NCBI RefSeq assembly: GCF_026914305.1
Contig: NZ_CP113866.1
Location: 523,501 to 587,500, forward strand
Reading direction: 5' to 3'
From: Caldicellulosiruptor acetigenus
GTDB lineage: Bacteria; Bacillota; Thermoanaerobacteria; Caldicellulosiruptorales; Caldicellulosiruptoraceae
Length of the DNA stretch: 64,000 bases
The translations under genes and the position numbers were made by a program. How positions within the stretch are numbered: position 1 is the stretch's first letter; each line of letters begins with the position of its first letter. The notes under the pieces are model-generated. The model did no database searches, was not told the origin of the DNA, and saw only the letters and a list, made by a program, of their open reading frames with translations. Below, in pieces: positions 1 through 64,000 of the stretch.

Positions 1-504
1 ATTGAGATACATCCCGGTGCCAAGATTGGTCGAAGGGTATTTATAGACCATGGCATGGGTGTTGTCATTGGTGAGACAGCTGAGATTGGCGACAATGTTT
101 TGATTTACCAGGGCGTGACGTTGGGCGGCACAGGAAAAGAAAAAGGTAAGCGCCACCCTACAATTGGAAACAACGTCTTAATTGGTGCTGGTGCAAAGGT
201 TTTAGGACCGTTCAAGGTAGGAGACAATACAAAAATTGGTGCAAATGCAGTTGTTCTTCGAGAGGTTGAAGAGAACTCAACTGTTGTTGGTGTGCCGGGA
301 AGGGTTGTAAGAAAAGAGAAAAAGGAAAAGCCGACTGTTGAAGAACAGCTTGACCAGGTGAGATTTCCTGACCCCATTGCAATGCAGATTTGCAGGCTTG
401 AAGCCAAGATAGAGGCTTTGGAGAAAAAACTTGCCGAGTACGAAAGGAGATTAAAAGAGTATGAAGCTTTACAACACTCTAAGTCAGACCAAGGAGGAGT
501 TTGA
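1..504 (+). CDS. cysE: serine O-acetyltransferase, C-terminal part (5' end outside window)
   Basis: Catalyses L-serine + acetyl-CoA to O-acetylserine, the first step of cysteine synthesis in the cytosol. The frame is open from base 1 ([20 protein letters not shown]), so the N-terminus lies upstream of the window. The visible part is a left-handed beta-helix of hexapeptide repeats with family motifs: [17 protein letters not shown], the acetyl-CoA-binding [15 protein letters not shown] stretch and GAGAKVLGP. The C-terminal 60 residues are a charged helix/coiled coil ([18 protein letters not shown]). The last 44 bases overlap cysS, so the two are translationally coupled; pairing cysteine synthesis with cysteine charging is a common Firmicute arrangement. 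Confidence 0.93.
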
Positions 505-1858
505 ACCTCTTGAGAAAAACAAAGTAAAGATGTATGTTTGCGGTCCAACTGTTTATGATTTTATCCACATCGGCAATGCAAGACCTTTGATTGTGTTTGA
601 CACTTTGAGACGATATTTTGAGTACAAAGGATACGAGGTCATATATATTCAAAACTTTACAGATGTAGAAGATAAGATGATAAACAGGGCAAACAAAGAG
701 GGTATAACCGTCTTTGAGCTTGCAAAGAGGTTTATTGAAGAGTATTACAAAGATGCAGACAGATTAAATGTCAAGCGAGCAACCAAAAATCCCAGGGCAA
801 CAGAAGAGATAGAAGATATGATAGCCCTGATACAAAGGCTGATTGACAAAGGCTATGCATATGTTGTTGATGGTGATGTGTATTTTAGAACAAGAAAGTT
901 TGCTGAGTATGGAAAGCTTTCTCACAAGAACATTGAAGAGCTGATGGCTGGTGCGCGCGTTGACCCGAATGAAAAGAAAGAAGACCTGCTTGATTTTGCC
1001 CTGTGGAAGGCTAAAAAAGAAGGTGAGCCGGCATGGAGTTCACCTTGGGGTGAGGGTCGACCTGGCTGGCACATAGAGTGCTCTGTTATGGCAATGAAAT
1101 ACCTTGGCGAGACCATTGACATTCATGCAGGCGGGCAGGACTTGATCTTTCCTCACCATGAAAATGAGATTGCCCAGAGCGAGGCTGCAACAGGAAAACC
1201 TTTTGCGCGTTTTTGGCTTCACAATGGGTATGTGAGTATAAACAATGAGAAGATGTCAAAGTCGCTTGGGAATTTCTTTACTGTGCGTGAAATCATAGAA
1301 AAGTACCATCCAGAGGCTCTGAGACTTTTCATGCTTCAGGCTCACTATAGAAAGCCTCTTAATTTCAGTATAGATCTTATTGAACAGGCAGAGGTGGCAC
1401 TCAAAAGAATTTATACCTGTTATGAAAACCTTGAGTTTTTGATTCAAAATGCAGCCTCTTCATCTGAAAATGATGATAAGCTAAAAGCTGCAATTGAAGA
1501 TCTAAAAGCAAAATTTATAGAGGCAATGGAAGATGACCTCAACACTGCCGAGGCAACAGGGTATTTGTTTGAAATGGTAAGAGAAATCAATACACATGCT
1601 AATTCTTGCTCAAAAGAAACTTTAACTTTTGTAAAAGATACATTGAAAGAACTTTGCAGTATACTGGGAATCTTGGAGCAGTATGGCGCAAAAGAAGAGG
1701 CTATTCCACAGGAAATTTTAGAGCTGGTTGAAAAAAGAAACCAGGCACGAAAGGCGAAAAACTTTGCCGAGGCAGATAGAATAAGAGATGAGCTCAAAAG
1801 CTTGGGCTATATCGTTCTTGACACCCCTCAGGGGACAAAGATTGAGAGGATAAAATAA
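461..1858 (+). CDS. cysS: cysteinyl-tRNA synthetase
   Basis: Class I aminoacyl-tRNA synthetase of 465 residues, the usual length, charging tRNA-Cys in the cytosol. The HIGH-type signature is HIGNARP (residues about 36-42) and the KMSKS loop is intact (about 265-269). Family zinc ligands are visible: Cys27 (YVCGPTVYD), the Cys in GWHIECSVM, and the His/Glu of [12 protein letters not shown]. The C-terminal DALR-type helical anticodon-binding domain is complete. The ATG lies inside the end of cysE, preceded by a GGAG-type sequence within that gene. Followed at once by a terminator. Confidence 0.97.
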
Positions 1859-1859
1859 A

Positions 1860-1884
1860 GCCGGGCAAAAAGCCCGGTTTTTTT
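1860..1884. terminator. bidirectional rho-independent terminator after cysS
   Basis: The stem GCCGGGC/GCCCGG with an AAAAA loop is followed by seven T on the + strand. It separates cysS from the convergent ABC permease gene, whose stop codon touches the T-tract. Confidence 0.9.
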
Positions 1885-3892
1885 ATAAATCTTTTAGAAT
1901 CCCTACTTGAAGAACATTCTGCGATTTTCCGAAAAATATAATGTAATATATCTCCTTTTTTGAAGTCATATAACTTCCAAAATGATATGGATTTTCACAC
2001 ATGCGCAGATATTTGTCTATCAAGGCTTTATCTTTTATCTTTTCCCCGTCTTTAATTTTCCCCAGATTTATATCACTCATCAGTGTATTTTTCAGCTTAT
2101 CTGGGTTGTTTGACTTTCCTATGATAGCATAACTTATCTCATCTGGCATGATGCGAGCAAATCTAATGTATCCTTTTTTAGTCAACCACTTTTCTAACTT
2201 TGTAAAGCTTTTTTCAAATGGAACTGATAAATGAGAGAAAGGAATTTTACCAGTGTAAACTACATTTTTAAGAACGATGTCCATGTATCCCCACGGGTCT
2301 TTTGTATTGTTTATCATCTCCTCAAATTTCTTATTGTATATCTCTTCTTTTAAAACCTCTAATAGTTCAGGTATGTCAGAAGATTTAACAAAAGCCTTCG
2401 AAGAATTATCTGGTGTTGAAGAATAGTTGCCGTATTTGCTCAATGACACTGATTTAACATTTGTAGGAGATATTTTAAAAATACCGTAAAGTTTGTATTT
2501 GAAAGTACGATTTTCATAAAGAGGTTTTAAATAATGAGAAAGCTTTTGAATATCAACATCGTATATTCTTTGTATCTTTTTCCCATTTTTCAAATTATAA
2601 CTTATATAAAGGGTAGTTTTGTATTGAAGATTTGAATCTTTTTCATTTGTGATTTCTTGTTTTTGTTTAATAATCTGCCTGTGAAGGTTTACAACCATTT
2701 TTACTATTTCAGGATTTTCAAAAGTACTTATATCCTCAGAATAATTTCCTATAAAAAAGTAGTCTTTAAACACAACACTTTTTATTTCTCTTTCCTGCGG
2801 GACATACTTTTCAAATCCGAACAGGTCCAGTTTTATAATCCCTATTGCTAAGAACAGAAATATTACAAAATAGCCATATCTTAAAAGGGATTTATTAAAA
2901 ACATTGATTTTTTTGTTCAAAATCATTTCAGCAATTAAAAAGCATACAAAAGAAGCAATCAAATATCCTGATATTGCCAAGCTGTAAGATTTTCCATGTT
3001 CAATGTAAGGGAAATAAAGTCCTATCAAAAGTGCGCCACAAAGGGCAGCACCATATCTGAAGATGTGTTTGAAAAACTCAAATACTATGGATTGCCCAGC
3101 ACTTTCGATTTTACGAAAATTGTATAATATGCTACCGAGGACAATCAAAAAAATGGCAATACTAAAGAAGCCGGTATATTCCATAGGCTTTAGTGGAGAA
3201 GATGGTGGTACAGGTGTAAACATTCTTAAAAGAGGATTTATTCTTTCAATAACAGCACTGCTTGGTGAGGGATAATAGCCATATAACCAGTTTTTGAGAT
3301 TTGAAATGAAGGTATAGTATAAAAATGATGGCAGCATTAGTACAACAAAGCTCAAGAAAATTTGGACAAATGGTATGCCCGTAATAATTGCGCAACACGT
3401 TGCAATTGAAAAAAATAAACTTGAGACAGCAGTTATATTTAAGCCCCAGAAGAATATCTCTTTTAACTGTATTTCAAATTTATCTGCCAAGTTTAATTTC
3501 AGGATTAATAAAATTACTGTGTTGAGTATAATGGGAAGTAAAAGTAATAAAAAAGAAGCTAAAGTGTTGGAGATATAAAGTGCTATTCGCTTTGGAGGAA
3601 GACTATGAAGCTGGTCTGCGGCATCTTTTGAATGTAGATAATTAAATACAAATGCACTAAGAGCAAAACAGGTAAGTAAACTTACAAAAATACAGTATCC
3701 TTGATTGTTTGTTAAAATAGATTTGGAAACTATATGGCTATCAGGGTACTTTGAGATTAAAGGCAAATCAAACAGAATAATTGAAAAAGGAATAACTGAT
3801 AAAGCCAAAAAATATATTACTCCTATGAACCAAAACCTTTTAAGAGTCACAAAAAAGAATCTTTTATTAATCCAAGATTTGGACAAGCTCAT
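1883..3892 (-). CDS. ABC-2-type exporter membrane subunit, 669 aa
   Basis: Large membrane protein with an N-terminal set of about six hydrophobic helices, a further pair of helices near residues 270-350, and then a soluble, extracytoplasmic-looking domain of about 300 residues that I do not recognise. The N-terminal segment HSLPPKRIALYISN resembles the cytoplasmic loop of YtrC/D-like ABC-2 permeases. It overlaps the ATPase gene upstream by 26 bp, so the two form one transporter, third gene of a GntR-ATPase-permease operon. ATG start with the SD GGAGGG about 8 nt upstream. Related YtrABCDEF systems of Bacillus respond to cell-wall antibiotics; the substrate here cannot be read from the sequence. 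Confidence 0.75.
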   Translation of the reverse strand: MSLSKSWINKRFFFVTLKRFWFIGVIYFLALSVIPFSIILFDLPLISKYPDSHIVSKSILTNNQGYCIFVSLLTCFALSAFVFNYLHSKDAADQLHSLPPKRIALYISNTLASFLLLLLPIILNTVILLILKLNLADKFEIQLKEIFFWGLNITAVSSLFFSIATCCAIITGIPFVQIFLSFVVLMLPSFLYYTFISNLKNWLYGYYPSPSSAVIERINPLLRMFTPVPPSSPLKPMEYTGFFSIAIFLIVLGSILYNFRKIESAGQSIVFEFFKHIFRYGAALCGALLIGLYFPYIEHGKSYSLAISGYLIASFVCFLIAEMILNKKINVFNKSLLRYGYFVIFLFLAIGIIKLDLFGFEKYVPQEREIKSVVFKDYFFIGNYSEDISTFENPEIVKMVVNLHRQIIKQKQEITNEKDSNLQYKTTLYISYNLKNGKKIQRIYDVDIQKLSHYLKPLYENRTFKYKLYGIFKISPTNVKSVSLSKYGNYSSTPDNSSKAFVKSSDIPELLEVLKEEIYNKKFEEMINNTKDPWGYMDIVLKNVVYTGKIPFSHLSVPFEKSFTKLEKWLTKKGYIRFARIMPDEISYAIIGKSNNPDKLKNTLMSDINLGKIKDGEKIKDKALIDKYLRMCENPYHFGSYMTSKKEIYYIIFFGKSQNVLQVGILKDL

Positions 3893-4766
3893 CTTTCAAC
3901 CCTCCCATTTCGTAGATAAATATTTCCTCAAGCGAAAGGGGCAGAATATCAAGTACCACCGGTTCAAATCCTTTTAATGTATCTAAGATTTCTTCTCTGT
4001 TGCCCTTTGCAATAATTACCTCAATATTACCTTTTTTAGAGTAAGAGATTACCTTGAATCTACTCAAACTTTCAGGTAGAAAATTCTTTTTGAACACAGC
4101 TTGAATTTTGCAAGTATCCGATTTCAACTCTTCTATATTGCTGCAAAGCACCACTTTTCCTTCATGAAGAATTGCAATAGTGTCGCAGAAATCTTCAAGT
4201 TCTCTTAAATTGTGAGATGATATAATTACTGTTGTACTTCTATCTGCAACATCTTCTATTAAAAGCTTTTTTACACTCTGCCTTATAACAGGGTCAAGAC
4301 CATCAAAAGGCTCATCCAGCACAAGCACCTCTGGACGTGATGAGAGGGCAAAAAGAACTGCACATTGTTTTTGCATACCTTTTGAGAATTTTGAGATTCT
4401 TTTTTTCAGTGGAAGATTAAAAATCTTCAAAAGATTTTCAAAGTAGCGGCTGTCCCAGCTATTATAAATTCCTTTATAAAAATTTGCCATATCATAAATT
4501 GAAAAGCTTCCAAAAAAGTAGGGATTGTCTGGTACAAAAAATATTTTTGACTTTGCAAGCGGATTTTCAAAGACAGGTTCACCATCACAGAAAACAGAAC
4601 CACTATCTGGTTTGTACACCCCTGTCAGAATTTTTAACAAGGTAGTTTTGCCAGCACCGTTTCTTCCAACAGTCCCAAAGATGGAACCTTTTTGAATATT
4701 TAAAGTTACCTCTTTCAATGCTATGACATCATCAAATCTTTTTGAAATGCTTTCTACTTTTATCAA
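3867..4766 (-). CDS. ABC transporter ATP-binding protein (YtrB/BcrA type)
   Basis: Cytosolic ATPase of 299 residues. The Walker A is GRNGAGKTT, the signature is FSKGMQKQ in place of the usual LSGGQ (a variation seen in BcrA/YtrB-type exporters), the Walker B is VLVLDEPFDGLDP and the switch His is in IISSHNL. The last 80 residues form the accessory C-terminal domain common in drug/antibiotic exporters. The start is TTG, 8 nt after the SD AGGAGG, sharing bases with the stop codon of the GntR gene, so it is translationally coupled to the regulator. Confidence 0.92.
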   Translation of the reverse strand: MIKVESISKRFDDVIALKEVTLNIQKGSIFGTVGRNGAGKTTLLKILTGVYKPDSGSVFCDGEPVFENPLAKSKIFFVPDNPYFFGSFSIYDMANFYKGIYNSWDSRYFENLLKIFNLPLKKRISKFSKGMQKQCAVLFALSSRPEVLVLDEPFDGLDPVIRQSVKKLLIEDVADRSTTVIISSHNLRELEDFCDTIAILHEGKVVLCSNIEELKSDTCKIQAVFKKNFLPESLSRFKVISYSKKGNIEVIIAKGNREEILDTLKGFEPVVLDILPLSLEEIFIYEMGGLKDELVQILD

Positions 4767-5149
4767 GATTTATCGCCTCCTTTTAACTCTTTTTCAGTTT
4801 CCTCAATAAGTTTGATAAGTTTATCCTTCGAAATTCCAATGAAAAATGCATCAGAAACAATTTTTTTAAACTCAGATTTTATCTTTTCTTCCTTTTCAGC
4901 CTTTATCTTTGATTTTACAGGGGCAACAAAGTTGCCCTTGCCAGGGATTGAGTAAATATAACCTTCTCTTTCAAGCTCTTGATATGCTTTTTGGATTGTA
5001 TTTGGATTGATGGTGAGTTCTTTTGAAAGAGACCTCACAGATGGCAACTGTTCATTTTCTTTCAAAACCTCCTTTAAGATTAGCTCTTTTATCCTCTCCA
5101 CAAGCTGTTTGTAGATGGGTACTCTGCTCTTCCAATCAATCTCAAACAT
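4763..5149 (-). CDS. GntR-family (YtrA subfamily) transcriptional repressor
   Basis: 128 residues: an N-terminal winged helix (FEIDWKSRVPIYKQLVERIK, ELTINPNTIQKAYQELEREGYI) and a very short helical C-terminal tail, the diagnostic architecture of the YtrA subfamily, whose members act as autorepressors of ABC exporter operons. First gene of the operon with the ATPase and permease. A strong promoter and an inverted repeat directly upstream fit autoregulation relieved by an unknown ligand, possibly a cell-envelope antibiotic (inference from the subfamily). Confidence 0.92.
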   Translation of the reverse strand: MFEIDWKSRVPIYKQLVERIKELILKEVLKENEQLPSVRSLSKELTINPNTIQKAYQELEREGYIYSIPGKGNFVAPVKSKIKAEKEEKIKSEFKKIVSDAFFIGISKDKLIKLIEETEKELKGGDKS

Positions 5150-5171
5150 TCATTTCACCACTTTTCTGTAT

Positions 5172-5230
5172 TAACTGTACTATGAGTATTAATACAGTTA
5201 TATTATAAATGATTTTTTGCAATCTGTAAA
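5172..5230 (-). promoter_or_regulatory. promoter and inverted-repeat operator of the GntR/ABC operon
   Basis: On the - strand TTTACA (-35, bases 5230-5225) is separated by exactly 17 nt from a perfect TATAAT (5207-5202). Immediately downstream lies a perfect inverted repeat TAACTGTA/TACAGTTA (5172-5179 and 5193-5200, 13-bp spacer), ending 23 bp before the GntR start codon. The position at the start of the transcript fits repression by the encoded GntR protein. Confidence 0.75.
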
Positions 5231-5361
5231 GTTGTTTGTTAAAAAGTTTTTAAAAATATTGAGATTTGATATTTGATTTGATAAATTAGAAGAGAAAGAA
5301 TTCCAAAATAAAGTTTAGAAAAAATATAGCCGTTTAAGGTCGAAAAAGGAGTTTTAAGAAG

Positions 5362-5868
5362 ATGCTAAGATATCTCTACATAGCCTTTTGTTCTGTATCA
5401 GTATATTTTTTTATTGTCCTTGCTATTAGGCTGTTTGGCAAAAAAGATGTTTCGCAGCTCTCAATTAGCGATTTAGTTTTTGTTCTGCTTCTTAGCAATT
5501 CTGTGCAAAATGCCATGGTGGGAGCAGATTCAAGCCTGGCAGGCGGGCTTGTTGCTGCAACCTCCTTGTTTGTTGCAAACTACATTATTAAGCTCATTGT
5601 GTACAGGTTTCCCAAGATAGAACGTTTGATTGAGGGAGAGCCTCTATTATTGGTCTATAAAGGAAAAATCAATGAAAAAAATTTAGCTAAAGCAAAAATT
5701 ACAAAAGACGAACTACTTGAAGCGGTAAGAGAACATGGCGTTGCTTCGCTTGACGATGTTGAGCTTGCCGTTTTTGAAATGGATGGTAATATAAGCATCA
5801 TCTCTGAAAGAGCTGAAAATGAGTATGTTAAAAAGAAAATACCAGTGAGAATGAAAAGGAGAGAATAA
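5362..5868 (+). CDS. DUF421 (YetF-type) membrane protein
   Basis: 168 residues with two to three N-terminal membrane helices (residues about 3-25, 40-60, 62-82) and a small cytosolic C-terminal domain. Family signatures are RLFGKKDVSQLSISDLVFVLLLSN and the GEPLLLVYKGKI stretch starting the soluble domain; it is shorter than the usual 210-230 residues because the tail is trimmed. Function unknown; Bacillus homologues (YetF, YdfS, YrbG) are linked to spore membranes. SD AAAAGGAG sits 9 nt before the ATG. Single-gene unit, convergent with the next gene. Confidence 0.85.
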   Translation: MLRYLYIAFCSVSVYFFIVLAIRLFGKKDVSQLSISDLVFVLLLSNSVQNAMVGADSSLAGGLVAATSLFVANYIIKLIVYRFPKIERLIEGEPLLLVYKGKINEKNLAKAKITKDELLEAVREHGVASLDDVELAVFEMDGNISIISERAENEYVKKKIPVRMKRRE

Positions 5869-5888
5869 GATATATGCTTATTCTCTCC
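5858..5888. terminator. hairpin between convergent genes
   Basis: A perfect 12-bp stem, GGAGAGAATAAG and its complement, with a 7-nt loop spans the 3' ends of both convergent genes. Only a short T-run (TTTT) follows it on the - strand and none on the +, so termination is plausible rather than certain. Confidence 0.5.
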
Positions 5889-6234
5889 ACGGCTGCTTTT
5901 CGAAAGAAATGTAGTTTTTTTCATCAACATCAAGTAAATACACATATGTCCACGCCTTTATGACTTTATTATCATTCAAAATGACATCTACCTCTTGCCG
6001 CCTGTAAAGCTCACCTTCATCTTCAAAGTCGTCTATTTCCTTAATTAGAGTCTCATCAACCTCATATACCTCTCCTGCTACTTTTGAGCCCTCTTTTGGC
6101 ACTATTGCAGGGTACCAGCTGACTTTGTAGAGTCCATAGCCTTCTAAAACCGCTTTTCCAATGAATTTACAGCCATTTAGCAGATAATTATTACTGTTAT
6201 GTGAAAGAAGAGAGCCGTATACAAAAAGGTACAT
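5878..6234 (-). CDS. gamma-glutamylcyclotransferase-like (AIG2/GGCT fold) protein
   Basis: 118-residue cytosolic protein. The N-terminal LFVYGSLL is the substrate-binding YGSL motif of the GGCT fold; VAGEVYEVDETLIKEIDDFEDEG supplies the conserved acidic stretch including the catalytic-type Glu, followed by YRRQEV. Family members release 5-oxoproline from gamma-glutamyl amines or peptides, but many bacterial ones are uncharacterised and the true substrate is unknown here. SD-like GGGGG lies about 12 nt before the ATG. Monocistronic between two convergent or tandem neighbours. Confidence 0.8.
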   Translation of the reverse strand: MYLFVYGSLLSHNSNNYLLNGCKFIGKAVLEGYGLYKVSWYPAIVPKEGSKVAGEVYEVDETLIKEIDDFEDEGELYRRQEVDVILNDNKVIKAWTYVYLLDVDEKNYISFEKQPWRE

Positions 6235-6289
6235 TTTTGTGTACTACCCCCAAATCTTCTTTGTTAAGATTTTTTGTATTTTAAAGAAA

Positions 6290-6676
6290 CTACTCTTCTT
6301 GCAGATTGCACATCTCTTCATTGCATAAATTGTACTTTATTTTATACCCAAAATAATCATACTTGTCAGCCCAGTCGCACATCATATCCAAAATTGGCAA
6401 GACTTCCTTTCCTTTTTCAGTAAGGCTATACTCTACTTTCACAGGAACTTCAGGGTACACTTTTCTTACCACAAGTCCATGTTCTTCAAGTTCACGAAGT
6501 TGCTTTGTTAAAATTCTGTGAGTGATGTCGGGAATTAGATGCTGAAGCTGAGCAAAACGCAGAGTTCCATATTCTCCCAAATACCATATAATTAGAGGTT
6601 TCCACTTTCCACCTATAACTTCAAAAGCAACTTCTATTTCGCACGTTGCTTCTTTAGCTTTCTGTTTTTGAGTCAT
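6290..6676 (-). CDS. HxlR-family transcriptional regulator
   Basis: Winged-helix regulator (IGGKWKPLIIWYLGEYGTLRFAQLQHLIPDITHRILTKQL in outline, then the wing EYSLTEKGKEVLPIL). The single N-terminal Cys12 (ATCEIEVAF) matches the redox-sensing Cys of HxlR proteins such as YodB and HypR of Bacillus, so thiol or electrophile sensing is plausible. The start is taken at ATG 6676 because the SD AAAGGAAG lies about 12 nt upstream; a GTG at 6688 abuts the SD. It is divergent from an iron alcohol dehydrogenase with a perfect operator between them, suggesting it controls that gene and itself. Confidence 0.9.
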   Translation of the reverse strand: MTQKQKAKEATCEIEVAFEVIGGKWKPLIIWYLGEYGTLRFAQLQHLIPDITHRILTKQLRELEEHGLVVRKVYPEVPVKVEYSLTEKGKEVLPILDMMCDWADKYDYFGYKIKYNLCNEEMCNLQEE

Positions 6677-6696
6677 ATTCTTTAACACCTTCCTTT

Positions 6697-6714
6697 AGTA
6701 TCAAATATGATACT
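6697..6714. promoter_or_regulatory. candidate HxlR operator
   Basis: Perfect inverted repeat AGTATCA-N4-TGATACT directly upstream of the HxlR gene's SD and within the divergent intergenic region. Size and symmetry match sites bound by HxlR-family dimers. Confidence 0.65.
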
Positions 6715-6735
6715 TCATATCTTAAAAGTGCGCTC

Positions 6736-6763
6736 TTGTAATGGTTTACAAAAATATTATACT
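6736..6763 (+). promoter_or_regulatory. promoter of the iron alcohol dehydrogenase gene
   Basis: TTGTAA, a 16-nt spacer, then TATACT, about 60 nt before the start codon. It lies 22 bp from the HxlR-type inverted repeat, close enough for shared control. Confidence 0.5.
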
Positions 6764-6822
6764 AAATATAAGGAGTTTTGTAATTTCAATTTTAAAATCA
6801 AGATTTAACGGAGGTTAAGAAA

Positions 6823-8010
6823 ATGGAAAACTTGGTTTTCAATTATTTTATACCCACAAAGATTTTATTTGGACCAGGAAGTTTGAATAGGCTCAAAGAT
6901 GAGAATTTGCCAGGCAAAAAGGCTCTGATTGTAATATCTGCTGGAACGTCTATGAAAAAGTATGGATACTTAGACAGGCTCACAGCAATATTAAAAGAAA
7001 AGGGAATTGAGTATATTGTATTTGACAAGATTTTGCCAAATCCTATCAAAAAGCATGTTATGGAAGGGGCAAAATTAGCAAAGGAAGAGAGCTGTGACTT
7101 TGTAATTGGTCTTGGAGGTGGAAGCAGCATCGACTCTGCGAAAAGCATTGCTCTGATGGCAAAACACGATGGTGATTACTGGGACTATATAGTAGGCGGT
7201 ACAGGCAAAGGCAAAGCACCTGTAAACGGCGCACTTCCAATTGTTGCAATAACAACAACAGCTGGAACTGGTACTGAAGCTGACCCATGGACTGTTATCA
7301 CAAATGAAGAGACAAACGAGAAGATAGGTTATGGCAACCAGTACACATTCCCAACTTTATCGATTGTGGACCCAGAGCTTATGCTGAGTGTACCGCCGCA
7401 TCTTACTGCATATCAAGGGTTTGACGCTTTCTTCCATGCAGTTGAAGGGTTTATTGCAAAGATTGCAACTCCAGTCAGTAGCATGTTTGCACTAAAGAGC
7501 GTTGAGCTTATAGCAAAGTACTTGCCGCTTTGCGTAAAAGATGGGACAAATATAGAAGCAAGAACATATGTTGCACTTGCGAACACTTTGGCAGGCTTTG
7601 TTGAGTCGACTTCCAGCTGTACATCAGAGCATTCAATGGAACATGCGCTCTCTGCATTTTACCCAGATTTGCCACACGGTGCCGGGCTTATAATGCTATC
7701 TGAAGCTTATCACACATTCTTTGCATCAAAAGTGCCTCAAAGGTATATCCAGCTTGCAAGAGCAATGGGTGTTGATGTAGATTCTTTGCCAGAGGATGAA
7801 AGACCGTTTGCATTTGTCAAGGCAATGAAAAAGCTTCAGGAAGAGTGCGGTGTTGGAAATTTGAAGATGTCTGACTATGGAATTAAAGAGGATGAGATTG
7901 AAAAGCTTGCTGACAACGCCATAAAAACAATGGGCGGACTTTTTGAGGTTGACCCGTATAAGCTGAGTTTTGAGGAGACAGTAGGAATTATGAGAAAGGC
8001 TTATAAATAA
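6823..8010 (+). CDS. iron-containing alcohol dehydrogenase
   Basis: 395-residue cytosolic group III dehydrogenase, likely reducing an aldehyde or ketone with NAD(P)H. The nucleotide-binding loop is GGGSSIDSAK (residues about 96-105) and GTGTEAD follows. Metal ligands appear in GFDAFFHAVEGF (Asp, His), SEHSMEHAL (His) and DLPHGAG (His), so the site is intact. Similar to butanol-dehydrogenase-like and lactaldehyde-type enzymes; substrate not determinable. SD GGAGG lies 8 nt before the ATG. Its divergent HxlR neighbour suggests induction by reactive aldehydes or quinones (inference). Confidence 0.9.
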   Translation: MENLVFNYFIPTKILFGPGSLNRLKDENLPGKKALIVISAGTSMKKYGYLDRLTAILKEKGIEYIVFDKILPNPIKKHVMEGAKLAKEESCDFVIGLGGGSSIDSAKSIALMAKHDGDYWDYIVGGTGKGKAPVNGALPIVAITTTAGTGTEADPWTVITNEETNEKIGYGNQYTFPTLSIVDPELMLSVPPHLTAYQGFDAFFHAVEGFIAKIATPVSSMFALKSVELIAKYLPLCVKDGTNIEARTYVALANTLAGFVESTSSCTSEHSMEHALSAFYPDLPHGAGLIMLSEAYHTFFASKVPQRYIQLARAMGVDVDSLPEDERPFAFVKAMKKLQEECGVGNLKMSDYGIKEDEIEKLADNAIKTMGGLFEVDPYKLSFEETVGIMRKAYK

Positions 8011-8043
8011 ATGTGGGCAGAAATATGGCAGAAAAAATAAAAA

Positions 8044-8091
8044 GACATAGCCAGCTTGCGCAAAGCAGTTGGCTATGTCCTCTTTTATTAT
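8044..8091. terminator. bidirectional terminator
   Basis: The stem GACATAGCCA/TGGCTATGTC (8044-8053, 8070-8079) with a 16-nt loop is followed by a T-rich tract on the + strand; upstream bases are A-rich, giving a T-run for the - strand gene. Confidence 0.8.
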
Positions 8092-9981
8092 TTAGTCTTC
8101 CTCTAACACCTTCCATAGAGGTTTATTCTTTTTCTTCAAAACCACATCATCATCTTTTAACTGCAGCGGCATGACAGATACAACAATGTGCTTGTGCTTT
8201 AAAAGCTCTTTTTCTATAAATAGCCATGTATGGTTGTGCAAAATCTTTTGCCACCAGCGCTGTACAGTAAATTTGGGTATGATGACTGTTATCATGTCAC
8301 CCTTTTGATAGTTGTACTCTTCTGACTTTATATACTCTAAAAGCGGTTCTAATATTTTTCTATAAGGTGAGTACCTTATTACAAGCGGAATAGAACAATT
8401 GAGCATTTTATACCTTTCTTGAAGCTTTTTTGCCTGCTCTTCATTTATTGATACATTGAAAGCTATGACATTGTCTGAAATTGTTCTTGCAAACCTCAAA
8501 GCACGGATGCTTGCCTTATTTAGACTTTCAATTGGTACAATAACTCTGTTTCTGTAGATATTGTGCTCAACATCTAAAAGTTCTTTGTCAGCAGGTGTTA
8601 CTCTTAACTGGTCTGCAACTGCTATATAGTGAAGTTTTACTTTTACCATTGCAAAGACAAGCAGAGGGATTAATAAAACGACAATCCATGCACCTTCTCT
8701 GAACTTAGTTATTGCAATTATAATGACAACCACAAATGTTGTGAGGGCGCCAAACCCGTTTATAAATGCCTTTATATGCCAATGACTGCCTTTGTTCTTA
8801 AGCCATCTTACAAACATACCTGATTGAGATAGTGTAAATGATATAAAAACACCAACCGCATAAAGTCCAATGAGTGCTGTGACGTTACCATTAAATGCTA
8901 CAATCAAAAGGGCGGATACCAAAGCAAGGATGATAATCCCATTTGAGTAGCTAAGCTTATCACCTTTGAGGCTGAGCTGCCTTGGCACAAATTCTTCTTT
9001 TGCCATAACTGCAACGAGCATTGGAAAACCTGAAAACGCAGTGTTTGCAGCAAAAACAAGGATTATAAACGTTGTTGCAGCAACGATATAATACATAAAA
9101 CTTTTGCCAAAAATTTCTTGCGCCATCAAAACAAGCATAGCACCTTCAGTAGGAACTATATGATAGTGTGTTGCCAAAAGTGTTGTTCCGCCAAATAACA
9201 CGAGGATTATCAAAGATAATAAAAGCAAAACAGTTTTAGCATGTTTTGTTGCCGGGTCTTTAAAATTTGGAACAGCGTTTGACACAGCTTCAATACCAGT
9301 CAGTGCTGTGCACCCGCTTGCAAATGCCTTTAGTAACAAAACTAAAGTAACAGGATGTGTTGGATAGTTTATCTTTGGCTCTGGTGGAACATATCCCATC
9401 TTTAGCTTTATATACCCGGCTATGATTAAAGCTAAGATTGAAAACATAAAAGCATAAGCAGGTATACCAAATATTCTGGATGACTCTCTTATTCCCCGAA
9501 GGTTTCCAATCATCAAAAATAAAACTAAAAAGAGGCATAGAGCAATCTTATAAGGCTTTAAAAATTCAAGTGCGGTTACAATCTGGTCAACACCCGACGA
9601 GATAGAAACTGCTACTGTCAAGATGTAGTCAACTGACAAAGCTGCTCCTGCCACAATGCCTGCCAATACGCCAAGGTTATCCTTCGCGACAATGAAAGCA
9701 CCACCGCCATTTGGATAGTTTTCAATAGTTTGCCTGTAGGAAAGCATTAAAATAAAAAGAAGTATTATGATTGCGGCAGTTACAACAGATATTTCTTTAA
9801 AAGCAAGAAATCCTATTGCAGGCAAAAGGACATACAAAATTTCTTGTCCAGCGTATGCAACAGACGATATAGCATCGCTTGACAAAATGGGAAGGCCCCA
9901 CAGAACACCATACTTTTCTGTCTTTTCAGCTTCGTTTGGCAGAGGTTTACCTATGAGAATTCTTTTGAGCTTCTCAAACAA
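8092..9981 (-). CDS. KimA-like APC-superfamily transporter
   Basis: 629 residues, about 12 membrane helices in residues 25-450, then a cytosolic domain of about 160 residues. Sequence style matches KimA (YdaO), the high-affinity proton-coupled K+ importer of Bacillus: N-terminal LIGKPL, LSSDAISSVAYAGQEIL, SYRQTIENYPNGGGAFIVAKDNLG, KAFASGCTALTGIEAVSNAVP and C-terminal RWWQKILHNHTWLF. K+ uptake is therefore more likely than amino-acid transport, though family annotation is usually 'amino acid permease'. The start is TTG, 9 nt after AAAGGAGG. KimA genes are often under a c-di-AMP riboswitch; the leader here is too short for one. Confidence 0.82.
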   Translation of the reverse strand: MFEKLKRILIGKPLPNEAEKTEKYGVLWGLPILSSDAISSVAYAGQEILYVLLPAIGFLAFKEISVVTAAIIILLFILMLSYRQTIENYPNGGGAFIVAKDNLGVLAGIVAGAALSVDYILTVAVSISSGVDQIVTALEFLKPYKIALCLFLVLFLMIGNLRGIRESSRIFGIPAYAFMFSILALIIAGYIKLKMGYVPPEPKINYPTHPVTLVLLLKAFASGCTALTGIEAVSNAVPNFKDPATKHAKTVLLLLSLIILVLFGGTTLLATHYHIVPTEGAMLVLMAQEIFGKSFMYYIVAATTFIILVFAANTAFSGFPMLVAVMAKEEFVPRQLSLKGDKLSYSNGIIILALVSALLIVAFNGNVTALIGLYAVGVFISFTLSQSGMFVRWLKNKGSHWHIKAFINGFGALTTFVVVIIIAITKFREGAWIVVLLIPLLVFAMVKVKLHYIAVADQLRVTPADKELLDVEHNIYRNRVIVPIESLNKASIRALRFARTISDNVIAFNVSINEEQAKKLQERYKMLNCSIPLVIRYSPYRKILEPLLEYIKSEEYNYQKGDMITVIIPKFTVQRWWQKILHNHTWLFIEKELLKHKHIVVSVMPLQLKDDDVVLKKKNKPLWKVLEED

Positions 9982-10036
9982 GCTAAAATTCCTCCTTTAA
10001 CTTGGTGATTTTAAGCCTATTTCAGATGATTACAAA

Positions 10037-10065
10037 ATTATATTCCCCTGAAAGCTTTATTTCAA
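10037..10065 (-). promoter_or_regulatory. promoter of the KimA-like gene
   Basis: On the - strand TTGAAA (10065-10060), a 17-nt spacer and a perfect TATAAT (10042-10037). The predicted transcript has a leader of only about 50 nt, ending in AAAGGAGG, with no room for an aptamer. Confidence 0.65.
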
Positions 10066-10370
10066 TTGTTATTTTGATGTTTTAAAATGAGAGGAATACA
10101 ATGAATTGTAGAGATTTTGCACTAAAAATAAATAGTTTCAAAAGACGAGCAAAGGGCTTGATTTTACTTATCTTTTTCAAATAAAAACCAAAATAAGGTA
10201 ATAAAAATATGTACAAAAACAAAAGAGACAATTTGGTGAAAATTTATATTTTCCATTTTTAGGTAATTTTCTTAGGTGATTTTAGATTTTTCATCTTGAA
10301 AAATGAATAAAAATATTAGAAAATAAAATTAGTTTATAAAAACAAAAATTATTTTAGGTTGGTGAAAAAT
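10066..10370. other. AT-rich intergenic region before the GH127 gene
   Basis: About 300 bp between divergent genes. I see no riboswitch and no clear sigma-A promoter for the + strand gene; a 27-codon ORF at 10101 behind AGAGG looks fortuitous. It presumably holds sugar-responsive control of the arabinofuranosidase gene, but no operator matching the AraR-type sites further right was found. Confidence 0.4.
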
Positions 10371-12335
10371 ATGAATGATAAAGATTTTTTAAGCTATTTG
10401 AATTCTCCCAAAATAAAAGATGTTTCAATCACAGATCCTTTTTGGGGGAAATACATAGACCTTGTCAAAGATGTGGTAGTTCCATATCAATGGGAGATAC
10501 TCAATGATAATGTTGATATTCCAGTCAAAAGCCATGCAATAAAGAATTTCAGGATAGCAGCAGGACTTGAGGAAGGAGAATTTAAAGGGTTTGTTTTTCA
10601 AGATAGCGATGTTGCAAAGTGGCTTGAAGCAGCTTCATATGTCCTTGAAAAGTATCCAAACCCTGATTTGGAAAAGAAGGTTGACGAGGTTATACAGCTG
10701 ATTGGCAAGGCTCAGTGGGAAGATGGATACCTCAATACATATTTTACCATCAAAGAAAAGGGCAAAAGATGGACCAATTTAGAAGAATGTCATGAACTGT
10801 ACACTGCAGGGCACATGATAGAAGCCGGTGTTGCACATTTTCTGGCAACTGGTAAAACAAGCCTTTTGGAGATTGTAAAAAAGCTTGCCGACCACATATA
10901 CAGCATTTTTGGCAAAGAAGAAGGTAAAATTCCTGGGTATGATGGTCATCCAGAGATTGAACTTGCGCTTGTAAAGCTCTATGAAGTGACGGGGGACAGA
11001 AAATATTTAGAGCTTGCAAAGTTTTTTGTTGATGAAAGAGGTCAAGAGCCATATTACTTTGACATCGAATGGGAGAAAAGAGGTAGAAAAGAGCACTGGC
11101 AAGGGTTCAAAAGGCTTGGCAGAGAGTATTTGCAGGCTCACAAACCTGTTCGGCAGCAGAAAGAGGCTGTTGGTCATGCAGTCAGAGCAGTTTATCTTTA
11201 TTCTGGTATGGCAGATGTTGCAGCATATACACAGGATAAAGAGCTTTTTGATGTGTGCAAGACTCTCTTTGATGATATAGTCAAGAGGAAGATGTATATC
11301 ACCGGTGCAATTGGTTCGTCTGCTCATGGCGAGGCATTTACATTTGAATATGACTTGCCAAACGATGCAGCGTATGCTGAGACTTGTGCATCTGTAGGTC
11401 TTATCTTTTTTGCATATCGCTTAAACAAAATAGAGCCGCATGCTAAGTATTACGATGCTGTAGAAAGGGCTCTTTATAACACCGTTATTGGTTCTATGTC
11501 GCAGGATGGTAAGAAGTATTTTTATGTAAATCCTCTTGAGGTATATCCAAAAGAAGTGGAAAAGAGGTTTGACAGACACCATGTAAAACCTGAGCGCCAG
11601 CCGTGGTTTGGATGTGCATGCTGTCCACCAAATGTTGCAAGGCTTTTAGCATCTTTGGGAAGGTATGTTTATAGCTACAGCCACGATAGAATTTACGTGA
11701 ATTTATACATTGGCAGCAGTGTTCAGGTTGAATTAGATGGTGTTAAGGTTTTGCTCCAGCAAGTGTCAAGTTATCCTTTTGAAGACATGGTCAAGATAGA
11801 TTTAAAACCTTCAAAAGAAGCAAGATTTAAGCTTTATCTTAGGATTCCAGGTTGGTGTGAAAGTTATGAGGTTTATGTAAATGGGAAGAAAGAAGAGATG
11901 CATAAGCTGCCCAGTGGCTATGTTTGCATTGAGAGGTTGTGGAAAGAAAATGACCAAGTTGTATTAAAGATTCCAACAGAGGTTAAGATGGTAAGTTCAC
12001 ACCCGCAAGTGAGGAGCAATGTAGGTAAAGTGGCAGTTGTGAAAGGGCCGGTTGTATTTTGTGCAGAAGAAGCAGACAATGGCAAGAATTTGCATCTGCT
12101 TTTTGTTGATGCAAATAGCAAGTGCAAGTTAGAATTTGATAGCAATATTTTAGGAGGTTTGTACACCGCTAAAGTTGATGGTTTTAGGATGGCAGAAGAT
12201 GATTTTGGAGAAGAGCTTTACAGAAGCTATAAGCCAAAGTTTGTACCAGTAAAAATAAAGCTCATTCCTTATTATGCCTGGGCAAACAGAGGAGTTGGTG
12301 AGATGAGGGTATGGATAGGATGCTTATCTTTTTAA
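10371..12335 (+). CDS. GH127 beta-L-arabinofuranosidase
   Basis: 654-residue cytosolic glycosidase with no signal peptide, an (alpha/alpha)6 barrel followed by beta domains. Counting from ATG 10371, the catalytic and zinc residues fall where they lie in HypBA1 of Bifidobacterium longum (Glu322, Glu338, Cys340, Cys417, Cys418): here Glu321 (HGEAFTFEYDLPN), Glu337 and Cys339 (AYAETCASVG), and Cys417-Cys418 (WFGCACCPPN). The family removes beta-1,2-linked L-arabinofuranose from short oligosaccharides using a cysteine nucleophile. ATG 10371 is preferred over TTG 10359 because GGTTGGTG sits just upstream. It probably feeds the L-arabinose pathway encoded at 27-30 kb. Confidence 0.92.
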   Translation: MNDKDFLSYLNSPKIKDVSITDPFWGKYIDLVKDVVVPYQWEILNDNVDIPVKSHAIKNFRIAAGLEEGEFKGFVFQDSDVAKWLEAASYVLEKYPNPDLEKKVDEVIQLIGKAQWEDGYLNTYFTIKEKGKRWTNLEECHELYTAGHMIEAGVAHFLATGKTSLLEIVKKLADHIYSIFGKEEGKIPGYDGHPEIELALVKLYEVTGDRKYLELAKFFVDERGQEPYYFDIEWEKRGRKEHWQGFKRLGREYLQAHKPVRQQKEAVGHAVRAVYLYSGMADVAAYTQDKELFDVCKTLFDDIVKRKMYITGAIGSSAHGEAFTFEYDLPNDAAYAETCASVGLIFFAYRLNKIEPHAKYYDAVERALYNTVIGSMSQDGKKYFYVNPLEVYPKEVEKRFDRHHVKPERQPWFGCACCPPNVARLLASLGRYVYSYSHDRIYVNLYIGSSVQVELDGVKVLLQQVSSYPFEDMVKIDLKPSKEARFKLYLRIPGWCESYEVYVNGKKEEMHKLPSGYVCIERLWKENDQVVLKIPTEVKMVSSHPQVRSNVGKVAVVKGPVVFCAEEADNGKNLHLLFVDANSKCKLEFDSNILGGLYTAKVDGFRMAEDDFGEELYRSYKPKFVPVKIKLIPYYAWANRGVGEMRVWIGCLSF

Positions 12336-12398
12336 CACAAAATTTTAGCTTTGTGATAAAATAACTTTAAAAATGAAATTTGAAAAGTGATCTTAAAG

Positions 12399-13475
12399 AT
12401 GCAACTGAGCAAAATCTTGTTTATGTTATTTTCAATAGCTTTTGCAACAGGTGTTATCGATAAAATCTTTGGCGACAAGCGCAAACTTGGTTCAAAAATT
12501 GAAGAAGGCTTTATAATCATGGCAAAAGCCATTTTTTCGATGCTGGGCATTCTTTATTTATATCCATTTTTGGGTATGTTGTTGGTAAAACCTTCAAAGT
12601 TTTTAGCGCAGCTTTTTCATACCGACAGTGCAATATTAATTTCTTGTTTTTTACCCATAGACATGGGCGGGTATCATATATCCCAACAAGTATCAAAAGA
12701 TGAAATGGCTAAGGTAATAGGCGGTATTCTACTTAGCTCAAATTTGGGGGCGACCATTGGTTTTACATACCCTGTTGCATTTGGAATTTTGAAAGGTGAG
12801 TCAAAAGAGGATTTTATAAAAGGAAGTCTTATTGGAATTGGATGTATTCCCATTGCAGTTGTGTTTACAAGCCTGCTTTGGGGATATAATGTACTGAGGA
12901 CATTAAAACTGGTAGCTATTGTTGTGATTGTTACTTTTGTACTTGCCATTGGGGTTTCAAGAGGATGGCGTTTTTTGATAACTGCAATGAAATTTTTGGG
13001 TAGTACAATGACCTTTGTTAACCTTGTAGGACTTGCATTATTGGGATACCAAATATTAACAAGCAAAGCTTTATTTCCTATAAAAACAGCTTTGCAAGAC
13101 TGTATAGTCCTTCCACTTAAAATGGCTGTTTTAATTGGTGGCAGCTATGTATTCTTTACAGTTATGTACAATTTTCTAATAAGTAGATTCAGGCTTTTGA
13201 AAAGTTCTTATACTTCAGATCAAGCAGGGCTGGAAGGAATGTTGATGCTGCTTGTGAACTGTGTGCCTACACTTTACCTTTTTGATAAGATGGACAAAAG
13301 GTCAAAAATTTTAGCATCTGCCCTGTGCATGACGGCAGCTTCGACTTTAGGTCCTCAGCTGGCATTTGTGGCAACGTTTGCTCCTGCCTATGTTTCGCTT
13401 TTTCTTCTGAACAAGTTCATAAGCGCAGCTGCGGCAGTTGCAGCTACCCTGGTATATTTAAAATTTAGCAAATAA
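12399..13475 (+). CDS. EutH-family (ethanolamine permease-like) membrane protein
   Basis: About 358 residues, ten or so hydrophobic helices. EutH signatures are recognisable: PIDMGGYHISQQVSKDE, SSNLGATIGFTYPVAFGI, and the late motif NCVPTLYLFDKMDKRSKILASAL. EutH is thought to help ethanolamine cross the membrane, but no other eut gene is visible here, so the substrate may differ. The start is uncertain: ATG 12399 is chosen, with GTG 12387 as the in-frame alternative; neither has a strong SD. It lies 63 bp after the GH127 gene in the same direction and may be co-transcribed. Confidence 0.8.
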   Translation: MQLSKILFMLFSIAFATGVIDKIFGDKRKLGSKIEEGFIIMAKAIFSMLGILYLYPFLGMLLVKPSKFLAQLFHTDSAILISCFLPIDMGGYHISQQVSKDEMAKVIGGILLSSNLGATIGFTYPVAFGILKGESKEDFIKGSLIGIGCIPIAVVFTSLLWGYNVLRTLKLVAIVVIVTFVLAIGVSRGWRFLITAMKFLGSTMTFVNLVGLALLGYQILTSKALFPIKTALQDCIVLPLKMAVLIGGSYVFFTVMYNFLISRFRLLKSSYTSDQAGLEGMLMLLVNCVPTLYLFDKMDKRSKILASALCMTAASTLGPQLAFVATFAPAYVSLFLLNKFISAAAAVAATLVYLKFSK

Positions 13476-13501
13476 AAAAGAGGCTTTTTAGCCTCTTTTT
13501 T
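13476..13501. terminator. bidirectional terminator after the EutH gene
   Basis: The stem AAAAAGAGGC/GCCTCTTTTT with loop TTTTTA ends in a T-run; being nearly self-complementary it also serves the convergent deacetylase gene, whose stop lies within it. Confidence 0.85.
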
Positions 13502-14384
13502 GCAATAAGGTTTGTTTTGTCTTTTTTTCGGTCAACGTTTTTACAGGCTGTTTTTCCTTGGAGGTTTTGTGACCGGGATTGTGAACATAGATATCAGGAT
13601 ATTCACCATTTACAATTTTTATAAACTGCTTAAAAGTAGTTTTTTGTGAGATAGTAAACCGTGGAATCTCATATGGGTTTGTCAAAGACGTAACATATCC
13701 TTTTTTAGTAGTAAAAGCTAATTTGTAGTTGAAAGACTTCAAAACTTCTATTACTCTTTCGTCATATGCACCAAACGGATAAGCAAAATAAGGAGAATTT
13801 ATGAGCATTTGATTGTTTGCAAAATCAAAAATTATATCCAGCATATTAGCTTGAGGCAGTAGCGGCATTCCATTTAGTAGCCTGTGCATGTCGTATGTGT
13901 GAGAACCAAACTCAAAAACGTCAGTGTATTTAAAAGTATCTTCCAGTGAAAGGTATTCAAATTCATTTGAAGTATTCTTGGATATCAAAAACTTTCCAAT
14001 TACAAATATACATGCTTTGAAGCCATATTTTTTTAGTATGGGGTATGCCAATGTAATATTATTTTTGTATCCATCATCCATTGTTATTACAATGGCTTTT
14101 TTGGGTGGAATATATTCACCTTTTAAAAATTTGTACAGCTCTTCCATTGTTAAAGTTTTAAAGTTGTTTTTATAAAGATATTTCATCTGCTTTTCAAAAT
14201 TCTGAATATCCACAACCGCAGAGGAATTACACTCTTGAGCTTCTCTTGAGTCTTTTGCAAAATAGTGATATACAAGCACGGGAATCTTAATCTGTTCTGG
14301 CTGTGCAAGAGTTTGCACAGGAAAGACTACTGCGTGCGCAAACGCTATTAAAGTTAGTGCTAAAATGCAGAATCTTTTTTTCAT
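13488..14384 (-). CDS. secreted polysaccharide deacetylase (NodB domain)
   Basis: 298 residues with an N-terminal signal peptide (KKRFCILALTLIAFAHAVVF, cleavage probably near LAQ-PEQ). NodB motifs: motif 1 is VITMDDGYKNN (usually TFDDG), motif 2 is FGSHTYDMHRL giving the two metal-binding His, and YPFGAYDERV is motif 3. The enzyme removes N- or O-acetyl groups from peptidoglycan or plant/cell-surface polysaccharide outside the membrane. It resembles the PgaB-like/YheN group with a VLVYHYF start. Monocistronic. Confidence 0.88.
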   Translation of the reverse strand: MKKRFCILALTLIAFAHAVVFPVQTLAQPEQIKIPVLVYHYFAKDSREAQECNSSAVVDIQNFEKQMKYLYKNNFKTLTMEELYKFLKGEYIPPKKAIVITMDDGYKNNITLAYPILKKYGFKACIFVIGKFLISKNTSNEFEYLSLEDTFKYTDVFEFGSHTYDMHRLLNGMPLLPQANMLDIIFDFANNQMLINSPYFAYPFGAYDERVIEVLKSFNYKLAFTTKKGYVTSLTNPYEIPRFTISQKTTFKQFIKIVNGEYPDIYVHNPGHKTSKEKQPVKTLTEKKTKQTLLQKRG

Positions 14385-14513
14385 GCTACATCACCTTCTT
14401 TTGAGCACACTTATAAGACGTCGCAATAACAAAATTATAAATGTAGTTTGTGTGATTTTGTTTAAAAGAATGTTACAAAAGTTAGGTAAGGCAGATTGAG
14501 AGGTAAAAAGGAT

Positions 14514-14561
14514 AAAAAAAGACTGCCGCATTTTTTTTCAAATATCAATTATGCGGCAGTC
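14514..14561 (-). terminator. terminator of the secreted-protein gene
   Basis: An 11-bp perfect stem, GACTGCCGCAT and its complement (14521-14531, 14551-14561), is followed on the - strand by seven T (14520-14514). Confidence 0.88.
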
Positions 14562-14589
14562 CAAGATATTCATTTACATAATTATATGT

Positions 14590-15642
14590 TTATTTTATTT
14601 GCTGCATTTTAGCAACAAAATTCTCAATCAATTTCAAAAGGCCAACTATATCAATCTGACTGAACTGTTGTTTTATCATATTTTGAGATATTTGTAGAAA
14701 CTTAACATCATTTCCTGTCAAGATATTTGTCATTTCAACTCTTGATGAAACTCCACCACCGGTTGCAGGTGCATTTTTAATTATTATCTTTACTATTTTT
14801 CCTGTCTTTTCGTCAACATAAAAGCTTATCTTGTAATCATCCAATTTTATTGAACTAATAAACTTGGAAAGATTGCTTTCAAGCTGTTTTGAAATCTCAG
14901 CTGAAGAGAGTTTACTTACATCGATGTTTAAAGAGCTCAAAGCTTTCTTTTCATCGTCTGTCAAAGATTTTAAATAAACATCGAGCATAATGCTTAGCTG
15001 AGAAAGTACAGATTTTGAAGATGTAGATAAAAATTCTTTAAACGCAGGTTCTAAAACCTTGCTTGGCAGGGTAGCGCTAAGTTGCCAGCAGCTTATCTTT
15101 TTTGAACCAACAGATGTTGTTGTCTTGTACGCGCTTTTTACAATTGAAGATGATTGAGAGTTTAGGTAGTTCAATATGGTCTGGTAAAACTTGCTCATAG
15201 ACTGAGAAATCGAGCTGTCAAGCATATTGATGCTCATCCACAAACCGGTAGGTATGCTGCTGAGGGTGTACTTGTTATCTTTTGGGTCTTGTTTGTAAAT
15301 ATTTTGACCGTCCATGAAAAATACTTGACTTGTATTATCCTTTTTCGTCTGTACAAAGAATTTTTTATTTTTTCTGTCAAAAGCAACTTTGTAAGTTTTT
15401 GTCTCATTGACAATAAGATTTAAACCATATCCGACTGACTTTTGCCCGGTTGAGGTGGTGATTATGTCACACGAAAGAGGAGAGTCAGGATTTAAAATTT
15501 TCGAAAGCTCTGCTTTGAAAGTTTTTTCTAACAAAGATGCTTGGGTTTGCTGACTTGGTGCAGCAAAAATTAAAGATGATAGCAAAAAGGTTATAAAACA
15601 AATTGTCACAATCACTGAAAGTACCCTTGCAGTTCTTTTCAT
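14590..15642 (-). CDS. secreted protein of unknown function, 350 aa
   Basis: I do not recognise the family. There is a signal peptide (hydrophobic residues 8-28, cleavage after IFAAPS) and no lipobox Cys. The mature part, with alternating strands (TYKVAFDRKNKKFFVQTKK, QVFFMDGQNIYKQD) and a later KISFYVDEKTGKIVKIIIKN hairpin, recalls the half-barrel lipid-carrier folds (LolA/LppX-like), but that is impression only. Ser/Thr/Lys-rich. SD GGGGGTGA lies 4 nt before the ATG. Alone in its transcription unit, closed by a strong terminator. Confidence 0.7.
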   Translation of the reverse strand: MKRTARVLSVIVTICFITFLLSSLIFAAPSQQTQASLLEKTFKAELSKILNPDSPLSCDIITTSTGQKSVGYGLNLIVNETKTYKVAFDRKNKKFFVQTKKDNTSQVFFMDGQNIYKQDPKDNKYTLSSIPTGLWMSINMLDSSISQSMSKFYQTILNYLNSQSSSIVKSAYKTTTSVGSKKISCWQLSATLPSKVLEPAFKEFLSTSSKSVLSQLSIMLDVYLKSLTDDEKKALSSLNIDVSKLSSAEISKQLESNLSKFISSIKLDDYKISFYVDEKTGKIVKIIIKNAPATGGGVSSRVEMTNILTGNDVKFLQISQNMIKQQFSQIDIVGLLKLIENFVAKMQQIK

Positions 15643-15713
15643 TGTTTCACCCCCGAGAATTTTGAATAGGTATATTCTAATAATATTATATCACTATTCG
15701 AAAAAAATGACTA

Positions 15714-16241
15714 TCAGTTTTGTTTTTTGTCATCCCTCTTTTTATCCTTTGAAATTTTATTTCTAACTGTTTGAGCACTGATTTCAGTAGTACTTGATGC
15801 CTTGGCAAGTTCTTTCAAAACACCTGCGAAAGATTTATGAACCTTAAAAAGGCTTCTAATCTTTTCTTCGTAGTGCTGACTAAGACGTTGATAACTATCA
15901 ATTCCCAACAATTTGTCCACAAGGTATGCATACTCTCCTGTTTGTTTGTGCTGATAGTAACGTCTCTTGTAGACCACAACAGCGTGTGGCATTAAAATTG
16001 TTCTATAATCTCTTTTTATGTTTTTCCAGTTTTCTTTTACCTCTTCGGATTCTTTGATTTTATCATCAAGCTTTTCAATTGAATATACGATAATTTCAAT
16101 AAGAAGCCTGTAGAGGGTTTTGCTCACCTCTTCAGCAAACTTATCTAAATCTTTCTGTCTTTCAAGCATACCTGGTGCGTCTTCCAGCAGTTTTTTGAAC
16201 TTTTCCACAAGCGCTGCTTCTTTTTCATTAATTTCATGCAT
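15714..16241 (-). pseudogene. truncated ISLre2-family (UPF0236) transposase
   Basis: 175 residues matching only the N-terminal third of UPF0236 transposases, which run to about 450-540 residues. Recognisable family text is YRTILMPHAVVVYKRRYY, GEYAYLVDKLLGID and SAQTVRNKI; after that the protein ends in a short lysine-rich tail (SKDKKRDDKKQN) and the catalytic DDE region is absent. The 70 bp downstream cannot encode the rest, so the element was cut off by deletion. It has a start codon and an SD-like GGGGG stretch and could still be expressed, but transposition is not expected. Confidence 0.78.
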
Positions 16242-16372
16242 ATATCAAACCCCCATTTCACAAACAATCTAATAGTTCAAGGTTAGTATAACAGCCACAG
16301 GGGGCTAAAAAACCCAGTTAGATGGACACCTACAAAAATTTTGCGTTCTATTGCTAAATTTGCGACAGCTTA
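16242..16372 (-). mobile_element. probable left end of the ISLre2 remnant
   Basis: The 130 bp upstream of the truncated transposase, read on the - strand from GCTGTCGCAAATTTAG to the start codon, looks like the terminal and leader sequence of an ISLre2 element. No matching right end is present, in line with a deleted copy. Boundary estimated by eye. Confidence 0.35.
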
Positions 16373-16409
16373 AGGTGTGAGTAAAATGAGTAGAGTAGCC
16401 TTCTTAACG

Positions 16410-16436
16410 TATTATGTTTATTTAGTAAACATAATA
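16410..16436. repeat. 11-bp perfect inverted repeat
   Basis: TATTATGTTTA and its exact complement flank a 5-nt TTTAG loop, with no T-tract behind it. It lies about 180 bp upstream of the GGDEF-EAL gene and could be an operator or an IS scar. The rest of 16373-16616 is AT-rich with no other feature I can support. Confidence 0.45.
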
Positions 16437-16616
16437 AGTATACATAAAAAAATATTATAGTCAACTAATGTTTTAAATCAAGAACATCAATTGGATTTCC
16501 AAGTAAATTGCTTGTCTTTTTTGAAAACCATTGAATTGGAAAATGGAAAAGGATAAAATTAGACTAACGAAAGGGGCGGGAAATAAATTCTCGTTTAGAA
16601 AGGATGAAAGGGATGT

Positions 16617-18326
16617 ATGAATGAATCTTCAATTAATTTGTGGATAAATAATTTTGAGAAGCTTTCACATACCCAGTTTGAGAGGTTTGAGAGAGCAGTA
16701 AAATCAGAGAGAGGATTTTGGCTGTATGATATAAAACACAAAAAGATTTATCTTTCTGACGGCTTTGAGTATCTTGTAATGCAGCACAGCAACATAGGCG
16801 GGTTTCTTCAAAAGCTGATGGCTGAAAATGAGTTCGTGCATCTTGTAAATCTTGCAAAGGAAAGTATAGATGGCAAACAAAATGGTTTTTCGAGCAGGGT
16901 AAAACTCAAAGATGGTAGATGGATTTTTGTTTGTGCTACTATTCTGTATGAGAAGGAAAGTCCTTTTAGAATAATTGGCACATTTGAGGATGTAACACCA
17001 CATGTTTCCTGTGATTTGAGGCTCAGCAGGTATGTCGAACTTATCGCATATTATGATGAAGTGACCGGCCTTCCGAATAGAAACTTTTTGAATGAAAGAA
17101 TAAGAGAGAAGATAGACCAGAGCAAGAAAATTAGTTCTAAGTTTTGGATAATATTTATTGAAGTTAGCAACTTTGGATATATCAATGAATTGTTTGGGCA
17201 CACTGTAGGAGATGAATTTTTAAAATCAATAGCACTGGAGATAAAAAAGCTTTTGCCAAGGGATTGGACTTTTTGCAGGTTTGGTGGAGACGAGTTTGTG
17301 GTATTGACCACAAATGTTGAAAAGAGTTCTATTGAAAGAATTGCAGAGAATCTAATAGAAAGATTTTCGAGGAACTGGAACGTAATGGGAAAGTGGTTGT
17401 ATGCAAACATCAACATTGGAATTGCAGGCTATCCGCAGGATGGAGAGGTTGTAGATTTACTTTTAAAAAATGCAGAGATTGCCTTAACGACGGCTAAAAA
17501 GCATGGAAGGGATATGGGCAAAAGCTTGTATGAGTTTTATTCAGTGTCAATGACAGAAGAGATTTTAAAAAGAGTTGAGATAGAGTCTGAAATTTCAAGA
17601 GGAATTCAAAATAGGCAATTCTTTTTGGTATATCAGCCAAAAGTATCTTCTGATGGTAGAACGGTAGTCGGTTTTGAGGCACTTCTGAGGTGGAACTCCC
17701 AGAGAGGAATTTTGACTCCGGACAAATTTATTCAAATAGCAGAAGAGAGCGGACTTGTGTATGATTTGAACAGGCTTGTGCTTGACATTGTGTGCAGAGA
17801 TATAAAATATATGAAAGAAAATGTTTTCAAAAATGTTCCAGTTGCTATAAATTTGTCTGGCAAAGAGTTTGTGATGTACAACATGATAGGAGTTTTAAAT
17901 GAGCACCTAAAGAGGCACGATATCTTGCCTGAGGATATTGAGATAGAAGTAACAGAGAGGGTAATCTTGAGTAATCTGGAACTTACAAGACAGATTTTCA
18001 ACAGGCTTTTTGAGAGGGGCATAAAAATTTCGATAGATGATTTTGGCACTGGCTATTCTTCTCTTGAGCTGCTTTTAGAACTTCCAATTCATGCCCTCAA
18101 GATTGACAAAAAGTTTATTGACAAACTTGAGCTTTTCGGCAATGAATATATTATTGTCAAAAGTATTATTCACATGGCAAAAGAAATGAATTTGAAAACA
18201 ATTGCTGAAGGTGTTGAAAGGAAAGAACAGTATGAGATATTAAAGGAACTTGGCTGTGATGAATTTCAAGGTTATTATTTTTCAAGGCCGATGAGAGTAG
18301 AAGAGATAGCTGGGCTAAATAGATAG
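16617..18326 (+). CDS. PAS-like/GGDEF/EAL cyclic-di-GMP turnover protein
   Basis: 569 residues, no membrane helix. Residues 30-140 look like a PAS sensor (GFWLYDIKHKKIYLSDGFEY, LKDGRWIFVCATILYE). GGDEF domain 155-310 has RFGGDEF intact, yet the upstream metal-binding Asp is Glu (FIEVSNF), the following lysine is Gly, and no RxxD inhibitory site is present. EAL domain 320-560 has all key motifs: FEALLRW, NLSGKEF, EVTERV, DDFGTGYSS, KIDKKFI and AEGVE. I infer a c-di-GMP phosphodiesterase with a GTP-binding regulatory GGDEF domain. It sits just upstream of the chemosensory operon, same strand. Confidence 0.9.
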   Translation: MNESSINLWINNFEKLSHTQFERFERAVKSERGFWLYDIKHKKIYLSDGFEYLVMQHSNIGGFLQKLMAENEFVHLVNLAKESIDGKQNGFSSRVKLKDGRWIFVCATILYEKESPFRIIGTFEDVTPHVSCDLRLSRYVELIAYYDEVTGLPNRNFLNERIREKIDQSKKISSKFWIIFIEVSNFGYINELFGHTVGDEFLKSIALEIKKLLPRDWTFCRFGGDEFVVLTTNVEKSSIERIAENLIERFSRNWNVMGKWLYANINIGIAGYPQDGEVVDLLLKNAEIALTTAKKHGRDMGKSLYEFYSVSMTEEILKRVEIESEISRGIQNRQFFLVYQPKVSSDGRTVVGFEALLRWNSQRGILTPDKFIQIAEESGLVYDLNRLVLDIVCRDIKYMKENVFKNVPVAINLSGKEFVMYNMIGVLNEHLKRHDILPEDIEIEVTERVILSNLELTRQIFNRLFERGIKISIDDFGTGYSSLELLLELPIHALKIDKKFIDKLELFGNEYIIVKSIIHMAKEMNLKTIAEGVERKEQYEILKELGCDEFQGYYFSRPMRVEEIAGLNR

Positions 18327-18373
18327 GAGATAAGGAAAAGTAAAAAGCATAACTCCATTTAATAACATATATG

Positions 18374-18394
18374 AAAAAAAAAAAAAAAAAAAAA
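18374..18394. repeat. homopolymer of 21 A
   Basis: An uninterrupted A21 tract between the GGDEF-EAL gene and the chemosensory operon, on the upstream side of the operon's first gene. Such tracts are slippage-prone and can change promoter spacing. Confidence 0.95.
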
Positions 18395-18488
18395 GTTTAC
18401 AGATACTTAGAAAAAGTGTATATTTGTAAGTAGGAATGATTTTAAATAAATTGTCAACAAAAATTTTTGTAGGTGGGGAGGTTTGTAT

Positions 18489-20384
18489 ATGGAAAAGAAG
18501 CTTTTGAAGAACGACCCTACTACAACAAAGAAGGTTGAAAGCAAAAAGCAAGCAGAGGAAAAGGCAAAAACAAAGGCACTTCTTCGTCAGCAACAGCTTT
18601 CTGAAAGACTTGCGGCAGCCGCAGCCCAGCTTATGGCGGGGATTGAACAGTCAACTGCAGCTGTTGAAGAGCTGAACAAAAATGTTGAGCAACTTGCAGC
18701 AGCTGCAGAGGAGACAGCAGCTTCTGTTGAAGAGTCAAAGACCGCAACAGATGAGATTAAAAAATCAGCAAATGTAGCATATCAAAACGCAATTGAGCTT
18801 GTTGACAAGGCAAAGACCTTGAACATCTCTGTTATGGACACAACACGCAAAATCCAGGAGATAATCGAAGAGGTAAAACTTTCTGCTTACAAAAAACTTC
18901 AGGCAAGCGAGTTCATGAAACAACTGAATGACTCTGCAAAGGATATAAACGATATTGTGATTTCGGTAGGAAAAATTGCTGACCAGATAAATCTTTTGGC
19001 TTTAAATGCTGCAATTGAAGCTGCAAGGGCTGGTGAGTACGGACGAGGCTTTGCAGTTGTTGCTGATGAGATAAGAAATTTAGCCGAAGTGGTTGAAAGA
19101 TTAACAGATGGTGTTAAAAAAAATGTTGCCAAAATAAATGAGGAGATTCAGAATATTGATAAGGAAATAAAAGAGTCTGTTGAGTATGAGAATGCAAAAG
19201 CAGCAGTGGGTGAGGAAATTCTTACAAAGCTTTTAGAAACAACAAAGATTTTTGAAAAGGTCTTGACAAATGCAAATGAAATTCAAAAGTCGTCGCAGAA
19301 GACCTCTAACTCAATGGATGAGTTTTTAAAGCTCATGACAAATATCGCAACGGCATCAGAACAGATAGGAGCGGCAATTGAGGAGATTAGCCAGACAGTG
19401 AATGAGCAGGTAAAGGCGTACAAAATTGCAAGCGAAAAGGCTGAAGATTTAAATCAATTGGCAGAAGAGATGCGGGTTTCAACTGCTCTGGAAAAAGATG
19501 CCACAAAGATTTCAGCATCGTCTGACGAGCTTTCATCAGCGGTTGAAGAGATTTCTCAGTCTTTAGCGCAGATAGCCGAGGCATTTTCCCAGGTAGAGAC
19601 TGGTTCTAAAATTCAGGTTGAAAACGCTAACCTTGCTAAGAACAATATAAATGAGATAGTGATAGAGTCAAGGAAAAATAAAGACTTTTCAAATGAACTC
19701 AACGGCATAATCAATACATTTAATGACCAGATGAATGATGTGATTGACAAGACAGTTGCGCTGATTTCTGACCTGTCCAACGTTTTGACATCAAACAACA
19801 AGGTTTTAGAATTCATTGAAAGCTTAGATAATTATATAGCTGAATTGGAAAAGCTGATAGAGCAGATATCTTTGGTAACTGTTCAGACCAATATGCTCTC
19901 AGTGAATGGTTCAATTGAAGCAGCAAGAGCAGGAGAATATGGAAGAGGTTTTTCTGTTGTTGCCAATGATGTAAGAAATTTGGCTTATGAGTCTTCTGAA
20001 AATGCTCAAAAGATGAAAGACATTGTAAAGAGCACTCAAAGAAAGGTTTTAAGGTTTACAGGTGATATAGAAAACCTCACACTTTCAACATCCAACATGG
20101 TAGAGAGGTCAAAAAGGGATATAGAGCTTTTAAACCAGACAATGAACTTAATAAGAGATATGAAACAAGCAACAAATGCTATCAATATGGAAATTCTTCA
20201 AATTCAGTCTGCTTTAGAGCAGCTTACAAAAGGAATAGAGAACATTTCAGCTGCAGCACAAGAGAACTTGGCATCGCTTGAAGAGGCAACAAGAGCTGTA
20301 AATGAGCAGAGACTTGGGGCTGACGAGCTGCTTTCGGCAATACAGGATGTGGCAAGCTTGGCTGAAGAAATTTTAGCCATGTAG
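18489..20384 (+). CDS. cytosolic methyl-accepting chemotaxis protein with two signalling hairpins
   Basis: 631 residues without any membrane helix or recognisable ligand domain; almost wholly alpha-helical coiled coil rich in Ala/Glu/Lys. It carries two copies of the MCP hairpin tip: [20 protein letters not shown] near residue 175 and [20 protein letters not shown] near residue 475, each followed by a VVA(D/N) RNLA segment. So two MCP signalling domains are fused in tandem; the second tip has lost two of the usual Ala. The start is ATG 18489, 8 nt after GGGGAGG (TTG 18483 is too close). First gene of the che operon; probably forms a soluble array with the triple CheW and CheA. Confidence 0.9.
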
Positions 20385-20401
20385 CGAAAGGATGATTGAG
20401 T

Positions 20402-21838
20402 ATGAGCAAGATAGGGGTGCTGGATCTTAATGTCATTGTATTTCAGATAGGTAGGCAGAACTTTGCATTTAGTCTCGACAATGTAAAGGAGATCATAAAG
20501 GTTCCATCTATCACTCCAGTTCCACTTACCAAGAATCATGTAGCAGGACTTATAAATTTGAGAGGAGAAGTCATACCAGTTTTGAACCTAAAGGAAAAAT
20601 ATAAAATTGACAGTTATGTAAAAAGTGAGGATGCAAGAATAATTGTGATAGAGAAAAGTGGCTTTAAAATGGGAGTGTTGGTGGATAAGGTTCTGAACAT
20701 CAGCAGCATTGACCAATCTCAGCTGAGTGAGTGCAAAATCACTACACTTGACGAGATAAAAGCTGTGATAAAACAGAAAGAAGAAGAGAAATTAATCACC
20801 TTCATTGATAGTGATAAGATTTTTGAGGAGAGCTATGAGCTTGCAGTTTTTCAAAAGGTAAATGTAGAGGCAGGTAGCTCGAAAATCGAAGAAAATGAGC
20901 TTAAAATTTCAAGGCAGGAAAGGTACATCTTAGCTGCAATTGATAACCAAAATTATGCACTCAATATTTCGGATATTCAAGAGATTATAAGATTTGCAGA
21001 CTTTTCAACCATTCCATCTGAAAGTGATGAGATATTAGGTGTTATAAATTTAAGAAATGAGATAATTCCCATTGTTAACATTCAGAAGTTGTTAAAGGTA
21101 CAAAACAAAGAAACGGATGATGAGACAAAGATTGTCATTGCAAATCATTCCAATATGAAATTTGGGTTTGTTGTAGACAGGATTTTATCTGTAATATCTG
21201 TAAATGATGAGGACATAAAAAAATTGCCGACCATTGCAAACTATGAGGATATCTTTGAAGGTAGCATCAAATCAGACGATAAAATGTTTATTATCATTAA
21301 TGTAAAAAAGATTTTTGACAAAGTGAGCAGTGCCATTTATGAGGAATTTAAAAATCAGGGAGAAGAGGCTTTGGAAATGGTGAGGACCAATGAGGAAAAA
21401 CAGGTAGTGTTATTTGAACTAAATAACCAAAAATTTGCAATTGACATTCAAAAGGTAAAAGAGATAAACCGTATACCTAATATTGTTAAGGTTCCCAATG
21501 AAAAAGGTTATTTAAAGGGAATTGCGAATTTGCGTGGCGATGTGATAGCCATTGTCGACCTTTGTTTGCTTTTGTACGGCGAGGAGACCCAGCTGAATGA
21601 CTCATCAAGAGTGATAATAGTTGAGCTGAAAGGAGAAAGATTTGGAATTTTGGCAAAAAAGGTTTTGAGTGTATCAAAGGTTGCTATTGAGAACATTGTT
21701 GAGGTTGACCAGTCTTTTGAAGATGAGGAGATAAAAGAAAAATTTAGCAATTTGGATATCAAGTACATCAAAGCTATCATAAAACAAAATGATGACCTGA
21801 TTATTCAAATAGACCCTGAAATAATTATAGAAGAGTAA
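20402..21838 (+). CDS. triple-CheW-domain coupling protein
   Basis: 478 residues made of three consecutive CheW domains (about 8-145, 176-310, 335-476). Each has its own copy of the CheW core motif: INLRGEVIPVLNL, INLRNEIIPIVNI and ANLRGDVIAIVDL, and each starts with the strand pattern typical of CheW (VIVFQIGRQNFAF, YILAAIDNQNYAL, VVLFELNNQKFAI). CheW domains bridge receptor tips and CheA; a three-domain version is unusual. ATG 20402 is chosen because AAAGGA lies 9 nt upstream; TTG 20396 is only 3 nt away. Follows the double-hairpin transducer by 17 bp. Confidence 0.93.
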   Translation: MSKIGVLDLNVIVFQIGRQNFAFSLDNVKEIIKVPSITPVPLTKNHVAGLINLRGEVIPVLNLKEKYKIDSYVKSEDARIIVIEKSGFKMGVLVDKVLNISSIDQSQLSECKITTLDEIKAVIKQKEEEKLITFIDSDKIFEESYELAVFQKVNVEAGSSKIEENELKISRQERYILAAIDNQNYALNISDIQEIIRFADFSTIPSESDEILGVINLRNEIIPIVNIQKLLKVQNKETDDETKIVIANHSNMKFGFVVDRILSVISVNDEDIKKLPTIANYEDIFEGSIKSDDKMFIIINVKKIFDKVSSAIYEEFKNQGEEALEMVRTNEEKQVVLFELNNQKFAIDIQKVKEINRIPNIVKVPNEKGYLKGIANLRGDVIAIVDLCLLLYGEETQLNDSSRVIIVELKGERFGILAKKVLSVSKVAIENIVEVDQSFEDEEIKEKFSNLDIKYIKAIIKQNDDLIIQIDPEIIIEE

Positions 21839-21876
21839 ATGTTGTTACCATGCCGAAGTGAGGAGAATGAATTTTC

Positions 21877-22944
21877 ATGATAAGAGTTTTGGTTGTTGAC
21901 GACTCAGCTTTCATGCGAAAAAAGTTGACAGAGATTTTAGAAAGTGACCCTGATATTGAGGTTGTTGCAACTGCAAGAGATGGAGAGGATGCCATCAGAA
22001 AGGCTGAAGAGTTTTTGCCTGATGTAATAACTCTTGATATTAACATGCCGAGGATGGATGGGCTTACCGCATTGAAGATTTTGATGCAGAAAAAGATTGC
22101 ACCTGTTGTGATGGTATCCTCTCTTACCCAAGAAGGTGCAGAGATTACATTAAAAGCTCTTGAGATGGGAGCATTTGATTTTGTTCCAAAACCGGGTGGA
22201 ACTATCTCACTTGATATTGATAAGGTAAAACAAGATATAATAGAAAAGGTCAAAGCTGCAGCTGCATCTTCTCACAAGTTTGTAGTGAAGAAAGCATTTG
22301 TCAAAAAAGCTTCATTTAAAGTATCCCAAAAAACACCACCATCTACTCAACCTTTGGGGCAAAAACCGTCTAAAGCCATTGTAATAGGAATATCAACTGG
22401 TGGACCAAAGACAATTATGGATGTTATACCTTATCTTCCGGCGAATTTAAACGCCTGTGTTTTTTTGATCCAGCACATGCCACCTACCTTTACTGCTCAG
22501 TATGCAAAAAGATTGAACGAAAACTCTCAACTTGAAGTTGTAGAAGCGTCAGCTGGAATGAAGGTGGAAAAGTCAAAGTGCTATGTCGGGAAAGGCGGAT
22601 ATCATCTTACTTTATATGGCAGTAGCATTGACGATTTGAGAATAAGACTCACACAAAAGCCTGAGCACAGGTTCATGCCGTCTGTAGATGTTTGTATGTT
22701 GTCAGTGCTGGAAAAGTTTAAGGAGAATACTATAGGAGTGCTCATGACAGGCATGGGCGATGACGGTGCTGATGCAATGGTAAAAATAAGACAAAGCGGT
22801 GGGGTTACCATTGCAGAGTCTGAAGAGACTGCAATAGTATTTGGGATGCCGCGCGAGGCAATTTTGCGAGGCGGTGCGGATTATGTGCTTCCATCATACA
22901 AGATTGCAGAAAAACTGATTGAGCTTGTTGGAGAAGAGGACTGA
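21877..22944 (+). CDS. cheB: chemotaxis response regulator protein-glutamate methylesterase
   Basis: 355 residues. Receiver domain 1-120 with VVDDSAFMR and the phospho-acceptor Asp in VITLDINMPRMDG; proline/lysine-rich linker; methylesterase domain 165-350 with the catalytic Ser in GISTGGP, His in LIQHMPP and Asp in MTGMGDDGADAM. It hydrolyses methyl esters on receptor glutamates and deamidates glutamines, giving adaptation. Implies that the co-encoded transducer is methylated by CheR. Third gene of the operon. Confidence 0.96.
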   Translation: MIRVLVVDDSAFMRKKLTEILESDPDIEVVATARDGEDAIRKAEEFLPDVITLDINMPRMDGLTALKILMQKKIAPVVMVSSLTQEGAEITLKALEMGAFDFVPKPGGTISLDIDKVKQDIIEKVKAAAASSHKFVVKKAFVKKASFKVSQKTPPSTQPLGQKPSKAIVIGISTGGPKTIMDVIPYLPANLNACVFLIQHMPPTFTAQYAKRLNENSQLEVVEASAGMKVEKSKCYVGKGGYHLTLYGSSIDDLRIRLTQKPEHRFMPSVDVCMLSVLEKFKENTIGVLMTGMGDDGADAMVKIRQSGGVTIAESEETAIVFGMPREAILRGGADYVLPSYKIAEKLIELVGEED

Positions 22945-22965
22945 AAAAGGAGGGTGTAAAAGGTC

Positions 22966-23343
22966 ATGAAAAGGATTATGATAGTTGATGACTCACCTAT
23001 GATTCACAAGCTTCTTAAAAAAGAAATTGAAAAGTTAGGACATGAAGTTTGCTACTGTGCAACAAACGGGCAGGAAGCTATTGAGAAGTATTTTGAGTTA
23101 AAGCCGGATTTGATTTTTATGGATGTTACAATGCCGGTGTTAGAAGGTGATGCGGCATACAACAAGATTTGTGAAAAAGACAAATCGTGCAAGGTTGTGT
23201 TCTTGAGCGCAATAGGGGATAAGGAACTTTTAAATGTTACTGATACATCAAATATTGTGACAATTATAAAAAAGCCTTTCAAAAGCGAGGATATTCAAAA
23301 GGCTATAAATTTGGCATTTGGAGGGCAAGAAAGTGATAGATGA
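22966..23343 (+). CDS. cheY: CheY-type single-domain response regulator
   Basis: 125 residues, a lone receiver. MIVDDSPMIHK gives the acidic pair, the phospho-acceptor Asp is in LIFMDVTMPV, the switch Ser is in VFLSAIGD and the conserved Lys is in IIKKPF. SD AGGAGGGTG lies upstream. It overlaps the next gene by 11 bp. The output target (flagellar switch, pilus motor or other) is not encoded nearby. Confidence 0.93.
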   Translation: MKRIMIVDDSPMIHKLLKKEIEKLGHEVCYCATNGQEAIEKYFELKPDLIFMDVTMPVLEGDAAYNKICEKDKSCKVVFLSAIGDKELLNVTDTSNIVTIIKKPFKSEDIQKAINLAFGGQESDR

Positions 23344-23800
23344 GGTTTTGAAAATAGCCGATGATGTTGCTAAAAGTCTTTTGTTACAAAATTTTGGTCT
23401 TGCAGCAAAAGATGGCAAAGAATTTGTGCCTGAGTTAGATGAATTTCAATACTCTGGTGTTGTTGGAGTTTTGGGTGTAATGGGCGATATGAAGGGAAGA
23501 GTTATAATTGGAGTTGATTTTAACCTTTCCACACATCTTGTAAAATCAGTTTATGACCAAGATGTTGCGACAAACAGTGATATGCTTGATGTGTCATACG
23601 AAATTTTCAACATGATTGTAGGAAATACATTGGTTGAGTTCAAAAAAAGCTATAATATCGGATTGCGTCCAACTCCTCCTTCCATTTTTCTTGGCGAGAA
23701 TATGCTCATTGTTTCACCGAAGATAGAAAGAAAAAGGATAGAGAATGTATTTGAGCATGGAAAAATGTTCATAGAGGTTGGGTTTGAAAGGGGAAGATAA
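23333..23800 (+). CDS. CheX-like CheY-P phosphatase, copy 1
   Basis: 155 residues counted from GTG 23333, selected because GGAGG lies 8 nt upstream inside the end of cheY; the longer TTG 23318 precedes that SD. The CheC/CheX/FliY phosphatase signature ExxNMxxG appears as EIFNMIVGN near residue 85, with the Glu and Asn that position water for CheY-P hydrolysis. GVVGVLGVMGDMKGRVIIG is the preceding central hairpin. A single ExxN helix suggests CheX rather than CheC. Confidence 0.85.
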   Translation: MIDEVLKIADDVAKSLLLQNFGLAAKDGKEFVPELDEFQYSGVVGVLGVMGDMKGRVIIGVDFNLSTHLVKSVYDQDVATNSDMLDVSYEIFNMIVGNTLVEFKKSYNIGLRPTPPSIFLGENMLIVSPKIERKRIENVFEHGKMFIEVGFERGR

Positions 23801-23803
23801 AAG

Positions 23804-24277
23804 GTGAATGAGAGCGTTATTGAAGCTGTCAAGAATGCAGTGACGTCAATTCTGCAGCAGTTCGGTGTAAGTGATATAAGGCTTTCTTTTTATCAAAGGA
23901 AAGAAAACAGTGAAAGTGATTATCCTGTAAATGTTACCATAGGTTTCTTGGGAAAGGTAAATGGGTATGTGATTGTGGGGTTAAATGAGTTTATAGCTGA
24001 AGAGCTTGTGAATATTATGACAGGAGGTTTTTTGAACACCTTAGACGACCCAATGGCAAGGAGTACCATTTTGGAGCTTGGTAATATGCTGTCTGCCTAT
24101 ATTGCAAACAACATGTCTGCTGATCTTGGAGGTGAAAGGGTAGACATCACTCCTCCAACTCTTGTGATGGGTAATGAAATTTATATAATGATGACAAGGT
24201 ATGAGGCTGTGGATATAAAGTTTGCAACAGATAAAGGAACGATAGGTGTTAATATAAGCGTATGGAGGAAAGAGTAG
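23804..24277 (+). CDS. CheX-like CheY-P phosphatase, copy 2
   Basis: 157 residues starting at GTG, 3 bp after the first CheX-like gene. It has the same fold pattern (NVTIGFLGKVNGYVIVGLNE) and signature (ELGNMLSAYIANNM), but is clearly diverged from copy 1, with ITPPTLVMG replacing the other's RPTPPSIFLG. Two adjacent paralogues could form a heterodimer or act on different CheY-like partners; neither is established. Confidence 0.83.
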   Translation: MNESVIEAVKNAVTSILQQFGVSDIRLSFYQRKENSESDYPVNVTIGFLGKVNGYVIVGLNEFIAEELVNIMTGGFLNTLDDPMARSTILELGNMLSAYIANNMSADLGGERVDITPPTLVMGNEIYIMMTRYEAVDIKFATDKGTIGVNISVWRKE

Positions 24278-24280
24278 TTT

Positions 24281-25120
24281 ATGAAGCAAGATATTGATGC
24301 CGCTTCGATTGACAAAATAAAAAAGCTTGTATTGGAAAGAACCGGAATATTGATAAATGAGCAAAAAGCAAACATGATTTTGCAGAAGATTCAAATACTG
24401 ATAAATGAGGGTGCTATAAAGGATTTAAATCATTTTTATTATAACCTCATAACAAACGACAGGGAACTTCAGAACTTTATAAATTTTTTGACTGTCAATG
24501 AAACATATTTTTTCAGAGAATTCGAGCAGCTGAAAGCTTTTGCAGAAGTAATACTGCCTGAGGTTGTTGAATTTAAGAGGAAAAGTGGAGAAAATAAAAT
24601 AAAAATCTGGGTTGCGGGATGTGCAACAGGTGATGAAGCATATACCATTGCTATTATCCTAAGTGAGTTTTTAGAAAAAGATTTTTTGTATGAAATATAT
24701 GCATCTGACATAGATACTAATGCGCTTGGGGCAGCAGAAAAAGGCGTGTATGAAGCGAGAAATGTTCGATTTGTCCACCATTATTATTTGAATAAATATT
24801 TTGATATTACAAAAGAAGGCAAATTCCAAATTAAAGAAGAACTAAAAAGGAACATAAAGTTTTTACATCACAATTTAGTTGATTTTAGCAAGTATTTTAT
24901 TTTTTCCAAATCAGATTTTGTCTTTTGCAGAAATGTGCTTATCTATTTCGGTGATGAGCAAAGGAAAAAGGTCATCGATAAGATGTATGAGATTTTAAAC
25001 TGTGGAGGATATCTATTTTTAGGTCATTCAGAATCTGTTGGCAGACTTTCTGATAGATTCAGTGTAAGAAGGATAAACGATTCCTTTTTCTACTATAAAG
25101 AGTGCGAAAGCGGATGGTGA
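24281..25120 (+). CDS. cheR: chemotaxis protein methyltransferase
   Basis: 279 residues. N-terminal helical domain (1-75) then a Rossmann methyltransferase: NETYFFREFEQLKAF is the CheR signature, IWVAGCATGDEAYTIAI the SAM-binding loop, and FVFCRNVLIYFGDEQR the late family motif. It methylates receptor glutamates with S-adenosylmethionine. Begins 3 bp after the second CheX-like gene. Confidence 0.95.
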   Translation: MKQDIDAASIDKIKKLVLERTGILINEQKANMILQKIQILINEGAIKDLNHFYYNLITNDRELQNFINFLTVNETYFFREFEQLKAFAEVILPEVVEFKRKSGENKIKIWVAGCATGDEAYTIAIILSEFLEKDFLYEIYASDIDTNALGAAEKGVYEARNVRFVHHYYLNKYFDITKEGKFQIKEELKRNIKFLHHNLVDFSKYFIFSKSDFVFCRNVLIYFGDEQRKKVIDKMYEILNCGGYLFLGHSESVGRLSDRFSVRRINDSFFYYKECESGW

Positions 25121-25124
25121 TTTG

Positions 25125-26915
25125 ATGAGAGTTATGGTAAAAGAGGATGAACTTGAAATTCTGGAGGATTTTTTATCAGAGTCAAATGAGTATCTCAACA
25201 ACATAGAAGCGGAGATACTGGCATTAGAGGAAAGAAAAGATGATGAAGAGCTTGTCAATAGTCTTTTTAGGAAATATCATTCTATGAAAGGATTATCAGG
25301 TTTTTTTGAAGGCATGGGTGAATTTACATTGCTCTGTCAAATTATTGAAGATGTGTTAGCAAAGATCAGGAATAAGACAATAAAAGTGAGCAGTGATGTT
25401 ATTGATTTTTTGTTAAAAGGCAGCGATATAATAAAAAGAGTTGTTTTTAAAATAGGTGATGAACGTAAAGCTGAAAAGGGATATATTGAGGTTGAAGAGG
25501 AATTTGATTTAGATTTGTTTGCAAAGGAAAAAGAAGAACTCATAAACAGGGAGATTTTGAAGGCTCAAAGTGTGAGTGAAGGTAGAGAAAGAGAAATAGA
25601 ATTTGTTGAGGAAGAGAGTTTTACAAATGAAGAACAAGGTCTGCAGGATGCATCAAGTAATCAACTTGATAGGAAAGATACTATTGAACAGGTAATTGCC
25701 TCAACAACATCAGCATTGTCTGCAGAGCTGAACGAGGTAAAAATAAGCTATGAAAAAATTGATGAGATGCTGGGGCTTGTTGGTGAGATTATAACAACCA
25801 AAAGTACATTCTATTATCTTGTAAAAGAGCTTGAAAAGTACGATATGGACCTTTCAAAGAGATTCAGTGAACTTTTCCGTTCTATCCAAAGGACTTCTGA
25901 GATTCTTCAGGACCACATAATGAAAATTAGAATGATTCCTTTTGAGATGGTGGTAAAGAGGTTTAACAGGCTTATAAGAGAAACTGCTAAAAAGACAAGG
26001 AGAAAGGTAAAATTTTCGTACACTTGTGGCGACGTGGTTATAGACAAAGGCATAGCAGAAAAACTGAGCGAACCTCTTATGCATATAATAAGAAACTGCA
26101 TAGACCATGGCATTGAAGATGCTTCTGAAAGAAAGAAATTGGGCAAGCCAGAACATGGAAAAGTAGAACTTATTTCGTATTATAAGGGACAGAACATTGT
26201 TATAGAGATATCTGATGATGGCAGGGGAATGGATATTGGCAAGATTATACGAAAAGCAGTAGAAAAAGGAATTATATCAGAAGAACAAGCGGGTAGTTTA
26301 ACTGCAGATGAGGCTATAAAGCTGATATTTGAACCTGGTTTTTCTACCAAGGATGTGGCAGATGAGATTTCTGGCAGAGGTGTAGGTATGGACGTTGTGA
26401 AAAACATCGTAGAGTCCTTAAAAGGAAAAGTTGAAGTTATAACAGAGGAAGGGAAGGGAAGCAAGTTCATCCTTGAGATTCCGACAACTGCTGCCGTCTC
26501 TCAGGGCATTGTAGTTGTTTACAATTCACAAAAATTTATAATTCCATTTGAGTATGTTGAAGAAACTGTAAAGATAAATGTAAAAAATGTGTATGGTTGT
26601 GTAGACAAGCTTCTCATTGATGTAAGAGATGAGCCAATTCCTCTTTACCCTATTTCGTACGTGCTGTATCAAGAAGATTTATGCAATGAAGATGTTATCA
26701 AAAGGTTTGTAAAAGATGGTGAACTTTCTGTTGTGATTTTAAATGTCAAAGGTGTAAAGATAGCAGTATGTGTAGATAAACTTATGCAAAATGAGGAATT
26801 TGTTTTAAAACCACTTCCAAAAGCACTGGAAAAAAACAAGCTCCTTTTGGGGACAACTATTGACTATGAAGGAAATGTTATACTTGTGTTAAATCCCGAA
26901 TATTTTAGGCTCTAA
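25125..26915 (+). CDS. cheA: chemotaxis histidine kinase
   Basis: 596 residues. HPt domain 1-110 with the phospho-acceptor His52 in FRKYHSMKG; no clear CheY-binding P2 domain, only a charged linker (about 125-195); dimerisation P3 (YEKIDEMLGLVGEII); ATPase P4 with N box HIIRNCIDHGIE, G1 DDGRGMD and G2 GRGVGMDVVK; C-terminal CheW-like P5. The exact start is uncertain (ATG 25125, or ATG 25134). The absence of P2 is an oddity that may slow CheY phosphorylation or reflect a diverged domain. Last gene of the operon, with a terminator behind it. Confidence 0.94.
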   Translation: MRVMVKEDELEILEDFLSESNEYLNNIEAEILALEERKDDEELVNSLFRKYHSMKGLSGFFEGMGEFTLLCQIIEDVLAKIRNKTIKVSSDVIDFLLKGSDIIKRVVFKIGDERKAEKGYIEVEEEFDLDLFAKEKEELINREILKAQSVSEGREREIEFVEEESFTNEEQGLQDASSNQLDRKDTIEQVIASTTSALSAELNEVKISYEKIDEMLGLVGEIITTKSTFYYLVKELEKYDMDLSKRFSELFRSIQRTSEILQDHIMKIRMIPFEMVVKRFNRLIRETAKKTRRKVKFSYTCGDVVIDKGIAEKLSEPLMHIIRNCIDHGIEDASERKKLGKPEHGKVELISYYKGQNIVIEISDDGRGMDIGKIIRKAVEKGIISEEQAGSLTADEAIKLIFEPGFSTKDVADEISGRGVGMDVVKNIVESLKGKVEVITEEGKGSKFILEIPTTAAVSQGIVVVYNSQKFIIPFEYVEETVKINVKNVYGCVDKLLIDVRDEPIPLYPISYVLYQEDLCNEDVIKRFVKDGELSVVILNVKGVKIAVCVDKLMQNEEFVLKPLPKALEKNKLLLGTTIDYEGNVILVLNPEYFRL

Positions 26916-26978
26916 AAGAGAAGGATGTGAAATTGTTCACGTACAACTTTTTTCACTCCTTCTCTTTTGTTCTTTTTG
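26916..26978 (+). terminator. terminator of the chemosensory operon
   Basis: Long stem AGAGAAGGA-(T)-GTGAAA paired with TTTCAC-(T)-CCTTCTCT, one mismatch, followed by TTTTGTTCTTTTT. It isolates the che genes from araB. Confidence 0.85.
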
Positions 26979-27006
26979 CATATATGCTACTATATTTTTA
27001 AAGAAA

Positions 27007-27020
27007 CATGTATGCACAAG
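27007..27020. promoter_or_regulatory. candidate AraR operator upstream of araB
   Basis: CATGTATGCACAAG matches 12 of 14 positions of CTTGTATGGACAAG at 28844 and keeps the TTGT-N4-ACAA layout of AraR sites. It lies 24 bp before the araB start, downstream of a plausible TTGTTC-18-TATATT promoter (26970-26993). Confidence 0.6.
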
Positions 27021-27043
27021 CAAAGGAGAAAAGGGGGATTTTT

Positions 27044-28714
27044 ATGGCAAAGTTCAGCATAGGAATTGATTTTGGAACACAGTCAGGAAGGGCAGTGCTA
27101 GTAAATGTTGAGACAGGTGAAGAGGTTGCCACAAGTGTGAAAGAGTACACTCACGGAGTTATGGACGAAAGTTTGCCAGATGGCACAAAACTTCCTCACG
27201 ACTGGGCACTTCAACATCCACAGGATTATATAGAAGTCTTGGCAACAACTGTTCCAGATATCTTGAAAAAAGCAGGAGTTTCTAAAGACGATGTGATTGG
27301 AATAGGAATTGACTTTACAGCCTGCACAATGCTTCCTATCAAAAAGGATGGGACACCGCTTTGTGAGCTTTCCAAGTTCAAATCAAATCCTCATGCCTAT
27401 GTTAAGCTGTGGAAACACCATGCTGCTCAAAAGTATGCAAATAGGCTAAATAGAATAGCACAAGAGCGAGGAGAGAAGTTTTTACAAAGATATGGCGGAA
27501 AGATTTCATCAGAATGGCTTTTCCCTAAGATCATGCAGATTTTAGAAGAAGCACCTGAGGTGTATGAAGAGGCGGACAAGTTTATAGAAGCTGCTGACTG
27601 GATTGTATTTAAGATGACAGGTGTTGAGAAGAGAAACTCATGCACAGCAGGATATAAAGCTATCTGGAGCAAGAGGGAAGGATATCCTTCAAAAGAGTTT
27701 TTCAAAGCACTTCATCCAAGGCTTGAAAATGTTGTTGATGAAAAGCTTTCACGTGATATATACCCCATTGGGCAGAAAGCTGGAGAGCTCACAGAAGAAA
27801 TGGCCAAGCTAATGGGACTCAATCCTGGGACAGCTGTTGCAATTGCAAATGTGGATGCTCATGTATCAGTTCCTGCTGTTGGGATTACTGATATTGGCAA
27901 GATGCTAATGATAATCGGAACATCTACATGCCACATGCTTTTGTGGAACGAAGAGAAGATGGTGCCTGGTATTTGCGGGTACGTTGAAGATGGAATTTTG
28001 CCTGGTTTTTATGGGTATGAGGCGGGTCAGAGCTGTGTTGGAGACCATTTTGAATGGTTTGTTGAAAACTGCGTGCCACCAATATACTATGATGAAGCAA
28101 AGCAAAAAGGACTAAATATCTATCAGCTACTCAAAGAAAAAGCAAAGGCTCTAAAACCTGGTCAGAGCGGTCTTTTGGCACTTGACTGGTGGAATGGTAA
28201 CAGGTCAATCTTGGTTGATGCAGACCTGACAGGAATGATGCTTGGCATGACACTCACAACAAAGCCAGAGGAGATGTACAGGGCACTGATTGAGGCAACG
28301 GCGTACGGCACAAAGATAATAATTGACAACTTCAATGAGCATGGCGTTGAGGTAAGAGAGCTTTATGCGTGCGGTGGAATTGCTGAAAAAGACGAGCTTT
28401 TGATGCAGATTTATGCTGATGTGACAGGGCTTGAGATAAAAGTGTCAGCATCACCTCAGACTCCAGCACTCGGTTCTGCAATGTTTGGTGCAGTTGCTGC
28501 AGGAAAAGAAAGAGGTGGGTATGACAGCATATTCGAGGCTGCAAAGAAGATGGCAAAACTAAAAGACTATTCTTACAAACCAAATCCGCAAAACCACGAG
28601 ATTTACAAAAAACTCTACAGAGAATACAGAATTCTTCACGACTACTTTGGCCGTGGAGCAAATGATGTGATGAAGAGGCTAAAAGAGATAAAAGAAGAAG
28701 TTTCAAGGATGTAA
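27044..28714 (+). CDS. araB: L-ribulokinase
   Basis: 556-residue FGGY-family kinase converting L-ribulose to L-ribulose-5-phosphate in the cytosol, second step of L-arabinose use. [24 protein letters not shown] is the N-terminal ATPase motif characteristic of Ara[15 protein letters not shown] and the C-terminal FGGY-like [17 protein letters not shown] are present. ATG 27044 follows AAAAGGGGG by 6 nt; the upstream ATG 27008 lies inside the operator and is rejected. araA (isomerase) is not in the window. Confidence 0.95.
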
Positions 28715-28742
28715 AGCTTTTAAATCTTTTAACCCTTCAAAA

Positions 28743-28789
28743 GCAGGCTGCCCTTTTAAAACTTCCTTTGCTTTTTAGGGGTGGCCTGC
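28743..28789 (+). terminator. weak stem-loop after araB
   Basis: GCAGGC...GCCTGC with inner GCCC/GGG pairs, but no T-run follows. It may attenuate or stabilise the transcript between araB and araR. Confidence 0.3.
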
Positions 28790-28805
28790 AAGTTAAATAA
28801 TGGTA

Positions 28806-28857
28806 TTGATTTAAAAATTTTTAAGTGGTATGATAAAAATAAACTTGTATGGACAAG
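28806..28857 (+). promoter_or_regulatory. araR promoter with AraR operator
   Basis: TTGATT (28806-28811), exactly 17 nt, then the extended -10 TGG-TATGAT (28829-28834). The perfect inverted repeat CTTGT-ATGG-ACAAG (28844-28857) covers the expected first transcribed bases, ideal for autorepression. This promoter also shows that translation cannot start at ATG 28830. Confidence 0.72.
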
Positions 28858-28868
28858 ATGATGATAAG

Positions 28869-29924
28869 ATGAGCAAAACCAAATATGAGATTATAAAAGA
28901 TTTCATTATTGAAGGGATTAGCTCTGGCAAGTTCAAAGAGGGCGAGAAGATTTATTCAGAGAATATGCTGTCACGAAAATTCAAAGTTTCGCGGCACACG
29001 GTAAGAAGAGCTATAATGGAGCTCGAATTTGAGGGACTTCTTGTTTCTCAAAAAGGAAGAGGTACGTTTGTTGCAAAGAAAACTGCCGACAGCTCTAAAT
29101 GCATTGCTGTTCTGACAACATTTATATCCGACTACATCTTTCCCCTGATTATAAGAGGAATTGAAAAGGTGATAGCACATGAAGGGTATGGTCTTTTGCT
29201 GTTTTCGACTGACAACAGCTACGAATTTGAAAGGTATCATTTGGAGAGTATAATAAACAACCCAAACATAGATGCTGTCATAATAGAGCCGACAAAAAGT
29301 GCCTTGCCTTCCAAAAATCAAGAGCTTTACAGAAAACTTATACAAAAAGACATTCCTGTGATTTTCATCAACACTATTTTAGAAGGCATTGCTCAAAACT
29401 ACATAATAACCAAAGACCAATCAGCAGTTTACAAGCTCACAACCAGTCTTATAAAAAGCGGTTGCAAAAAGCTTCTAGGTATTTTCAAAGGCGACGATTT
29501 GCAGGGGATAAAAAGATACAGTGGTTTTGAGAAAGCGTGCAAGGAGGCACAGGCAGAGTTTGATGCAATCTTTTTTACAAGTGAGGAGTATAATTTTGTT
29601 CATAATAGAGCTGCTGAAGTCATATCAAGAGAAAGATTTGATGCAGCCGTTTGCTACAACGACAAGATTGCTCTTCCTCTTTGTGTAAAGCTAAAAGAAA
29701 TGGGATTTAGAATTCCTCAGGATATATCAGTTACGGGATATGACAATTCACTTCTTTCTACACTGACAGATATAAAGCTCACAACAGTTGAGCACCCGAA
29801 AGAAAAGCTTGGAGAGATGGCAGCAAAAGCAGCAGTTGCCATGATAAAGAAGAGCAGAAGAGGTGTTAAAGAAGAGGTTGAATGCGAGATTATCTTTAGA
29901 AATTCCACAAAAGGAGGGCTATAA
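28869..29924 (+). CDS. araR: AraR-type arabinose repressor (GntR DNA-binding, LacI-type sensor)
   Basis: 351 residues. The N-terminal 70 residues are a GntR winged helix (EGEKIYSENMLSRKFKVSRH, RAIMELEFEGLLVSQKGRGT), whereas residues 80-345 are a LacI/periplasmic-binding sensor (CIAVLTTFISDYIFPLIIRGI ... VTGYDNSLLSTL). That chimera is the hallmark of AraR, which releases DNA on binding L-arabinose. ATG 28869 is chosen since the promoter -10 overlaps the earlier ATG. Sits between araB and araD; binding sites lie before araB and before itself. Confidence 0.88.
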   Translation: MSKTKYEIIKDFIIEGISSGKFKEGEKIYSENMLSRKFKVSRHTVRRAIMELEFEGLLVSQKGRGTFVAKKTADSSKCIAVLTTFISDYIFPLIIRGIEKVIAHEGYGLLLFSTDNSYEFERYHLESIINNPNIDAVIIEPTKSALPSKNQELYRKLIQKDIPVIFINTILEGIAQNYIITKDQSAVYKLTTSLIKSGCKKLLGIFKGDDLQGIKRYSGFEKACKEAQAEFDAIFFTSEEYNFVHNRAAEVISRERFDAAVCYNDKIALPLCVKLKEMGFRIPQDISVTGYDNSLLSTLTDIKLTTVEHPKEKLGEMAAKAAVAMIKKSRRGVKEEVECEIIFRNSTKGGL

Positions 29925-29926
29925 GT

Positions 29927-30571
29927 ATGTTGGAAAATCTGAAAGAGCTTGTTTGCAAATATAATTTGTATCTTCCAAAATATGGCCTTGTCACATGGAC
30001 ATCTGGCAATGTCTCAGCTCGCGACCCTGAGACAAACCTTGTTGTCATAAAACCATCCGGTGTTATGTACGACGATTTGACACCTGATAAGATGGTTGTG
30101 GTTGACATGGACGGAAATGTTGTTGAAGGAAGTTTAAAACCATCAACAGACACCCTCACACATCTTTATGTATACAAACACATGCCACACATAAATGCTG
30201 TTGTCCATACACATTCTAACTATGCAACAGCATTTGCAGCGCTGGGCCAGCCCATTAAAGTGTATCTGACAGCAATTGCCGATGAGTTTGGCTGTGAGAT
30301 TCCGTGTGGACCGTATGCTCAGATTGGTGGTGAGGACATAGGCAAGGTGATAGTGGAGTATATAGGAGACTCACCCGCAATCCTTCTTCAGAACCATGGA
30401 GTTTTTACAATAGGCAAGACAGTTGATGAGGCAGTTAAAGCGGCTGTTATGGTTGAAGATGTGGCAAAAACAGTGTTTATTGCAAAGATGATGGGCGAGC
30501 CTATCGAGATCCCACCTGAAGAGGTAAAAAGAGCTCATGAGAGGTACATGACCAAGTACGGACAGAAATAA
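29927..30571 (+). CDS. araD: L-ribulose-5-phosphate 4-epimerase
   Basis: 214-residue class II aldolase-fold enzyme making D-xylulose-5-phosphate, third step of the arabinose pathway. TSGNVSARD and KPSGVMYDDLTPDKMVVVD bind phosphate; zinc ligands are the two His of VVHTHSNYA and the His of LLQNHGVFT. Length is normal for the family. SD AAAAGGAGGG lies 8 nt before the ATG; it starts 2 bp after araR, so both are on one transcript. Confidence 0.92.
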   Translation: MLENLKELVCKYNLYLPKYGLVTWTSGNVSARDPETNLVVIKPSGVMYDDLTPDKMVVVDMDGNVVEGSLKPSTDTLTHLYVYKHMPHINAVVHTHSNYATAFAALGQPIKVYLTAIADEFGCEIPCGPYAQIGGEDIGKVIVEYIGDSPAILLQNHGVFTIGKTVDEAVKAAVMVEDVAKTVFIAKMMGEPIEIPPEEVKRAHERYMTKYGQK

Positions 30572-30620
30572 AGTTTTTTTGAACTCCCCCAGCACAAAAA
30601 GGTTGTGATATACACAACAC

Positions 30621-30660
30621 AAGGCTGCCGTTTTCAAATGGCAGCCTTGCTTGTTTTTTT
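30621..30660 (+). terminator. terminator after araD
   Basis: The stem AAGGCTGCC/GGCAGCCTT is followed by GCTTG and a run of T. A smaller GTTGTG/CACAAC stem precedes it (30603-30617). Confidence 0.88.
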
Positions 30661-32017
30661 ACAGTCCAAATATTCTACTTACAACCTCTTTTAACTCTTC
30701 ATCGCTTATAGATGTATTTCTTCCATTTTCATATTGATTGTCTACCCACTCTTTGACCTTTTGAACTCTTGGGTCTTTTTTATCAACCTGGATGTCAATG
30801 CCGCTATCTTTGAAGTACCTGTTTATCCAGATTACAATTCCTGCAATGCCTGAGTATGCATCTATAATCACCTTAGGAGGCCTTCCCAGAATCTTTCCTG
30901 TATCAAATATATTGTAAATCTCCTCATCTTTCATAAGCCCATCTGCATGAATTCCAGCCCGTGTTGCGTTAAAGTTCTCACCAACAAAAGGCGTCATTGG
31001 AGGAATCTCATACCCGATTTCTTTTTTGAAATAATCAGCAATCTCAGATATTACAGCAACGTTCATGCCGTCTGCTGACCCTCTTATCTGAATATATTCC
31101 ATCACCATTGCCTCTAAGGGAGTGTTGCCAGTCCGCTCACCTATTCCCAAAAGTGATGTGTTTACCATTGAAGCACCGTATAGCCATGCCATTGTTGAGT
31201 TTATTACTGCCTTGTAAAAATCGTTGTGACCGTGCCACTCAAGCCACTCAGATGGCACTTCACCGTAGTTCACAATGCCATAGATTATCTGTGGAACGCT
31301 TCTTGGCAGAGCAACACCAGGGATGGGTGAGCCAAGCCCCAGCGTGTCACAAGCTCTGATTTTCACAGGCATGTTTGCCTGTTTTGAAAGTTTCATAAGC
31401 TCGTTGATAAATGGCAGAACAAACCCATAAAAGTCTGCACGTGTGATGTCTTCAAAATGGCATCTTGGAATTACTCCTGCCTCTAAAGCTGCCGACACAA
31501 TCTCTAAGTACTGCTTCATTGCCTGACTTCTTGTCATCCTTAGTTTTTTGAAAATGTGATAGTCAGAACATGAGACAAGTATTCCTGTTTCCTTGATACC
31601 AAGGCTCTTTACAATCTCAAAGTCCTCTTTTTTTGCACGAATCCAAGCAGTCACTTTTGGAAAATCATAGCCTTTTTCTAAACACTTTAAAACTGCTTCC
31701 TTGTCCTGCTTTGAGTAGACAAAGAACTCTGTGTGAAGAATAACACCGCTTCCATTGTCAAGCTCATGCAAGTAGTCATAAATCCTACAGATTTGCTCAA
31801 CAGTGTAGGGTGAGCGTGACTGTTGGCCGTCTCTGAAGGTTGTGTCTGTGATGTAAAGCCGCTCAGGAACATTCATTGGCACAATTCTGTGGTTAAAAAC
31901 AAGCCTTGGTACCTCATTGTAAGGATAGATGTTCCTAAAAAGATTTGGCTCCTCAATGTCCCTGAACTGATACTCAATCTCGAGAATGTGAGTCTTTTGA
32001 TTGAACTTAACATTCAT
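30659..32017 (-). CDS. DRE-TIM metallolyase, probable (Re)-citrate synthase or homocitrate-synthase-like
   Basis: 452 residues, pyruvate-carboxylase/LeuA superfamily TIM barrel. ITDTTFRDGQQSRSPYT is the catalytic DxxxRDG motif; the metal-binding HxH is WHGHNDFYK; GIGERTGNTPLEAMVM is the family acyl-CoA-site motif. The C-terminal LeuA allosteric domain is missing and an N-terminal extension of about 50 residues is present, the layout of the (Re)-citrate synthase of Clostridium kluyveri rather than of isopropylmalate synthase. Assignment as acetyl-CoA + oxaloacetate to citrate is inference. It would feed 2-oxoglutarate/glutamate synthesis. Preceded by a c-di-AMP riboswitch; SD AGGGAGG lies 11 nt from the ATG. 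Confidence 0.72.
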   Translation of the reverse strand: MNVKFNQKTHILEIEYQFRDIEEPNLFRNIYPYNEVPRLVFNHRIVPMNVPERLYITDTTFRDGQQSRSPYTVEQICRIYDYLHELDNGSGVILHTEFFVYSKQDKEAVLKCLEKGYDFPKVTAWIRAKKEDFEIVKSLGIKETGILVSCSDYHIFKKLRMTRSQAMKQYLEIVSAALEAGVIPRCHFEDITRADFYGFVLPFINELMKLSKQANMPVKIRACDTLGLGSPIPGVALPRSVPQIIYGIVNYGEVPSEWLEWHGHNDFYKAVINSTMAWLYGASMVNTSLLGIGERTGNTPLEAMVMEYIQIRGSADGMNVAVISEIADYFKKEIGYEIPPMTPFVGENFNATRAGIHADGLMKDEEIYNIFDTGKILGRPPKVIIDAYSGIAGIVIWINRYFKDSGIDIQVDKKDPRVQKVKEWVDNQYENGRNTSISDEELKEVVSRIFGL

Positions 32018-32037
32018 AAAACAATAACCTCCCTTTC

Positions 32038-32170
32038 AAAGCTTCGGGGGTTAGCTGACGGGTTCGGGCAGAAAGGGACATTTGCCCTACAAGGCAAAAA
32101 TGCCTTGATTCACCCCAAAAAAGTGGGTCCCCCCTATCCTGTGCTTTTTTTTACACAGGAATTCAGCTTT
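32038..32170 (-). ncRNA. ydaO/yuaA-type c-di-AMP riboswitch
   Basis: Read on the - strand the leader carries the conserved ydaO blocks in order: GGGGGGACCCAC, TTGGGGTGAATC, a variable GGCA/TGCC hairpin, GTAGGG and then CCCGAACCCGTCAGCTAAC. Closing stem P1 is AAAGCT (32170-32165) with AGCTTT (32043-32038). These blocks match B. subtilis ydaO and the Thermoanaerobacter aptamer as I remember them. The aptamer ends right at the SD of the citrate-synthase-like gene with no terminator between, so control is probably translational. The family normally turns genes off when c-di-AMP binds. Confidence 0.92.
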
Positions 32171-32200
32171 TTTTAATTTTATTTTTTTATTATGATTTTT

Positions 32201-32229
32201 ATCATACCAGAAAAGCGGCAGTTTGGCAA
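32201..32229 (-). promoter_or_regulatory. promoter of the riboswitch-controlled gene
   Basis: On the - strand TTGCCA (32229-32224), 17 nt, extended -10 TGG-TATGAT (32206-32201). It starts only 11 bp after the stop codon of the DUF362 gene, making the citrate-synthase-like gene its own unit with an mRNA leader of about 175 nt. Confidence 0.75.
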
Positions 32230-32239
32230 GGAAGAATGT

Positions 32240-33361
32240 CTATACCTTCACAAGCTCATACTCCAAACTTCCAAGTCCAATCTCTTGAGCATGCTTTAGT
32301 GCAACTCTCCAGTCCGTGTCAGGATGAATGCTCTTGAACCTATCAATCTTACCATCAACCTCTATGTGTTTTGCCTTTTCAAATACAGAGCCAGCTGGTG
32401 TGAACGTAGAGTTATTTACAAGGTCAACACATGCCTTGTCAAGCGCAACAGGGTCAAATGACGCTGCAATACCAATGTCTGGTGCAACAGGGATATCGTT
32501 GTGTGACCAGCAGTCACAGTCAGGTGAAATATTCATGACAAAATTTATGTGAAAATGAGGCTTATCCTTTAAAACTGCATACGCATACTCAGCAATCTTC
32601 TCGCTTGCGATTGACGCTGCCTCATCCCAGTTGACTGTTGCTGCACCGAACTGGCACACAGCAACGCACTGACCACATCCAACACACTTTTCATAGTCAA
32701 TAACTGCTTTTTTCTTCTCATTCAAAGTTATAGCAAGCTGCGCACAGCTTTTGACGCACATTCCACACCCGACACATTTTGAAACCTTTATAACAGGCTT
32801 TGAGGATGAGTGCATAAAAAGCTTTCCGCCGCGAGAACCAGAACCCATTCCAATGTTTTTGATAGCACCACCAAACCCTGTCATCTCATGACCTTTAAAG
32901 TGGTTCATTGAGATTATAATATCAGCATCTGCAATGGCAGATCCAATCTTTGCTTTTTGTGTATGCTTGAGGTTCACTTCAATCTCTCTGTACTCTGTTC
33001 CTTTCAGACCATCTGCGATGATTACATGACAGCCAAGCACAAGAGGGTTAAATCCATTTTCATACGCAGCTTCTAAGTGGTCTAAAGCGTTGCTTCTTCT
33101 TCCTGTGTAAAGTGTGTTTGCATCTGTGACAAACGGTTTCCCGCCAAGGCTTTTGACGAGTTTTACAATCCTTGCAACGTAGTTTGGTCTTATATACGCA
33201 AGGTTTCCAGGTTCTCCAAAGTGTACCTTGATAGCAACAAACTTGTTTTTAAAATCGATTGTTTCAATCCCTGCCTTTTTCACAAGGTTTTCAAGCTTAT
33301 CAAGCATATTATACCCTGGTTTGGTTTTAAAGTCTGTGAAATACACCTTTGATTTTGCCAT
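32240..33361 (-). CDS. DUF362 iron-sulfur protein with 2x[4Fe-4S] ferredoxin domain
   Basis: 373 residues. DUF362 body at both ends (VHFGEPGNLAYIRPNY, SMNHFKGHEMTGFGGAIKNIGMG) with a ferredoxin insert near residues 195-240 holding two clusters: CVGCGMCVKSCAQ and CVGCGQCVAVCQF. C-terminal CDCWSHNDIP and ASFDPVALDKACVDL are also family-typical. No signal peptide, so cytosolic. The function of DUF362 is unknown; a redox or metallo-enzyme role is likely. Single gene with SD GGAG upstream and no obvious terminator. Confidence 0.88.
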   Translation of the reverse strand: MAKSKVYFTDFKTKPGYNMLDKLENLVKKAGIETIDFKNKFVAIKVHFGEPGNLAYIRPNYVARIVKLVKSLGGKPFVTDANTLYTGRRSNALDHLEAAYENGFNPLVLGCHVIIADGLKGTEYREIEVNLKHTQKAKIGSAIADADIIISMNHFKGHEMTGFGGAIKNIGMGSGSRGGKLFMHSSSKPVIKVSKCVGCGMCVKSCAQLAITLNEKKKAVIDYEKCVGCGQCVAVCQFGAATVNWDEAASIASEKIAEYAYAVLKDKPHFHINFVMNISPDCDCWSHNDIPVAPDIGIAASFDPVALDKACVDLVNNSTFTPAGSVFEKAKHIEVDGKIDRFKSIHPDTDWRVALKHAQEIGLGSLEYELVKV

Positions 33362-33596
33362 TTTCCCTTTTCAACTCCTTTCAAAATTTTCGGGTAAGTA
33401 AAATTATAATCCTTTTTTGAGATTTGTGAATAGCTCAATTTTAACAGAAGGTTGCAAAATGTTGATGTGTGGTTTTGCAAGTTATAGTATAATAGTGAAA
33501 AGTGGAAGAGTACAAGAATGCACTTTTTTGATATAAGGTATCAAAAAGGATACTATCAAAGATAGTCTCCGGCAAGCTAAAGAGGGTGTTTTTGCA

Positions 33597-34160
33597 ATGA
33601 AGGTCTTGATTGTTGACAATTTTGATTCGTTTACGTATAATCTCTACAACTATTTTTTAAGACTCAAGGTGTCTACCACTGTGATAAACAGAGATAAGAT
33701 TACCATAGAAAAAATCCTGCAGCTAAACCCTACTCACATTGTCCTTTCTCCTGGACCAGGACGGCCTTCCAACGATAAGATTTTGTTTGAAATCATAGAT
33801 AAGTTTAAAGAGACAAAAAGTATTCTTGGTGTATGTCTTGGACATCAGGCAATTGGCATGTTCTTTGGAGCAAAACTAAAAAAAGCAAAAAGACCTATGC
33901 ACGGGATTGTGGATACAATATTTCATGACCAAAAAGGAGTATTTGAAAACCTCAAAAACCCTCTGCGCGTTGTGCGATACCACTCTCTTGTAATAGATGA
34001 TATTGACACTCTACAACTTACCGTCACAGCAACGTCGCAAGAGGGAGAGGTTATGGGTATAAGACACAAAAGATTTAAAATAGAAGGTGTGCAGTTTCAT
34101 CCCGAGTCAATTGCGACGCAGCAGGGGCTTTTGATGCTTAAAAACTTTTTAAAAGGGTGA
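33597..34160 (+). CDS. pabA: aminodeoxychorismate/anthranilate synthase glutamine amidotransferase
   Basis: 187-residue class I glutamine amidotransferase. VDNFDSFTYNLYNYF and LSPGPGRPSND are PabA/TrpG signatures; the triad is Cys in GVCLGHQ with His-x-Glu in VQFHPES. It supplies ammonia to the chorismate-aminating subunit encoded next. With pabB and pabC adjacent and no trp gene in sight, the role is p-aminobenzoate (folate) synthesis. SD AGAGGGTG lies upstream. Confidence 0.9.
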   Translation: MKVLIVDNFDSFTYNLYNYFLRLKVSTTVINRDKITIEKILQLNPTHIVLSPGPGRPSNDKILFEIIDKFKETKSILGVCLGHQAIGMFFGAKLKKAKRPMHGIVDTIFHDQKGVFENLKNPLRVVRYHSLVIDDIDTLQLTVTATSQEGEVMGIRHKRFKIEGVQFHPESIATQQGLLMLKNFLKG

Positions 34161-34169
34161 GAATTAAAA

Positions 34170-35489
34170 GTGCAGATTTTAGTTTACAACATAGTACCTG
34201 ACCCATTTTTGATTTTTTGTCATTTGAAAAGCGACTTTTCAGTTTTGCTTGAGAGCAGTATGCTGAGTAGAAGATATGGGAGATATTCTTTTTTGTTTTT
34301 AAAGCCCAAGGAAGTTTATATCTTGAGTGAAGACGATGATGTTTTTGAATATTTAAACCAACTTTCAAACAAAGTAGCAAGAAAACATAACCCTTCTGAC
34401 TTTGTCTTCAATGGGGGTTTTGCAGGATACTTTTCTTATAACTTTGGTGTTGACCTTTTTGAAGTTGAAAGGAGAAAAGATACCTCTTTTGTACCCAAAG
34501 CATTCTTTGGGTATTTTGAAGATTTTGTGGTCATTGACCACTTTGAAAAAAAGACATATGCTTCTTTTACATCCAAAGCCTTGGCAAGGGAATTTGAAGG
34601 GATACTGAAAAGTGAAAACCTTGTCCTGCCAAGCTTTAAAGAGTCTTGGGTTGAAAGAGCCTGGTGCAACTTTGAAAAGTCGGAATACATGCAGGCAGTG
34701 AAAAGAATAAAGGATTATATTTTTGAGGGTGATGTTTACCAAGTAAATCTTTCACAGCGGTTTTTTGTAAAAGGTGTATTTGACCCTGACTTTTTGTATT
34801 TTGACCTCAGAAAAAGAAACTATGGTAGTTACCATGCGTATATAAAACTTCCGAAAGCATCCATAATATCAACATCGCCTGAACTTTTTTTGAGAAAAAG
34901 AGGGGATACTATTGTAACCAAACCAATAAAAGGTACATCTAAGCGCGGGAAAACCCCGGAAGAAGACAGAGCTTTGAAAGATGGATTATATAACGATATA
35001 AAGTGCAGGTCAGAGCTTTTGATGATTGTTGACCTTGAGAGAAACGACTTTGCAAAGATATGTTTGCCAGAGTCCATTGAGGTTGAAAAACTCTTTGATA
35101 TTGAAGAATATTCAACAGTTTTTCATCTTGTCTCCACCATAAAGGGAAAGCTCTTAAGGGGAATGGATTTAAAAAGGATAATTGAAGCAACCTTTCCAGG
35201 CGGGTCAATAACAGGTGCACCAAAGCTGAATGCTATAAAGATTATAGAGGAGCTTGAAAAGTGTCCGCGAGGGATATACTGCGGCTCTATTGGTTATATC
35301 TCAAATAATTTCAACATGGATTTTAACATTGCAATAAGAACGCTTGTTGTAGAAGATAACACAGCATACTTTAGTGTTGGCGGCGGAATTGTATGGGACT
35401 CTCAAGAAGAGGATGAATGGTGGGAAACAATCCACAAAGGGAGGCCGTTTTTAGAAATTTTGGGAATAAATGATTTTGCAGGTGCTTGA
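34170..35489 (+). CDS. pabB: aminodeoxychorismate synthase component I
   Basis: 439 residues, starting at GTG. Chorismate-binding enzyme motifs cluster in the C-terminal half: GDVYQVNLSQRF, STSPELFLR, KPIKGTSKRG (PIKGT, with the lysine typical of PabB rather than the Ala of TrpE), LMIVDLERND, and GSITGAPKLNAIKIIEELE with RGIYCGSIGY. It forms 4-amino-4-deoxychorismate with PabA. Its last bases lie just before the pabC start, so the three genes form one operon. Confidence 0.93.
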   Translation: MQILVYNIVPDPFLIFCHLKSDFSVLLESSMLSRRYGRYSFLFLKPKEVYILSEDDDVFEYLNQLSNKVARKHNPSDFVFNGGFAGYFSYNFGVDLFEVERRKDTSFVPKAFFGYFEDFVVIDHFEKKTYASFTSKALAREFEGILKSENLVLPSFKESWVERAWCNFEKSEYMQAVKRIKDYIFEGDVYQVNLSQRFFVKGVFDPDFLYFDLRKRNYGSYHAYIKLPKASIISTSPELFLRKRGDTIVTKPIKGTSKRGKTPEEDRALKDGLYNDIKCRSELLMIVDLERNDFAKICLPESIEVEKLFDIEEYSTVFHLVSTIKGKLLRGMDLKRIIEATFPGGSITGAPKLNAIKIIEELEKCPRGIYCGSIGYISNNFNMDFNIAIRTLVVEDNTAYFSVGGGIVWDSQEEDEWWETIHKGRPFLEILGINDFAGA

Positions 35490-35505
35490 AAAGGAGGTTC
35501 AAAAT

Positions 35506-36258
35506 TTGGAAGAGTTTTTCCGGTCATATGGCTTTGGGTTATTTCCTTTCGAAACAATCTATTTTGACAAAAAGGGTGCGCATTTTTTGTATGAACACTT
35601 TGTAAGATTTAAAAGAGCTTTCTGGATACTTGGGCTTAGGTTTGATTTGGAGTTTGAAAAGTTCAAGGAGACTTTAGAGAGGTATATAGCTTGTTGTGGG
35701 AAAGATTATGGTGGGGTGAGGATTTTATATGTTGATGGCAATTTGATTTTAGAGCAAAAGGAAATAAGGTATAGCAAAGAACTTTTCCAAAAAGGTTTTG
35801 AGCTAAAAATCGCACGGACAAGAAAAGATAAAGCTAATATACTAAACTATATAAAAACTACCAATATAGGTGTCAATTTGATAGAAGAAAAAAGTGCCAA
35901 GAGAAAAGGATTTGACAGCTGTCTTTTTCTCAATCAAGATGATTTTATATGCGAGGCAGCGTTTGCCAACATCTTTTTCAGAAAAGATAAGGTTATTTAC
36001 ACACCTCACGTTTTGTGCGGACTGCTTCCAGGTGTTGTAAGAAAACAGGTGATAAGGGTATCAGAGAAATTAGGATACATGGTAAAGAAGGCTTATTTGA
36101 AAATAGAAGATATTAAGAATATGGATGAGTGCTTTATTACAAGCAGCATAGCAGGTATTTTTCCTGTTTTGCGGATTGAAAACATTGAGTTTAAACAGAG
36201 AAGTTTTGCAGAATATTTAGTGAGTATAGAAACCTTTAATCGTCCGTGGGTATGCTGA
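35506..36258 (+). CDS. pabC: aminodeoxychorismate lyase-like class IV PLP enzyme
   Basis: 250 residues from TTG 35506, chosen because AAAAGGAGG lies 8 nt upstream; an ATG at 35470 inside pabB has no SD. The N-terminus GFGLFPFETIYF corresponds to the DGLFETI motif of class IV aminotransferases; the PLP Lys is probably in NYIKTTNIG, and FICEAAFANIFF is the conserved E-x5-N segment. The enzyme releases pyruvate from aminodeoxychorismate to give p-aminobenzoate. Sequence is somewhat diverged, so D-amino-acid or branched-chain activity cannot be excluded, but operon context favours PabC. Confidence 0.83.
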   Translation: MEEFFRSYGFGLFPFETIYFDKKGAHFLYEHFVRFKRAFWILGLRFDLEFEKFKETLERYIACCGKDYGGVRILYVDGNLILEQKEIRYSKELFQKGFELKIARTRKDKANILNYIKTTNIGVNLIEEKSAKRKGFDSCLFLNQDDFICEAAFANIFFRKDKVIYTPHVLCGLLPGVVRKQVIRVSEKLGYMVKKAYLKIEDIKNMDECFITSSIAGIFPVLRIENIEFKQRSFAEYLVSIETFNRPWVC

Positions 36259-36274
36259 AAATAAAAAACAAAAT

Positions 36275-36318
36275 GGGCTGCTAAACCCTCTTAATTTTGA
36301 GCAGCCCGTGTGCTTTTT
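36275..36318. terminator. bidirectional terminator after the pab operon
   Basis: The stem GGGCTGCT/AGCAGCCC (36275-36282, 36300-36307) is followed by a T-run on + and preceded by an A-rich tract giving T on -. It serves both convergent operons. Confidence 0.78.
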
Positions 36319-37603
36319 AATTTTGTGCCGATTCAGTATTTTCAATCTTTGCCTTACTGAGTGCATCTTCAACTGCCATGATAATACCATAAGACGTTCT
36401 TGTCGCACCAGAGATAATATCAACATTTGTTGACTGAGACTCTATTATTTCCTTAGGAATAATCTCAAATGGCAGCTGTGCAAAGCTTGGTGTTTCGTGA
36501 TGAGAGATTATTTGAATATCTGTAATTTTATCGTTTTTGATTGTAACCTGAACAACAAGCCCTGGTCTGTATCCAAAACCTTCGCCTGTATATGTTCCAT
36601 CTTTGTAAATTTTAGAGGCAGATTTTTGTGTATTGAATTCCTGAGAATTTTGTGTAGCAAGACTTGTATTTTCTGATTCAGTTTGATTTTCTTGAAAATC
36701 CAAGTTATTTTCAGATTGAGTACTCTGCGAAAAAGTTGTTGAAGGTTTTAAAGATGTAATTTTTTGATTCAATGGTTCAATAGAAGAAGCAGTAGCAAAA
36801 AAGCTTGCAACTGAAAACACGCCTGCAATGGCTGCGGCGGAAGTATACCGTGGGTCTATTTTGGTCTTTGCGATGTTCAGCTGAATATTAAATCTTGGAC
36901 AGCTTTCAACGCATTTTACACACGCTATGCACTCACCTTTGTAATTTTCAACATTATTCATATCTATTCCCATTGGGCACGTGCTATTACATATACTGCA
37001 CTTTCCACAGTTTTTGTCTGCCTTTTTGACAAATAAAAGCTTTGCTCTGGAGATTATATTGAAGATTGCACCAAGTGGGCAGAAGTATCTGCAATGGGCT
37101 CTGTTTACAAAAAGGCTCAATATTAATACAAACACGAAAAATACAAAGCTTGGCAAGTATGTCTTTATATCAAAATTCAAAGAAAGCAGGTTGTCAAAGG
37201 AATCCCAGGGGTCAGCATAAAAAGTTTTTCCAAACGTCCATACCATTACAATAAGGTATATAAGCACAAGGTATTTTATCATTTTAAGAAGGTCATCTAA
37301 TTTTTTAGGCATTTCAAATGTCTTTTTAAAGATTTTCTTACCCAAAAAATATATCCATTCCAAAATGCTTCCAAATGCACATACCCAGCCGCAAAAAAAC
37401 CTTCCCAAAAAGATTGTGATAATCAGGGTTACAATAAGCATTATAAAGTTCTGGTTAAATTGAAAGTTTTCCTTGCCCAAGAAGGCTAAATACAGGCTTT
37501 TTATTTGAGAAAGAAGCATTGCAAAAGAAAGAGGAAAGAAAATAAATGAAATAAGCTGGATAAAAAACCTTAGTATTTGTGTTGGCATTACCTTTTTTGT
37601 CAC
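36317..37603 (-). CDS. membrane ferredoxin/FMN-binding protein (NosR/RnfG-like)
   Basis: 428 residues. Four to five membrane helices (about 10-30, 48-68, 108-128, 150-170) with a NapH/NosR-type FFCGWVCAFG motif and CRYFCPLGA, then a two-cluster ferredoxin domain (CGKCSICNSTCP, CIACVKCVESCP), another hydrophobic segment near 255-275, a Ser/Gln-rich linker and a C-terminal FMN-binding domain ending in SGATRTS. The Thr of SGAT is the site of covalent FMN attachment by ApbE, encoded in the overlapping gene. It should carry electrons across the membrane to or from an outside acceptor. Confidence 0.88.
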   Translation of the reverse strand: MTKKVMPTQILRFFIQLISFIFFPLSFAMLLSQIKSLYLAFLGKENFQFNQNFIMLIVTLIITIFLGRFFCGWVCAFGSILEWIYFLGKKIFKKTFEMPKKLDDLLKMIKYLVLIYLIVMVWTFGKTFYADPWDSFDNLLSLNFDIKTYLPSFVFFVFVLILSLFVNRAHCRYFCPLGAIFNIISRAKLLFVKKADKNCGKCSICNSTCPMGIDMNNVENYKGECIACVKCVESCPRFNIQLNIAKTKIDPRYTSAAAIAGVFSVASFFATASSIEPLNQKITSLKPSTTFSQSTQSENNLDFQENQTESENTSLATQNSQEFNTQKSASKIYKDGTYTGEGFGYRPGLVVQVTIKNDKITDIQIISHHETPSFAQLPFEIIPKEIIESQSTNVDIISGATRTSYGIIMAVEDALSKAKIENTESAQN

Positions 37604-38601
37604 AGAACAATCACCTCATTTGTCTTGATAACTCTAAATGAGCTGTCACACAGGGTAAACCTTTGTGCAAGCGATGGTGTTATATATATTTCACGGAAAG
37701 GGGTGACAACCACAGCTTCAGTGGTCTTGCTGTCCTGTATGAAATTTATGGCCTTTTTAAATCCCATAGCAAAAAGAGCAGTTGATATCGCATCTGCAAA
37801 TGTCGAGTTTGTGTCAACAACGGTTATACTTGCAATGTCATCTTTTGCAGGAAAGCCTGTTTTTGGATTGATTATGTGTGAAAGTTTTTTACTGTCAATG
37901 GTAAAATACCTCTCATAACTTGCAGAAGTTACAACTGAAATACTGCCAAGCTCTAAAAAACCCAGCACATCTTCTCTTGTTTTAAAAGGATGACGAATTC
38001 CCACCTTCCAAAGGCTCTCATCATGTTTTTTCCCAACTGTCAATATATGCCCGCCAAGGTCGACAATTGCTGAATTTATACCTTCCTGTTCAAAAATCTC
38101 ACGTATTTTGTCTGCAAGAAAGCCTTTGGCAATAGCTCCAAAGTCAAGTTTGACTTTGTTTTTAAGCTTTACTCTATAGTTTGATAAAAGTTGTATGTTT
38201 TCTGAGCCTGTATAAAGAAGAGCAAGTTCTACTTCTTCTTTTGCTGGCATCTGATTTTTTTGTTTTGCCTCTTTCCAAAGGTCCATAAGTCTTTTTACTG
38301 TTATATCAAAATAGCCTTCTGAAAGTACGCTGTACTCAACCGACTTTTTGATAAGCTGATAAACCTCTGGGCAGACTTTTATGGGGATATAATTTCCATA
38401 TCTGTTCAATTTTGATATCAAACTCTTCGGCTTAAAAATGGACAATTTATTTTCCATATCTAAAATAAGACTGTAGGCTCTGTCAAATGCACTTTCAAAG
38501 TTTGGCTGATAAAAAATAAAATGAATGTCTGTGCCAAGTGCAAACATTGATTTTATAATCTTTGTCTCATTTGAAATCAAGGCTGTGTCCATTGCTGTCA
38601 A
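37600..38601 (-). CDS. apbE: FAD:protein FMN transferase
   Basis: 333 residues; attaches FMN to Thr/Ser of FMN-binding domains. ApbE features: MENKLSIFKPKSLISKLN, LDFGAIAKGFLADKI, IVDLGGHILTVG, SYERYF (the HRHI region altered), SHIINPKTGFPA and the metal-binding VVDTNSTFADAISTALF. There is no signal peptide or lipobox, although its substrate domain should lie outside the membrane. The start is TTG 38601, 5 nt after AAGGAG; ATG 38592 is an alternative. Overlaps its substrate gene by 4 bp. Confidence 0.92.
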   Translation of the reverse strand: MTAMDTALISNETKIIKSMFALGTDIHFIFYQPNFESAFDRAYSLILDMENKLSIFKPKSLISKLNRYGNYIPIKVCPEVYQLIKKSVEYSVLSEGYFDITVKRLMDLWKEAKQKNQMPAKEEVELALLYTGSENIQLLSNYRVKLKNKVKLDFGAIAKGFLADKIREIFEQEGINSAIVDLGGHILTVGKKHDESLWKVGIRHPFKTREDVLGFLELGSISVVTSASYERYFTIDSKKLSHIINPKTGFPAKDDIASITVVDTNSTFADAISTALFAMGFKKAINFIQDSKTTEAVVVTPFREIYITPSLAQRFTLCDSSFRVIKTNEVIVL

Positions 38602-38634
38602 TCAAGCTCCTTCTGTGCAGTTTTTGTAATATCT

Positions 38635-38710
38635 ATTATAAGGCAAAAAAAGAGATGGTGTGTGAACAAATTGTGAAAAGATTGTGAAATGAAATTAAAA
38701 AATTGTGAAA
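38635..38710 (-). promoter_or_regulatory. phased direct repeats upstream of apbE
   Basis: On the - strand TTCACA occurs three times with 5-nt spacers (38683-38688, 38672-38677, 38661-38666 in + coordinates) and a fourth time 21 bp further upstream, so all lie on one face of the helix. A TATAAT (38640-38635) follows with no good -35. TTCACA-N5-TTCACA fits the PhoP-box consensus TT(A/T/C)ACA-N5 of Gram-positive OmpR-type response regulators and the layout of an activator-dependent promoter. Confidence 0.55.
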
Positions 38711-38711
38711 T

Positions 38712-39314
38712 TCAATTTTCAAGAATTTTTCGAATTGTGGCCAGAAGAAGTGGTTTTACCTTTTCGATTGGAGCAGGCTCGCTGTTGACAATGCTCGAGT
38801 AAGTGAGTGAGCTTACAAGTTCAAGTATCATAAAGATTACCATTTCAAGTTCTTCTTGAGAATAGTTTGTATTGAGGTTTTTCAAAAACATCTCTTTTGC
38901 TTTTTTGATCTCAACAAGCTGGTCGTTTTCGGTAATCTTTTTATAAAACACCCATGAAAAATCCTTTTTTAAGAATCTAAATAGCACTCTGTTTTTACTA
39001 AGATAATCTATAATGTACTCAAGAAAAAACAAGAATTTGTCAACAGGCGAAGGAAATTCTTTGCTTGAGACTTCCTGCAATGCTTTTTTGACAATCTCGC
39101 TACTTTTTTTGAGAATTAACTTTTCCAGGATATCCTCTTTGTCCTTGAAATAAAGATAAAAAGTTCCCTTTGCAACGCCAGCTTTTTTAACAATTTCATC
39201 TATTGCAGTGGCTGTTATTCCCTTTTCAATAAAAAGGCTGTACGCAGCATCTAAAAGCCTGTTTTCCTTGATTAACTTTTTTTGAGCTCTTCTTCCTTCT
39301 TTTCTAAGAAGCAT
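38712..39314 (-). CDS. TetR-family transcriptional regulator
   Basis: 200 residues. The N-terminal HTH is RLLDAAYSLFIEKGITATAI, DEIVKKAGVAKGTFYLYF and KDKEDILEKLI, the standard TetR signature; the C-terminal ligand/dimer domain is generic. It lies 110 bp upstream of apbE in the same direction and downstream of an esterase gene. Targets and inducer unknown; it may regulate itself and neighbours. Confidence 0.92.
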   Translation of the reverse strand: MLLRKEGRRAQKKLIKENRLLDAAYSLFIEKGITATAIDEIVKKAGVAKGTFYLYFKDKEDILEKLILKKSSEIVKKALQEVSSKEFPSPVDKFLFFLEYIIDYLSKNRVLFRFLKKDFSWVFYKKITENDQLVEIKKAKEMFLKNLNTNYSQEELEMVIFMILELVSSLTYSSIVNSEPAPIEKVKPLLLATIRKILEN

Positions 39315-39357
39315 TTACAATCCCTTTCTTTTAAATTCTAAATTACATCTTCTCTTA

Positions 39358-40161
39358 TCAAACATTATATCCTATAAACCCTATGCTTTCAAACCATTTT
39401 TCGCAGAGTTTTGTCCACTCTTTAACATATAAAGTGTCGCTGGCAAGACCAAGTCCGTGTCTTCCGTGAGGGAAAATGTGAAGCTCGAACGGTACCCCGT
39501 GTTTTTTTAGAGCCATTGCAAACAAAAGAGAGTTTTCGACAGGTACGCTACTATCATCGCTTGTATGCCACAAGAATGTTGGTGGTGTTTTGCTTGAAAC
39601 CATGTTGTGTGATGAAAGTGTCCACACCAAAACTGGGTCGGGGTTTTCACCAAGCAGAGCTTTTTTGCTGCCTTCGTGGGCAAACTCAGCAAGGCTTATA
39701 ACGGGATAGCACAGGACCATACAGTCAGGTCTGCAGGAAACTCTTTCAACAGGGTCATCATTTTTCTTGTCGCCACTGTCAAAGTGTGTGCCAACCAAAG
39801 ATGCCAAGTGCCCACCTGCAGAAAATCCTAAAACACCAATTCTGTTTGGGTCAATATTCCACTTCTTAGAAAAGTATCTTACAAGTCGAATTGCTCTTTT
39901 TGCATCCAAAAGAGGAGCAGGGTGTTTGTAAGGCTGTACTCTGTAGTTTAGTACAAATGCTGAAATTCCGATTGAGTTTAGCCAAAGACAAACGGGTTCT
40001 GACTCGTGCTGTGCTCTGTGTGTGTACCCACCACCAGGAAAGACAATTATGCAAGGTAGCTGCTTGCTACTTTCAGGTATGTAAGGCACAAGATGAGGCA
40101 CAAACGGGTTTGCAGGGTCAAAAAGAGGAATATCATTTTGATTTTCCCATAGTGGTATCAT
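39358..40161 (-). CDS. alpha/beta hydrolase, carbohydrate-esterase-like
   Basis: 267-residue cytosolic esterase with no signal peptide. Oxyanion motif FPGGGYTHRAQHE, nucleophile Ser in GVLGFSAGGHLAS, acid in HTSDDSSVPVENS and base His in FPHGRHGLGLA. The layout matches the BD-FAE/acetyl-xylan-esterase-like group that removes acetyl or feruloyl groups from xylo-oligosaccharides; the intracellular location suggests action on imported oligomers. Substrate is inference. Confidence 0.85.
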   Translation of the reverse strand: MIPLWENQNDIPLFDPANPFVPHLVPYIPESSKQLPCIIVFPGGGYTHRAQHESEPVCLWLNSIGISAFVLNYRVQPYKHPAPLLDAKRAIRLVRYFSKKWNIDPNRIGVLGFSAGGHLASLVGTHFDSGDKKNDDPVERVSCRPDCMVLCYPVISLAEFAHEGSKKALLGENPDPVLVWTLSSHNMVSSKTPPTFLWHTSDDSSVPVENSLLFAMALKKHGVPFELHIFPHGRHGLGLASDTLYVKEWTKLCEKWFESIGFIGYNV

Positions 40162-40189
40162 CTTTTTACCATCCTTTCTTCAGAAGACT

Positions 40190-40489
40190 TCACATTTTAG
40201 CTGATACAAGCAGGTTGCTTACCACTATAATCACAATTATAGCCAACGTAATGGCAAAGTATATCAAATCTTTTTCTATAAGGAAGATAAAAAGAGAGAC
40301 AACAAGCCTTGCAAAAGGAGTCAGAAAAAGAATATAAAGCCCTATTTTTATAATCAGGCTCCCCGCAGCAAGCTTTAGCACAATGTGCATAAAAAGCCCT
40401 GCACAGATAACAGTTATACTAAGCAGCACTCCAGCTCTCAAAACAATACTTATTATATCTTCCATTGCTGCTATTTTTTTATTTTCCAT
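40190..40489 (-). CDS. DUF1634 membrane protein
   Basis: 99 residues, three membrane helices (about 15-37, 40-65, 72-95). DUF1634 proteins are almost always encoded next to TSUP transporters, as here: its ATG follows the TSUP stop directly. It is probably an accessory subunit of that exporter. Family text: LLSITVICAGLFMHI and YILFLTPFARLVVSLFIF. Confidence 0.85.
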   Translation of the reverse strand: MENKKIAAMEDIISIVLRAGVLLSITVICAGLFMHIVLKLAAGSLIIKIGLYILFLTPFARLVVSLFIFLIEKDLIYFAITLAIIVIIVVSNLLVSAKM

Positions 40490-41320
40490 CTAAAACAGCC
40501 CCTTTCTAATCATTTCAATAGAGGTATAAATTAAAATCAGGGCAAATGCTATGCGAAGGTACTTTGATTTTATGTAAGGCATAAGCCGCGCACCTATTGC
40601 AGAACCTACAAGCACGCCAACTGCAACAGCCCCACATGCATCATACACAATATCGCCTCTTGCAAGATATATGCTAATACTGGCCAGAGCAGTCACACCC
40701 ATCATGAAATTGCTTGTTGCAGTTGAAACCTTGAAAGGCAGTTTCATTATGGTGTCAAGAGCTAAAACCTTAAAAATACCGCTGCCAATGCCCAAAAGCC
40801 CTGAAAGTATCCCTGCGAGTGTCATCATCAGAAAGCCACCTGTAATATTTTGTGCACTGTATTCTATTTCTTTGTTTTGAATCTTATCAAAATAGCTTCC
40901 ATAAAGTTTTAATTTCTTTGCCCATTTGGATATTTGAAGGCTTGATGGTTGTGGCTTTTCATCAGACTTTCTATTTTTTATCATCAAAAATGAATTGTAT
41001 AAAAGCAGAATTCCAAATATGAGCGACAACACTTTTGCTGGCAAAAAACCACTCAGAATTGCTCCGAGTACACCACCAATAACTGTTGCAAGCTGCAAGA
41101 ACATTCCTATTCTAAGATGAGTAAGCCTGTCTTTGACATAGGCAGATGCAGCACCAGACGATGTTGCAATGACTGACACAAGCCCGGCTGCAGCAGCCTG
41201 GTGCATATTAAACTTGAACACAATTGACAAAAATGGGATGACAATAAGCCCACCACCAATTCCCAGAAGAGAACCTACAAATCCTGCAATAATTGACACA
41301 AAAAATACTTCTGCAATCAC
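40490..41320 (-). CDS. TSUP/TauE-SafE family sulfite or organosulfonate exporter
   Basis: 276 residues, eight or so membrane helices in two repeats. Signatures are GSLLGIGGGLIVIPFLS in the first half and LSGLLGIGSGIFKVLAL in the second. Members move sulfite, sulfoacetate or similar anions. GTG 41320 is preferred because AAAGGAG is 9 nt upstream; the ATG at 41329 directly abuts that SD. Encoded with DUF1634 as a pair. Confidence 0.88.
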   Translation of the reverse strand: MIAEVFFVSIIAGFVGSLLGIGGGLIVIPFLSIVFKFNMHQAAAAGLVSVIATSSGAASAYVKDRLTHLRIGMFLQLATVIGGVLGAILSGFLPAKVLSLIFGILLLYNSFLMIKNRKSDEKPQPSSLQISKWAKKLKLYGSYFDKIQNKEIEYSAQNITGGFLMMTLAGILSGLLGIGSGIFKVLALDTIMKLPFKVSTATSNFMMGVTALASISIYLARGDIVYDACGAVAVGVLVGSAIGARLMPYIKSKYLRIAFALILIYTSIEMIRKGLF

Positions 41321-41473
41321 TGTATACATCTCCTTTGCAAGTTGGTAAACTGTTTTGGGGAGAAAATGTTGAATTGAATATTATTATACCACAAATCTTA
41401 AACAGTCTGCCTATTTTCAAAGCATATATTGCAGAAGTGGAAAATTGAGCGCGTAGAAAAATTAAATAAAAAA

Positions 41474-41566
41474 TGGCGGAGAGAGTGGGATTCGAACCCA
41501 CGGCACCCTTTTTGGGGGTGCGCACGATTTCGAGTCGTGTGCCTTCGACCACTCGGCCATCTCTCC
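41474..41566 (-). tRNA. tRNA-Ser(CGA), CCA encoded
   Basis: Acceptor GGAGAGA/TCTCTCC with discriminator G; D arm GCCGAGTGG; anticodon loop CTCGAAA between ACGA/TCGT pairs, anticodon CGA; long variable arm GCGCACCCC...GGGTGCC typical of class II tRNAs; T loop TTCGAAT; 3' CCA present. Confidence 0.95.
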
Positions 41567-41590
41567 GCCTTTTTTCATTTTGCAAAATCA

Positions 41591-41619
41591 ATTATAATTC
41601 ATCTTATCAGCATTTTCAA
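41591..41619 (-). promoter_or_regulatory. promoter of tRNA-Ser
   Basis: On the - strand TTGAAA, 17 nt, TATAAT, ending 25 bp before the tRNA 5' end. Confidence 0.7.
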
Positions 41620-41769
41620 GTCAAACTTTTTCATATTATAATTGACAATTCCACAAAATAGAAGTAATATATTTATTAAAGCATATATTGTGAACAAAAT
41701 TGTGCACCACGATAGCATTTTTTAAATGGTGTCCCGAAAGTACAGGAGCATTCAAAGGAGGCGCATAAA

Positions 41770-42168
41770 TTGAAAAAGCCAGAACTTCAAGTTGGACTTA
41801 AATTTGAGATTGAGGAAGTAGTAAGTGATAACATGCTTGCTTCTCATTTTCAAAGCGGACTTTTGGATGTCTTTGCAACTCCTTCAATGATAGCGCTGAT
41901 GGAAAAGGCAGCACTTCTTTGTGTTGAAAACTATTTAGAAGAAGGTTATACCACGGTTGGAAGCAAAGTGGATATTTTGCATTTAGCGCCTACTCCAAAG
42001 GGAATGAAAGTGAAAGCAGTTGCTCAGCTGATTGCCATTGAAGACAGAAAACTCACATTTAAAGTAGAGGCGTATGACAGCTTTGAAAAGATTGGGGAAG
42101 GAGTTCACGAAAGGTTTATTGTAAATCGCGAAAGATTTTTAAACAAAGCATATCAAAAGGTTAGGTGA
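41770..42168 (+). CDS. hotdog-fold thioesterase (FlK-like)
   Basis: 132 residues. LASHFQSGLLDVFATPSMIALMEKAALLCVENYL with GYTTVGSKVDILHLAPTP matches the fluoroacetyl-CoA thioesterase/FlK group, including the Thr/Glu/His active-site positions (TPSM, EKA, H in LHLAPT). It probably hydrolyses a short acyl-CoA; natural substrate unknown. The start is TTG, about 7 nt after AAAGGAGG. It lies 9 bp before fhs and is likely co-transcribed with it. Confidence 0.87.
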   Translation: MKKPELQVGLKFEIEEVVSDNMLASHFQSGLLDVFATPSMIALMEKAALLCVENYLEEGYTTVGSKVDILHLAPTPKGMKVKAVAQLIAIEDRKLTFKVEAYDSFEKIGEGVHERFIVNRERFLNKAYQKVR

Positions 42169-42177
42169 AATCTACCT

Positions 42178-43839
42178 ATGAAAAGCATATCAAAAGTGCA
42201 GGAGACCACCCTTGAGCCTATATCTAAGATTGCAGAAAAAATAGGCCTTGATGAGGATGACATTGAGCTTTATGGAAAGTACAAGGCAAAAATCAGTTTG
42301 GATGTCCTCAAGAAAAAAGCAGAAGTAGAAGACGGCAAGGTTATTTTAGTGACATCTATCAATCCAACACCTTTTGGAGAGGGGAAAACAACAACTGCAA
42401 TTGGCCTTTCGATGGCAATAAACAGGCTGGGATTTAAATCTATTGTTACTTTGAGAGAACCTTCCTTAGGCCCGTTTTTGGGTTTGAAAGGTGGGGCAAC
42501 AGGGGGCGGTGCGTGTCAGATTTTGCCCTCAATTGATATAAACCTTCACTTTACAGGAGATATTCATGCTGTGACAACTGCCAACAATCTTCTTTGTGCT
42601 GCCATTGACAATCATATTTATCATGGAAATAGCCTTGGAATAAATCCAAAGTCTATAACCATAAAAAGAGCAATGGATATGAATGATAGAAGTCTTCGGC
42701 ACATCATAGTTGGACTTTCAAATGACCAAAAAGGTGCTATAAGAGAAGATGGTTTTGTTATCTCTGTTGCTTCTGAAGTTATGGCAGTTTTGTGCCTTTC
42801 GATGAGTTATGATGAGCTTAGAGAGAAACTTGGAAATATCTTGATAGGCTTTACCTATGACAAAAAACCGGTGTATGCTAAGGATTTGAACGTCCATGGG
42901 AGCATGGCTCTTTTGTTAAAAGATGCGCTAAAACCAAACCTTGTGCAGACCTCTGAAAATACCACGGCAATTGTCCATGGTGGACCGTTTGCAAACATTG
43001 CGCACGGTACAAACAGCATTGTTGCAACAAGAATTGCTCAAAAACTTTCTGATTATGTTGTTGTTGAAGCAGGTTTTGGTTCTGATTTGGGAGCAGAAAA
43101 ATTTGTTAATATTGTTGCAAGAAAATCTGGAATATACCCGCACGCTGCTGTTCTGGTTGTGACAGCAAAAGCTTTAAAACATCATGCGAGAATTGAAGAA
43201 AATGGTGGTCTGCAGAGTGATGTAAATTCTATTCAACGAGGGCTTGAGAATTTAGAAAAGCACATTGAAAATCTCAAAGTCATGGGACTTGAGACAGTGG
43301 TGGCTTTAAATAGGTTTCCGGATGATACAGATGAAGAGATTGTGCTTATCAGGTCTTTTTGTGAACAAAAAGGTGTGGAATTTTCAGTATCAACTGCATA
43401 TACTCACGGGTCAGAAGGTGTGCTTGAGCTTGCTGAAAAGGTTATAGAGCTGAGCAATAAAAGAAAAAAAATAAACTTTGTTTACCAAGATAGCGATTCT
43501 ATTGAAGAGAAAATTAAAAAAGTTGCAACCATCATCTATGGTGCAAAAGATGTACAGTTTTCTAAAGCGGCTGTGTCAAAACTTGAGCTTATAAAAAATC
43601 TCAATATTGAACATTTTCCAGTTTGTATGTCAAAAACTCAGTATTCGCTTTCTGATGACCCGAAAGCGCTTGGAAGACCAAAGGATTTTGTTCTAAATGT
43701 CACAGATATAGAAATAAAAAATGGAGCTGGATTTGTGGTTGTCATGTGCGGTGATATAATAGCAATGCCGGGGCTTGGAAAAGACTTTGTAGCTCTTCAT
43801 CTTGACATCGACAGTAGCGGAAATCCAATTTTTAAGTAA
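42178..43839 (+). CDS. fhs: formate-tetrahydrofolate ligase
   Basis: 553-residue ATP-dependent enzyme making 10-formyl-THF, part of the C1 and acetyl-CoA pathways. The P-loop is TPFGEGKTTT; LREPSLGPFLGLKGGATGGGACQ and DINLHFTGDIHAVTTANNLL are strongly conserved family stretches; VVEAGFGSDLGAEKF follows. Full length, no defects. It shares an operon with the thioesterase upstream; p-aminobenzoate for folate comes from the pab operon 6 kb away. Confidence 0.97.
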   Translation: MKSISKVQETTLEPISKIAEKIGLDEDDIELYGKYKAKISLDVLKKKAEVEDGKVILVTSINPTPFGEGKTTTAIGLSMAINRLGFKSIVTLREPSLGPFLGLKGGATGGGACQILPSIDINLHFTGDIHAVTTANNLLCAAIDNHIYHGNSLGINPKSITIKRAMDMNDRSLRHIIVGLSNDQKGAIREDGFVISVASEVMAVLCLSMSYDELREKLGNILIGFTYDKKPVYAKDLNVHGSMALLLKDALKPNLVQTSENTTAIVHGGPFANIAHGTNSIVATRIAQKLSDYVVVEAGFGSDLGAEKFVNIVARKSGIYPHAAVLVVTAKALKHHARIEENGGLQSDVNSIQRGLENLEKHIENLKVMGLETVVALNRFPDDTDEEIVLIRSFCEQKGVEFSVSTAYTHGSEGVLELAEKVIELSNKRKKINFVYQDSDSIEEKIKKVATIIYGAKDVQFSKAAVSKLELIKNLNIEHFPVCMSKTQYSLSDDPKALGRPKDFVLNVTDIEIKNGAGFVVVMCGDIIAMPGLGKDFVALHLDIDSSGNPIFK

Positions 43840-43897
43840 TTCTTTTTTTAGGTCATACATGTGCACAAAAATGTGTTCAGAAGGAGGTTGAAAAAAG

Positions 43898-45148
43898 ATG
43901 ATTGATACCACAAAATTTTCACTTGCAGATTTTATGAAGAGTGAAGATAAAAACATTATGGAGCTTGCAAAGGAATTCTGGGAGTACAAGGAAGATTATG
44001 TCAGAAGAAGACATTATCAATACAGAAGAGTTTCAATCACAGGGTCAGGTCCAACCATGAAGATTATCGACCACTACACAGGACAGGTTAAAGAGATGAT
44101 AAACCTTGCATCAAACGATTATCTCAACCTTACAAAACATCCAAGGACAATTAAAGCAGGAATTGAAGCTGTCAAAAAGTATGGTACAGGTGCAGGGTCT
44201 GTGCCGCTTCTTGGTGGAACACTTGACATTCATGTGGAGCTTGAAAAGAAGCTTGCAAAGTTCAAAGGCTGTGAAGATGCTCTAATTTACACAAGCGGTT
44301 ATGGCTCAAATTTGGGGACAATTTCAGCAATTCTGCACGAAAAGGACGTTGCTATACTTGACATGTATGTGCACGCAAGCATAATTGATGGGTGTAGAAA
44401 CACAAATGTGGAGTTTTTCAGACACAACAATATGGATTCTTTGGAAAAGGTTTTGAAGAAGGTTAAGGACAAGTACAACACAAAACTTGTCATTGTTGAT
44501 GGTGTATATTCCATGGACGGTGACATTGCGCCGCTTGACCAGATTGTTGAGATAGCACACGCCTATGGTGCGTTTGTCATGGTTGATGAGGCTCATGCAA
44601 CAGGTGTGATTGGCAAAAATGGAAGAGGAACACCTGAACATTGCAACGTGGAAGGCAAGGTTGATATAGTTGCAGGGACTTTATCTAAAGCGCTTGGTGC
44701 TGTCGGTGGATTTATTGCAACAAACAAAGAGCTTGTAAACTACTTGCACTTTTACTCAAGAGCATACATGTTTTCAACAGCTCCAACGCCGCAGGCAACA
44801 GCTTCTTTGATTGAAGCATTAAATGTAATTGAAGAGGAACCAGAGCTTCGCCAAAGACTTTGGGACAACATCAGGTATTTTAGGGAAAACCTTTTAAAGC
44901 TTGGATTTAACCTTGGTAACCAGCAAACTGCTATTTTCCCAATAATTATAGGGGATGATTATAAGGTAAAAGAGATGTGCAGAGAGCTTCATGAAGCAGG
45001 GATATATGTAAATCCTGTGTTTTATCCTGCTGTGCCAAGAAGACTTTCGAGAATTAGAATGTCTGTCACAGCTGGGCATACAAAAGAGCATCTTGACAGA
45101 ACATTAGATGTTCTTGAACACTTGGGCAAGAAATACGGTATAATTTAA
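43898..45148 (+). CDS. alpha-oxoamine synthase family, probable glycine C-acetyltransferase
   Basis: 416-residue PLP enzyme. Landmarks: NLASNDYLNLTKHP, GTGAGSVPLLGGT, VIVDGVYSMDGDIAPLDQI, VDEAHATGVIG, PLP Lys in VAGTLSKALGAVGG and MFSTAPTPQATASL. The fold serves both 2-amino-3-ketobutyrate ligase (KBL) and AONS (biotin). No bio genes are near and a dehydrogenase of the threonine-dehydrogenase type follows, so KBL is favoured (inference). SD AGAAGGAGG lies upstream, and a terminator follows. Confidence 0.78.
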   Translation: MIDTTKFSLADFMKSEDKNIMELAKEFWEYKEDYVRRRHYQYRRVSITGSGPTMKIIDHYTGQVKEMINLASNDYLNLTKHPRTIKAGIEAVKKYGTGAGSVPLLGGTLDIHVELEKKLAKFKGCEDALIYTSGYGSNLGTISAILHEKDVAILDMYVHASIIDGCRNTNVEFFRHNNMDSLEKVLKKVKDKYNTKLVIVDGVYSMDGDIAPLDQIVEIAHAYGAFVMVDEAHATGVIGKNGRGTPEHCNVEGKVDIVAGTLSKALGAVGGFIATNKELVNYLHFYSRAYMFSTAPTPQATASLIEALNVIEEEPELRQRLWDNIRYFRENLLKLGFNLGNQQTAIFPIIIGDDYKVKEMCRELHEAGIYVNPVFYPAVPRRLSRIRMSVTAGHTKEHLDRTLDVLEHLGKKYGII

Positions 45149-45171
45149 ATATATAGGCTATTCATCCAATA

Positions 45172-45211
45172 AAGAGGCTGCCGTAGAAGGGTGCAGCCTC
45201 TTAAAGTTTTT
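45172..45211 (+). terminator. terminator after the oxoamine synthase gene
   Basis: The stem AAGAGGCTGC/GCAGCCTCTT with an 11-nt loop is followed by AAAGTTTTT. Confidence 0.83.
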
Positions 45212-45255
45212 AAAAGAAACAAATTTTTGAGAGAAGAAAGGAGATGTTGTGTGAA

Positions 45256-46473
45256 ATGAAAGCAGTTGTGTTTGATGCAAATGTTGCAAAGTACATAAGA
45301 ACTCTTTTGCTTGGTAAAATTTCCAAGAAGTTTTTTTACAATAGATTTTCGTGTATTCTACTGAAAGACATTCCTGAACCACAGCTTCCTTCAGAAAACT
45401 ATGTAAAAATAAAAACCACTTATGCAGGAATTTGCGGCTCTGACTTAAATCTCATATTTTTGCACGACTCACCCTCAACCTCACCTTTTGCTTCATTTCC
45501 TTTCGTCATAGGGCACGAGAATCTTGGAGTGATAGTTGAAAAAGGCAAAGCTGTTTCCGAGTTTGAAATAGGTGACAGAGTCATTGTTGACCCGGTGCTT
45601 GACTGTGATGCACGAGAACTTCCAAGATGCAGCTCTTGCCAGGAAGAGGAGTTTTCAACCTGTCTTAATATAACAGAAGGAAAACTTTCACCTGGCACAA
45701 TTATGGGAGCGTGCAGCTCAACAGGCGGGTCGTGGGGTGAATATTTTGTTGCGCACAAATCGCAGGTTATAAAGGTACCTGCTACTGTAAAAGATGAGGA
45801 GGCAATTTTGGTTGACCCATTAGCCTCGGCTTTGCATCCTGTTATGAGAAATTTTCCAAAAGATAGCGAAAAAGTTTTGGTTTATGGAGCTGGGATAATT
45901 GGTCTTTTGGTTATTTGGAGCTTGAGAAAGCTTGGAAGCTCAGCAGATATCACAGCCATTGCAAAATATGACTTTCAGGCAGATTTGGCAATAGAGTTTG
46001 GTGCAAACAGAGTGGTAAAGCCAAAGGAAGGGTATTTAGATGAGCTTGCGAAAGTAGCTTGCGCCAAAGTATTTCAGCCAATGATTGGTGATAAGGTCTT
46101 GCTTGGCGGGTTTGACAAGGTATTTGACTGTGTAGGGTCGAAAAAGACCATTAGGGATGGCATGTGGCTTACAAAACAGCGAGGAAGCTATATTCTTGTT
46201 GGGCTTGCATCAACTGTGAAGGATTTAGATTTGACTCCAATTTGGTTTAAAGAACTGAATGTCAAAGGTGCTTACTGTTATAGCACAGAAAACATAAATG
46301 AATATAGAATGTCCACGTATCAGCTTGCCCTAAGCCTTATTCAGCAGCACGGAATTCCTTATGAGAAGCTTATTACCCATTATTTTAGACTTGAGGATTA
46401 TCAGAAAGCCATTGAGGTTGCGTCATCTAAGGGTAGTGAAAAGAGTATAAAGGTTGTGTTTAAATTTTTGTGA
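45256..46473 (+). CDS. zinc-dependent medium-chain dehydrogenase
   Basis: 405 residues. Catalytic zinc ligands: Cys in GICGSD and His-Glu in VIGHENLG; structural-zinc Cys cluster LDCDARELPRCSSC...C, with wider spacing than usual; NAD-binding VYGAGIIGLLVIW. It belongs to the threonine dehydrogenase/sorbitol dehydrogenase group and could oxidise L-threonine to the substrate of the preceding KBL-like enzyme, although a terminator separates them. ATG 45256 matches the MKAVVF start of homologues; AAAGGAG lies 12 nt upstream. Confidence 0.82.
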   Translation: MKAVVFDANVAKYIRTLLLGKISKKFFYNRFSCILLKDIPEPQLPSENYVKIKTTYAGICGSDLNLIFLHDSPSTSPFASFPFVIGHENLGVIVEKGKAVSEFEIGDRVIVDPVLDCDARELPRCSSCQEEEFSTCLNITEGKLSPGTIMGACSSTGGSWGEYFVAHKSQVIKVPATVKDEEAILVDPLASALHPVMRNFPKDSEKVLVYGAGIIGLLVIWSLRKLGSSADITAIAKYDFQADLAIEFGANRVVKPKEGYLDELAKVACAKVFQPMIGDKVLLGGFDKVFDCVGSKKTIRDGMWLTKQRGSYILVGLASTVKDLDLTPIWFKELNVKGAYCYSTENINEYRMSTYQLALSLIQQHGIPYEKLITHYFRLEDYQKAIEVASSKGSEKSIKVVFKFL

Positions 46474-46643
46474 AATTTTACAATCAAAAAGGAGTTGATA
46501 ATACCGTCTAAATAATATTAAAATTGAATTAACCTGCAGAACATTTTGCAAACAAAAGCTAAACTTTTTGTGCATATACCTCAAAAATATGGGTATATAT
46601 TTAAAAGAATACAAGAAAGGGATTGGCAGTTGGTGAGAAATTT

Positions 46644-47546
46644 ATGAGAGAAAAGTTTGGCAAGGTATATGGAATAGTTACATTTACTGAGCTTTTACTA
46701 TTTTTTGGACTTGTTTTGTATATTCAGTTTCAAACTCATACATACAGCATAATATCATGGATTTTGATTTGTACAAGTTTGAGCTTGATTGTGGCTGCAG
46801 GATATGTTTTTGGGATTTTGCCTATTATAAATGAATTTGGTGCACGAGTTAAGAAAATAGAAGATGTTTTGAAGGCATTGAACAGTGACTTTGAGTTTTC
46901 TACTGAAGATAATATGAAATTTGAAAGTGCTGTGCAGACAATACAGAACAAACTTCATTTGCTAAAAGAAGAAAGCAGGTCTGAGAACCAATTTATTTCT
47001 GATTACAAGGAGCTGATAATTAGAAATATCCAGCTTATATATGGGATAGCAGCTGAAAAAGGGCAAAAGGAAATTGAAGGGCTTGCAAGATCACTTTTAG
47101 ACACCTTAGAAGCAAGCGTGTATTCAAACCGCATATTTGTTCCGCTATGGTATGAGGTGACATTATTTCAAACAATTCTTTCTGGTTGTGTTTATTCACT
47201 TAAGAACAATTTTGAAATAGTTGTAAATTTCCACGACGATAGTTTGAAAGAAAGATTTATACTTCATGGGACGCTGAGTTTTATAGCAAAGCTTTTTACC
47301 AGTTGTTCAGAAAGGCAGCTTCCAATTAAAAGTGTAATACAGCTTTCGATATTTGAACTATCAGGGATGCTGAATATAAGAATATATTACAATGACGTTA
47401 TAAAAAACTATGAGAAGATTGAAGAAGTGATGAATATTCTCAAAAACAAGTTTGCGCTGTATTATCCAGAAGGTACATATCTTTTAACATATTCAACTGG
47501 TGACAATCATTTTGTTATTGAGATGACTTTGCCACAGATAAAATAA
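46644..47546 (+). CDS. membrane protein resembling a degenerate LytS-type histidine kinase
   Basis: 300 residues from ATG 46644 (GGTGAG 6 nt upstream). Two N-terminal membrane helices (about 10-30, 35-58), a coiled coil (60-130), then a stretch that follows the order of LytS/YehU kinases: helix IIRNIQLIYGIAAEKGQKEIEG where INPHFLYN would be, FVPLWYEVTLFQTIL like VPLxEELxYIxxYL, and LSFIAKLFTSCSERQ in place of PLVENAIKHG. The phospho-His and the ATP-binding Asn are absent, so it should be catalytically dead. I would not name a function; the kinase relation is itself moderate. Confidence 0.5.
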   Translation: MREKFGKVYGIVTFTELLLFFGLVLYIQFQTHTYSIISWILICTSLSLIVAAGYVFGILPIINEFGARVKKIEDVLKALNSDFEFSTEDNMKFESAVQTIQNKLHLLKEESRSENQFISDYKELIIRNIQLIYGIAAEKGQKEIEGLARSLLDTLEASVYSNRIFVPLWYEVTLFQTILSGCVYSLKNNFEIVVNFHDDSLKERFILHGTLSFIAKLFTSCSERQLPIKSVIQLSIFELSGMLNIRIYYNDVIKNYEKIEEVMNILKNKFALYYPEGTYLLTYSTGDNHFVIEMTLPQIK

Positions 47547-47666
47547 AGTGAGAGTTAAAATTAATCAAGCTTTTCAGTATAATTTGCAATTTTTCTGAAT
47601 ATTTGGTACTATTGAAATTAAGCTTTAAGAAGAGAAATGCAAAAAAAGAGTTGGGATGAGAGTAAG

Positions 47667-48680
47667 ATGGTAACAATTAAAGACATAGCAAGGGAAGCAG
47701 GTGTTTCACCTTCCACAGTGTCAAGAGTGTTGTCTGGTAAAGCAAAGATTTCTCCCGAGACAACCAAAAGAGTGATGGAAGCCATAGAAAAACTTGGATA
47801 TATTCCGAATGCAAGTGCGAAAAGTCTTGTTATGAAAAAGGCTTATTCGGTGGGCATTTTCATGCCAAGAAGGCTTGAGCAGACGCTGACCAGCACATTT
47901 TTTGACCAGGTTGTGTCTGGTATCTGCAGCTATATAAACAACACTGAATATGAAATAGTACTTTCGATTGTTCCTCCAGAAAAGGAAAAAGAGAGTTTGG
48001 AGAGGCTAATTAAAAGTAGAAAGGTTGATGGATTTATACTTCTGACATCGCGTATAAACGACTATGCAATAAAATACTTGCGAAATCTAAAATTTCCTTT
48101 TGTGCTGATAGGGTCGCCTGACAAGGACAAAGACTATGTAAACTGGGTTGACAACGACAACAAAAAAGCTGCATTTGACGCAACAGAGTATCTAATTCGA
48201 CTCGGACATACTCAAATAGGTTTTCTGGGCGGAATGGAAAATCTTGTTCTGACTCAAGATAGGCTTTCGGGTTACAAAAGTGCACTTAGTAAATACAAAA
48301 TTCCAGTTGAGAACCAGTATATCATGTTTACTGAGTTTGATGAGCAAAGCTCGTATGAAAAGGCAAAGCAGATGTTAAAGCTTCCCAATAGGCCGACGGC
48401 TATTGTTTGTATTGACGAGGTTGTTGCATATGCGGCAATAAGAGCGTGCAGGGAGCTTGACTTGAAAGTTGGGTATGACGTGTCTGTGATAGGGTTTAAT
48501 GAGTCAATTTTTTCGAAGCTATCCTCGCCAAGGCTGACAACCATCAACACCAACGTATTTTATTTAGGATACTATGCAGCTGAGATGCTCATAAAAGAAC
48601 TTGAAGAGCCTTATAAGACATACAAAAGACTGATTGTTGAACACTCAATTGTTGAGGGGGAGACCTGCAGAGCTATATAA
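47667..48680 (+). CDS. LacI-family transcriptional regulator
   Basis: 337 residues. HTH at the very N-terminus (VTIKDIAREAGVSPSTVSRVL, with SAKSLVMKK hinge), followed by a periplasmic-binding-like sensor domain (YSVGIFMPRRLE, DGFILLTSR, IGFLGGMENLVLTQDRLSGY, VIGFNESIFSKLSSPRLTTI). MVTIKD is taken as the start, 30 bp inside the longest frame, since homologues start there. The sugar effector cannot be told; an esterase gene 18 bp downstream suggests hemicellulose or an oligosaccharide. A regulator of the MalR/CcpA style. Confidence 0.9.
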   Translation: MVTIKDIAREAGVSPSTVSRVLSGKAKISPETTKRVMEAIEKLGYIPNASAKSLVMKKAYSVGIFMPRRLEQTLTSTFFDQVVSGICSYINNTEYEIVLSIVPPEKEKESLERLIKSRKVDGFILLTSRINDYAIKYLRNLKFPFVLIGSPDKDKDYVNWVDNDNKKAAFDATEYLIRLGHTQIGFLGGMENLVLTQDRLSGYKSALSKYKIPVENQYIMFTEFDEQSSYEKAKQMLKLPNRPTAIVCIDEVVAYAAIRACRELDLKVGYDVSVIGFNESIFSKLSSPRLTTINTNVFYLGYYAAEMLIKELEEPYKTYKRLIVEHSIVEGETCRAI

Positions 48681-48698
48681 AAACAGGGGGGATTTTGA

Positions 48699-49457
48699 AT
48701 GCAAAAGCATGTAGAGATTAAAAACAAAATAGGTCAGGTGCTAAGAGGATACTTGCATATCCCTAATGAATACGAGGGGAAAATCCCTGCTGTTGCTATA
48801 TTTCACGGGTTTACAGGGAACAAAATGGAACCGCATTTTATCTTTGTAAAGCTCTCGCGCCTTTTAGAGCAACATGGGATTGCAAGTGTGAGGTTTGACT
48901 TTGCGGGCTCTGGCGAGTCAGACGGAGAGTTTTACGACATGACAGTTACGCGTGAGATTGACGATGCACGCTGTATTTTAGAGTATCTATTTTCTCTTGA
49001 TTTTGTTGACAAGCAGAAGGTTTCGATAGTAGGGCTTTCACTTGGCGGTGCAATATCCTCATATCTTGCTGGTGAGTATAAAGAAAAACTTTACAAGGTT
49101 GTTCTGTGGGCACCTGCAGGTAACATGAAAGAGATTGCAAAAAATGTGGTTGAGACAAATCCAACCATCAAAGAGAAGGGATACATAGACTTGGGAGGAC
49201 TTTTACTTTCTCAGGATTTTTATTACGATTTGCAAAAGTATGATTTCTTTGAAGAAATAAAAAGATATCCTGGCAAGGTTTTGATTTTGCATGGCACAAA
49301 TGACCAAGCTGTGCCCATCGAGGTTGGCAGAAAGTATAAACAGATTTTAGGAGACAGGGCTGATCTTGTTGAGATTGAAGGTGCTGACCATACATTTAAC
49401 AAGTATGAATGGGAAAGATTGGTCCTTGATAAAACAGTTGAGTTTTTAAAGGATTGA
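48699..49457 (+). CDS. alpha/beta hydrolase, cinnamoyl/feruloyl-esterase-like
   Basis: 252 residues, cytosolic. HGFTGNKMEPHF oxyanion region, SVRFDFAGSGESDGEF, nucleophile Ser in SIVGLSLGGAISS, catalytic Asp in HGTNDQAVP and His in GADHTFNKYEWE. The layout is that of Est1E/LJ0536-type cinnamoyl esterases that release ferulic or p-coumaric acid. Likely co-transcribed with the LacI regulator. Substrate is inferred. Confidence 0.84.
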   Translation: MQKHVEIKNKIGQVLRGYLHIPNEYEGKIPAVAIFHGFTGNKMEPHFIFVKLSRLLEQHGIASVRFDFAGSGESDGEFYDMTVTREIDDARCILEYLFSLDFVDKQKVSIVGLSLGGAISSYLAGEYKEKLYKVVLWAPAGNMKEIAKNVVETNPTIKEKGYIDLGGLLLSQDFYYDLQKYDFFEEIKRYPGKVLILHGTNDQAVPIEVGRKYKQILGDRADLVEIEGADHTFNKYEWERLVLDKTVEFLKD

Positions 49458-49467
49458 TAAAAAATAC

Positions 49468-49504
49468 AAAAGGGTGGACACAAAAAAAGTTTCCACCCTT
49501 TTTT
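49468..49504 (+). terminator. terminator after the esterase gene
   Basis: The stem AAAGGGTGGA/TCCACCCTTT with a poly-A loop is followed by a T-run. Confidence 0.85.
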
Positions 49505-49547
49505 GTCACTCATCTTGTTTTAAATGAATATAATAGAATAAAACCAG

Positions 49548-49748
49548 ATGTTGAAAGAATATATTTATGGTATGAGCAAGCATTTTTTGCACAAAAACAA
49601 AAAATGGTTGGGTCTTACACTACTCCTAATTGGTATAGGGATTTTAATATCGCTACTGATGCCTCCATGGCTTTTGGCGTTTATAATCGCAGTCTTGTTA
49701 ATAGGTGCAGGAATATATCTATTTTTTAAAGATGGGAGATGGAAGTAA
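49548..49748 (+). CDS. small two-helix membrane protein, 66 aa
   Basis: A short basic N-terminus then two hydrophobic helices separated by a PP turn (LGLTLLLIGIGILISLLMPP, WLLAFIIAVLLIGAGIYLFF) and a charged end (KDGRWK). Unknown function. The start may be ATG 49572 (58 aa); neither ATG has a good SD. Its stop is 1 bp before spoVM, so the two probably share a transcript; a TATAAT at 49529 could be the -10. Confidence 0.6.
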   Translation: MLKEYIYGMSKHFLHKNKKWLGLTLLLIGIGILISLLMPPWLLAFIIAVLLIGAGIYLFFKDGRWK

Positions 49749-49749
49749 A

Positions 49750-49830
49750 ATGAGAATCATGGTGTTTAAAATGCCAAGGTTTTTGAGCAAGTTAATAAAA
49801 AAGTTGTTTAAAATAAGTGATGATAAATAA
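49750..49830 (+). CDS. spoVM: stage V sporulation protein M, 26 aa
   Basis: A 26-codon ORF encoding MRIMVFKMPRFL-SKLIKKLFKI-SDDK. It has the same length as B. subtilis SpoVM (MKFYTIKLPKFL-GGIVRAML-GSFRKD) and aligns without gaps: Lys7, Pro9, Phe11-Leu12 and the basic amphipathic helix are kept. SpoVM inserts shallowly in membranes and marks the positively curved forespore surface for SpoIVA coat assembly. SD-like GGAG/GGAAG bases precede the ATG within the upstream gene's end. It neighbours rpmB, as it does in B. subtilis, supporting the identification. The lineage is usually described as non-sporulating. Confidence 0.82.
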   Translation: MRIMVFKMPRFLSKLIKKLFKISDDK

Positions 49831-49833
49831 AGA

Positions 49834-49880
49834 AAAAAGTTCAAGATAAACTTTGATTGCTTATCTTGAACTTTTCTATT
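49834..49880. terminator. bidirectional terminator between spoVM and rpmB
   Basis: The stem AAAAGTTCAAGATAA and its complement (15 bp) with an 11-nt loop is flanked by A-rich and T-rich sides, so it works for both convergent genes. Confidence 0.85.
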
Positions 49881-49881
49881 T

Positions 49882-50070
49882 TTAAGCACGGACAACCTTG
49901 CCCGCCTTTATACAGCTTGTGCACACATATATTCTCTTTCTCTGACCATTCTGCAGAAGAACTTTTATTTTCTTTACATTTGGCTTCCATGTTCTTCTTG
50001 ATTTCTTGTTTGAGTGGCTGACTTTGTTTCCAAAAGCAACTTTTTTACCACAAACTTCGCACATTGCCAT
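49882..50070 (-). CDS. rpmB: 50S ribosomal protein L28
   Basis: 62 residues, full length. AMCEVCGKKVAFGNKVSHSN and RRTWKPNVKKIKV are diagnostic; the zinc-ribbon pairs Cys4-Cys7 (CEVC) and CTSC mark the C+ form, as expected where zinc is not scarce. SD GGGAGGG precedes the ATG. The adjacent convergent spoVM mirrors the Bacillus arrangement. Confidence 0.97.
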   Translation of the reverse strand: MAMCEVCGKKVAFGNKVSHSNKKSRRTWKPNVKKIKVLLQNGQRKRIYVCTSCIKAGKVVRA

Positions 50071-50153
50071 CTCTGATTTCCCTCCCTTTTCTCAACAGAA
50101 GCTTAAAAAAGCCACACAATATTTTAACATAAAAAAGAGAAAAAGAGCAAGGA

Positions 50154-51221
50154 TTAATTTTCTTTATAAAGGATTGCCTCTTTGTCTATATAAAGCTCAC
50201 AGTTGATATACTCATTTTTAATATCTACATCTTTTACAAGCTCAATCCTGTACATGCTCGATGTGTACCAGTTGAGCTTTGGCTGAACATTTACAAAAGC
50301 AAGGTTACTTTCGAGCGAAGGCAAGAGATAGTTCCAGTTCACATAATGATTGAAATTCTCAATGATATCTGTAATAACCGCATTGAACTTGTTCAAAAGA
50401 AGTTTTTGAAATTCATGCCATTTTGAAAGTGAAGCTTCGATGTTTGTAAGACCAAAGTAGCCTGCACAGCCTGCACCTTTTAAGCTGGAGATTGTCCTTG
50501 TAAAGCAAAGGTCTAAAGCCTCAATTGTCTCTGGTGGGTCTATTGTAAATGTGTCAAAGCTTTTTACAAAATCATCAGGAAGTTTGTTTCTAAAGTCATA
50601 TTCAATAGCTTTGAGGTTTAAATTGTGTTCTTTTGCAGCTTGATTTATAAAGTCAACAAGGCGTTTGTCAATTTCTAAAACTATGACCTCTTTTGGAAGT
50701 TTTGTTAGTGCTGCTGCGATTGACACAAGGTCATCGTCACCAAAAACTATTAGCCTTTTTCCAACCAAGTCTCCTTTTTTAATCATAAGCGCAATTCGTG
50801 AATATGCTGTTTCTTCTGTGACAAATCCCTGGTCGTACTCAACTATTGCATCAGGTCTTGTCTTGACAATCTCTTTAAACTTCTCATAAGCATCCTTGAT
50901 TTCAGAAAAGACTATTCCTCTTCCTTCACAGTGGGAACAAGTGTAATTTTTTACAACAGGAATATTGTTAGCGCTTATGAATTCTTTTCCTTTTTCTGTT
51001 AATATCAAATTACCAGATTCGTCCGTCTTGACAAAATCTATTGAAATAAGATAGTTGATTGTTTCTCTTACCACAGCAAATGGTTTTTGTGACAGGAAAA
51101 TGACTTCCCAAAAATGGTTTGTAGAGTTCAGCGCTGACAGTATTTTTTCTATATCTCTTTGGTTTACCTCAACCTTTGTCTTGTTCTGTACAAAATCCAC
51201 AGCACCCTTTAATACATCCAC
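50154..51221 (-). CDS. bpsA: N4-bis(aminopropyl)spermidine (branched polyamine) synthase
   Basis: 355 residues from GTG 51221, with AGGAGG 8 nt upstream; a longer TTG frame would begin upstream of the predicted transcription start. An N-terminal winged-helix-like region (EKILSALNST...LTEKGKEF), CSHCEGRGI, then an aminopropyltransferase/Rossmann domain with FGDDDLVSIAAAL (the GDDD active-site motif of Thermococcus BpsA) and FTIDPPETIEALD. It adds two aminopropyl groups to spermidine; branched polyamines stabilise nucleic acids at high temperature. Divergent from truD. Confidence 0.92.
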   Translation of the reverse strand: MDVLKGAVDFVQNKTKVEVNQRDIEKILSALNSTNHFWEVIFLSQKPFAVVRETINYLISIDFVKTDESGNLILTEKGKEFISANNIPVVKNYTCSHCEGRGIVFSEIKDAYEKFKEIVKTRPDAIVEYDQGFVTEETAYSRIALMIKKGDLVGKRLIVFGDDDLVSIAAALTKLPKEVIVLEIDKRLVDFINQAAKEHNLNLKAIEYDFRNKLPDDFVKSFDTFTIDPPETIEALDLCFTRTISSLKGAGCAGYFGLTNIEASLSKWHEFQKLLLNKFNAVITDIIENFNHYVNWNYLLPSLESNLAFVNVQPKLNWYTSSMYRIELVKDVDIKNEYINCELYIDKEAILYKEN

Positions 51222-51256
51222 TTCTGCCACCTCCTCATAATATTTATTGTTACCCG

Positions 51257-51307
51257 ATTTTATCAGCAAAATAGTTTGTTGACAACAATATATAATGATA
51301 TCATAAT
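51257..51307. promoter_or_regulatory. overlapping divergent promoters of bpsA and truD
   Basis: + strand: TTGACA (51279-51284), 17 nt, CATAAT (51302-51307). - strand: TTGTCA (51285-51280), 17 nt, TAAAAT (51262-51257). The two -35 boxes share bases within the near-palindrome TTGTTGACAACAA, so the promoters should compete. Confidence 0.7.
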
Positions 51308-51365
51308 AAAATAAGGTGTCAATAAGAGTTTTGAAAAATTGTGGATTTAAAAGGGTGATAATAGT

Positions 51366-52532
51366 TTGAAGATTAAGGTTTTGCCAGAGGATTTTGTTGT
51401 GAGGGAAAAACTTAAGCTTGAGATAAAATCGTCGGGCAGATACAAGATTTATCTTTTAACAAAAAGGCACTGGAACACGGTTGATGCTCTCAGATTCATC
51501 TCAAAGGAAAACAAGATTCCACTTGAGAAGATTGGCTGTGCAGGCAGAAAAGACAGACACGCACTCACTTTTCAGTATATTTCTGTGCCAAGAGAATATA
51601 CCATAAACTTTAATAAAGAAAATGTAAAGGTAGAGTTTATAGGGTATTCAGATGATTTTGTATCCCCTTTGATTCTCGAAGGGAATTTTTTTGAAATAAC
51701 AATAAGAAAATTAAAAAATAAGGATGAAAAAGTTTTACGAAGACTGAATGAAGTACAGCAGTTTGGTTTTCCCAACTACTTTGACGACCAGCGGTTTGGA
51801 AGCACCCAAAGTGAAGATGAGTTCATAGGCGAAAAGATAGTTAAAAAACATTACAACGGTGCCCTCAAACTTTACTTTACAACCATTCATCCTGAAGATA
51901 AAAAGGAAGAAAAGCAAAGGAAGAAAAAAATATCTGAGCTTTGGGGAGACTTTGAAAAGATACTGCCTCTTTGTAAAACGAAGGTAGAAAGGGATATTAT
52001 AAAAACTCTCTTAAAAGGCAAGAGCAGGCACTATTTAATCGAAGCACTCAATCTTATTCCCAAAGAAGAGATGTCCATTTTTCTTTCTGCTTACCAGAGC
52101 TATATTTGGAACAGGACTTTGAGTTCCATTTTGCCTTATTATGCTGATTTATTAAAACCTGTAAAAGGAAAAATTATGGACTACTTGATTTACACTACAC
52201 TTTCAACAAAGTCTTTAAATAGCTTAAAAAACCTTCAGATCCCAACTGTTTCACCAAAAATACCATATGTAAGTGATATTGTCAATAGTGCTATTTTAGA
52301 AATTTTGAATGAGAGAGGAGTAAAGCCTTCTGATTTTGATACAAAGAAAATTAAAAGTTGGTATTTTAAATCATTTTTAAGACCTGCCATAGTCTTTCCA
52401 GAAAAGCTTGAGGTTTCAAGCGTTGAAGAGGATGATTTTTATGAAGGGTATTATAAGCTGAGGATAAAATTCTACCTTCCTGCGGGTTCCTTTGCTACAA
52501 TGCTGATAAAGAGTTTAACAGTTTTGGATTGA
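51366..52532 (+). CDS. truD: tRNA pseudouridine(13) synthase
   Basis: 388 residues. Motif I is LPEDFVVRE, the catalytic Asp is in GCAGRKDRHALTFQYIS, and NYFDDQRFGS is the TruD-specific motif; the insertion domain occupies roughly 190-300. It isomerises U13 of tRNA-Glu in the cytosol. The start is TTG with GGGTGA just before it. Complete. Confidence 0.93.
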   Translation: MKIKVLPEDFVVREKLKLEIKSSGRYKIYLLTKRHWNTVDALRFISKENKIPLEKIGCAGRKDRHALTFQYISVPREYTINFNKENVKVEFIGYSDDFVSPLILEGNFFEITIRKLKNKDEKVLRRLNEVQQFGFPNYFDDQRFGSTQSEDEFIGEKIVKKHYNGALKLYFTTIHPEDKKEEKQRKKKISELWGDFEKILPLCKTKVERDIIKTLLKGKSRHYLIEALNLIPKEEMSIFLSAYQSYIWNRTLSSILPYYADLLKPVKGKIMDYLIYTTLSTKSLNSLKNLQIPTVSPKIPYVSDIVNSAILEILNERGVKPSDFDTKKIKSWYFKSFLRPAIVFPEKLEVSSVEEDDFYEGYYKLRIKFYLPAGSFATMLIKSLTVLD

Positions 52533-52556
52533 ACAATTATTTTGGGGTGAAGGTAA

Positions 52557-52970
52557 ATGATAATACGGCAAATGAAGCCAGAAGATTGGCATCAATTGAT
52601 GAACCTGTGGCAATCAACAGAAGGAATAGGCGTTGGCAGAAGTGATACAAAAGAGGGATTGGAAAGATTCCTAAATAGAAATAAAGGTATGAGCTTTGTG
52701 TGTGAAATTGACGGCAATATAGTAGCTACCATTATGTGCGGACATGATGGCCGGCGAGGCTTTATATATCATTTGGCGGTTGCTGAAAATTTTAGATTGC
52801 AAGGCATAGGAAAACGTTTGGTTGAGAAAGCTTTACAGGAGCTTAAAAACCAAGGAATACATAAATGTCATATCTTTGTAATGAAAAATAATGAAAAAGG
52901 AAAAATTTTCTGGTCTAAAATAGGTTTTCAGAAAAGGGATGATATAGAGGTATTTTCAATGGATATTTGA
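52557..52970 (+). CDS. GNAT-family N-acetyltransferase
   Basis: 137 residues. Acetyl-CoA-binding motif A is HLAVAENFRLQGIGKRLVEKALQ; FVCEIDGNIVATIMCGHDGRRGF gives the central strands, and KIFWSKIGFQKRDDIEVFS ends the fold. It resembles the YpeA/RimI-like group. Substrate unknown. 24 bp after truD and possibly on the same transcript. Confidence 0.9.
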   Translation: MIIRQMKPEDWHQLMNLWQSTEGIGVGRSDTKEGLERFLNRNKGMSFVCEIDGNIVATIMCGHDGRRGFIYHLAVAENFRLQGIGKRLVEKALQELKNQGIHKCHIFVMKNNEKGKIFWSKIGFQKRDDIEVFSMDI

Positions 52971-53036
52971 TAAATCATACATGAAGGCTGTGAAAAGCCG
53001 TTTTACATTTTGATAACTACAAACATATAATCGCTA

Positions 53037-53065
53037 TTGACTAACTGAGCTGTTGCCTTTATAAT
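53037..53065 (+). promoter_or_regulatory. promoter of the tRNA-His/tRNA-Gln unit
   Basis: TTGACT, 17 nt, perfect TATAAT; the -10 ends 22 bp before the first tRNA. Confidence 0.85.
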
Positions 53066-53087
53066 ATGATTTGCTTGTTAAAGAGGC

Positions 53088-53165
53088 GGTGGATATAGCT
53101 CAGTTGGTTAGAGCGCCAGGTTGTGGCCCTGGAGGTCATGGGTTCGAGTCCCATTATCCACCCCA
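53088..53165 (+). tRNA. tRNA-His(GTG), CCA encoded
   Basis: Acceptor GTGGATA/TATCCAC with the extra 5' G(-1) opposite C73 that identifies tRNA-His; anticodon loop TTGTGGC between CCAGG/CCTGG; T loop TTCGAGT; CCA encoded. Confidence 0.97.
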
Positions 53166-53177
53166 TTTAAATTATAT

Positions 53178-53253
53178 TGGGGTGTCGCCAAGCGGTAAGG
53201 CACAGGACTTTGACTCCTGCATTCCGGTGGTTCGAATCCACCCACCCCAGCCA
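53178..53253 (+). tRNA. tRNA-Gln(TTG), CCA encoded
   Basis: Acceptor TGGGGTG/CACCCCA, D loop CCAAGCGGTAAGG, anticodon loop CTTTGAC between CAGGA/TCCTG, T loop TTCGAAT, discriminator G, then CCA. 12 bp after tRNA-His. Confidence 0.97.
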
Positions 53254-53410
53254 TTTTTGTTTTATGGAGAGTTATTAAGGGGTATGAGGATTGTTAAAAA
53301 AATGTAAAATAACAAAAGTAAGCAATAAGTCCTGCAGCCAATTTTAAACCAAAAATAGGTAACAGGATTTTAAAAGGGATGCAGGATTTAATCTCCTAAA
53401 CAAGCCACGA

Positions 53411-53455
53411 CCACCAATCGCAAAGTCAAAAAACTTTGCGTGAGGTGGTTTTTTA
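53411..53455 (+). terminator. terminator of the tRNA unit or of a small RNA
   Basis: Two-part stem ACCACC...GGTGGT enclosing CGCAAAGT/ACTTTGCG, followed by TTTTTTATT. The 155 bp between tRNA-Gln and this stem hold the pairing TCCTGCA/TGCAGGA and no ORF: either a long trailer or an unidentified RNA. Confidence 0.75.
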
Positions 53456-53529
53456 TTATGTCCAATAAGGTATCTTTGAATTAGTGCAAAGAACACATAT
53501 GGAGAATTTAAGGTTATTTGTGAGGTTAG

Positions 53530-53646
53530 ATGAAGTTTAAATCTAACAATTTAGGTTGTTCAAAAATTTTCTTGAGTCAATTCATTGCAGACATTTCAAG
53601 CGGTATTTCCCTTGGATTTATAATTGTTTTAGCAGCATATAGTTAA
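53530..53646 (+). CDS. small hydrophobic ORF, 38 aa (uncertain)
   Basis: Begins MKFKSNNLGCSKIF and continues as a hydrophobic segment (FIADISSGISLGFIIVLAAY). GTGAGG lies 4 nt before the ATG. It might be a small membrane peptide or the degraded N-terminus of an MFS-like protein. The remainder of 53456-53881 is very AT-rich; an AATATTG/CAATATT stem at 53766-53789 is the only other structure I see. Confidence 0.3.
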   Translation: MKFKSNNLGCSKIFLSQFIADISSGISLGFIIVLAAYS

Positions 53647-53881
53647 AATGTATGAGATATACAAAAATAGTCTGCTTTTGCTTAATAAATTAAACAACAG
53701 CAATTAAATTTGAAGTGAATTTTTTTGCCATTTAACAGAGACAAAATAATCCAAATTTGAGTACAAAATATTGCAAAAAAAAACAATATTATTAATTGAA
53801 ATTAAAAACCATAATTATAGACTATAACTAGAAGTTCTAAACTGAAAGTAAAATTAAGAAACGAAAGGGTGAGGAGATGTG

Positions 53882-54499
53882 GTGAAAGAATTTCTAAAAA
53901 AGGAAAGGTACAAAAGGATTATGATTAGTGCTATAGTTTTTTTTACATTGATCTTGCTAAACTACAGTAATGTATTTGCAGAAAATACAGTTACATATGT
54001 TGCACTTCCCGTTAAAGAAGTGAAGCAAGCATATTCAAATTGGTGCTGGGCAGCAGGGTGTGAGTCAATATTGTATTATTGTTTAAGGTATTTAGGTTTT
54101 GGGAGAGAGGCAACACAGTGGGATATAGTGAAATATATCTATGGAAGTTACGTAAATCAAGGCGCAACGCTTTCTGATATACAAAGAGCGCTCAGCTATT
54201 ATGGTGTTGGTTCTTCGCGTATGTATCCTGTAAGCGGTAATACAATAACCTACAGTCAGATATGTCAGCAAATAATCAATTTAAGAAGTCCAATAGGAAT
54301 AAGTGTTGTAACACCTTCAGCCCATTTTGCTGTTTTGAGTGGCGTGTTTCAATATTTTGATGTAAATGGTTATTTAAGAAATGAAGTATTAATTATGGAT
54401 CCATGGGTCGGTTATGTCATAACTATACCGGATTCAGAATTGAGAGATCAGAATTATTATTGGGATTTAATAGATGCCATAAGAGTTTATCGACCTTGA
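53882..54499 (+). CDS. secreted C70/papain-like cysteine protease
   Basis: 205 residues. A signal peptide (basic start, hydrophobic residues about 15-31, cleavage near VFA-EN), then a compact papain-like domain: nucleophile Cys in QAYSNWCWAAGCES, His in PSAHFAVLSG, and a third residue in LIMDPWVGY. The QxxxNWCWAA block is the signature of AvrRpt2/C70 and staphopain-like enzymes, so it is secreted, and probably active on proteins or peptides outside the cell. GTG 53882 is chosen at 5-6 nt from GGTGAGGAG. Its neighbour, 28 bp downstream, looks like a membrane-bound partner. Confidence 0.82.
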   Translation: MKEFLKKERYKRIMISAIVFFTLILLNYSNVFAENTVTYVALPVKEVKQAYSNWCWAAGCESILYYCLRYLGFGREATQWDIVKYIYGSYVNQGATLSDIQRALSYYGVGSSRMYPVSGNTITYSQICQQIINLRSPIGISVVTPSAHFAVLSGVFQYFDVNGYLRNEVLIMDPWVGYVITIPDSELRDQNYYWDLIDAIRVYRP

Positions 54500-54527
54500 T
54501 TAAAATGATGGGGGAGGGGTAAAAGTT

Positions 54528-55496
54528 ATGAGCAAGGTCAACTTCTTTTTAATTTTAGTGGTAATTTTTTTATTTGCTTTACCACTATTGGCATTTGCAA
54601 ATACAGATTCTACTATAAACCATGAGGAAGAGATTTTTAAGCTCAAAAGGCAGCTTACTGCTGAGCATTATTTAAAAATTTTAACAGAGCTTATAAATAA
54701 AAAGGAAGCATTTAAAGAGCAATTATCTTCTGTAACTGGTTTTAAAGGTCCTTATGAGCCTGAAAAGTTTAAATTAAGTGATGAGTATGTGGTTTATAGA
54801 TTATTTGTATTTCCATTTAAACCAGAATCGACTTCTAACAGCCGTACTATTTATCAGTTAGAAAGTAGTATAAAAGAGAGGATAAAAAGTTTAAAATTTG
54901 AAACGTTGGATGATGCATTAAAGACAGAGTTTGTTCAAAAGAAGTGGGCAAGAATAATCTTTTACGACGGAAAAGCTGTTGGATATATGCTAATTGATTG
55001 GGATAAAAATTATAATAATTATATTATTTCAGAATCAACAATGGGATACAATAGGTTAGGAGAAGCAATTAAATATATGAAAGAATTTTTAAAAAGCAAA
55101 GGACAAACCCCAAATGTTAAAATTGTTGACGCTCTTGAAAGGTCATTATATGTTGTTTCTGAAGATGGCAACTGGTGGTGTACTGATGCTGCAGATTCTT
55201 CAAATCCAGAAATGTATAGAAAACAAATCTGGAATTTCAAAGACATAAAAGATGCTCTAAATAATAGACCAAAGGAGTTCCTAAACTATGTTGAAGAGTT
55301 GAATAAAATGCTGAGAGAATCACCGGAGAAGATTCCTTTAGGTGGTAGTCCATTTAAACCTTTGTATGAAACTGCTGCTAAAGGAGAAAAGATAAAAAAT
55401 ATTTTAACAGTAATATTATTGTTAACTATAACAGCCATTTTTATTGCGGGTGTGAATTTATCCCATAAATACAAAAGAAGAGTATCTAAATTTTGA
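54528..55496 (+). CDS. membrane-anchored extracytoplasmic protein of unknown function
   Basis: 322 residues. A signal-peptide-like N-terminus (FFLILVVIFLFALPLLAFA), a long soluble domain, and a C-terminal membrane helix (ILTVILLLTITAIFIAGVNL) followed by a positive tail KYKRRVSKF, so the body faces outside. Aromatic-rich SEDGNWWCTDAADSSNP and KWARIIFYDGKAVGYMLID stretches are distinctive, but I recognise no family. SD GGGGGAGGGG lies before the ATG. It follows the cysteine protease gene and is likely its substrate, inhibitor, anchor or immunity partner; none is shown. Confidence 0.75.
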   Translation: MSKVNFFLILVVIFLFALPLLAFANTDSTINHEEEIFKLKRQLTAEHYLKILTELINKKEAFKEQLSSVTGFKGPYEPEKFKLSDEYVVYRLFVFPFKPESTSNSRTIYQLESSIKERIKSLKFETLDDALKTEFVQKKWARIIFYDGKAVGYMLIDWDKNYNNYIISESTMGYNRLGEAIKYMKEFLKSKGQTPNVKIVDALERSLYVVSEDGNWWCTDAADSSNPEMYRKQIWNFKDIKDALNNRPKEFLNYVEELNKMLRESPEKIPLGGSPFKPLYETAAKGEKIKNILTVILLLTITAIFIAGVNLSHKYKRRVSKF

Positions 55497-55584
55497 ACCA
55501 TTTGAATCTAAAGCTAAATCGAAAGTGTCATGTTCGCAATTTGAGAGCTAATGATCTATTTTAAGAGTAAGTTGAAAATAACAG

Positions 55585-55622
55585 AAAGAGGATGCTCTTG
55601 TGAAAAGACATCCTCTTTTATT
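55585..55622 (+). terminator. terminator after the protease/partner pair
   Basis: The stem AAAGAGGATG/CATCCTCTTT with a 14-nt loop is followed by a short T-rich TATTG. Confidence 0.7.
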
Positions 55623-55694
55623 GCGCAGTTTAGGAATTTTTGATAAAATAGTTCAAAGATACTTTGAATGACTATAGGAGAGAATTGATAAAAA

Positions 55695-55871
55695 ATGAAA
55701 CTCAAAAAAGGTGCTCTCTCTTATCTACTGGGTATTCTTATTATCTCATTTTTTCTTATGTTTATAGTTGTGTTTGTATTTCAGCATTCTAACAGTCTTG
55801 GAACAGATTTTTTGTTGTCTTTGTTGGTTGCACACTATATCTGCAAGAGTATGTTTTCGTTCGAAGATTAG
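55695..55871 (+). CDS. small two-helix membrane protein, 58 aa
   Basis: A lysine-rich start (MKLKKGALSY), hydrophobic segment LLGILIISFFLMFIVVFVF, then a second hydrophobic stretch (DFLLSLLVAHYICKSMF) and an acidic end. AGGAG lies about 12 nt before the ATG. No family recognised. It may be a genuine small protein of the accessory region, but coding potential cannot be confirmed by eye. 55497-55694 otherwise holds only the terminator. Confidence 0.42.
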   Translation: MKLKKGALSYLLGILIISFFLMFIVVFVFQHSNSLGTDFLLSLLVAHYICKSMFSFED

Positions 55872-55978
55872 TTGATAAGTTGCCGTGTTACAATTTTTCT
55901 AAACTAAACTTAAGGGTAAGACGAGGGTAAAATAAAGTTGAGTAGAATAAAAATTTGGTAATAGAAGGTGCTTTGAAA

Positions 55979-56416
55979 GTGATAAGAAGAAATAAAATTG
56001 ACATTGAGCATGCTAAAAAAGCTATTGAAGATTTGGGGGCATTTTTCAGCAGATTTGGTGACAAGGTAGTTGTTGCTTATCTTTTTGGCTCATTGGCAAT
56101 GGGCACATATACTCCGCTTTCTGACATAGACATAGCAGTTTTGCTTGCCAAAGGACTTTCAAGAGAAATAATGGAAGAACTTGAAAATGAAATTCTTGAA
56201 GGACTTATGAAAATATTTAAAACTGATGAAATTGATCTTGTTGTTCTCAATAGCGCACCTTTGTCTGTGAGATACGGCGTATTAAAAACTGCAAAGATAA
56301 TTTACTGTAGCAATACAGAAAAAACGGTTGACTTTCAAACAGAGGTTGTTTCAAAGTATCTTGATATAAAGCCTTATAGGGAAGAATTTTATAAAGAGTT
56401 TGTGAAATCTTTGTAA
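55979..56416 (+). CDS. MNT-domain nucleotidyltransferase (MntA-type antitoxin)
   Basis: 145 residues from GTG 55979, 8 nt after AGAAGGTG (a TTG at 55955 lacks an SD). The nucleotidyltransferase signature is complete: LFGSLAMGTYTPLSDIDIAVLL gives GS-x10-DxD, and EIDLVVLNSAPL supplies the third acidic residue. MntA proteins neutralise HEPN (HepT) toxins by adding AMP to a Tyr of the toxin. Downstream, only the first codons of a HepT-like gene survive, leaving this antitoxin without its partner. Confidence 0.85.
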   Translation: MIRRNKIDIEHAKKAIEDLGAFFSRFGDKVVVAYLFGSLAMGTYTPLSDIDIAVLLAKGLSREIMEELENEILEGLMKIFKTDEIDLVVLNSAPLSVRYGVLKTAKIIYCSNTEKTVDFQTEVVSKYLDIKPYREEFYKEFVKSL

Positions 56417-56449
56417 AGAGATTTACTGAAAGGAGTTATTTTTCGAAAA

Positions 56450-56524
56450 ATGGACGAGAAAATATTATTTCACTTAAAATTCTTGAAAAAATATATGGTG
56501 CTAAAAAATTTATGGGTAATATAA
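56450..56524 (+). pseudogene. stub of a HepT-like (HEPN) toxin gene
   Basis: AAAGGAG at the right distance behind the MNT gene is followed by an ORF starting MDEKILFHLKFLKKYMV, which looks like the first helix of DUF86/HepT proteins (M-D-x-x-x-I-L-x-x-L-x-x-L-x-x-Y). It stops after 24 codons, just before tnpB, and the catalytic Rx4-6H region is missing. Truncation by insertion of the tnpB element is the simplest reading. Confidence 0.45.
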
Positions 56525-56554
56525 ATATGAAAGCAAAATTAGAAAGCGAGGTGT

Positions 56555-57751
56555 TTGAAGATAATAGTCAGGAGAGTTCAGCAGATACAGATAAATAGAA
56601 ATCATGAATTGTGGAATTATTGTGATGAAACATGTTTTGCAGCAAAAAACTTATATAATTATTCTAACTACATTGTAAGACAGGAATTTATAAACAATGG
56701 CAGGTGGATAAGATATAGAGAACTTGATATAATGTTAAAAGAACATGAGGTTTATAAAAACTTGCCTGCCCAAACATCACAGCAAATCTTAAGACTTCTT
56801 GATAGAAATTGGAAAGCATTTTTTAGATCTATAGAAGAATGGAATAAAGATAAAAGTAAATTCTTAGGTAGGCCTAAACTGCCAAAGTATAAGAAAAAAG
56901 ATGGCAGGAGTATAGCTGTATTTACTAATCAACAGTGCAAAATCAAAGATGGATATTTATCTTTTCCCAGAACAGATTTAAAGCTCAAAACAAGGGTGGA
57001 AGACAGATTAAAAGAAGTGAGAGTGATTCCAAAAGGAAGTGTTTATGTTGTTGAAATAGTTTATGAAAAAGAAGTAGTTGAAACAAAGAAAGCCTCAAGA
57101 AGAATAGCAGGTATAGATTTGGGACTCAATAACTTTGTAACTTTGGTAAATAACATAGGCATAAAGCCTATTGTTATTAATGGCAAAGTTATTAAGTCAA
57201 TAAATCAATATTACAACAAAAAAAAGGCAGAATTGATGAGTTATGTAGGCAACAGAGGCATTAGCAGAAGAATAGAGAAGCTAACTTTAAAGAGAAACAA
57301 CAAGATTAAAGATTATATGCACAAAGCAAGCCGTTTTATAGTCAACTGGTGTAGGCAATATGAAATAGATACCCTTGTAATAGGATATAATCCAAACTGG
57401 AAGCAGGAAATAGAGTTAGGAAAAGTAAATAATCAAAATTTTGTTGGAGTACCTTTTTATCAGTTTATTAATATGCTCAAGTACAAATGCGAAGAAGAGG
57501 GAATTAATCTAATAATTACCGAAGAGAGCTATACAAGTGGATGCAGTTTTTTAGATGGAGAGGAAGTCAGCAAAGAAAATTATGATCCAAGCCGCAGGAT
57601 AAGAAGAGGGCTATTTAGAAGCAACAGAGGGATATTGATAAATGCTGATATAAACAGCGGATATAACATTATAAAAAAAGTATTCCCCGAAGCGTTTGCG
57701 GAGGGGATAGAGGGTGTGGGGTTACACCCAGTTAGGCTGAATATAGCTTAA
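56555..57751 (+). mobile_element. tnpB: IS605/IS1341-type TnpB RNA-guided nuclease
   Basis: 398 residues, start TTG behind GAGGTG. RuvC residues are all present: Asp in GIDLGLNN (about 191), Glu in ITEESYTSG and Asp in NADINSGYNI. The zinc-finger Cys pairs normally between the last two are replaced by CSFLDGEEVSKENYD...RRIRRG, a degenerate type. N-terminal OrfB helical and beta-barrel regions are intact. Modern work shows TnpB to be an omega-RNA-guided DNA endonuclease. No tnpA is in the window, so this is a solitary copy that would need help to move. Element ends are not defined beyond the tnpB frame. Confidence 0.88.
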
Positions 57752-57807
57752 CGAAGAATAGTGTTTAATAAAATTTTGAATAGTTTTTGGTACTTTAAAC
57801 ACTATTC
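57690..57807 (+). ncRNA. candidate omega-RNA / right-end structure of the tnpB element
   Basis: Omega-RNAs overlap the end of tnpB and run to the right end of the element. Here two stems follow one another: GGGTGT/ACACCC inside the last codons (57712-57729), and a perfect 12-bp GAATAGTGTTTA stem with its complement (57756-57807). The guide would be the DNA after about 57807. Position is inferred from structure only. The rest of 57808-57975 shows no gene and no trace of the missing HepT part. Confidence 0.45.
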
Positions 57808-57975
57808 ATAACCTCTTTGTTGTATAAAAAAGTACATCCAAAATGGTTGATATTTTCTATAAAATTGGTATTATTGAAAGAGAAATGTGCTATTTTGGAA
57901 GTACTACTTTGTTAATAATCTTTCGTCTTAAGAGATTATAGCAGTTAGCCTAAGATTACGAACAAAAGTTTGGTA

Positions 57976-58004
57976 TTGTAGAGTCAGCAGACATCAGCTA
58001 TAAT
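57976..58004 (+). promoter_or_regulatory. promoter of tRNA-Lys
   Basis: TTGTAG, 17 nt, perfect TATAAT, 18 bp before the tRNA. Confidence 0.75.
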
Positions 58005-58022
58005 AACAATGCACCTTATATA

Positions 58023-58098
58023 TGGGCCATTAGCTCAGTAGGCAGAGCACCAGCCTTTTAAGCTGGGTGTCCCGCGTTCGAGTCGCGGATGGCTCACC
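58023..58098 (+). tRNA. tRNA-Lys(TTT), CCA encoded
   Basis: Acceptor GGGCCAT/ATGGCTC (one G-T pair), D arm AGCTCAGTAGGCAGAGC, anticodon loop CTTTTAA between CCAGC/GCTGG, T loop TTCGAGT, discriminator A, then CCA. Confidence 0.97.
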
Positions 58099-58111
58099 AT
58101 CTTCAAAAATA

Positions 58112-58138
58112 TAAGCCCTTGAAAAAAGGGCTTTTTTT
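58112..58138 (+). terminator. terminator of tRNA-Lys
   Basis: The stem AAGCCCTT/AAGGGCTT is followed by a run of T. Confidence 0.9.
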
Positions 58139-58209
58139 GTTTATATTGAAAAAGAAATTAAGCTGTGATAAAGTTTTAATAAAAAAGGAAAGGGAAAGCT
58201 ATGTAAAAA

Positions 58210-59742
58210 ATGCTTGCAAAAGTTTTGACATCTTCTTACCTTGGCATAAAAGGCTATATTGTTACAGTTGAAACAGACATGTCAAATGGCCTTCCGAGTT
58301 TTGATATAGTCGGCCTTCCTGATGTGACTATTAAAGAAGCTAAAGAAAGAATAAGAGTAGCAATAAAGAACAGTGGCTTTGACTTTCCAACCAGAAAAAT
58401 AATTGTAAATCTTGCGCCTGCAAGTACCAGAAAGGAAGGCTCATCTTTTGACCTGCCTGTAGCTATTTCTGTGTTAAAATCGTCTGAGCAGATAAGCCCT
58501 AAAATCAGCCCGCAGGAGATTGCAATAATTGGAGAGCTTTCTCTTGATGGAAGTGTCAAAAGGGTGGATGGGGCTTTACTTATGACAATCGCAGCTTTGG
58601 AAAATGGTATCAAAAAGATTATTGTCCCTTATGAGAACAGGGCAGAATGTAGCGTTGTGAGAGGAATTGATGTTTTTCCTGTGAAAACTTTAAAAGAAGC
58701 TGTTGAGATTTTGGATGACCCTCAAAGTAGCACACCTTATAAGGTTGAAATAGATAAGATGAATCTTCTTGAATCTTTTACGTATGACGTTGATTTTTCA
58801 GAGGTAAAAGGGCAAGAGTATGTCAAAAGAGCAGTTGAGGTAGCAGTGGCAGGAATGCACAACCTTCTTTTAATTGGTCCACCAGGAAGCGGCAAAACCA
58901 TGATTGCTCAACGCATACCCACAATTTTGCCACAAATGACCTTTGAAGAAAGCCTGGAAGTGACAAAGATTTACAGCTGTGCAGGGCTTTTGAAAGATGG
59001 GCAGGCGCTTGTCACTGCAAGACCTTTTAGAAGTCCTCATCACACCTCTTCTTCGATTGCTATAATTGGCGGTGGTAAGGTTCCAAAACCAGGAGAGGTT
59101 TCACTTGCACACAATGGAGTTCTGTTTTTGGATGAGTTTCCTGAGTTTGATAAAAAGACTATAGAAGTTCTTCGCCAGCCTCTTGAGGATGGATATGTGA
59201 CAATTTCGAGAGTCAACGCATCTATTGAATATCCTGCAAGGTTTATGCTTGTTTGTGCCATGAACCCTTGCAAATGTGGTTATTTTTTGTCTGATGAAAG
59301 GGAGTGCACGTGTACACCCGCTCAAATAAAGCAGTATCTTAGCAGGATTTCTGGTCCTATTTTGGACAGGATTGATGTTCAGGTTGAAGTAAAGTCTGTA
59401 AAGCTTGAAAACTTCAATTCCTCAATTTGCAAAGATTCAGCAGCTATGAGAAAAGAGGTAGAAAGAGCAAGGCAAATTCAGCTTGAAAGGTTCAAAGGGC
59501 TTGGCATATTTTATAATTCTCAGATGAAAGGGTCACTTGTAAACAAATTTTGCAAACTTTCAAAGAAAGAAAAGCAGCTTTTAGAAAGAGCGTTTACTAC
59601 TTTGGGACTGTCACTTAGAGGATATACCAAAATTTTGAAAGTTGCAAGAACAATTGCTGATTTAGAAGGAAGCGAAGAGATAAAGACAGAGCACCTGCAA
59701 GAGGCAATCTCTTACAGGCTCTTGGAAAGAAAGCTTATTTAG
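58210..59742 (+). CDS. YifB/ComM-family Mg-chelatase-like AAA+ ATPase
   Basis: 510 residues. N-terminal Lon-protease-like fold (SFDIVGLPDVTIKEAKERIRVA, NLAPASTRKEGSSFDLPVA), then the AAA+ module: Walker A LIGPPGSGKTM, Walker B GVLFLDEFPEF, a sensor/insert with CAMNPCKCGYF and C-terminal RGYTKILKVARTIADLEG. ComM is a hexameric helicase promoting branch migration during DNA uptake; many non-competent bacteria keep it. Complete; convergent with znuB, with 8 bp of overlap at the stops. Confidence 0.9.
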   Translation: MLAKVLTSSYLGIKGYIVTVETDMSNGLPSFDIVGLPDVTIKEAKERIRVAIKNSGFDFPTRKIIVNLAPASTRKEGSSFDLPVAISVLKSSEQISPKISPQEIAIIGELSLDGSVKRVDGALLMTIAALENGIKKIIVPYENRAECSVVRGIDVFPVKTLKEAVEILDDPQSSTPYKVEIDKMNLLESFTYDVDFSEVKGQEYVKRAVEVAVAGMHNLLLIGPPGSGKTMIAQRIPTILPQMTFEESLEVTKIYSCAGLLKDGQALVTARPFRSPHHTSSSIAIIGGGKVPKPGEVSLAHNGVLFLDEFPEFDKKTIEVLRQPLEDGYVTISRVNASIEYPARFMLVCAMNPCKCGYFLSDERECTCTPAQIKQYLSRISGPILDRIDVQVEVKSVKLENFNSSICKDSAAMRKEVERARQIQLERFKGLGIFYNSQMKGSLVNKFCKLSKKEKQLLERAFTTLGLSLRGYTKILKVARTIADLEGSEEIKTEHLQEAISYRLLERKLI

Positions 59743-60550
59743 AGATGGTGGCAGTTTTTCTTTTCCCTGCCACACTTATTAGTTCGGCTATAAAGAAGAT
59801 TACCAAAAATGTCAAAACTGTTGCACCCCCAGGTGGAATGTCAACATAGTAAGAGGAAGTGAGCCCCACTATTACTGCAATTAGAGAGACTAAAAGTGAA
59901 ACTATTTGAAGCATTTTGAAGTTTTTTGAAAACCTCATTGCGATTGCTGTGGGAAATACAATCAGGCTTGAGATTAAAAGACCGCCTACAATCTTGATTG
60001 AAACAGCAATTATTGTTGCTGAAACAATACTCAGCAAAAAGTCAAGGAGTTTTGTGTTTATTCCTGAGACCTTTGCGCTAACTTCATCAAATGTAGCAAA
60101 AATAAGTCTTTTTCTGAACATAGCTATAAAAGTGACTGTTACAAGGCATACTGCAAAGATAATCCATACATCTTCATTTCCAATTGCGACTATGCTTCCG
60201 AAAAGAAAGCTCATTAAGTTGCTACTACTTTTTAAAATTCCAAACAGAACTGATGCAAGGCCCAAGGCAGTGATTGAAACAAGTGCAAGAGATATTTCTT
60301 CAAACCGTTTAAATTTTGATTTGAAATACTCGAGAACTACAGCAAATCCAACTGTTGAGATAATTGCGCCAATGGTTGGACTAAAATTAAAAAGAAGGGA
60401 GGCTGCAACGCCCACAATTGCTGTGTGTGAAAGAGAGTCTCCCATCTGTGAAAACCTCTTTAAAACAAGAAAGTTTCCTGCAAGCGAGGTCATAAGTGCA
60501 ACCAGCACACCTGCTAAAAAAGCTCTTTGCATAAATTCATATTGAAGCAT
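59735..60550 (-). CDS. znuB: zinc/manganese ABC transporter permease
   Basis: 271 residues from ATG 60550 (GGGATGTG upstream). About eight membrane helices. ABC-3 permease motifs: FLVLKRFSQMGDSLSHTAIVGVA, LFGSIVAIGNEDVW, VKIVGGLLISSLIVFPTAIA and YYVDIPPGGATVLTF. Forms the channel with ZnuC, fed by ZnuA. Last gene of zur-znuA-znuC-znuB. The metal is most likely Zn given the co-encoded Fur-type regulator, but Mn cannot be excluded. Confidence 0.9.
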   Translation of the reverse strand: MLQYEFMQRAFLAGVLVALMTSLAGNFLVLKRFSQMGDSLSHTAIVGVAASLLFNFSPTIGAIISTVGFAVVLEYFKSKFKRFEEISLALVSITALGLASVLFGILKSSSNLMSFLFGSIVAIGNEDVWIIFAVCLVTVTFIAMFRKRLIFATFDEVSAKVSGINTKLLDFLLSIVSATIIAVSIKIVGGLLISSLIVFPTAIAMRFSKNFKMLQIVSLLVSLIAVIVGLTSSYYVDIPPGGATVLTFLVIFFIAELISVAGKRKTATISK

Positions 60551-60569
60551 AATATCACATCCCGTTATT

Positions 60570-61322
60570 TTATTCTTTTTTAGTATAAGAATGTCTGTGC
60601 TCAATTTTCTTGATTTTGTATTTGTACAAACTTTCAAACTTTGAGGGGGAAAAGTCTTTTGCGCTGCAAGCAGTGTAAATCATACCATCCCCCATACAGA
60701 TAATGGTATCAGCATGCTGAGTTACAGCATACACATCGTGTGTTACCATCAATATTGTGGTTCCTTCTTTCTTTTTCTCCCCAAGAATTTCAAAAAGAAG
60801 CTGCTCAGAGAGACTGTCTATCCCGACAGTTGGCTCGTCTAAAAGAAGTATTTGCGGGTCGGATATGAGTGCGCGGGCTAAAAACACTCTTTGTTGCTGT
60901 CCGCCAGAAAGCTGGCCTATGAGCCTGTTTTTGAGCTGCTTTATTTGAAGCTTTTCTAAAATGCGTTCGGCTTTTTCAAAGTCTTGCTTTGAAAATCTCT
61001 GAAATAATCCCTTTTTTGGCACCAATCCTAAAAGTACAGTTTCAAAAACGCTCAAAGGGAAGCTCTGGTTAAAATTTGTGACCTTTTGAGGAACAAAGGA
61101 TATTTTCTGCCTATCCTGCGGGGTAAGATTCTGTTTACCAAATATTAGTCTTTTTCCACTTGTAGGGGTGTAAATTCCTGAGATTATATTCAAAAGTGTA
61201 GTCTTCCCTGAACCGTTTGGTCCGACTATGGCAGCAAACTCACCTTTTTGAACTTTGAGGTTTATGTCTTTTAGAATTCTTTTCTGGTCAATATAAAAGT
61301 TTACATCTATAAGTTCAATCAT
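60570..61322 (-). CDS. znuC: zinc/manganese ABC transporter ATP-binding protein
   Basis: 250 residues. Walker A is VGPNGSGKTT, signature LSGGQQQRVFLARAL, Walker B ILLLDEPTVGID and switch His in MVTHDVYAV. Cytosolic partner of the permease encoded 19 bp downstream. All motifs intact. Confidence 0.94.
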   Translation of the reverse strand: MIELIDVNFYIDQKRILKDINLKVQKGEFAAIVGPNGSGKTTLLNIISGIYTPTSGKRLIFGKQNLTPQDRQKISFVPQKVTNFNQSFPLSVFETVLLGLVPKKGLFQRFSKQDFEKAERILEKLQIKQLKNRLIGQLSGGQQQRVFLARALISDPQILLLDEPTVGIDSLSEQLLFEILGEKKKEGTTILMVTHDVYAVTQHADTIICMGDGMIYTACSAKDFSPSKFESLYKYKIKKIEHRHSYTKKE

Positions 61323-61345
61323 TCTGGTTTTCTCTCCCGCAACAT

Positions 61346-62209
61346 TTATTTTAAAACCATCTCAAATGCTTTTAAGTTCTTTTCCATAAGGCTGAGTATT
61401 GTCTCATTTTTTACTTGAGATGCACTTACAATTCCCATTCCGTAGATGTTCACAATTTTGACGCCAGTGTCTTTTGCGATTGTCTTTACAGCAGGCAAAT
61501 TTTCATTTGGGTCAACAAGAATGTACTTTATGTTCTTTTCCTTTATAAGCTGAACAATCTCTTTCATTTTTTGAGCCGAGGGCTCTTCTTCTTCATTCAC
61601 ACCGGTAATTGAATACTGCTTGAGGCTGTAGTCTTTTGCTAAGTATCCAAAAGAGGGATGGGCAATTAGAAATTCTTTTCTTTTTGAATTTTTCACAACA
61701 GAAGAAAATTCCTTATCAAGCTTATCAAGACTTGCAATCAGCTTTGAAGCATTTTGTTGGTAATAACTTTTGTTTTTTGGATCTAAGCTTGTCAAGGCAT
61801 ACTCAATGTTTCTTGCTATTTTCTTTAAAAGCCTCGGTGATGTCCATATATGAGGGTCACTATCTACAAACTCTATACCTTCAGATGCTCTAAAAATTTT
61901 GACCTTTGTGCCCTCAAGAGGTTTTTTAACCCATTCATCAACAAGCCCGAGATATATCACCGCTTTTGCTGATGTAAGCTTGGCAATGTCACGTGAAGAT
62001 GGTTCAAATGAGTGAATCTCCGCACCGTCCTTTACAAGCTTTTCAACTGTTATCTTCTGTCCTGCTATAAGTTTTGTAATAGAATACAAAGGATAGATGG
62101 TAGTGTAGACTGTGCCTTTGGTGGTAGTTAAAACTTCATTTTTGCATCCACTCAAGAAAACTATAATGCTAACAAGCAGAACTATAAATAGTAGCTTTAT
62201 CCTCTTCAT
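61346..62209 (-). CDS. znuA: metal-binding lipoprotein of the Zn/Mn ABC transporter
   Basis: 287 residues from ATG 62209. A lipoprotein signal with lipobox (IVFLSG-Cys, Cys19) anchors it outside the membrane. Metal ligands of the cluster A-I fold are the His in GAEIHSFEPSSRD, in SDPHIWTSP and in LIAHPSFGYLA, with an acidic residue near VDPNENLPA. The His-rich loop of many ZnuA proteins is absent. Its ATG overlaps the zur stop by 1 bp. Confidence 0.92.
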   Translation of the reverse strand: MKRIKLLFIVLLVSIIVFLSGCKNEVLTTTKGTVYTTIYPLYSITKLIAGQKITVEKLVKDGAEIHSFEPSSRDIAKLTSAKAVIYLGLVDEWVKKPLEGTKVKIFRASEGIEFVDSDPHIWTSPRLLKKIARNIEYALTSLDPKNKSYYQQNASKLIASLDKLDKEFSSVVKNSKRKEFLIAHPSFGYLAKDYSLKQYSITGVNEEEEPSAQKMKEIVQLIKEKNIKYILVDPNENLPAVKTIAKDTGVKIVNIYGMGIVSASQVKNETILSLMEKNLKAFEMVLK

Positions 62210-62631
62210 TATTCTTCCCTCCCACAACATTTATCGCATATTCCATACACTTCTAAATTATGTTCTAGAATTTTAAAGTTCATTTTGTTTAGTTCCTCTT
62301 CAATTAAATTTATCTTACAGTCTACAATTTCGGCTTTTGTATTGCACTTTATACATACAAAATAGTGATGATGGCTACTTTTCTTTATCTCAAAAAAATG
62401 CTTTCTGTTGATAGTAGATTTTACTGCTATACCATTTTGAACAAAAAGTTCAAGGTTTCTGTAAACCGTTGCAAGGTCAATTTTCAAGTTTTGAGCTTCA
62501 AGAGCTTGCAGTATCTCATCGGCAGATAAACACTGCTGTGCCTTTTGCAAAACCTTATATATTTCAACTCTCTGCCGCGTGGCTTTTATATTGTGCGAGT
62601 TTAGAATTGACTTTACATCTTGATGCTTCAT
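62209..62631 (-). CDS. zur: Fur-family metalloregulator, probably Zur
   Basis: 140 residues from ATG 62631, with AGGTGG 5 nt upstream. Winged helix: ATRQRVEIYKVLQKAQQCLSADEI and KIDLATVYRNLELF. Metal site: KSSHHHYFVCIKC (three His plus the first Cys pair) and the structural-zinc pair CDKC. It precedes znuA-znuC-znuB and faces a perfect palindromic operator, so zinc-dependent autorepression is the likely role; Mn or peroxide sensing (MntR/PerR-like) is less likely. Confidence 0.88.
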   Translation of the reverse strand: MKHQDVKSILNSHNIKATRQRVEIYKVLQKAQQCLSADEILQALEAQNLKIDLATVYRNLELFVQNGIAVKSTINRKHFFEIKKSSHHHYFVCIKCNTKAEIVDCKINLIEEELNKMNFKILEHNLEVYGICDKCCGREE

Positions 62632-62644
62632 CCTTTCCACCTAC

Positions 62645-62661
62645 TTGCAAATAATTTGCAA
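62645..62661. promoter_or_regulatory. Fur/Zur box
   Basis: A perfect 8-1-8 palindrome, TTGCAAAT-A-ATTTGCAA, between the promoter and the regulator's start codon, positioned about 10-26 nt after the expected transcription start. Confidence 0.82.
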
Positions 62662-62676
62662 CAACCTATGTTTAAC

Positions 62677-62705
62677 ATTATAGAGTCTGTGGATAAAAAA
62701 ATCAA
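62677..62705 (-). promoter_or_regulatory. promoter of the zur-znu operon
   Basis: On the - strand TTGATT (62705-62700), 17 nt, perfect TATAAT (62682-62677). Confidence 0.8.
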
Positions 62706-62715
62706 GATGTACAAA

Positions 62716-62758
62716 AAATAAAAAAGACCTCCTTTTAGACATTTTTGCAAGGAGGCCT
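62716..62758 (-). terminator. terminator of the arsR gene
   Basis: The stem AGGCCTCCTT/AAGGAGGTCT (one G-T pair) is followed on the - strand by TTTTTTATTTTTT. Confidence 0.83.
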
Positions 62759-62785
62759 CTTTGTTGTTTTATTTAGGCACAGTTT

Positions 62786-63103
62786 TTAAGTAAGAGAGGA
62801 CAAAAGTCTCAAATCATTCGCAAATATATCTACTTTCGCAAGGTCTTGAATGAGAGCTTTTAAAAATGGGTATTTTTCAAAAACATCCTCTTTTATTGAA
62901 TAAATTCTTTTTTGCGCATGGTTTCTGGCTTCTATGAGCCCAACATTTTTAAGATAAGCAAGGTGACGAGACACTTTTGGCTGACTTTCCTGAATCAACT
63001 GAACAAGACTGCTTACATTTTGTTCGCGGTGGGCCAATATATTTAAAATTCTGAGCCTTGTTGTGTCTGAAAGAGCATACAGTATTTCATTCAGCCTTGT
63101 CAT
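62786..63103 (-). CDS. ArsR-family transcriptional regulator
   Basis: 105 residues from ATG 63103 (AAGGGGAG 6 nt upstream; TTG 63124 lies before this SD). ArsR winged helix: LSDTTRLRILNILAHREQNV, SQPKVSRHLAYLKNVGLIEARNHAQKRIYSI. No CxC pair in the recognition helix, and no obvious metal ligands, so the effector is unknown. Divergent from a radical SAM gene which it may control. Confidence 0.88.
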   Translation of the reverse strand: MTRLNEILYALSDTTRLRILNILAHREQNVSSLVQLIQESQPKVSRHLAYLKNVGLIEARNHAQKRIYSIKEDVFEKYPFLKALIQDLAKVDIFANDLRLLSSLT

Positions 63104-63145
63104 TTTTCGCTCCCCTTCGCTCAAGAAGTAATTATGACAAGTATC

Positions 63146-63236
63146 ATTATATCACGTTTTTGAAAAAAAATAAACATATTTATATACACATATGCATATA
63201 TAACTATTGACACATTGAAAGCTAAAGAGTTATAAT
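63146..63236. promoter_or_regulatory. divergent promoters of arsR and the radical SAM gene
   Basis: + strand: TTGACA (63207-63212), 18 nt, TATAAT (63231-63236). - strand: extended -10 TGA-TATAAT (63151-63146). Between them lies the palindrome ATATGCATAT (63190-63199), a possible ArsR site. Confidence 0.7.
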
Positions 63237-63270
63237 TAATGTCAAGCAAGAAAGAAGGGGTGAGAAGTAT

Positions 63271-64000
63271 ATGGAACTTCCAAAGAAGATAATAGGTGAA
63301 GCTGTGTTAAAGCAGGTAATTAGATATCTTTCGAATAATCCGGAGGAGAACATAGGCAAGATTTTGGACCTTACAGAGAAAATAGTAAGGCGTGAGAGGG
63401 ACAAGTGGTATATTCAAAACGCAAAGAAATATTTGCTTGACCCGAACAGTTCTTGGCATCACTATGCAATGAGGATTATTAAGGAGACAAATCCAAGAGT
63501 GCGAGAGAGGATTCTTATCAATTTCTTCCTGAATGCTGGTTTTATTGGTGTTCCAAAACAGCTTGAGCTTATCAAGAAATATGACATAAATATTCCATAT
63601 GCAATTTTGATTGACCCGACAGCCGCTTGTAACCTGCATTGCAAAGGATGCTGGGCAGGAGAGTATCACAAGGCTGCAAAACTTGACTATGAAATACTTG
63701 ACAGAGTTGTAAAAGAGGCTCAGGAGCTTGGAATTTACTTTATAATCTTCTCAGGTGGAGAGCCGCTTCTCAGGAAGGACGATATTCTAAAGCTTTGTGA
63801 AAAGTACGAAGACACAGTATTCCTGTCATTTACGAATGCTACTTTGATTGACGATGAGTTCATTGAAAAGGTTGCAAAAGTGGGCAACTTGGCATTTGCA
63901 ATTAGTATAGACGGATTTGAAAAGTCAACAGACGAAAGACGCGGCCAAGGTGTATTCAAGAAGGTTGTAACTGCAATGGAAAAGCTCAAAGAAGCAGGCG
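63271..64000 (+). CDS. radical SAM protein, N-terminal part (runs past window end)
   Basis: The first 243 codons are visible. A helical N-terminal region of about 110 residues precedes the radical SAM core: DPTAACNLHCKGCWAGEYH holds the CxxxCxxC cluster motif, IIFSGGEPLLRKDD is the SAM-binding GGE motif, and FAISIDGFEKSTDERRG follows. This resembles SPASM/HpnH-like radical SAM enzymes; the reaction cannot be given without the C-terminus. SD AAGGGGTGAG lies before the ATG, with a near-consensus promoter upstream. Confidence 0.88.
   Translation, partial: MELPKKIIGEAVLKQVIRYLSNNPEENIGKILDLTEKIVRRERDKWYIQNAKKYLLDPNSSWHHYAMRIIKETNPRVRERILINFFLNAGFIGVPKQLELIKKYDINIPYAILIDPTAACNLHCKGCWAGEYHKAAKLDYEILDRVVKEAQELGIYFIIFSGGEPLLRKDDILKLCEKYEDTVFLSFTNATLIDDEFIEKVAKVGNLAFAISIDGFEKSTDERRGQGVFKKVVTAMEKLKEAG

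Follow-up and report, generated by a model that had tools for sequence, protein, structure and literature searches.

A putative c-di-AMP OFF switch on a predicted second Re-type citrate synthase gene of Caldicellulosiruptor acetigenus

The window, which is the whole 64,000-nucleotide stretch of Caldicellulosiruptor acetigenus DNA analyzed here, carries a complete c-di-AMP riboswitch aptamer immediately ahead of a gene for a DRE-TIM enzyme of the Re-citrate synthase type. The locus comprises the following elements, given in window positions:

30659–32017, minus strand: Re-citrate-synthase-type DRE-TIM enzyme of 452 amino acids, the riboswitch-controlled paralogue (PF00682, E = 4.6e-33, and family context)
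32024–32178, minus strand: c-di-AMP riboswitch aptamer (RF00379; ydaO/yuaA), located by cmscan
32026–32052, minus strand: possible ligand-free hairpin AACC-CCC / GGG-A-GGUU that would mask the Shine-Dalgarno sequence (minimum-energy fold without the pseudoknot)
32028–32033, minus strand: Shine-Dalgarno sequence GGGAGG, 10 nt upstream of the ATG, read from the sequence
32030–32037, minus strand: 3′ strand of the pseudoknot, GAAAGGGA, overlapping the Shine-Dalgarno sequence
32071–32078, minus strand: 5′ strand of the pseudoknot, TCCCTTTC, pairing with 32037–32030 and covarying with it
32201–32229, minus strand: promoter-like site TTGCCA-17-TATGAT with TG ahead of the second hexamer (10/12 in a consensus scan)

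Just upstream of the riboswitch lies a gene for a protein with a DUF362 and two 4Fe-4S domains (32240–33361, minus strand), and a NapH-like ferredoxin membrane protein fused with an FMN-binding domain is encoded at 36317–37603 on the same strand.

A preliminary description of this DNA had placed a c-di-AMP riboswitch with conserved ydaO/yuaA blocks in the synthase leader, between 32038 and 32170, and that assignment is borne out. The Rfam search that it proposed returned a significant RF00379 match from 32178 to 32024 on the minus strand, a little longer than first delimited, which scores 98.7 bits (E = 3.5e-22; gathering score, 38), covers the full model (positions 1–134 of 134), and ends 6 nt before the synthase open reading frame, whose start is at 32017 on the same strand. 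The block quoted in that description, CCCGAACCCGTCAGCTAAC, is found at 32068–32050 on the minus strand. Across 31 aligned aptamers of the bacterial family, the RF00379 core is invariant or nearly so. The promoter-like hexamers and their spacing recur identically at five other loci (L028, L029, L030, L033, and L036), with a TTGCAA variant at L038; the consensus scan yielded two sites where 0.7 were expected from shuffled sequences. The genome encodes one diadenylate cyclase (PF02457).

The pseudoknot is formed by 7–8 Watson-Crick pairs in every leader of the bacterial family, and its two strands covary among leaders (CCCTTTC:GAAAGGG, CCTTCTT:AAGAAGG, TCCTTTC:GAAAGGA, CTCTTTC:GAAAGAG, and ACCTTCC:GGAAGGT). 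Under a strict test, 68% of distinct leaders reach at least 6 pairs with their own partner strand versus 28% with swapped partners; a looser test that admitted G-U pairs and wide windows gave no discrimination, and the strict version was used instead. Four of the six Shine-Dalgarno bases fall within the 3′ strand. No transcription terminator was found between the aptamer and the synthase gene, where the space is too short. Because no terminator separates the two and the Shine-Dalgarno sequence is part of the pseudoknot, control of the synthase is probably translational, and since the pseudoknot strand that overlaps the Shine-Dalgarno sequence also covaries, ligand binding should hide the ribosome site.

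Three RF00379 matches occur in the genome, and three in each of the 13 genomes of the order. Those of C. acetigenus precede the window synthase, an SH3/NlpC-P60 wall hydrolase, and eam, which is identified as a glutamate 2,3-aminomutase gene by TIGR04368 (678.8 bits, cut-off 650). When the eam product is aligned to 2a5h, Lys and Asn stand where lysine 2,3-aminomutase has the two Asp residues that presumably bind the far amino group of its substrate. The eam leader contains a terminator that overlaps a stretch complementary to the aptamer 3′ strand (TTCCGAGGTTA with TAACCTCGGAA). The preliminary description suggested looking for the same pairing of riboswitch and synthase in related genomes, and the 11 further genomes of the genus all have RF00379 in the corresponding position, in one case with an insertion between it and the gene; the pairing is thus present in 12 of 12, at 5–8 nt from the open reading frame in 11. 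Each of these 12 genomes has one RF00379 aptamer on eam and one on the synthase, the latter assigned by contig position in G007, the genome with the insertion. There, a TnpB-type element (L091, 4581–6059, minus strand) separates the aptamer from the synthase start, so that switch and gene have been uncoupled naturally. In the sister genus (G012), one riboswitch, equipped with a terminator, heads an operon of eam and the synthase gene in that order; the two genes are 37 bp apart, and the synthase is 83% identical to that of the window. This operon ties the synthase more strongly than any other single observation to β-glutamate, a static compatible solute in methanogens that is found in a few bacteria (PMC1224877). 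A pattern search upstream of ~98 relatives outside the bacterial family, mostly over 1.5–4 kb and in some cases less, found no convincing riboswitch core, and the pairing of RF00379 with a Re-type synthase therefore appears to be lineage-specific.

The synthase retains all invariant residues of its family, including the DTTFRDGQQ, EDITRAD, and EWHGHND motifs; the DRE and HxH motifs of the DRE-TIM fold are represented by its TTFRDGQQ and EWHGHND stretches. TTFRDGQQ, EDITRAD, and EWHGHND are kept with few changes in relatives across the phylum that are 47–69% identical to it outside the bacterial family. Among the matches listed, aconitase is encoded within 4 kb in 33 of 80 relatives' loci in named genomes and isocitrate dehydrogenase within the same distance in 37 plus 9 of 80, a neighborhood like the one in which C. 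thermocellum encodes its Re-citrate synthase (PMC6115520); neither gene lies beside the window synthase itself. A PF00285 citrate synthase is absent from the genome, while the same search was positive in 13 of 14 control genomes. Because its relatives adjoin aconitase and isocitrate dehydrogenase genes and the genome has no PF00285 enzyme, the window synthase is, by context, a predicted member of the Re-citrate synthase family. No NCBIfam cut-off was reached, with best scores of 160–164 bits against cut-offs of at least 460, and by these curated models, with scores so far below their cut-offs, the synthase is not a LeuA, CimA, or NifV (isopropylmalate, citramalate, or homocitrate synthase).

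Two related enzymes are encoded elsewhere in the genome. One is a 72%-identical paralogue (L006, C1:2213381–2214727) of a kind that each of the 13 genomes possesses; a pattern search of L006/L063 revealed no riboswitch on it. The third relative (L008) is shorter, 43% identical, and situated inside a nitrogenase cluster, where it may act as a homocitrate synthase for the cofactor; the surrounding region (L012, 737–18736; C1:2196001–2216000) holds nifH-, nifD-, nifK-, nifE-, and nifB-like genes, aconitase, and an ammonium transporter in addition to L008 and L006. A quick tree places the riboswitch-type copies, 13 in number, in one group and the 13 paralogues in another. The former are further set apart by Leu94-His95, present in 13 of 13 and in no other relative examined, at a position where nearly all relatives, including the nearest outside the family (L095 and L096), carry an Arg-Gln or Lys-Gln pair. 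The RQ-[STC]-EFF stretch of nearly all relatives, a criterion noted in the present analysis and without published standing, accordingly reads LH-T-EFF in all 13. In alignments to solved synthases, the change falls on or beside the second-strand IEAG stretch. On this basis, the substrate or kinetics of the riboswitch-type synthases may differ from those of their relatives, and the change of RQ to LH in all riboswitch-type copies is the main ground for caution over the exact activity of the window synthase. The preliminary description of the gene as citrate-synthase-like is thus upheld for the family, by the neighbors of its relatives and the lack of PF00285, while the catalytic identity is uncertain owing to the changed residue pair.

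Of 47 eam genes tested across the phylum, 28 have an RF00379 match no more than 700 nt upstream. In 93 riboswitch targets, a sample drawn from the best-scoring riboswitches rather than at random, the classes counted were aminomutases by Pfam (16), NlpC/P60 proteins (12), octopine-dehydrogenase-like proteins (10), glycine-betaine binding proteins (6), TrkH (4), KUP-type K+ transporters (3), and PF00285 citrate synthases (3). The view that this riboswitch class acts chiefly on genes for K+ transport and the cell wall is therefore incomplete, eam-type aminomutases being the commonest of these sampled targets. The octopine/nopaline-dehydrogenase-like targets, also among the commonest (L229, L232, L242, L250, L251, L252, L255, L256, L261, and L313), possibly yield an opine-type osmolyte, and at L233 (G070) a gene that is asparagine-synthetase-like by sequence is a further target in amino-acid metabolism.

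The three PF00285 targets belong to two genomes of genus g11 (G039 and G173) and to one of another family (G067), in which the aptamer adjoins the citrate synthase gene upstream on the same strand (L246). Within genus g11, RF00379 lies ~110 nt upstream of a PF00285 gene in 6 of 18 genomes examined (L318–L323) and 0.84–0.99 kb upstream on the same strand in 8 further genomes of the 18 (L324, L326–L331, and L333); an antisense open reading frame intervenes in the 2 of those 8 loci that were read. Terminator-like stems are present in both PF00285 leaders scanned. At L318, the aptamer segment GTCAGCTAA can, as read by eye, pair with TTAGCTGAC just ahead of the terminator, which would be an OFF arrangement. 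Because PF00285 and PF00682 are unrelated families, the placement of both kinds of citrate synthase under RF00379 points to convergence on one step.

From these features, we infer ligand binding, the direction of control, the enzyme product, and the osmolyte role of the synthase. The reading that we consider probable is that c-di-AMP acts through this riboswitch leader to shut down, in all likelihood at the stage of translation, a second Re-type citrate synthase feeding 2-oxoglutarate and glutamate for osmolytes. With adequate turgor and K+, c-di-AMP would be high and the aptamer closed, and the helix between 32078–32071 and 32037–32030 would sequester most of the Shine-Dalgarno sequence. A drop in c-di-AMP would expose this sequence and allow the synthase to be translated. 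The eam gene would be co-expressed with the synthase by means of its own c-di-AMP riboswitch and terminator, and glutamate 2,3-aminomutase would convert glutamate to the inert osmolyte β-glutamate. The preliminary description had c-di-AMP controlling carbon entry to 2-oxoglutarate and glutamate. The link to glutamate-type osmolytes stands, on the evidence of the G012 operon, the frequency of eam as a target, and the Si-type citrate synthases under RF00379 in two families; the synthase is not, however, the sole enzyme that could serve carbon entry. Given a riboswitch-free paralogue that is 72% identical to it, the switch is more likely to control a dedicated second enzyme. The recurrence of the RF00379 pairing on an unrelated citrate synthase in two other lineages suggests that glutamate-type osmolyte synthesis is tied to osmotic state in these bacteria.

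The opposite direction of control has to be weighed against this OFF reading. In an ON switch, AACCCCC would pair with the Shine-Dalgarno sequence in the ligand-free leader, and c-di-AMP would pull that strand into the aptamer, upon which the enzyme would rise. The unconstrained minimum-energy fold does contain a hairpin of this kind, composed of AACCCCC from the aptamer 3′ strand and GGGAGGUU; in the 11 leaders folded at 37 °C, the G residues of the Shine-Dalgarno sequence have an unpaired fraction of ~0–40%. This hairpin, which hides the site strongly at 37 °C, is however weaker and hides it partly when folded at 70 °C, which we take to be nearer the growth temperature expected for the group, and the pseudoknot that holds the Shine-Dalgarno sequence belongs to the conserved, covarying aptamer. 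Terminator-like stems following the aptamer, the layout of an OFF switch, are found in the leaders of eam, of the G012 eam-synthase operon, and of the PF00285 genes scanned. The OFF direction is favored for two reasons, namely that terminator region and aptamer 3′ strand are complementary in the eam leader of C. acetigenus itself, and that published accounts treat c-di-AMP riboswitches as OFF switches, with one of them acting at translation (PMC9960051). An ON switch is accordingly judged improbable.

Somewhat less improbable, though still doubtful, is a genuine riboswitch on a different 2-oxo-acid synthase, in which the RQ to LH change would have redirected the enzyme toward, for example, homocitrate or a branched osmolyte precursor. 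The restriction of LH to the 13 riboswitch-type enzymes and its location near IEAG favor this possibility, as does the ubiquitous paralogue, which could be the housekeeping citrate synthase; the retention of all invariant residues of the family, the joining of the gene to eam in G012, which calls for glutamate supply, and the unrelated true citrate synthases that lie under RF00379 elsewhere argue against it. Loss of the c-di-AMP response in a relic or variant aptamer is very hard to credit. It finds a point in its favor in the TnpB-type element between aptamer and gene in G007, and against it are a full-length score well over the cut-off, the near-invariant core in 31 aptamers, the 12/12 conservation in the genus, and the presence of a diadenylate cyclase.

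c-di-AMP is known to regulate the transport of K+ and of osmolytes, enzymes of the wall, and, via proteins, pyruvate carboxylase, and glutamate is the counter-ion of K+. Direct control of citrate synthase by RNA would carry the c-di-AMP signal to the committed step for the glutamate carbon skeleton and make citrate synthase a genuine member of the c-di-AMP osmolyte regulon. It would also supply a reason for two Re-type enzymes per genome and a handle on osmotolerance in these apparent cellulose-degrading thermophiles. That RF00379 precedes citrate synthases of two unrelated kinds in separate lineages makes this a testable general rule. We lean, by a small measure, toward the broader view that c-di-AMP gates the citrate synthase step at the RNA level, that this was reached independently at least twice (in the Re-type and, in two families, in PF00285), that the riboswitch-bound copy is specialized for β-glutamate, and that the pseudoknot serves as a ribosome-site mask. 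In the open-access literature, a scope outside which the target tables of Nelson 2013 fall, no paper was found that joins a c-di-AMP riboswitch and citrate synthase, and the main text of a Caldicellulosiruptor bescii osmotolerance study (PMC7071700) does not mention the synthase or eam genes.

Compared with the RF00379 family at large, the window leader has a complete aptamer with its core blocks and pseudoknot, and the eam and NlpC/P60 targets of the same genome match the known osmotic and wall regulon; the differences are the citrate-synthase-type target, the absence of a terminator, and the placement of the Shine-Dalgarno sequence inside the aptamer pseudoknot. A mechanistic likeness is found in the nlpC riboswitch of Corynebacterium glutamicum, which also lacks a terminator and is OFF at translation by reporter tests (PMC9960051). 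It differs in the gene controlled and in the proposed element, a CTCC stretch there and a pseudoknot strand over the Shine-Dalgarno sequence here. Na+ and c-di-AMP riboswitches are known on osmolyte aminomutase genes, and in the tandem arrangement on a Dehalobacter lysine 2,3-aminomutase gene c-di-AMP likewise shuts off the synthesis of an osmolyte precursor (PMC9337991). That system governs the last osmolyte step, whereas the present one would govern the carbon-supplying citrate synthase step. The Re-citrate synthases of C. kluyveri, whose enzyme is experimentally proven, and C. thermocellum are similarly of the DRE-TIM type, with aconitase and isocitrate dehydrogenase beside relatives, whereas the enzyme described here is a riboswitch-controlled paralogue with LH in place of RQ and a predicted activity (PMC6115520, PMC12016533). 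Finally, c-di-AMP also bears on oxaloacetate and glutamate supply where it or DarB regulates pyruvate carboxylase, at the level of protein in that case (PMC8822347) and putatively at the level of RNA for the window synthase.
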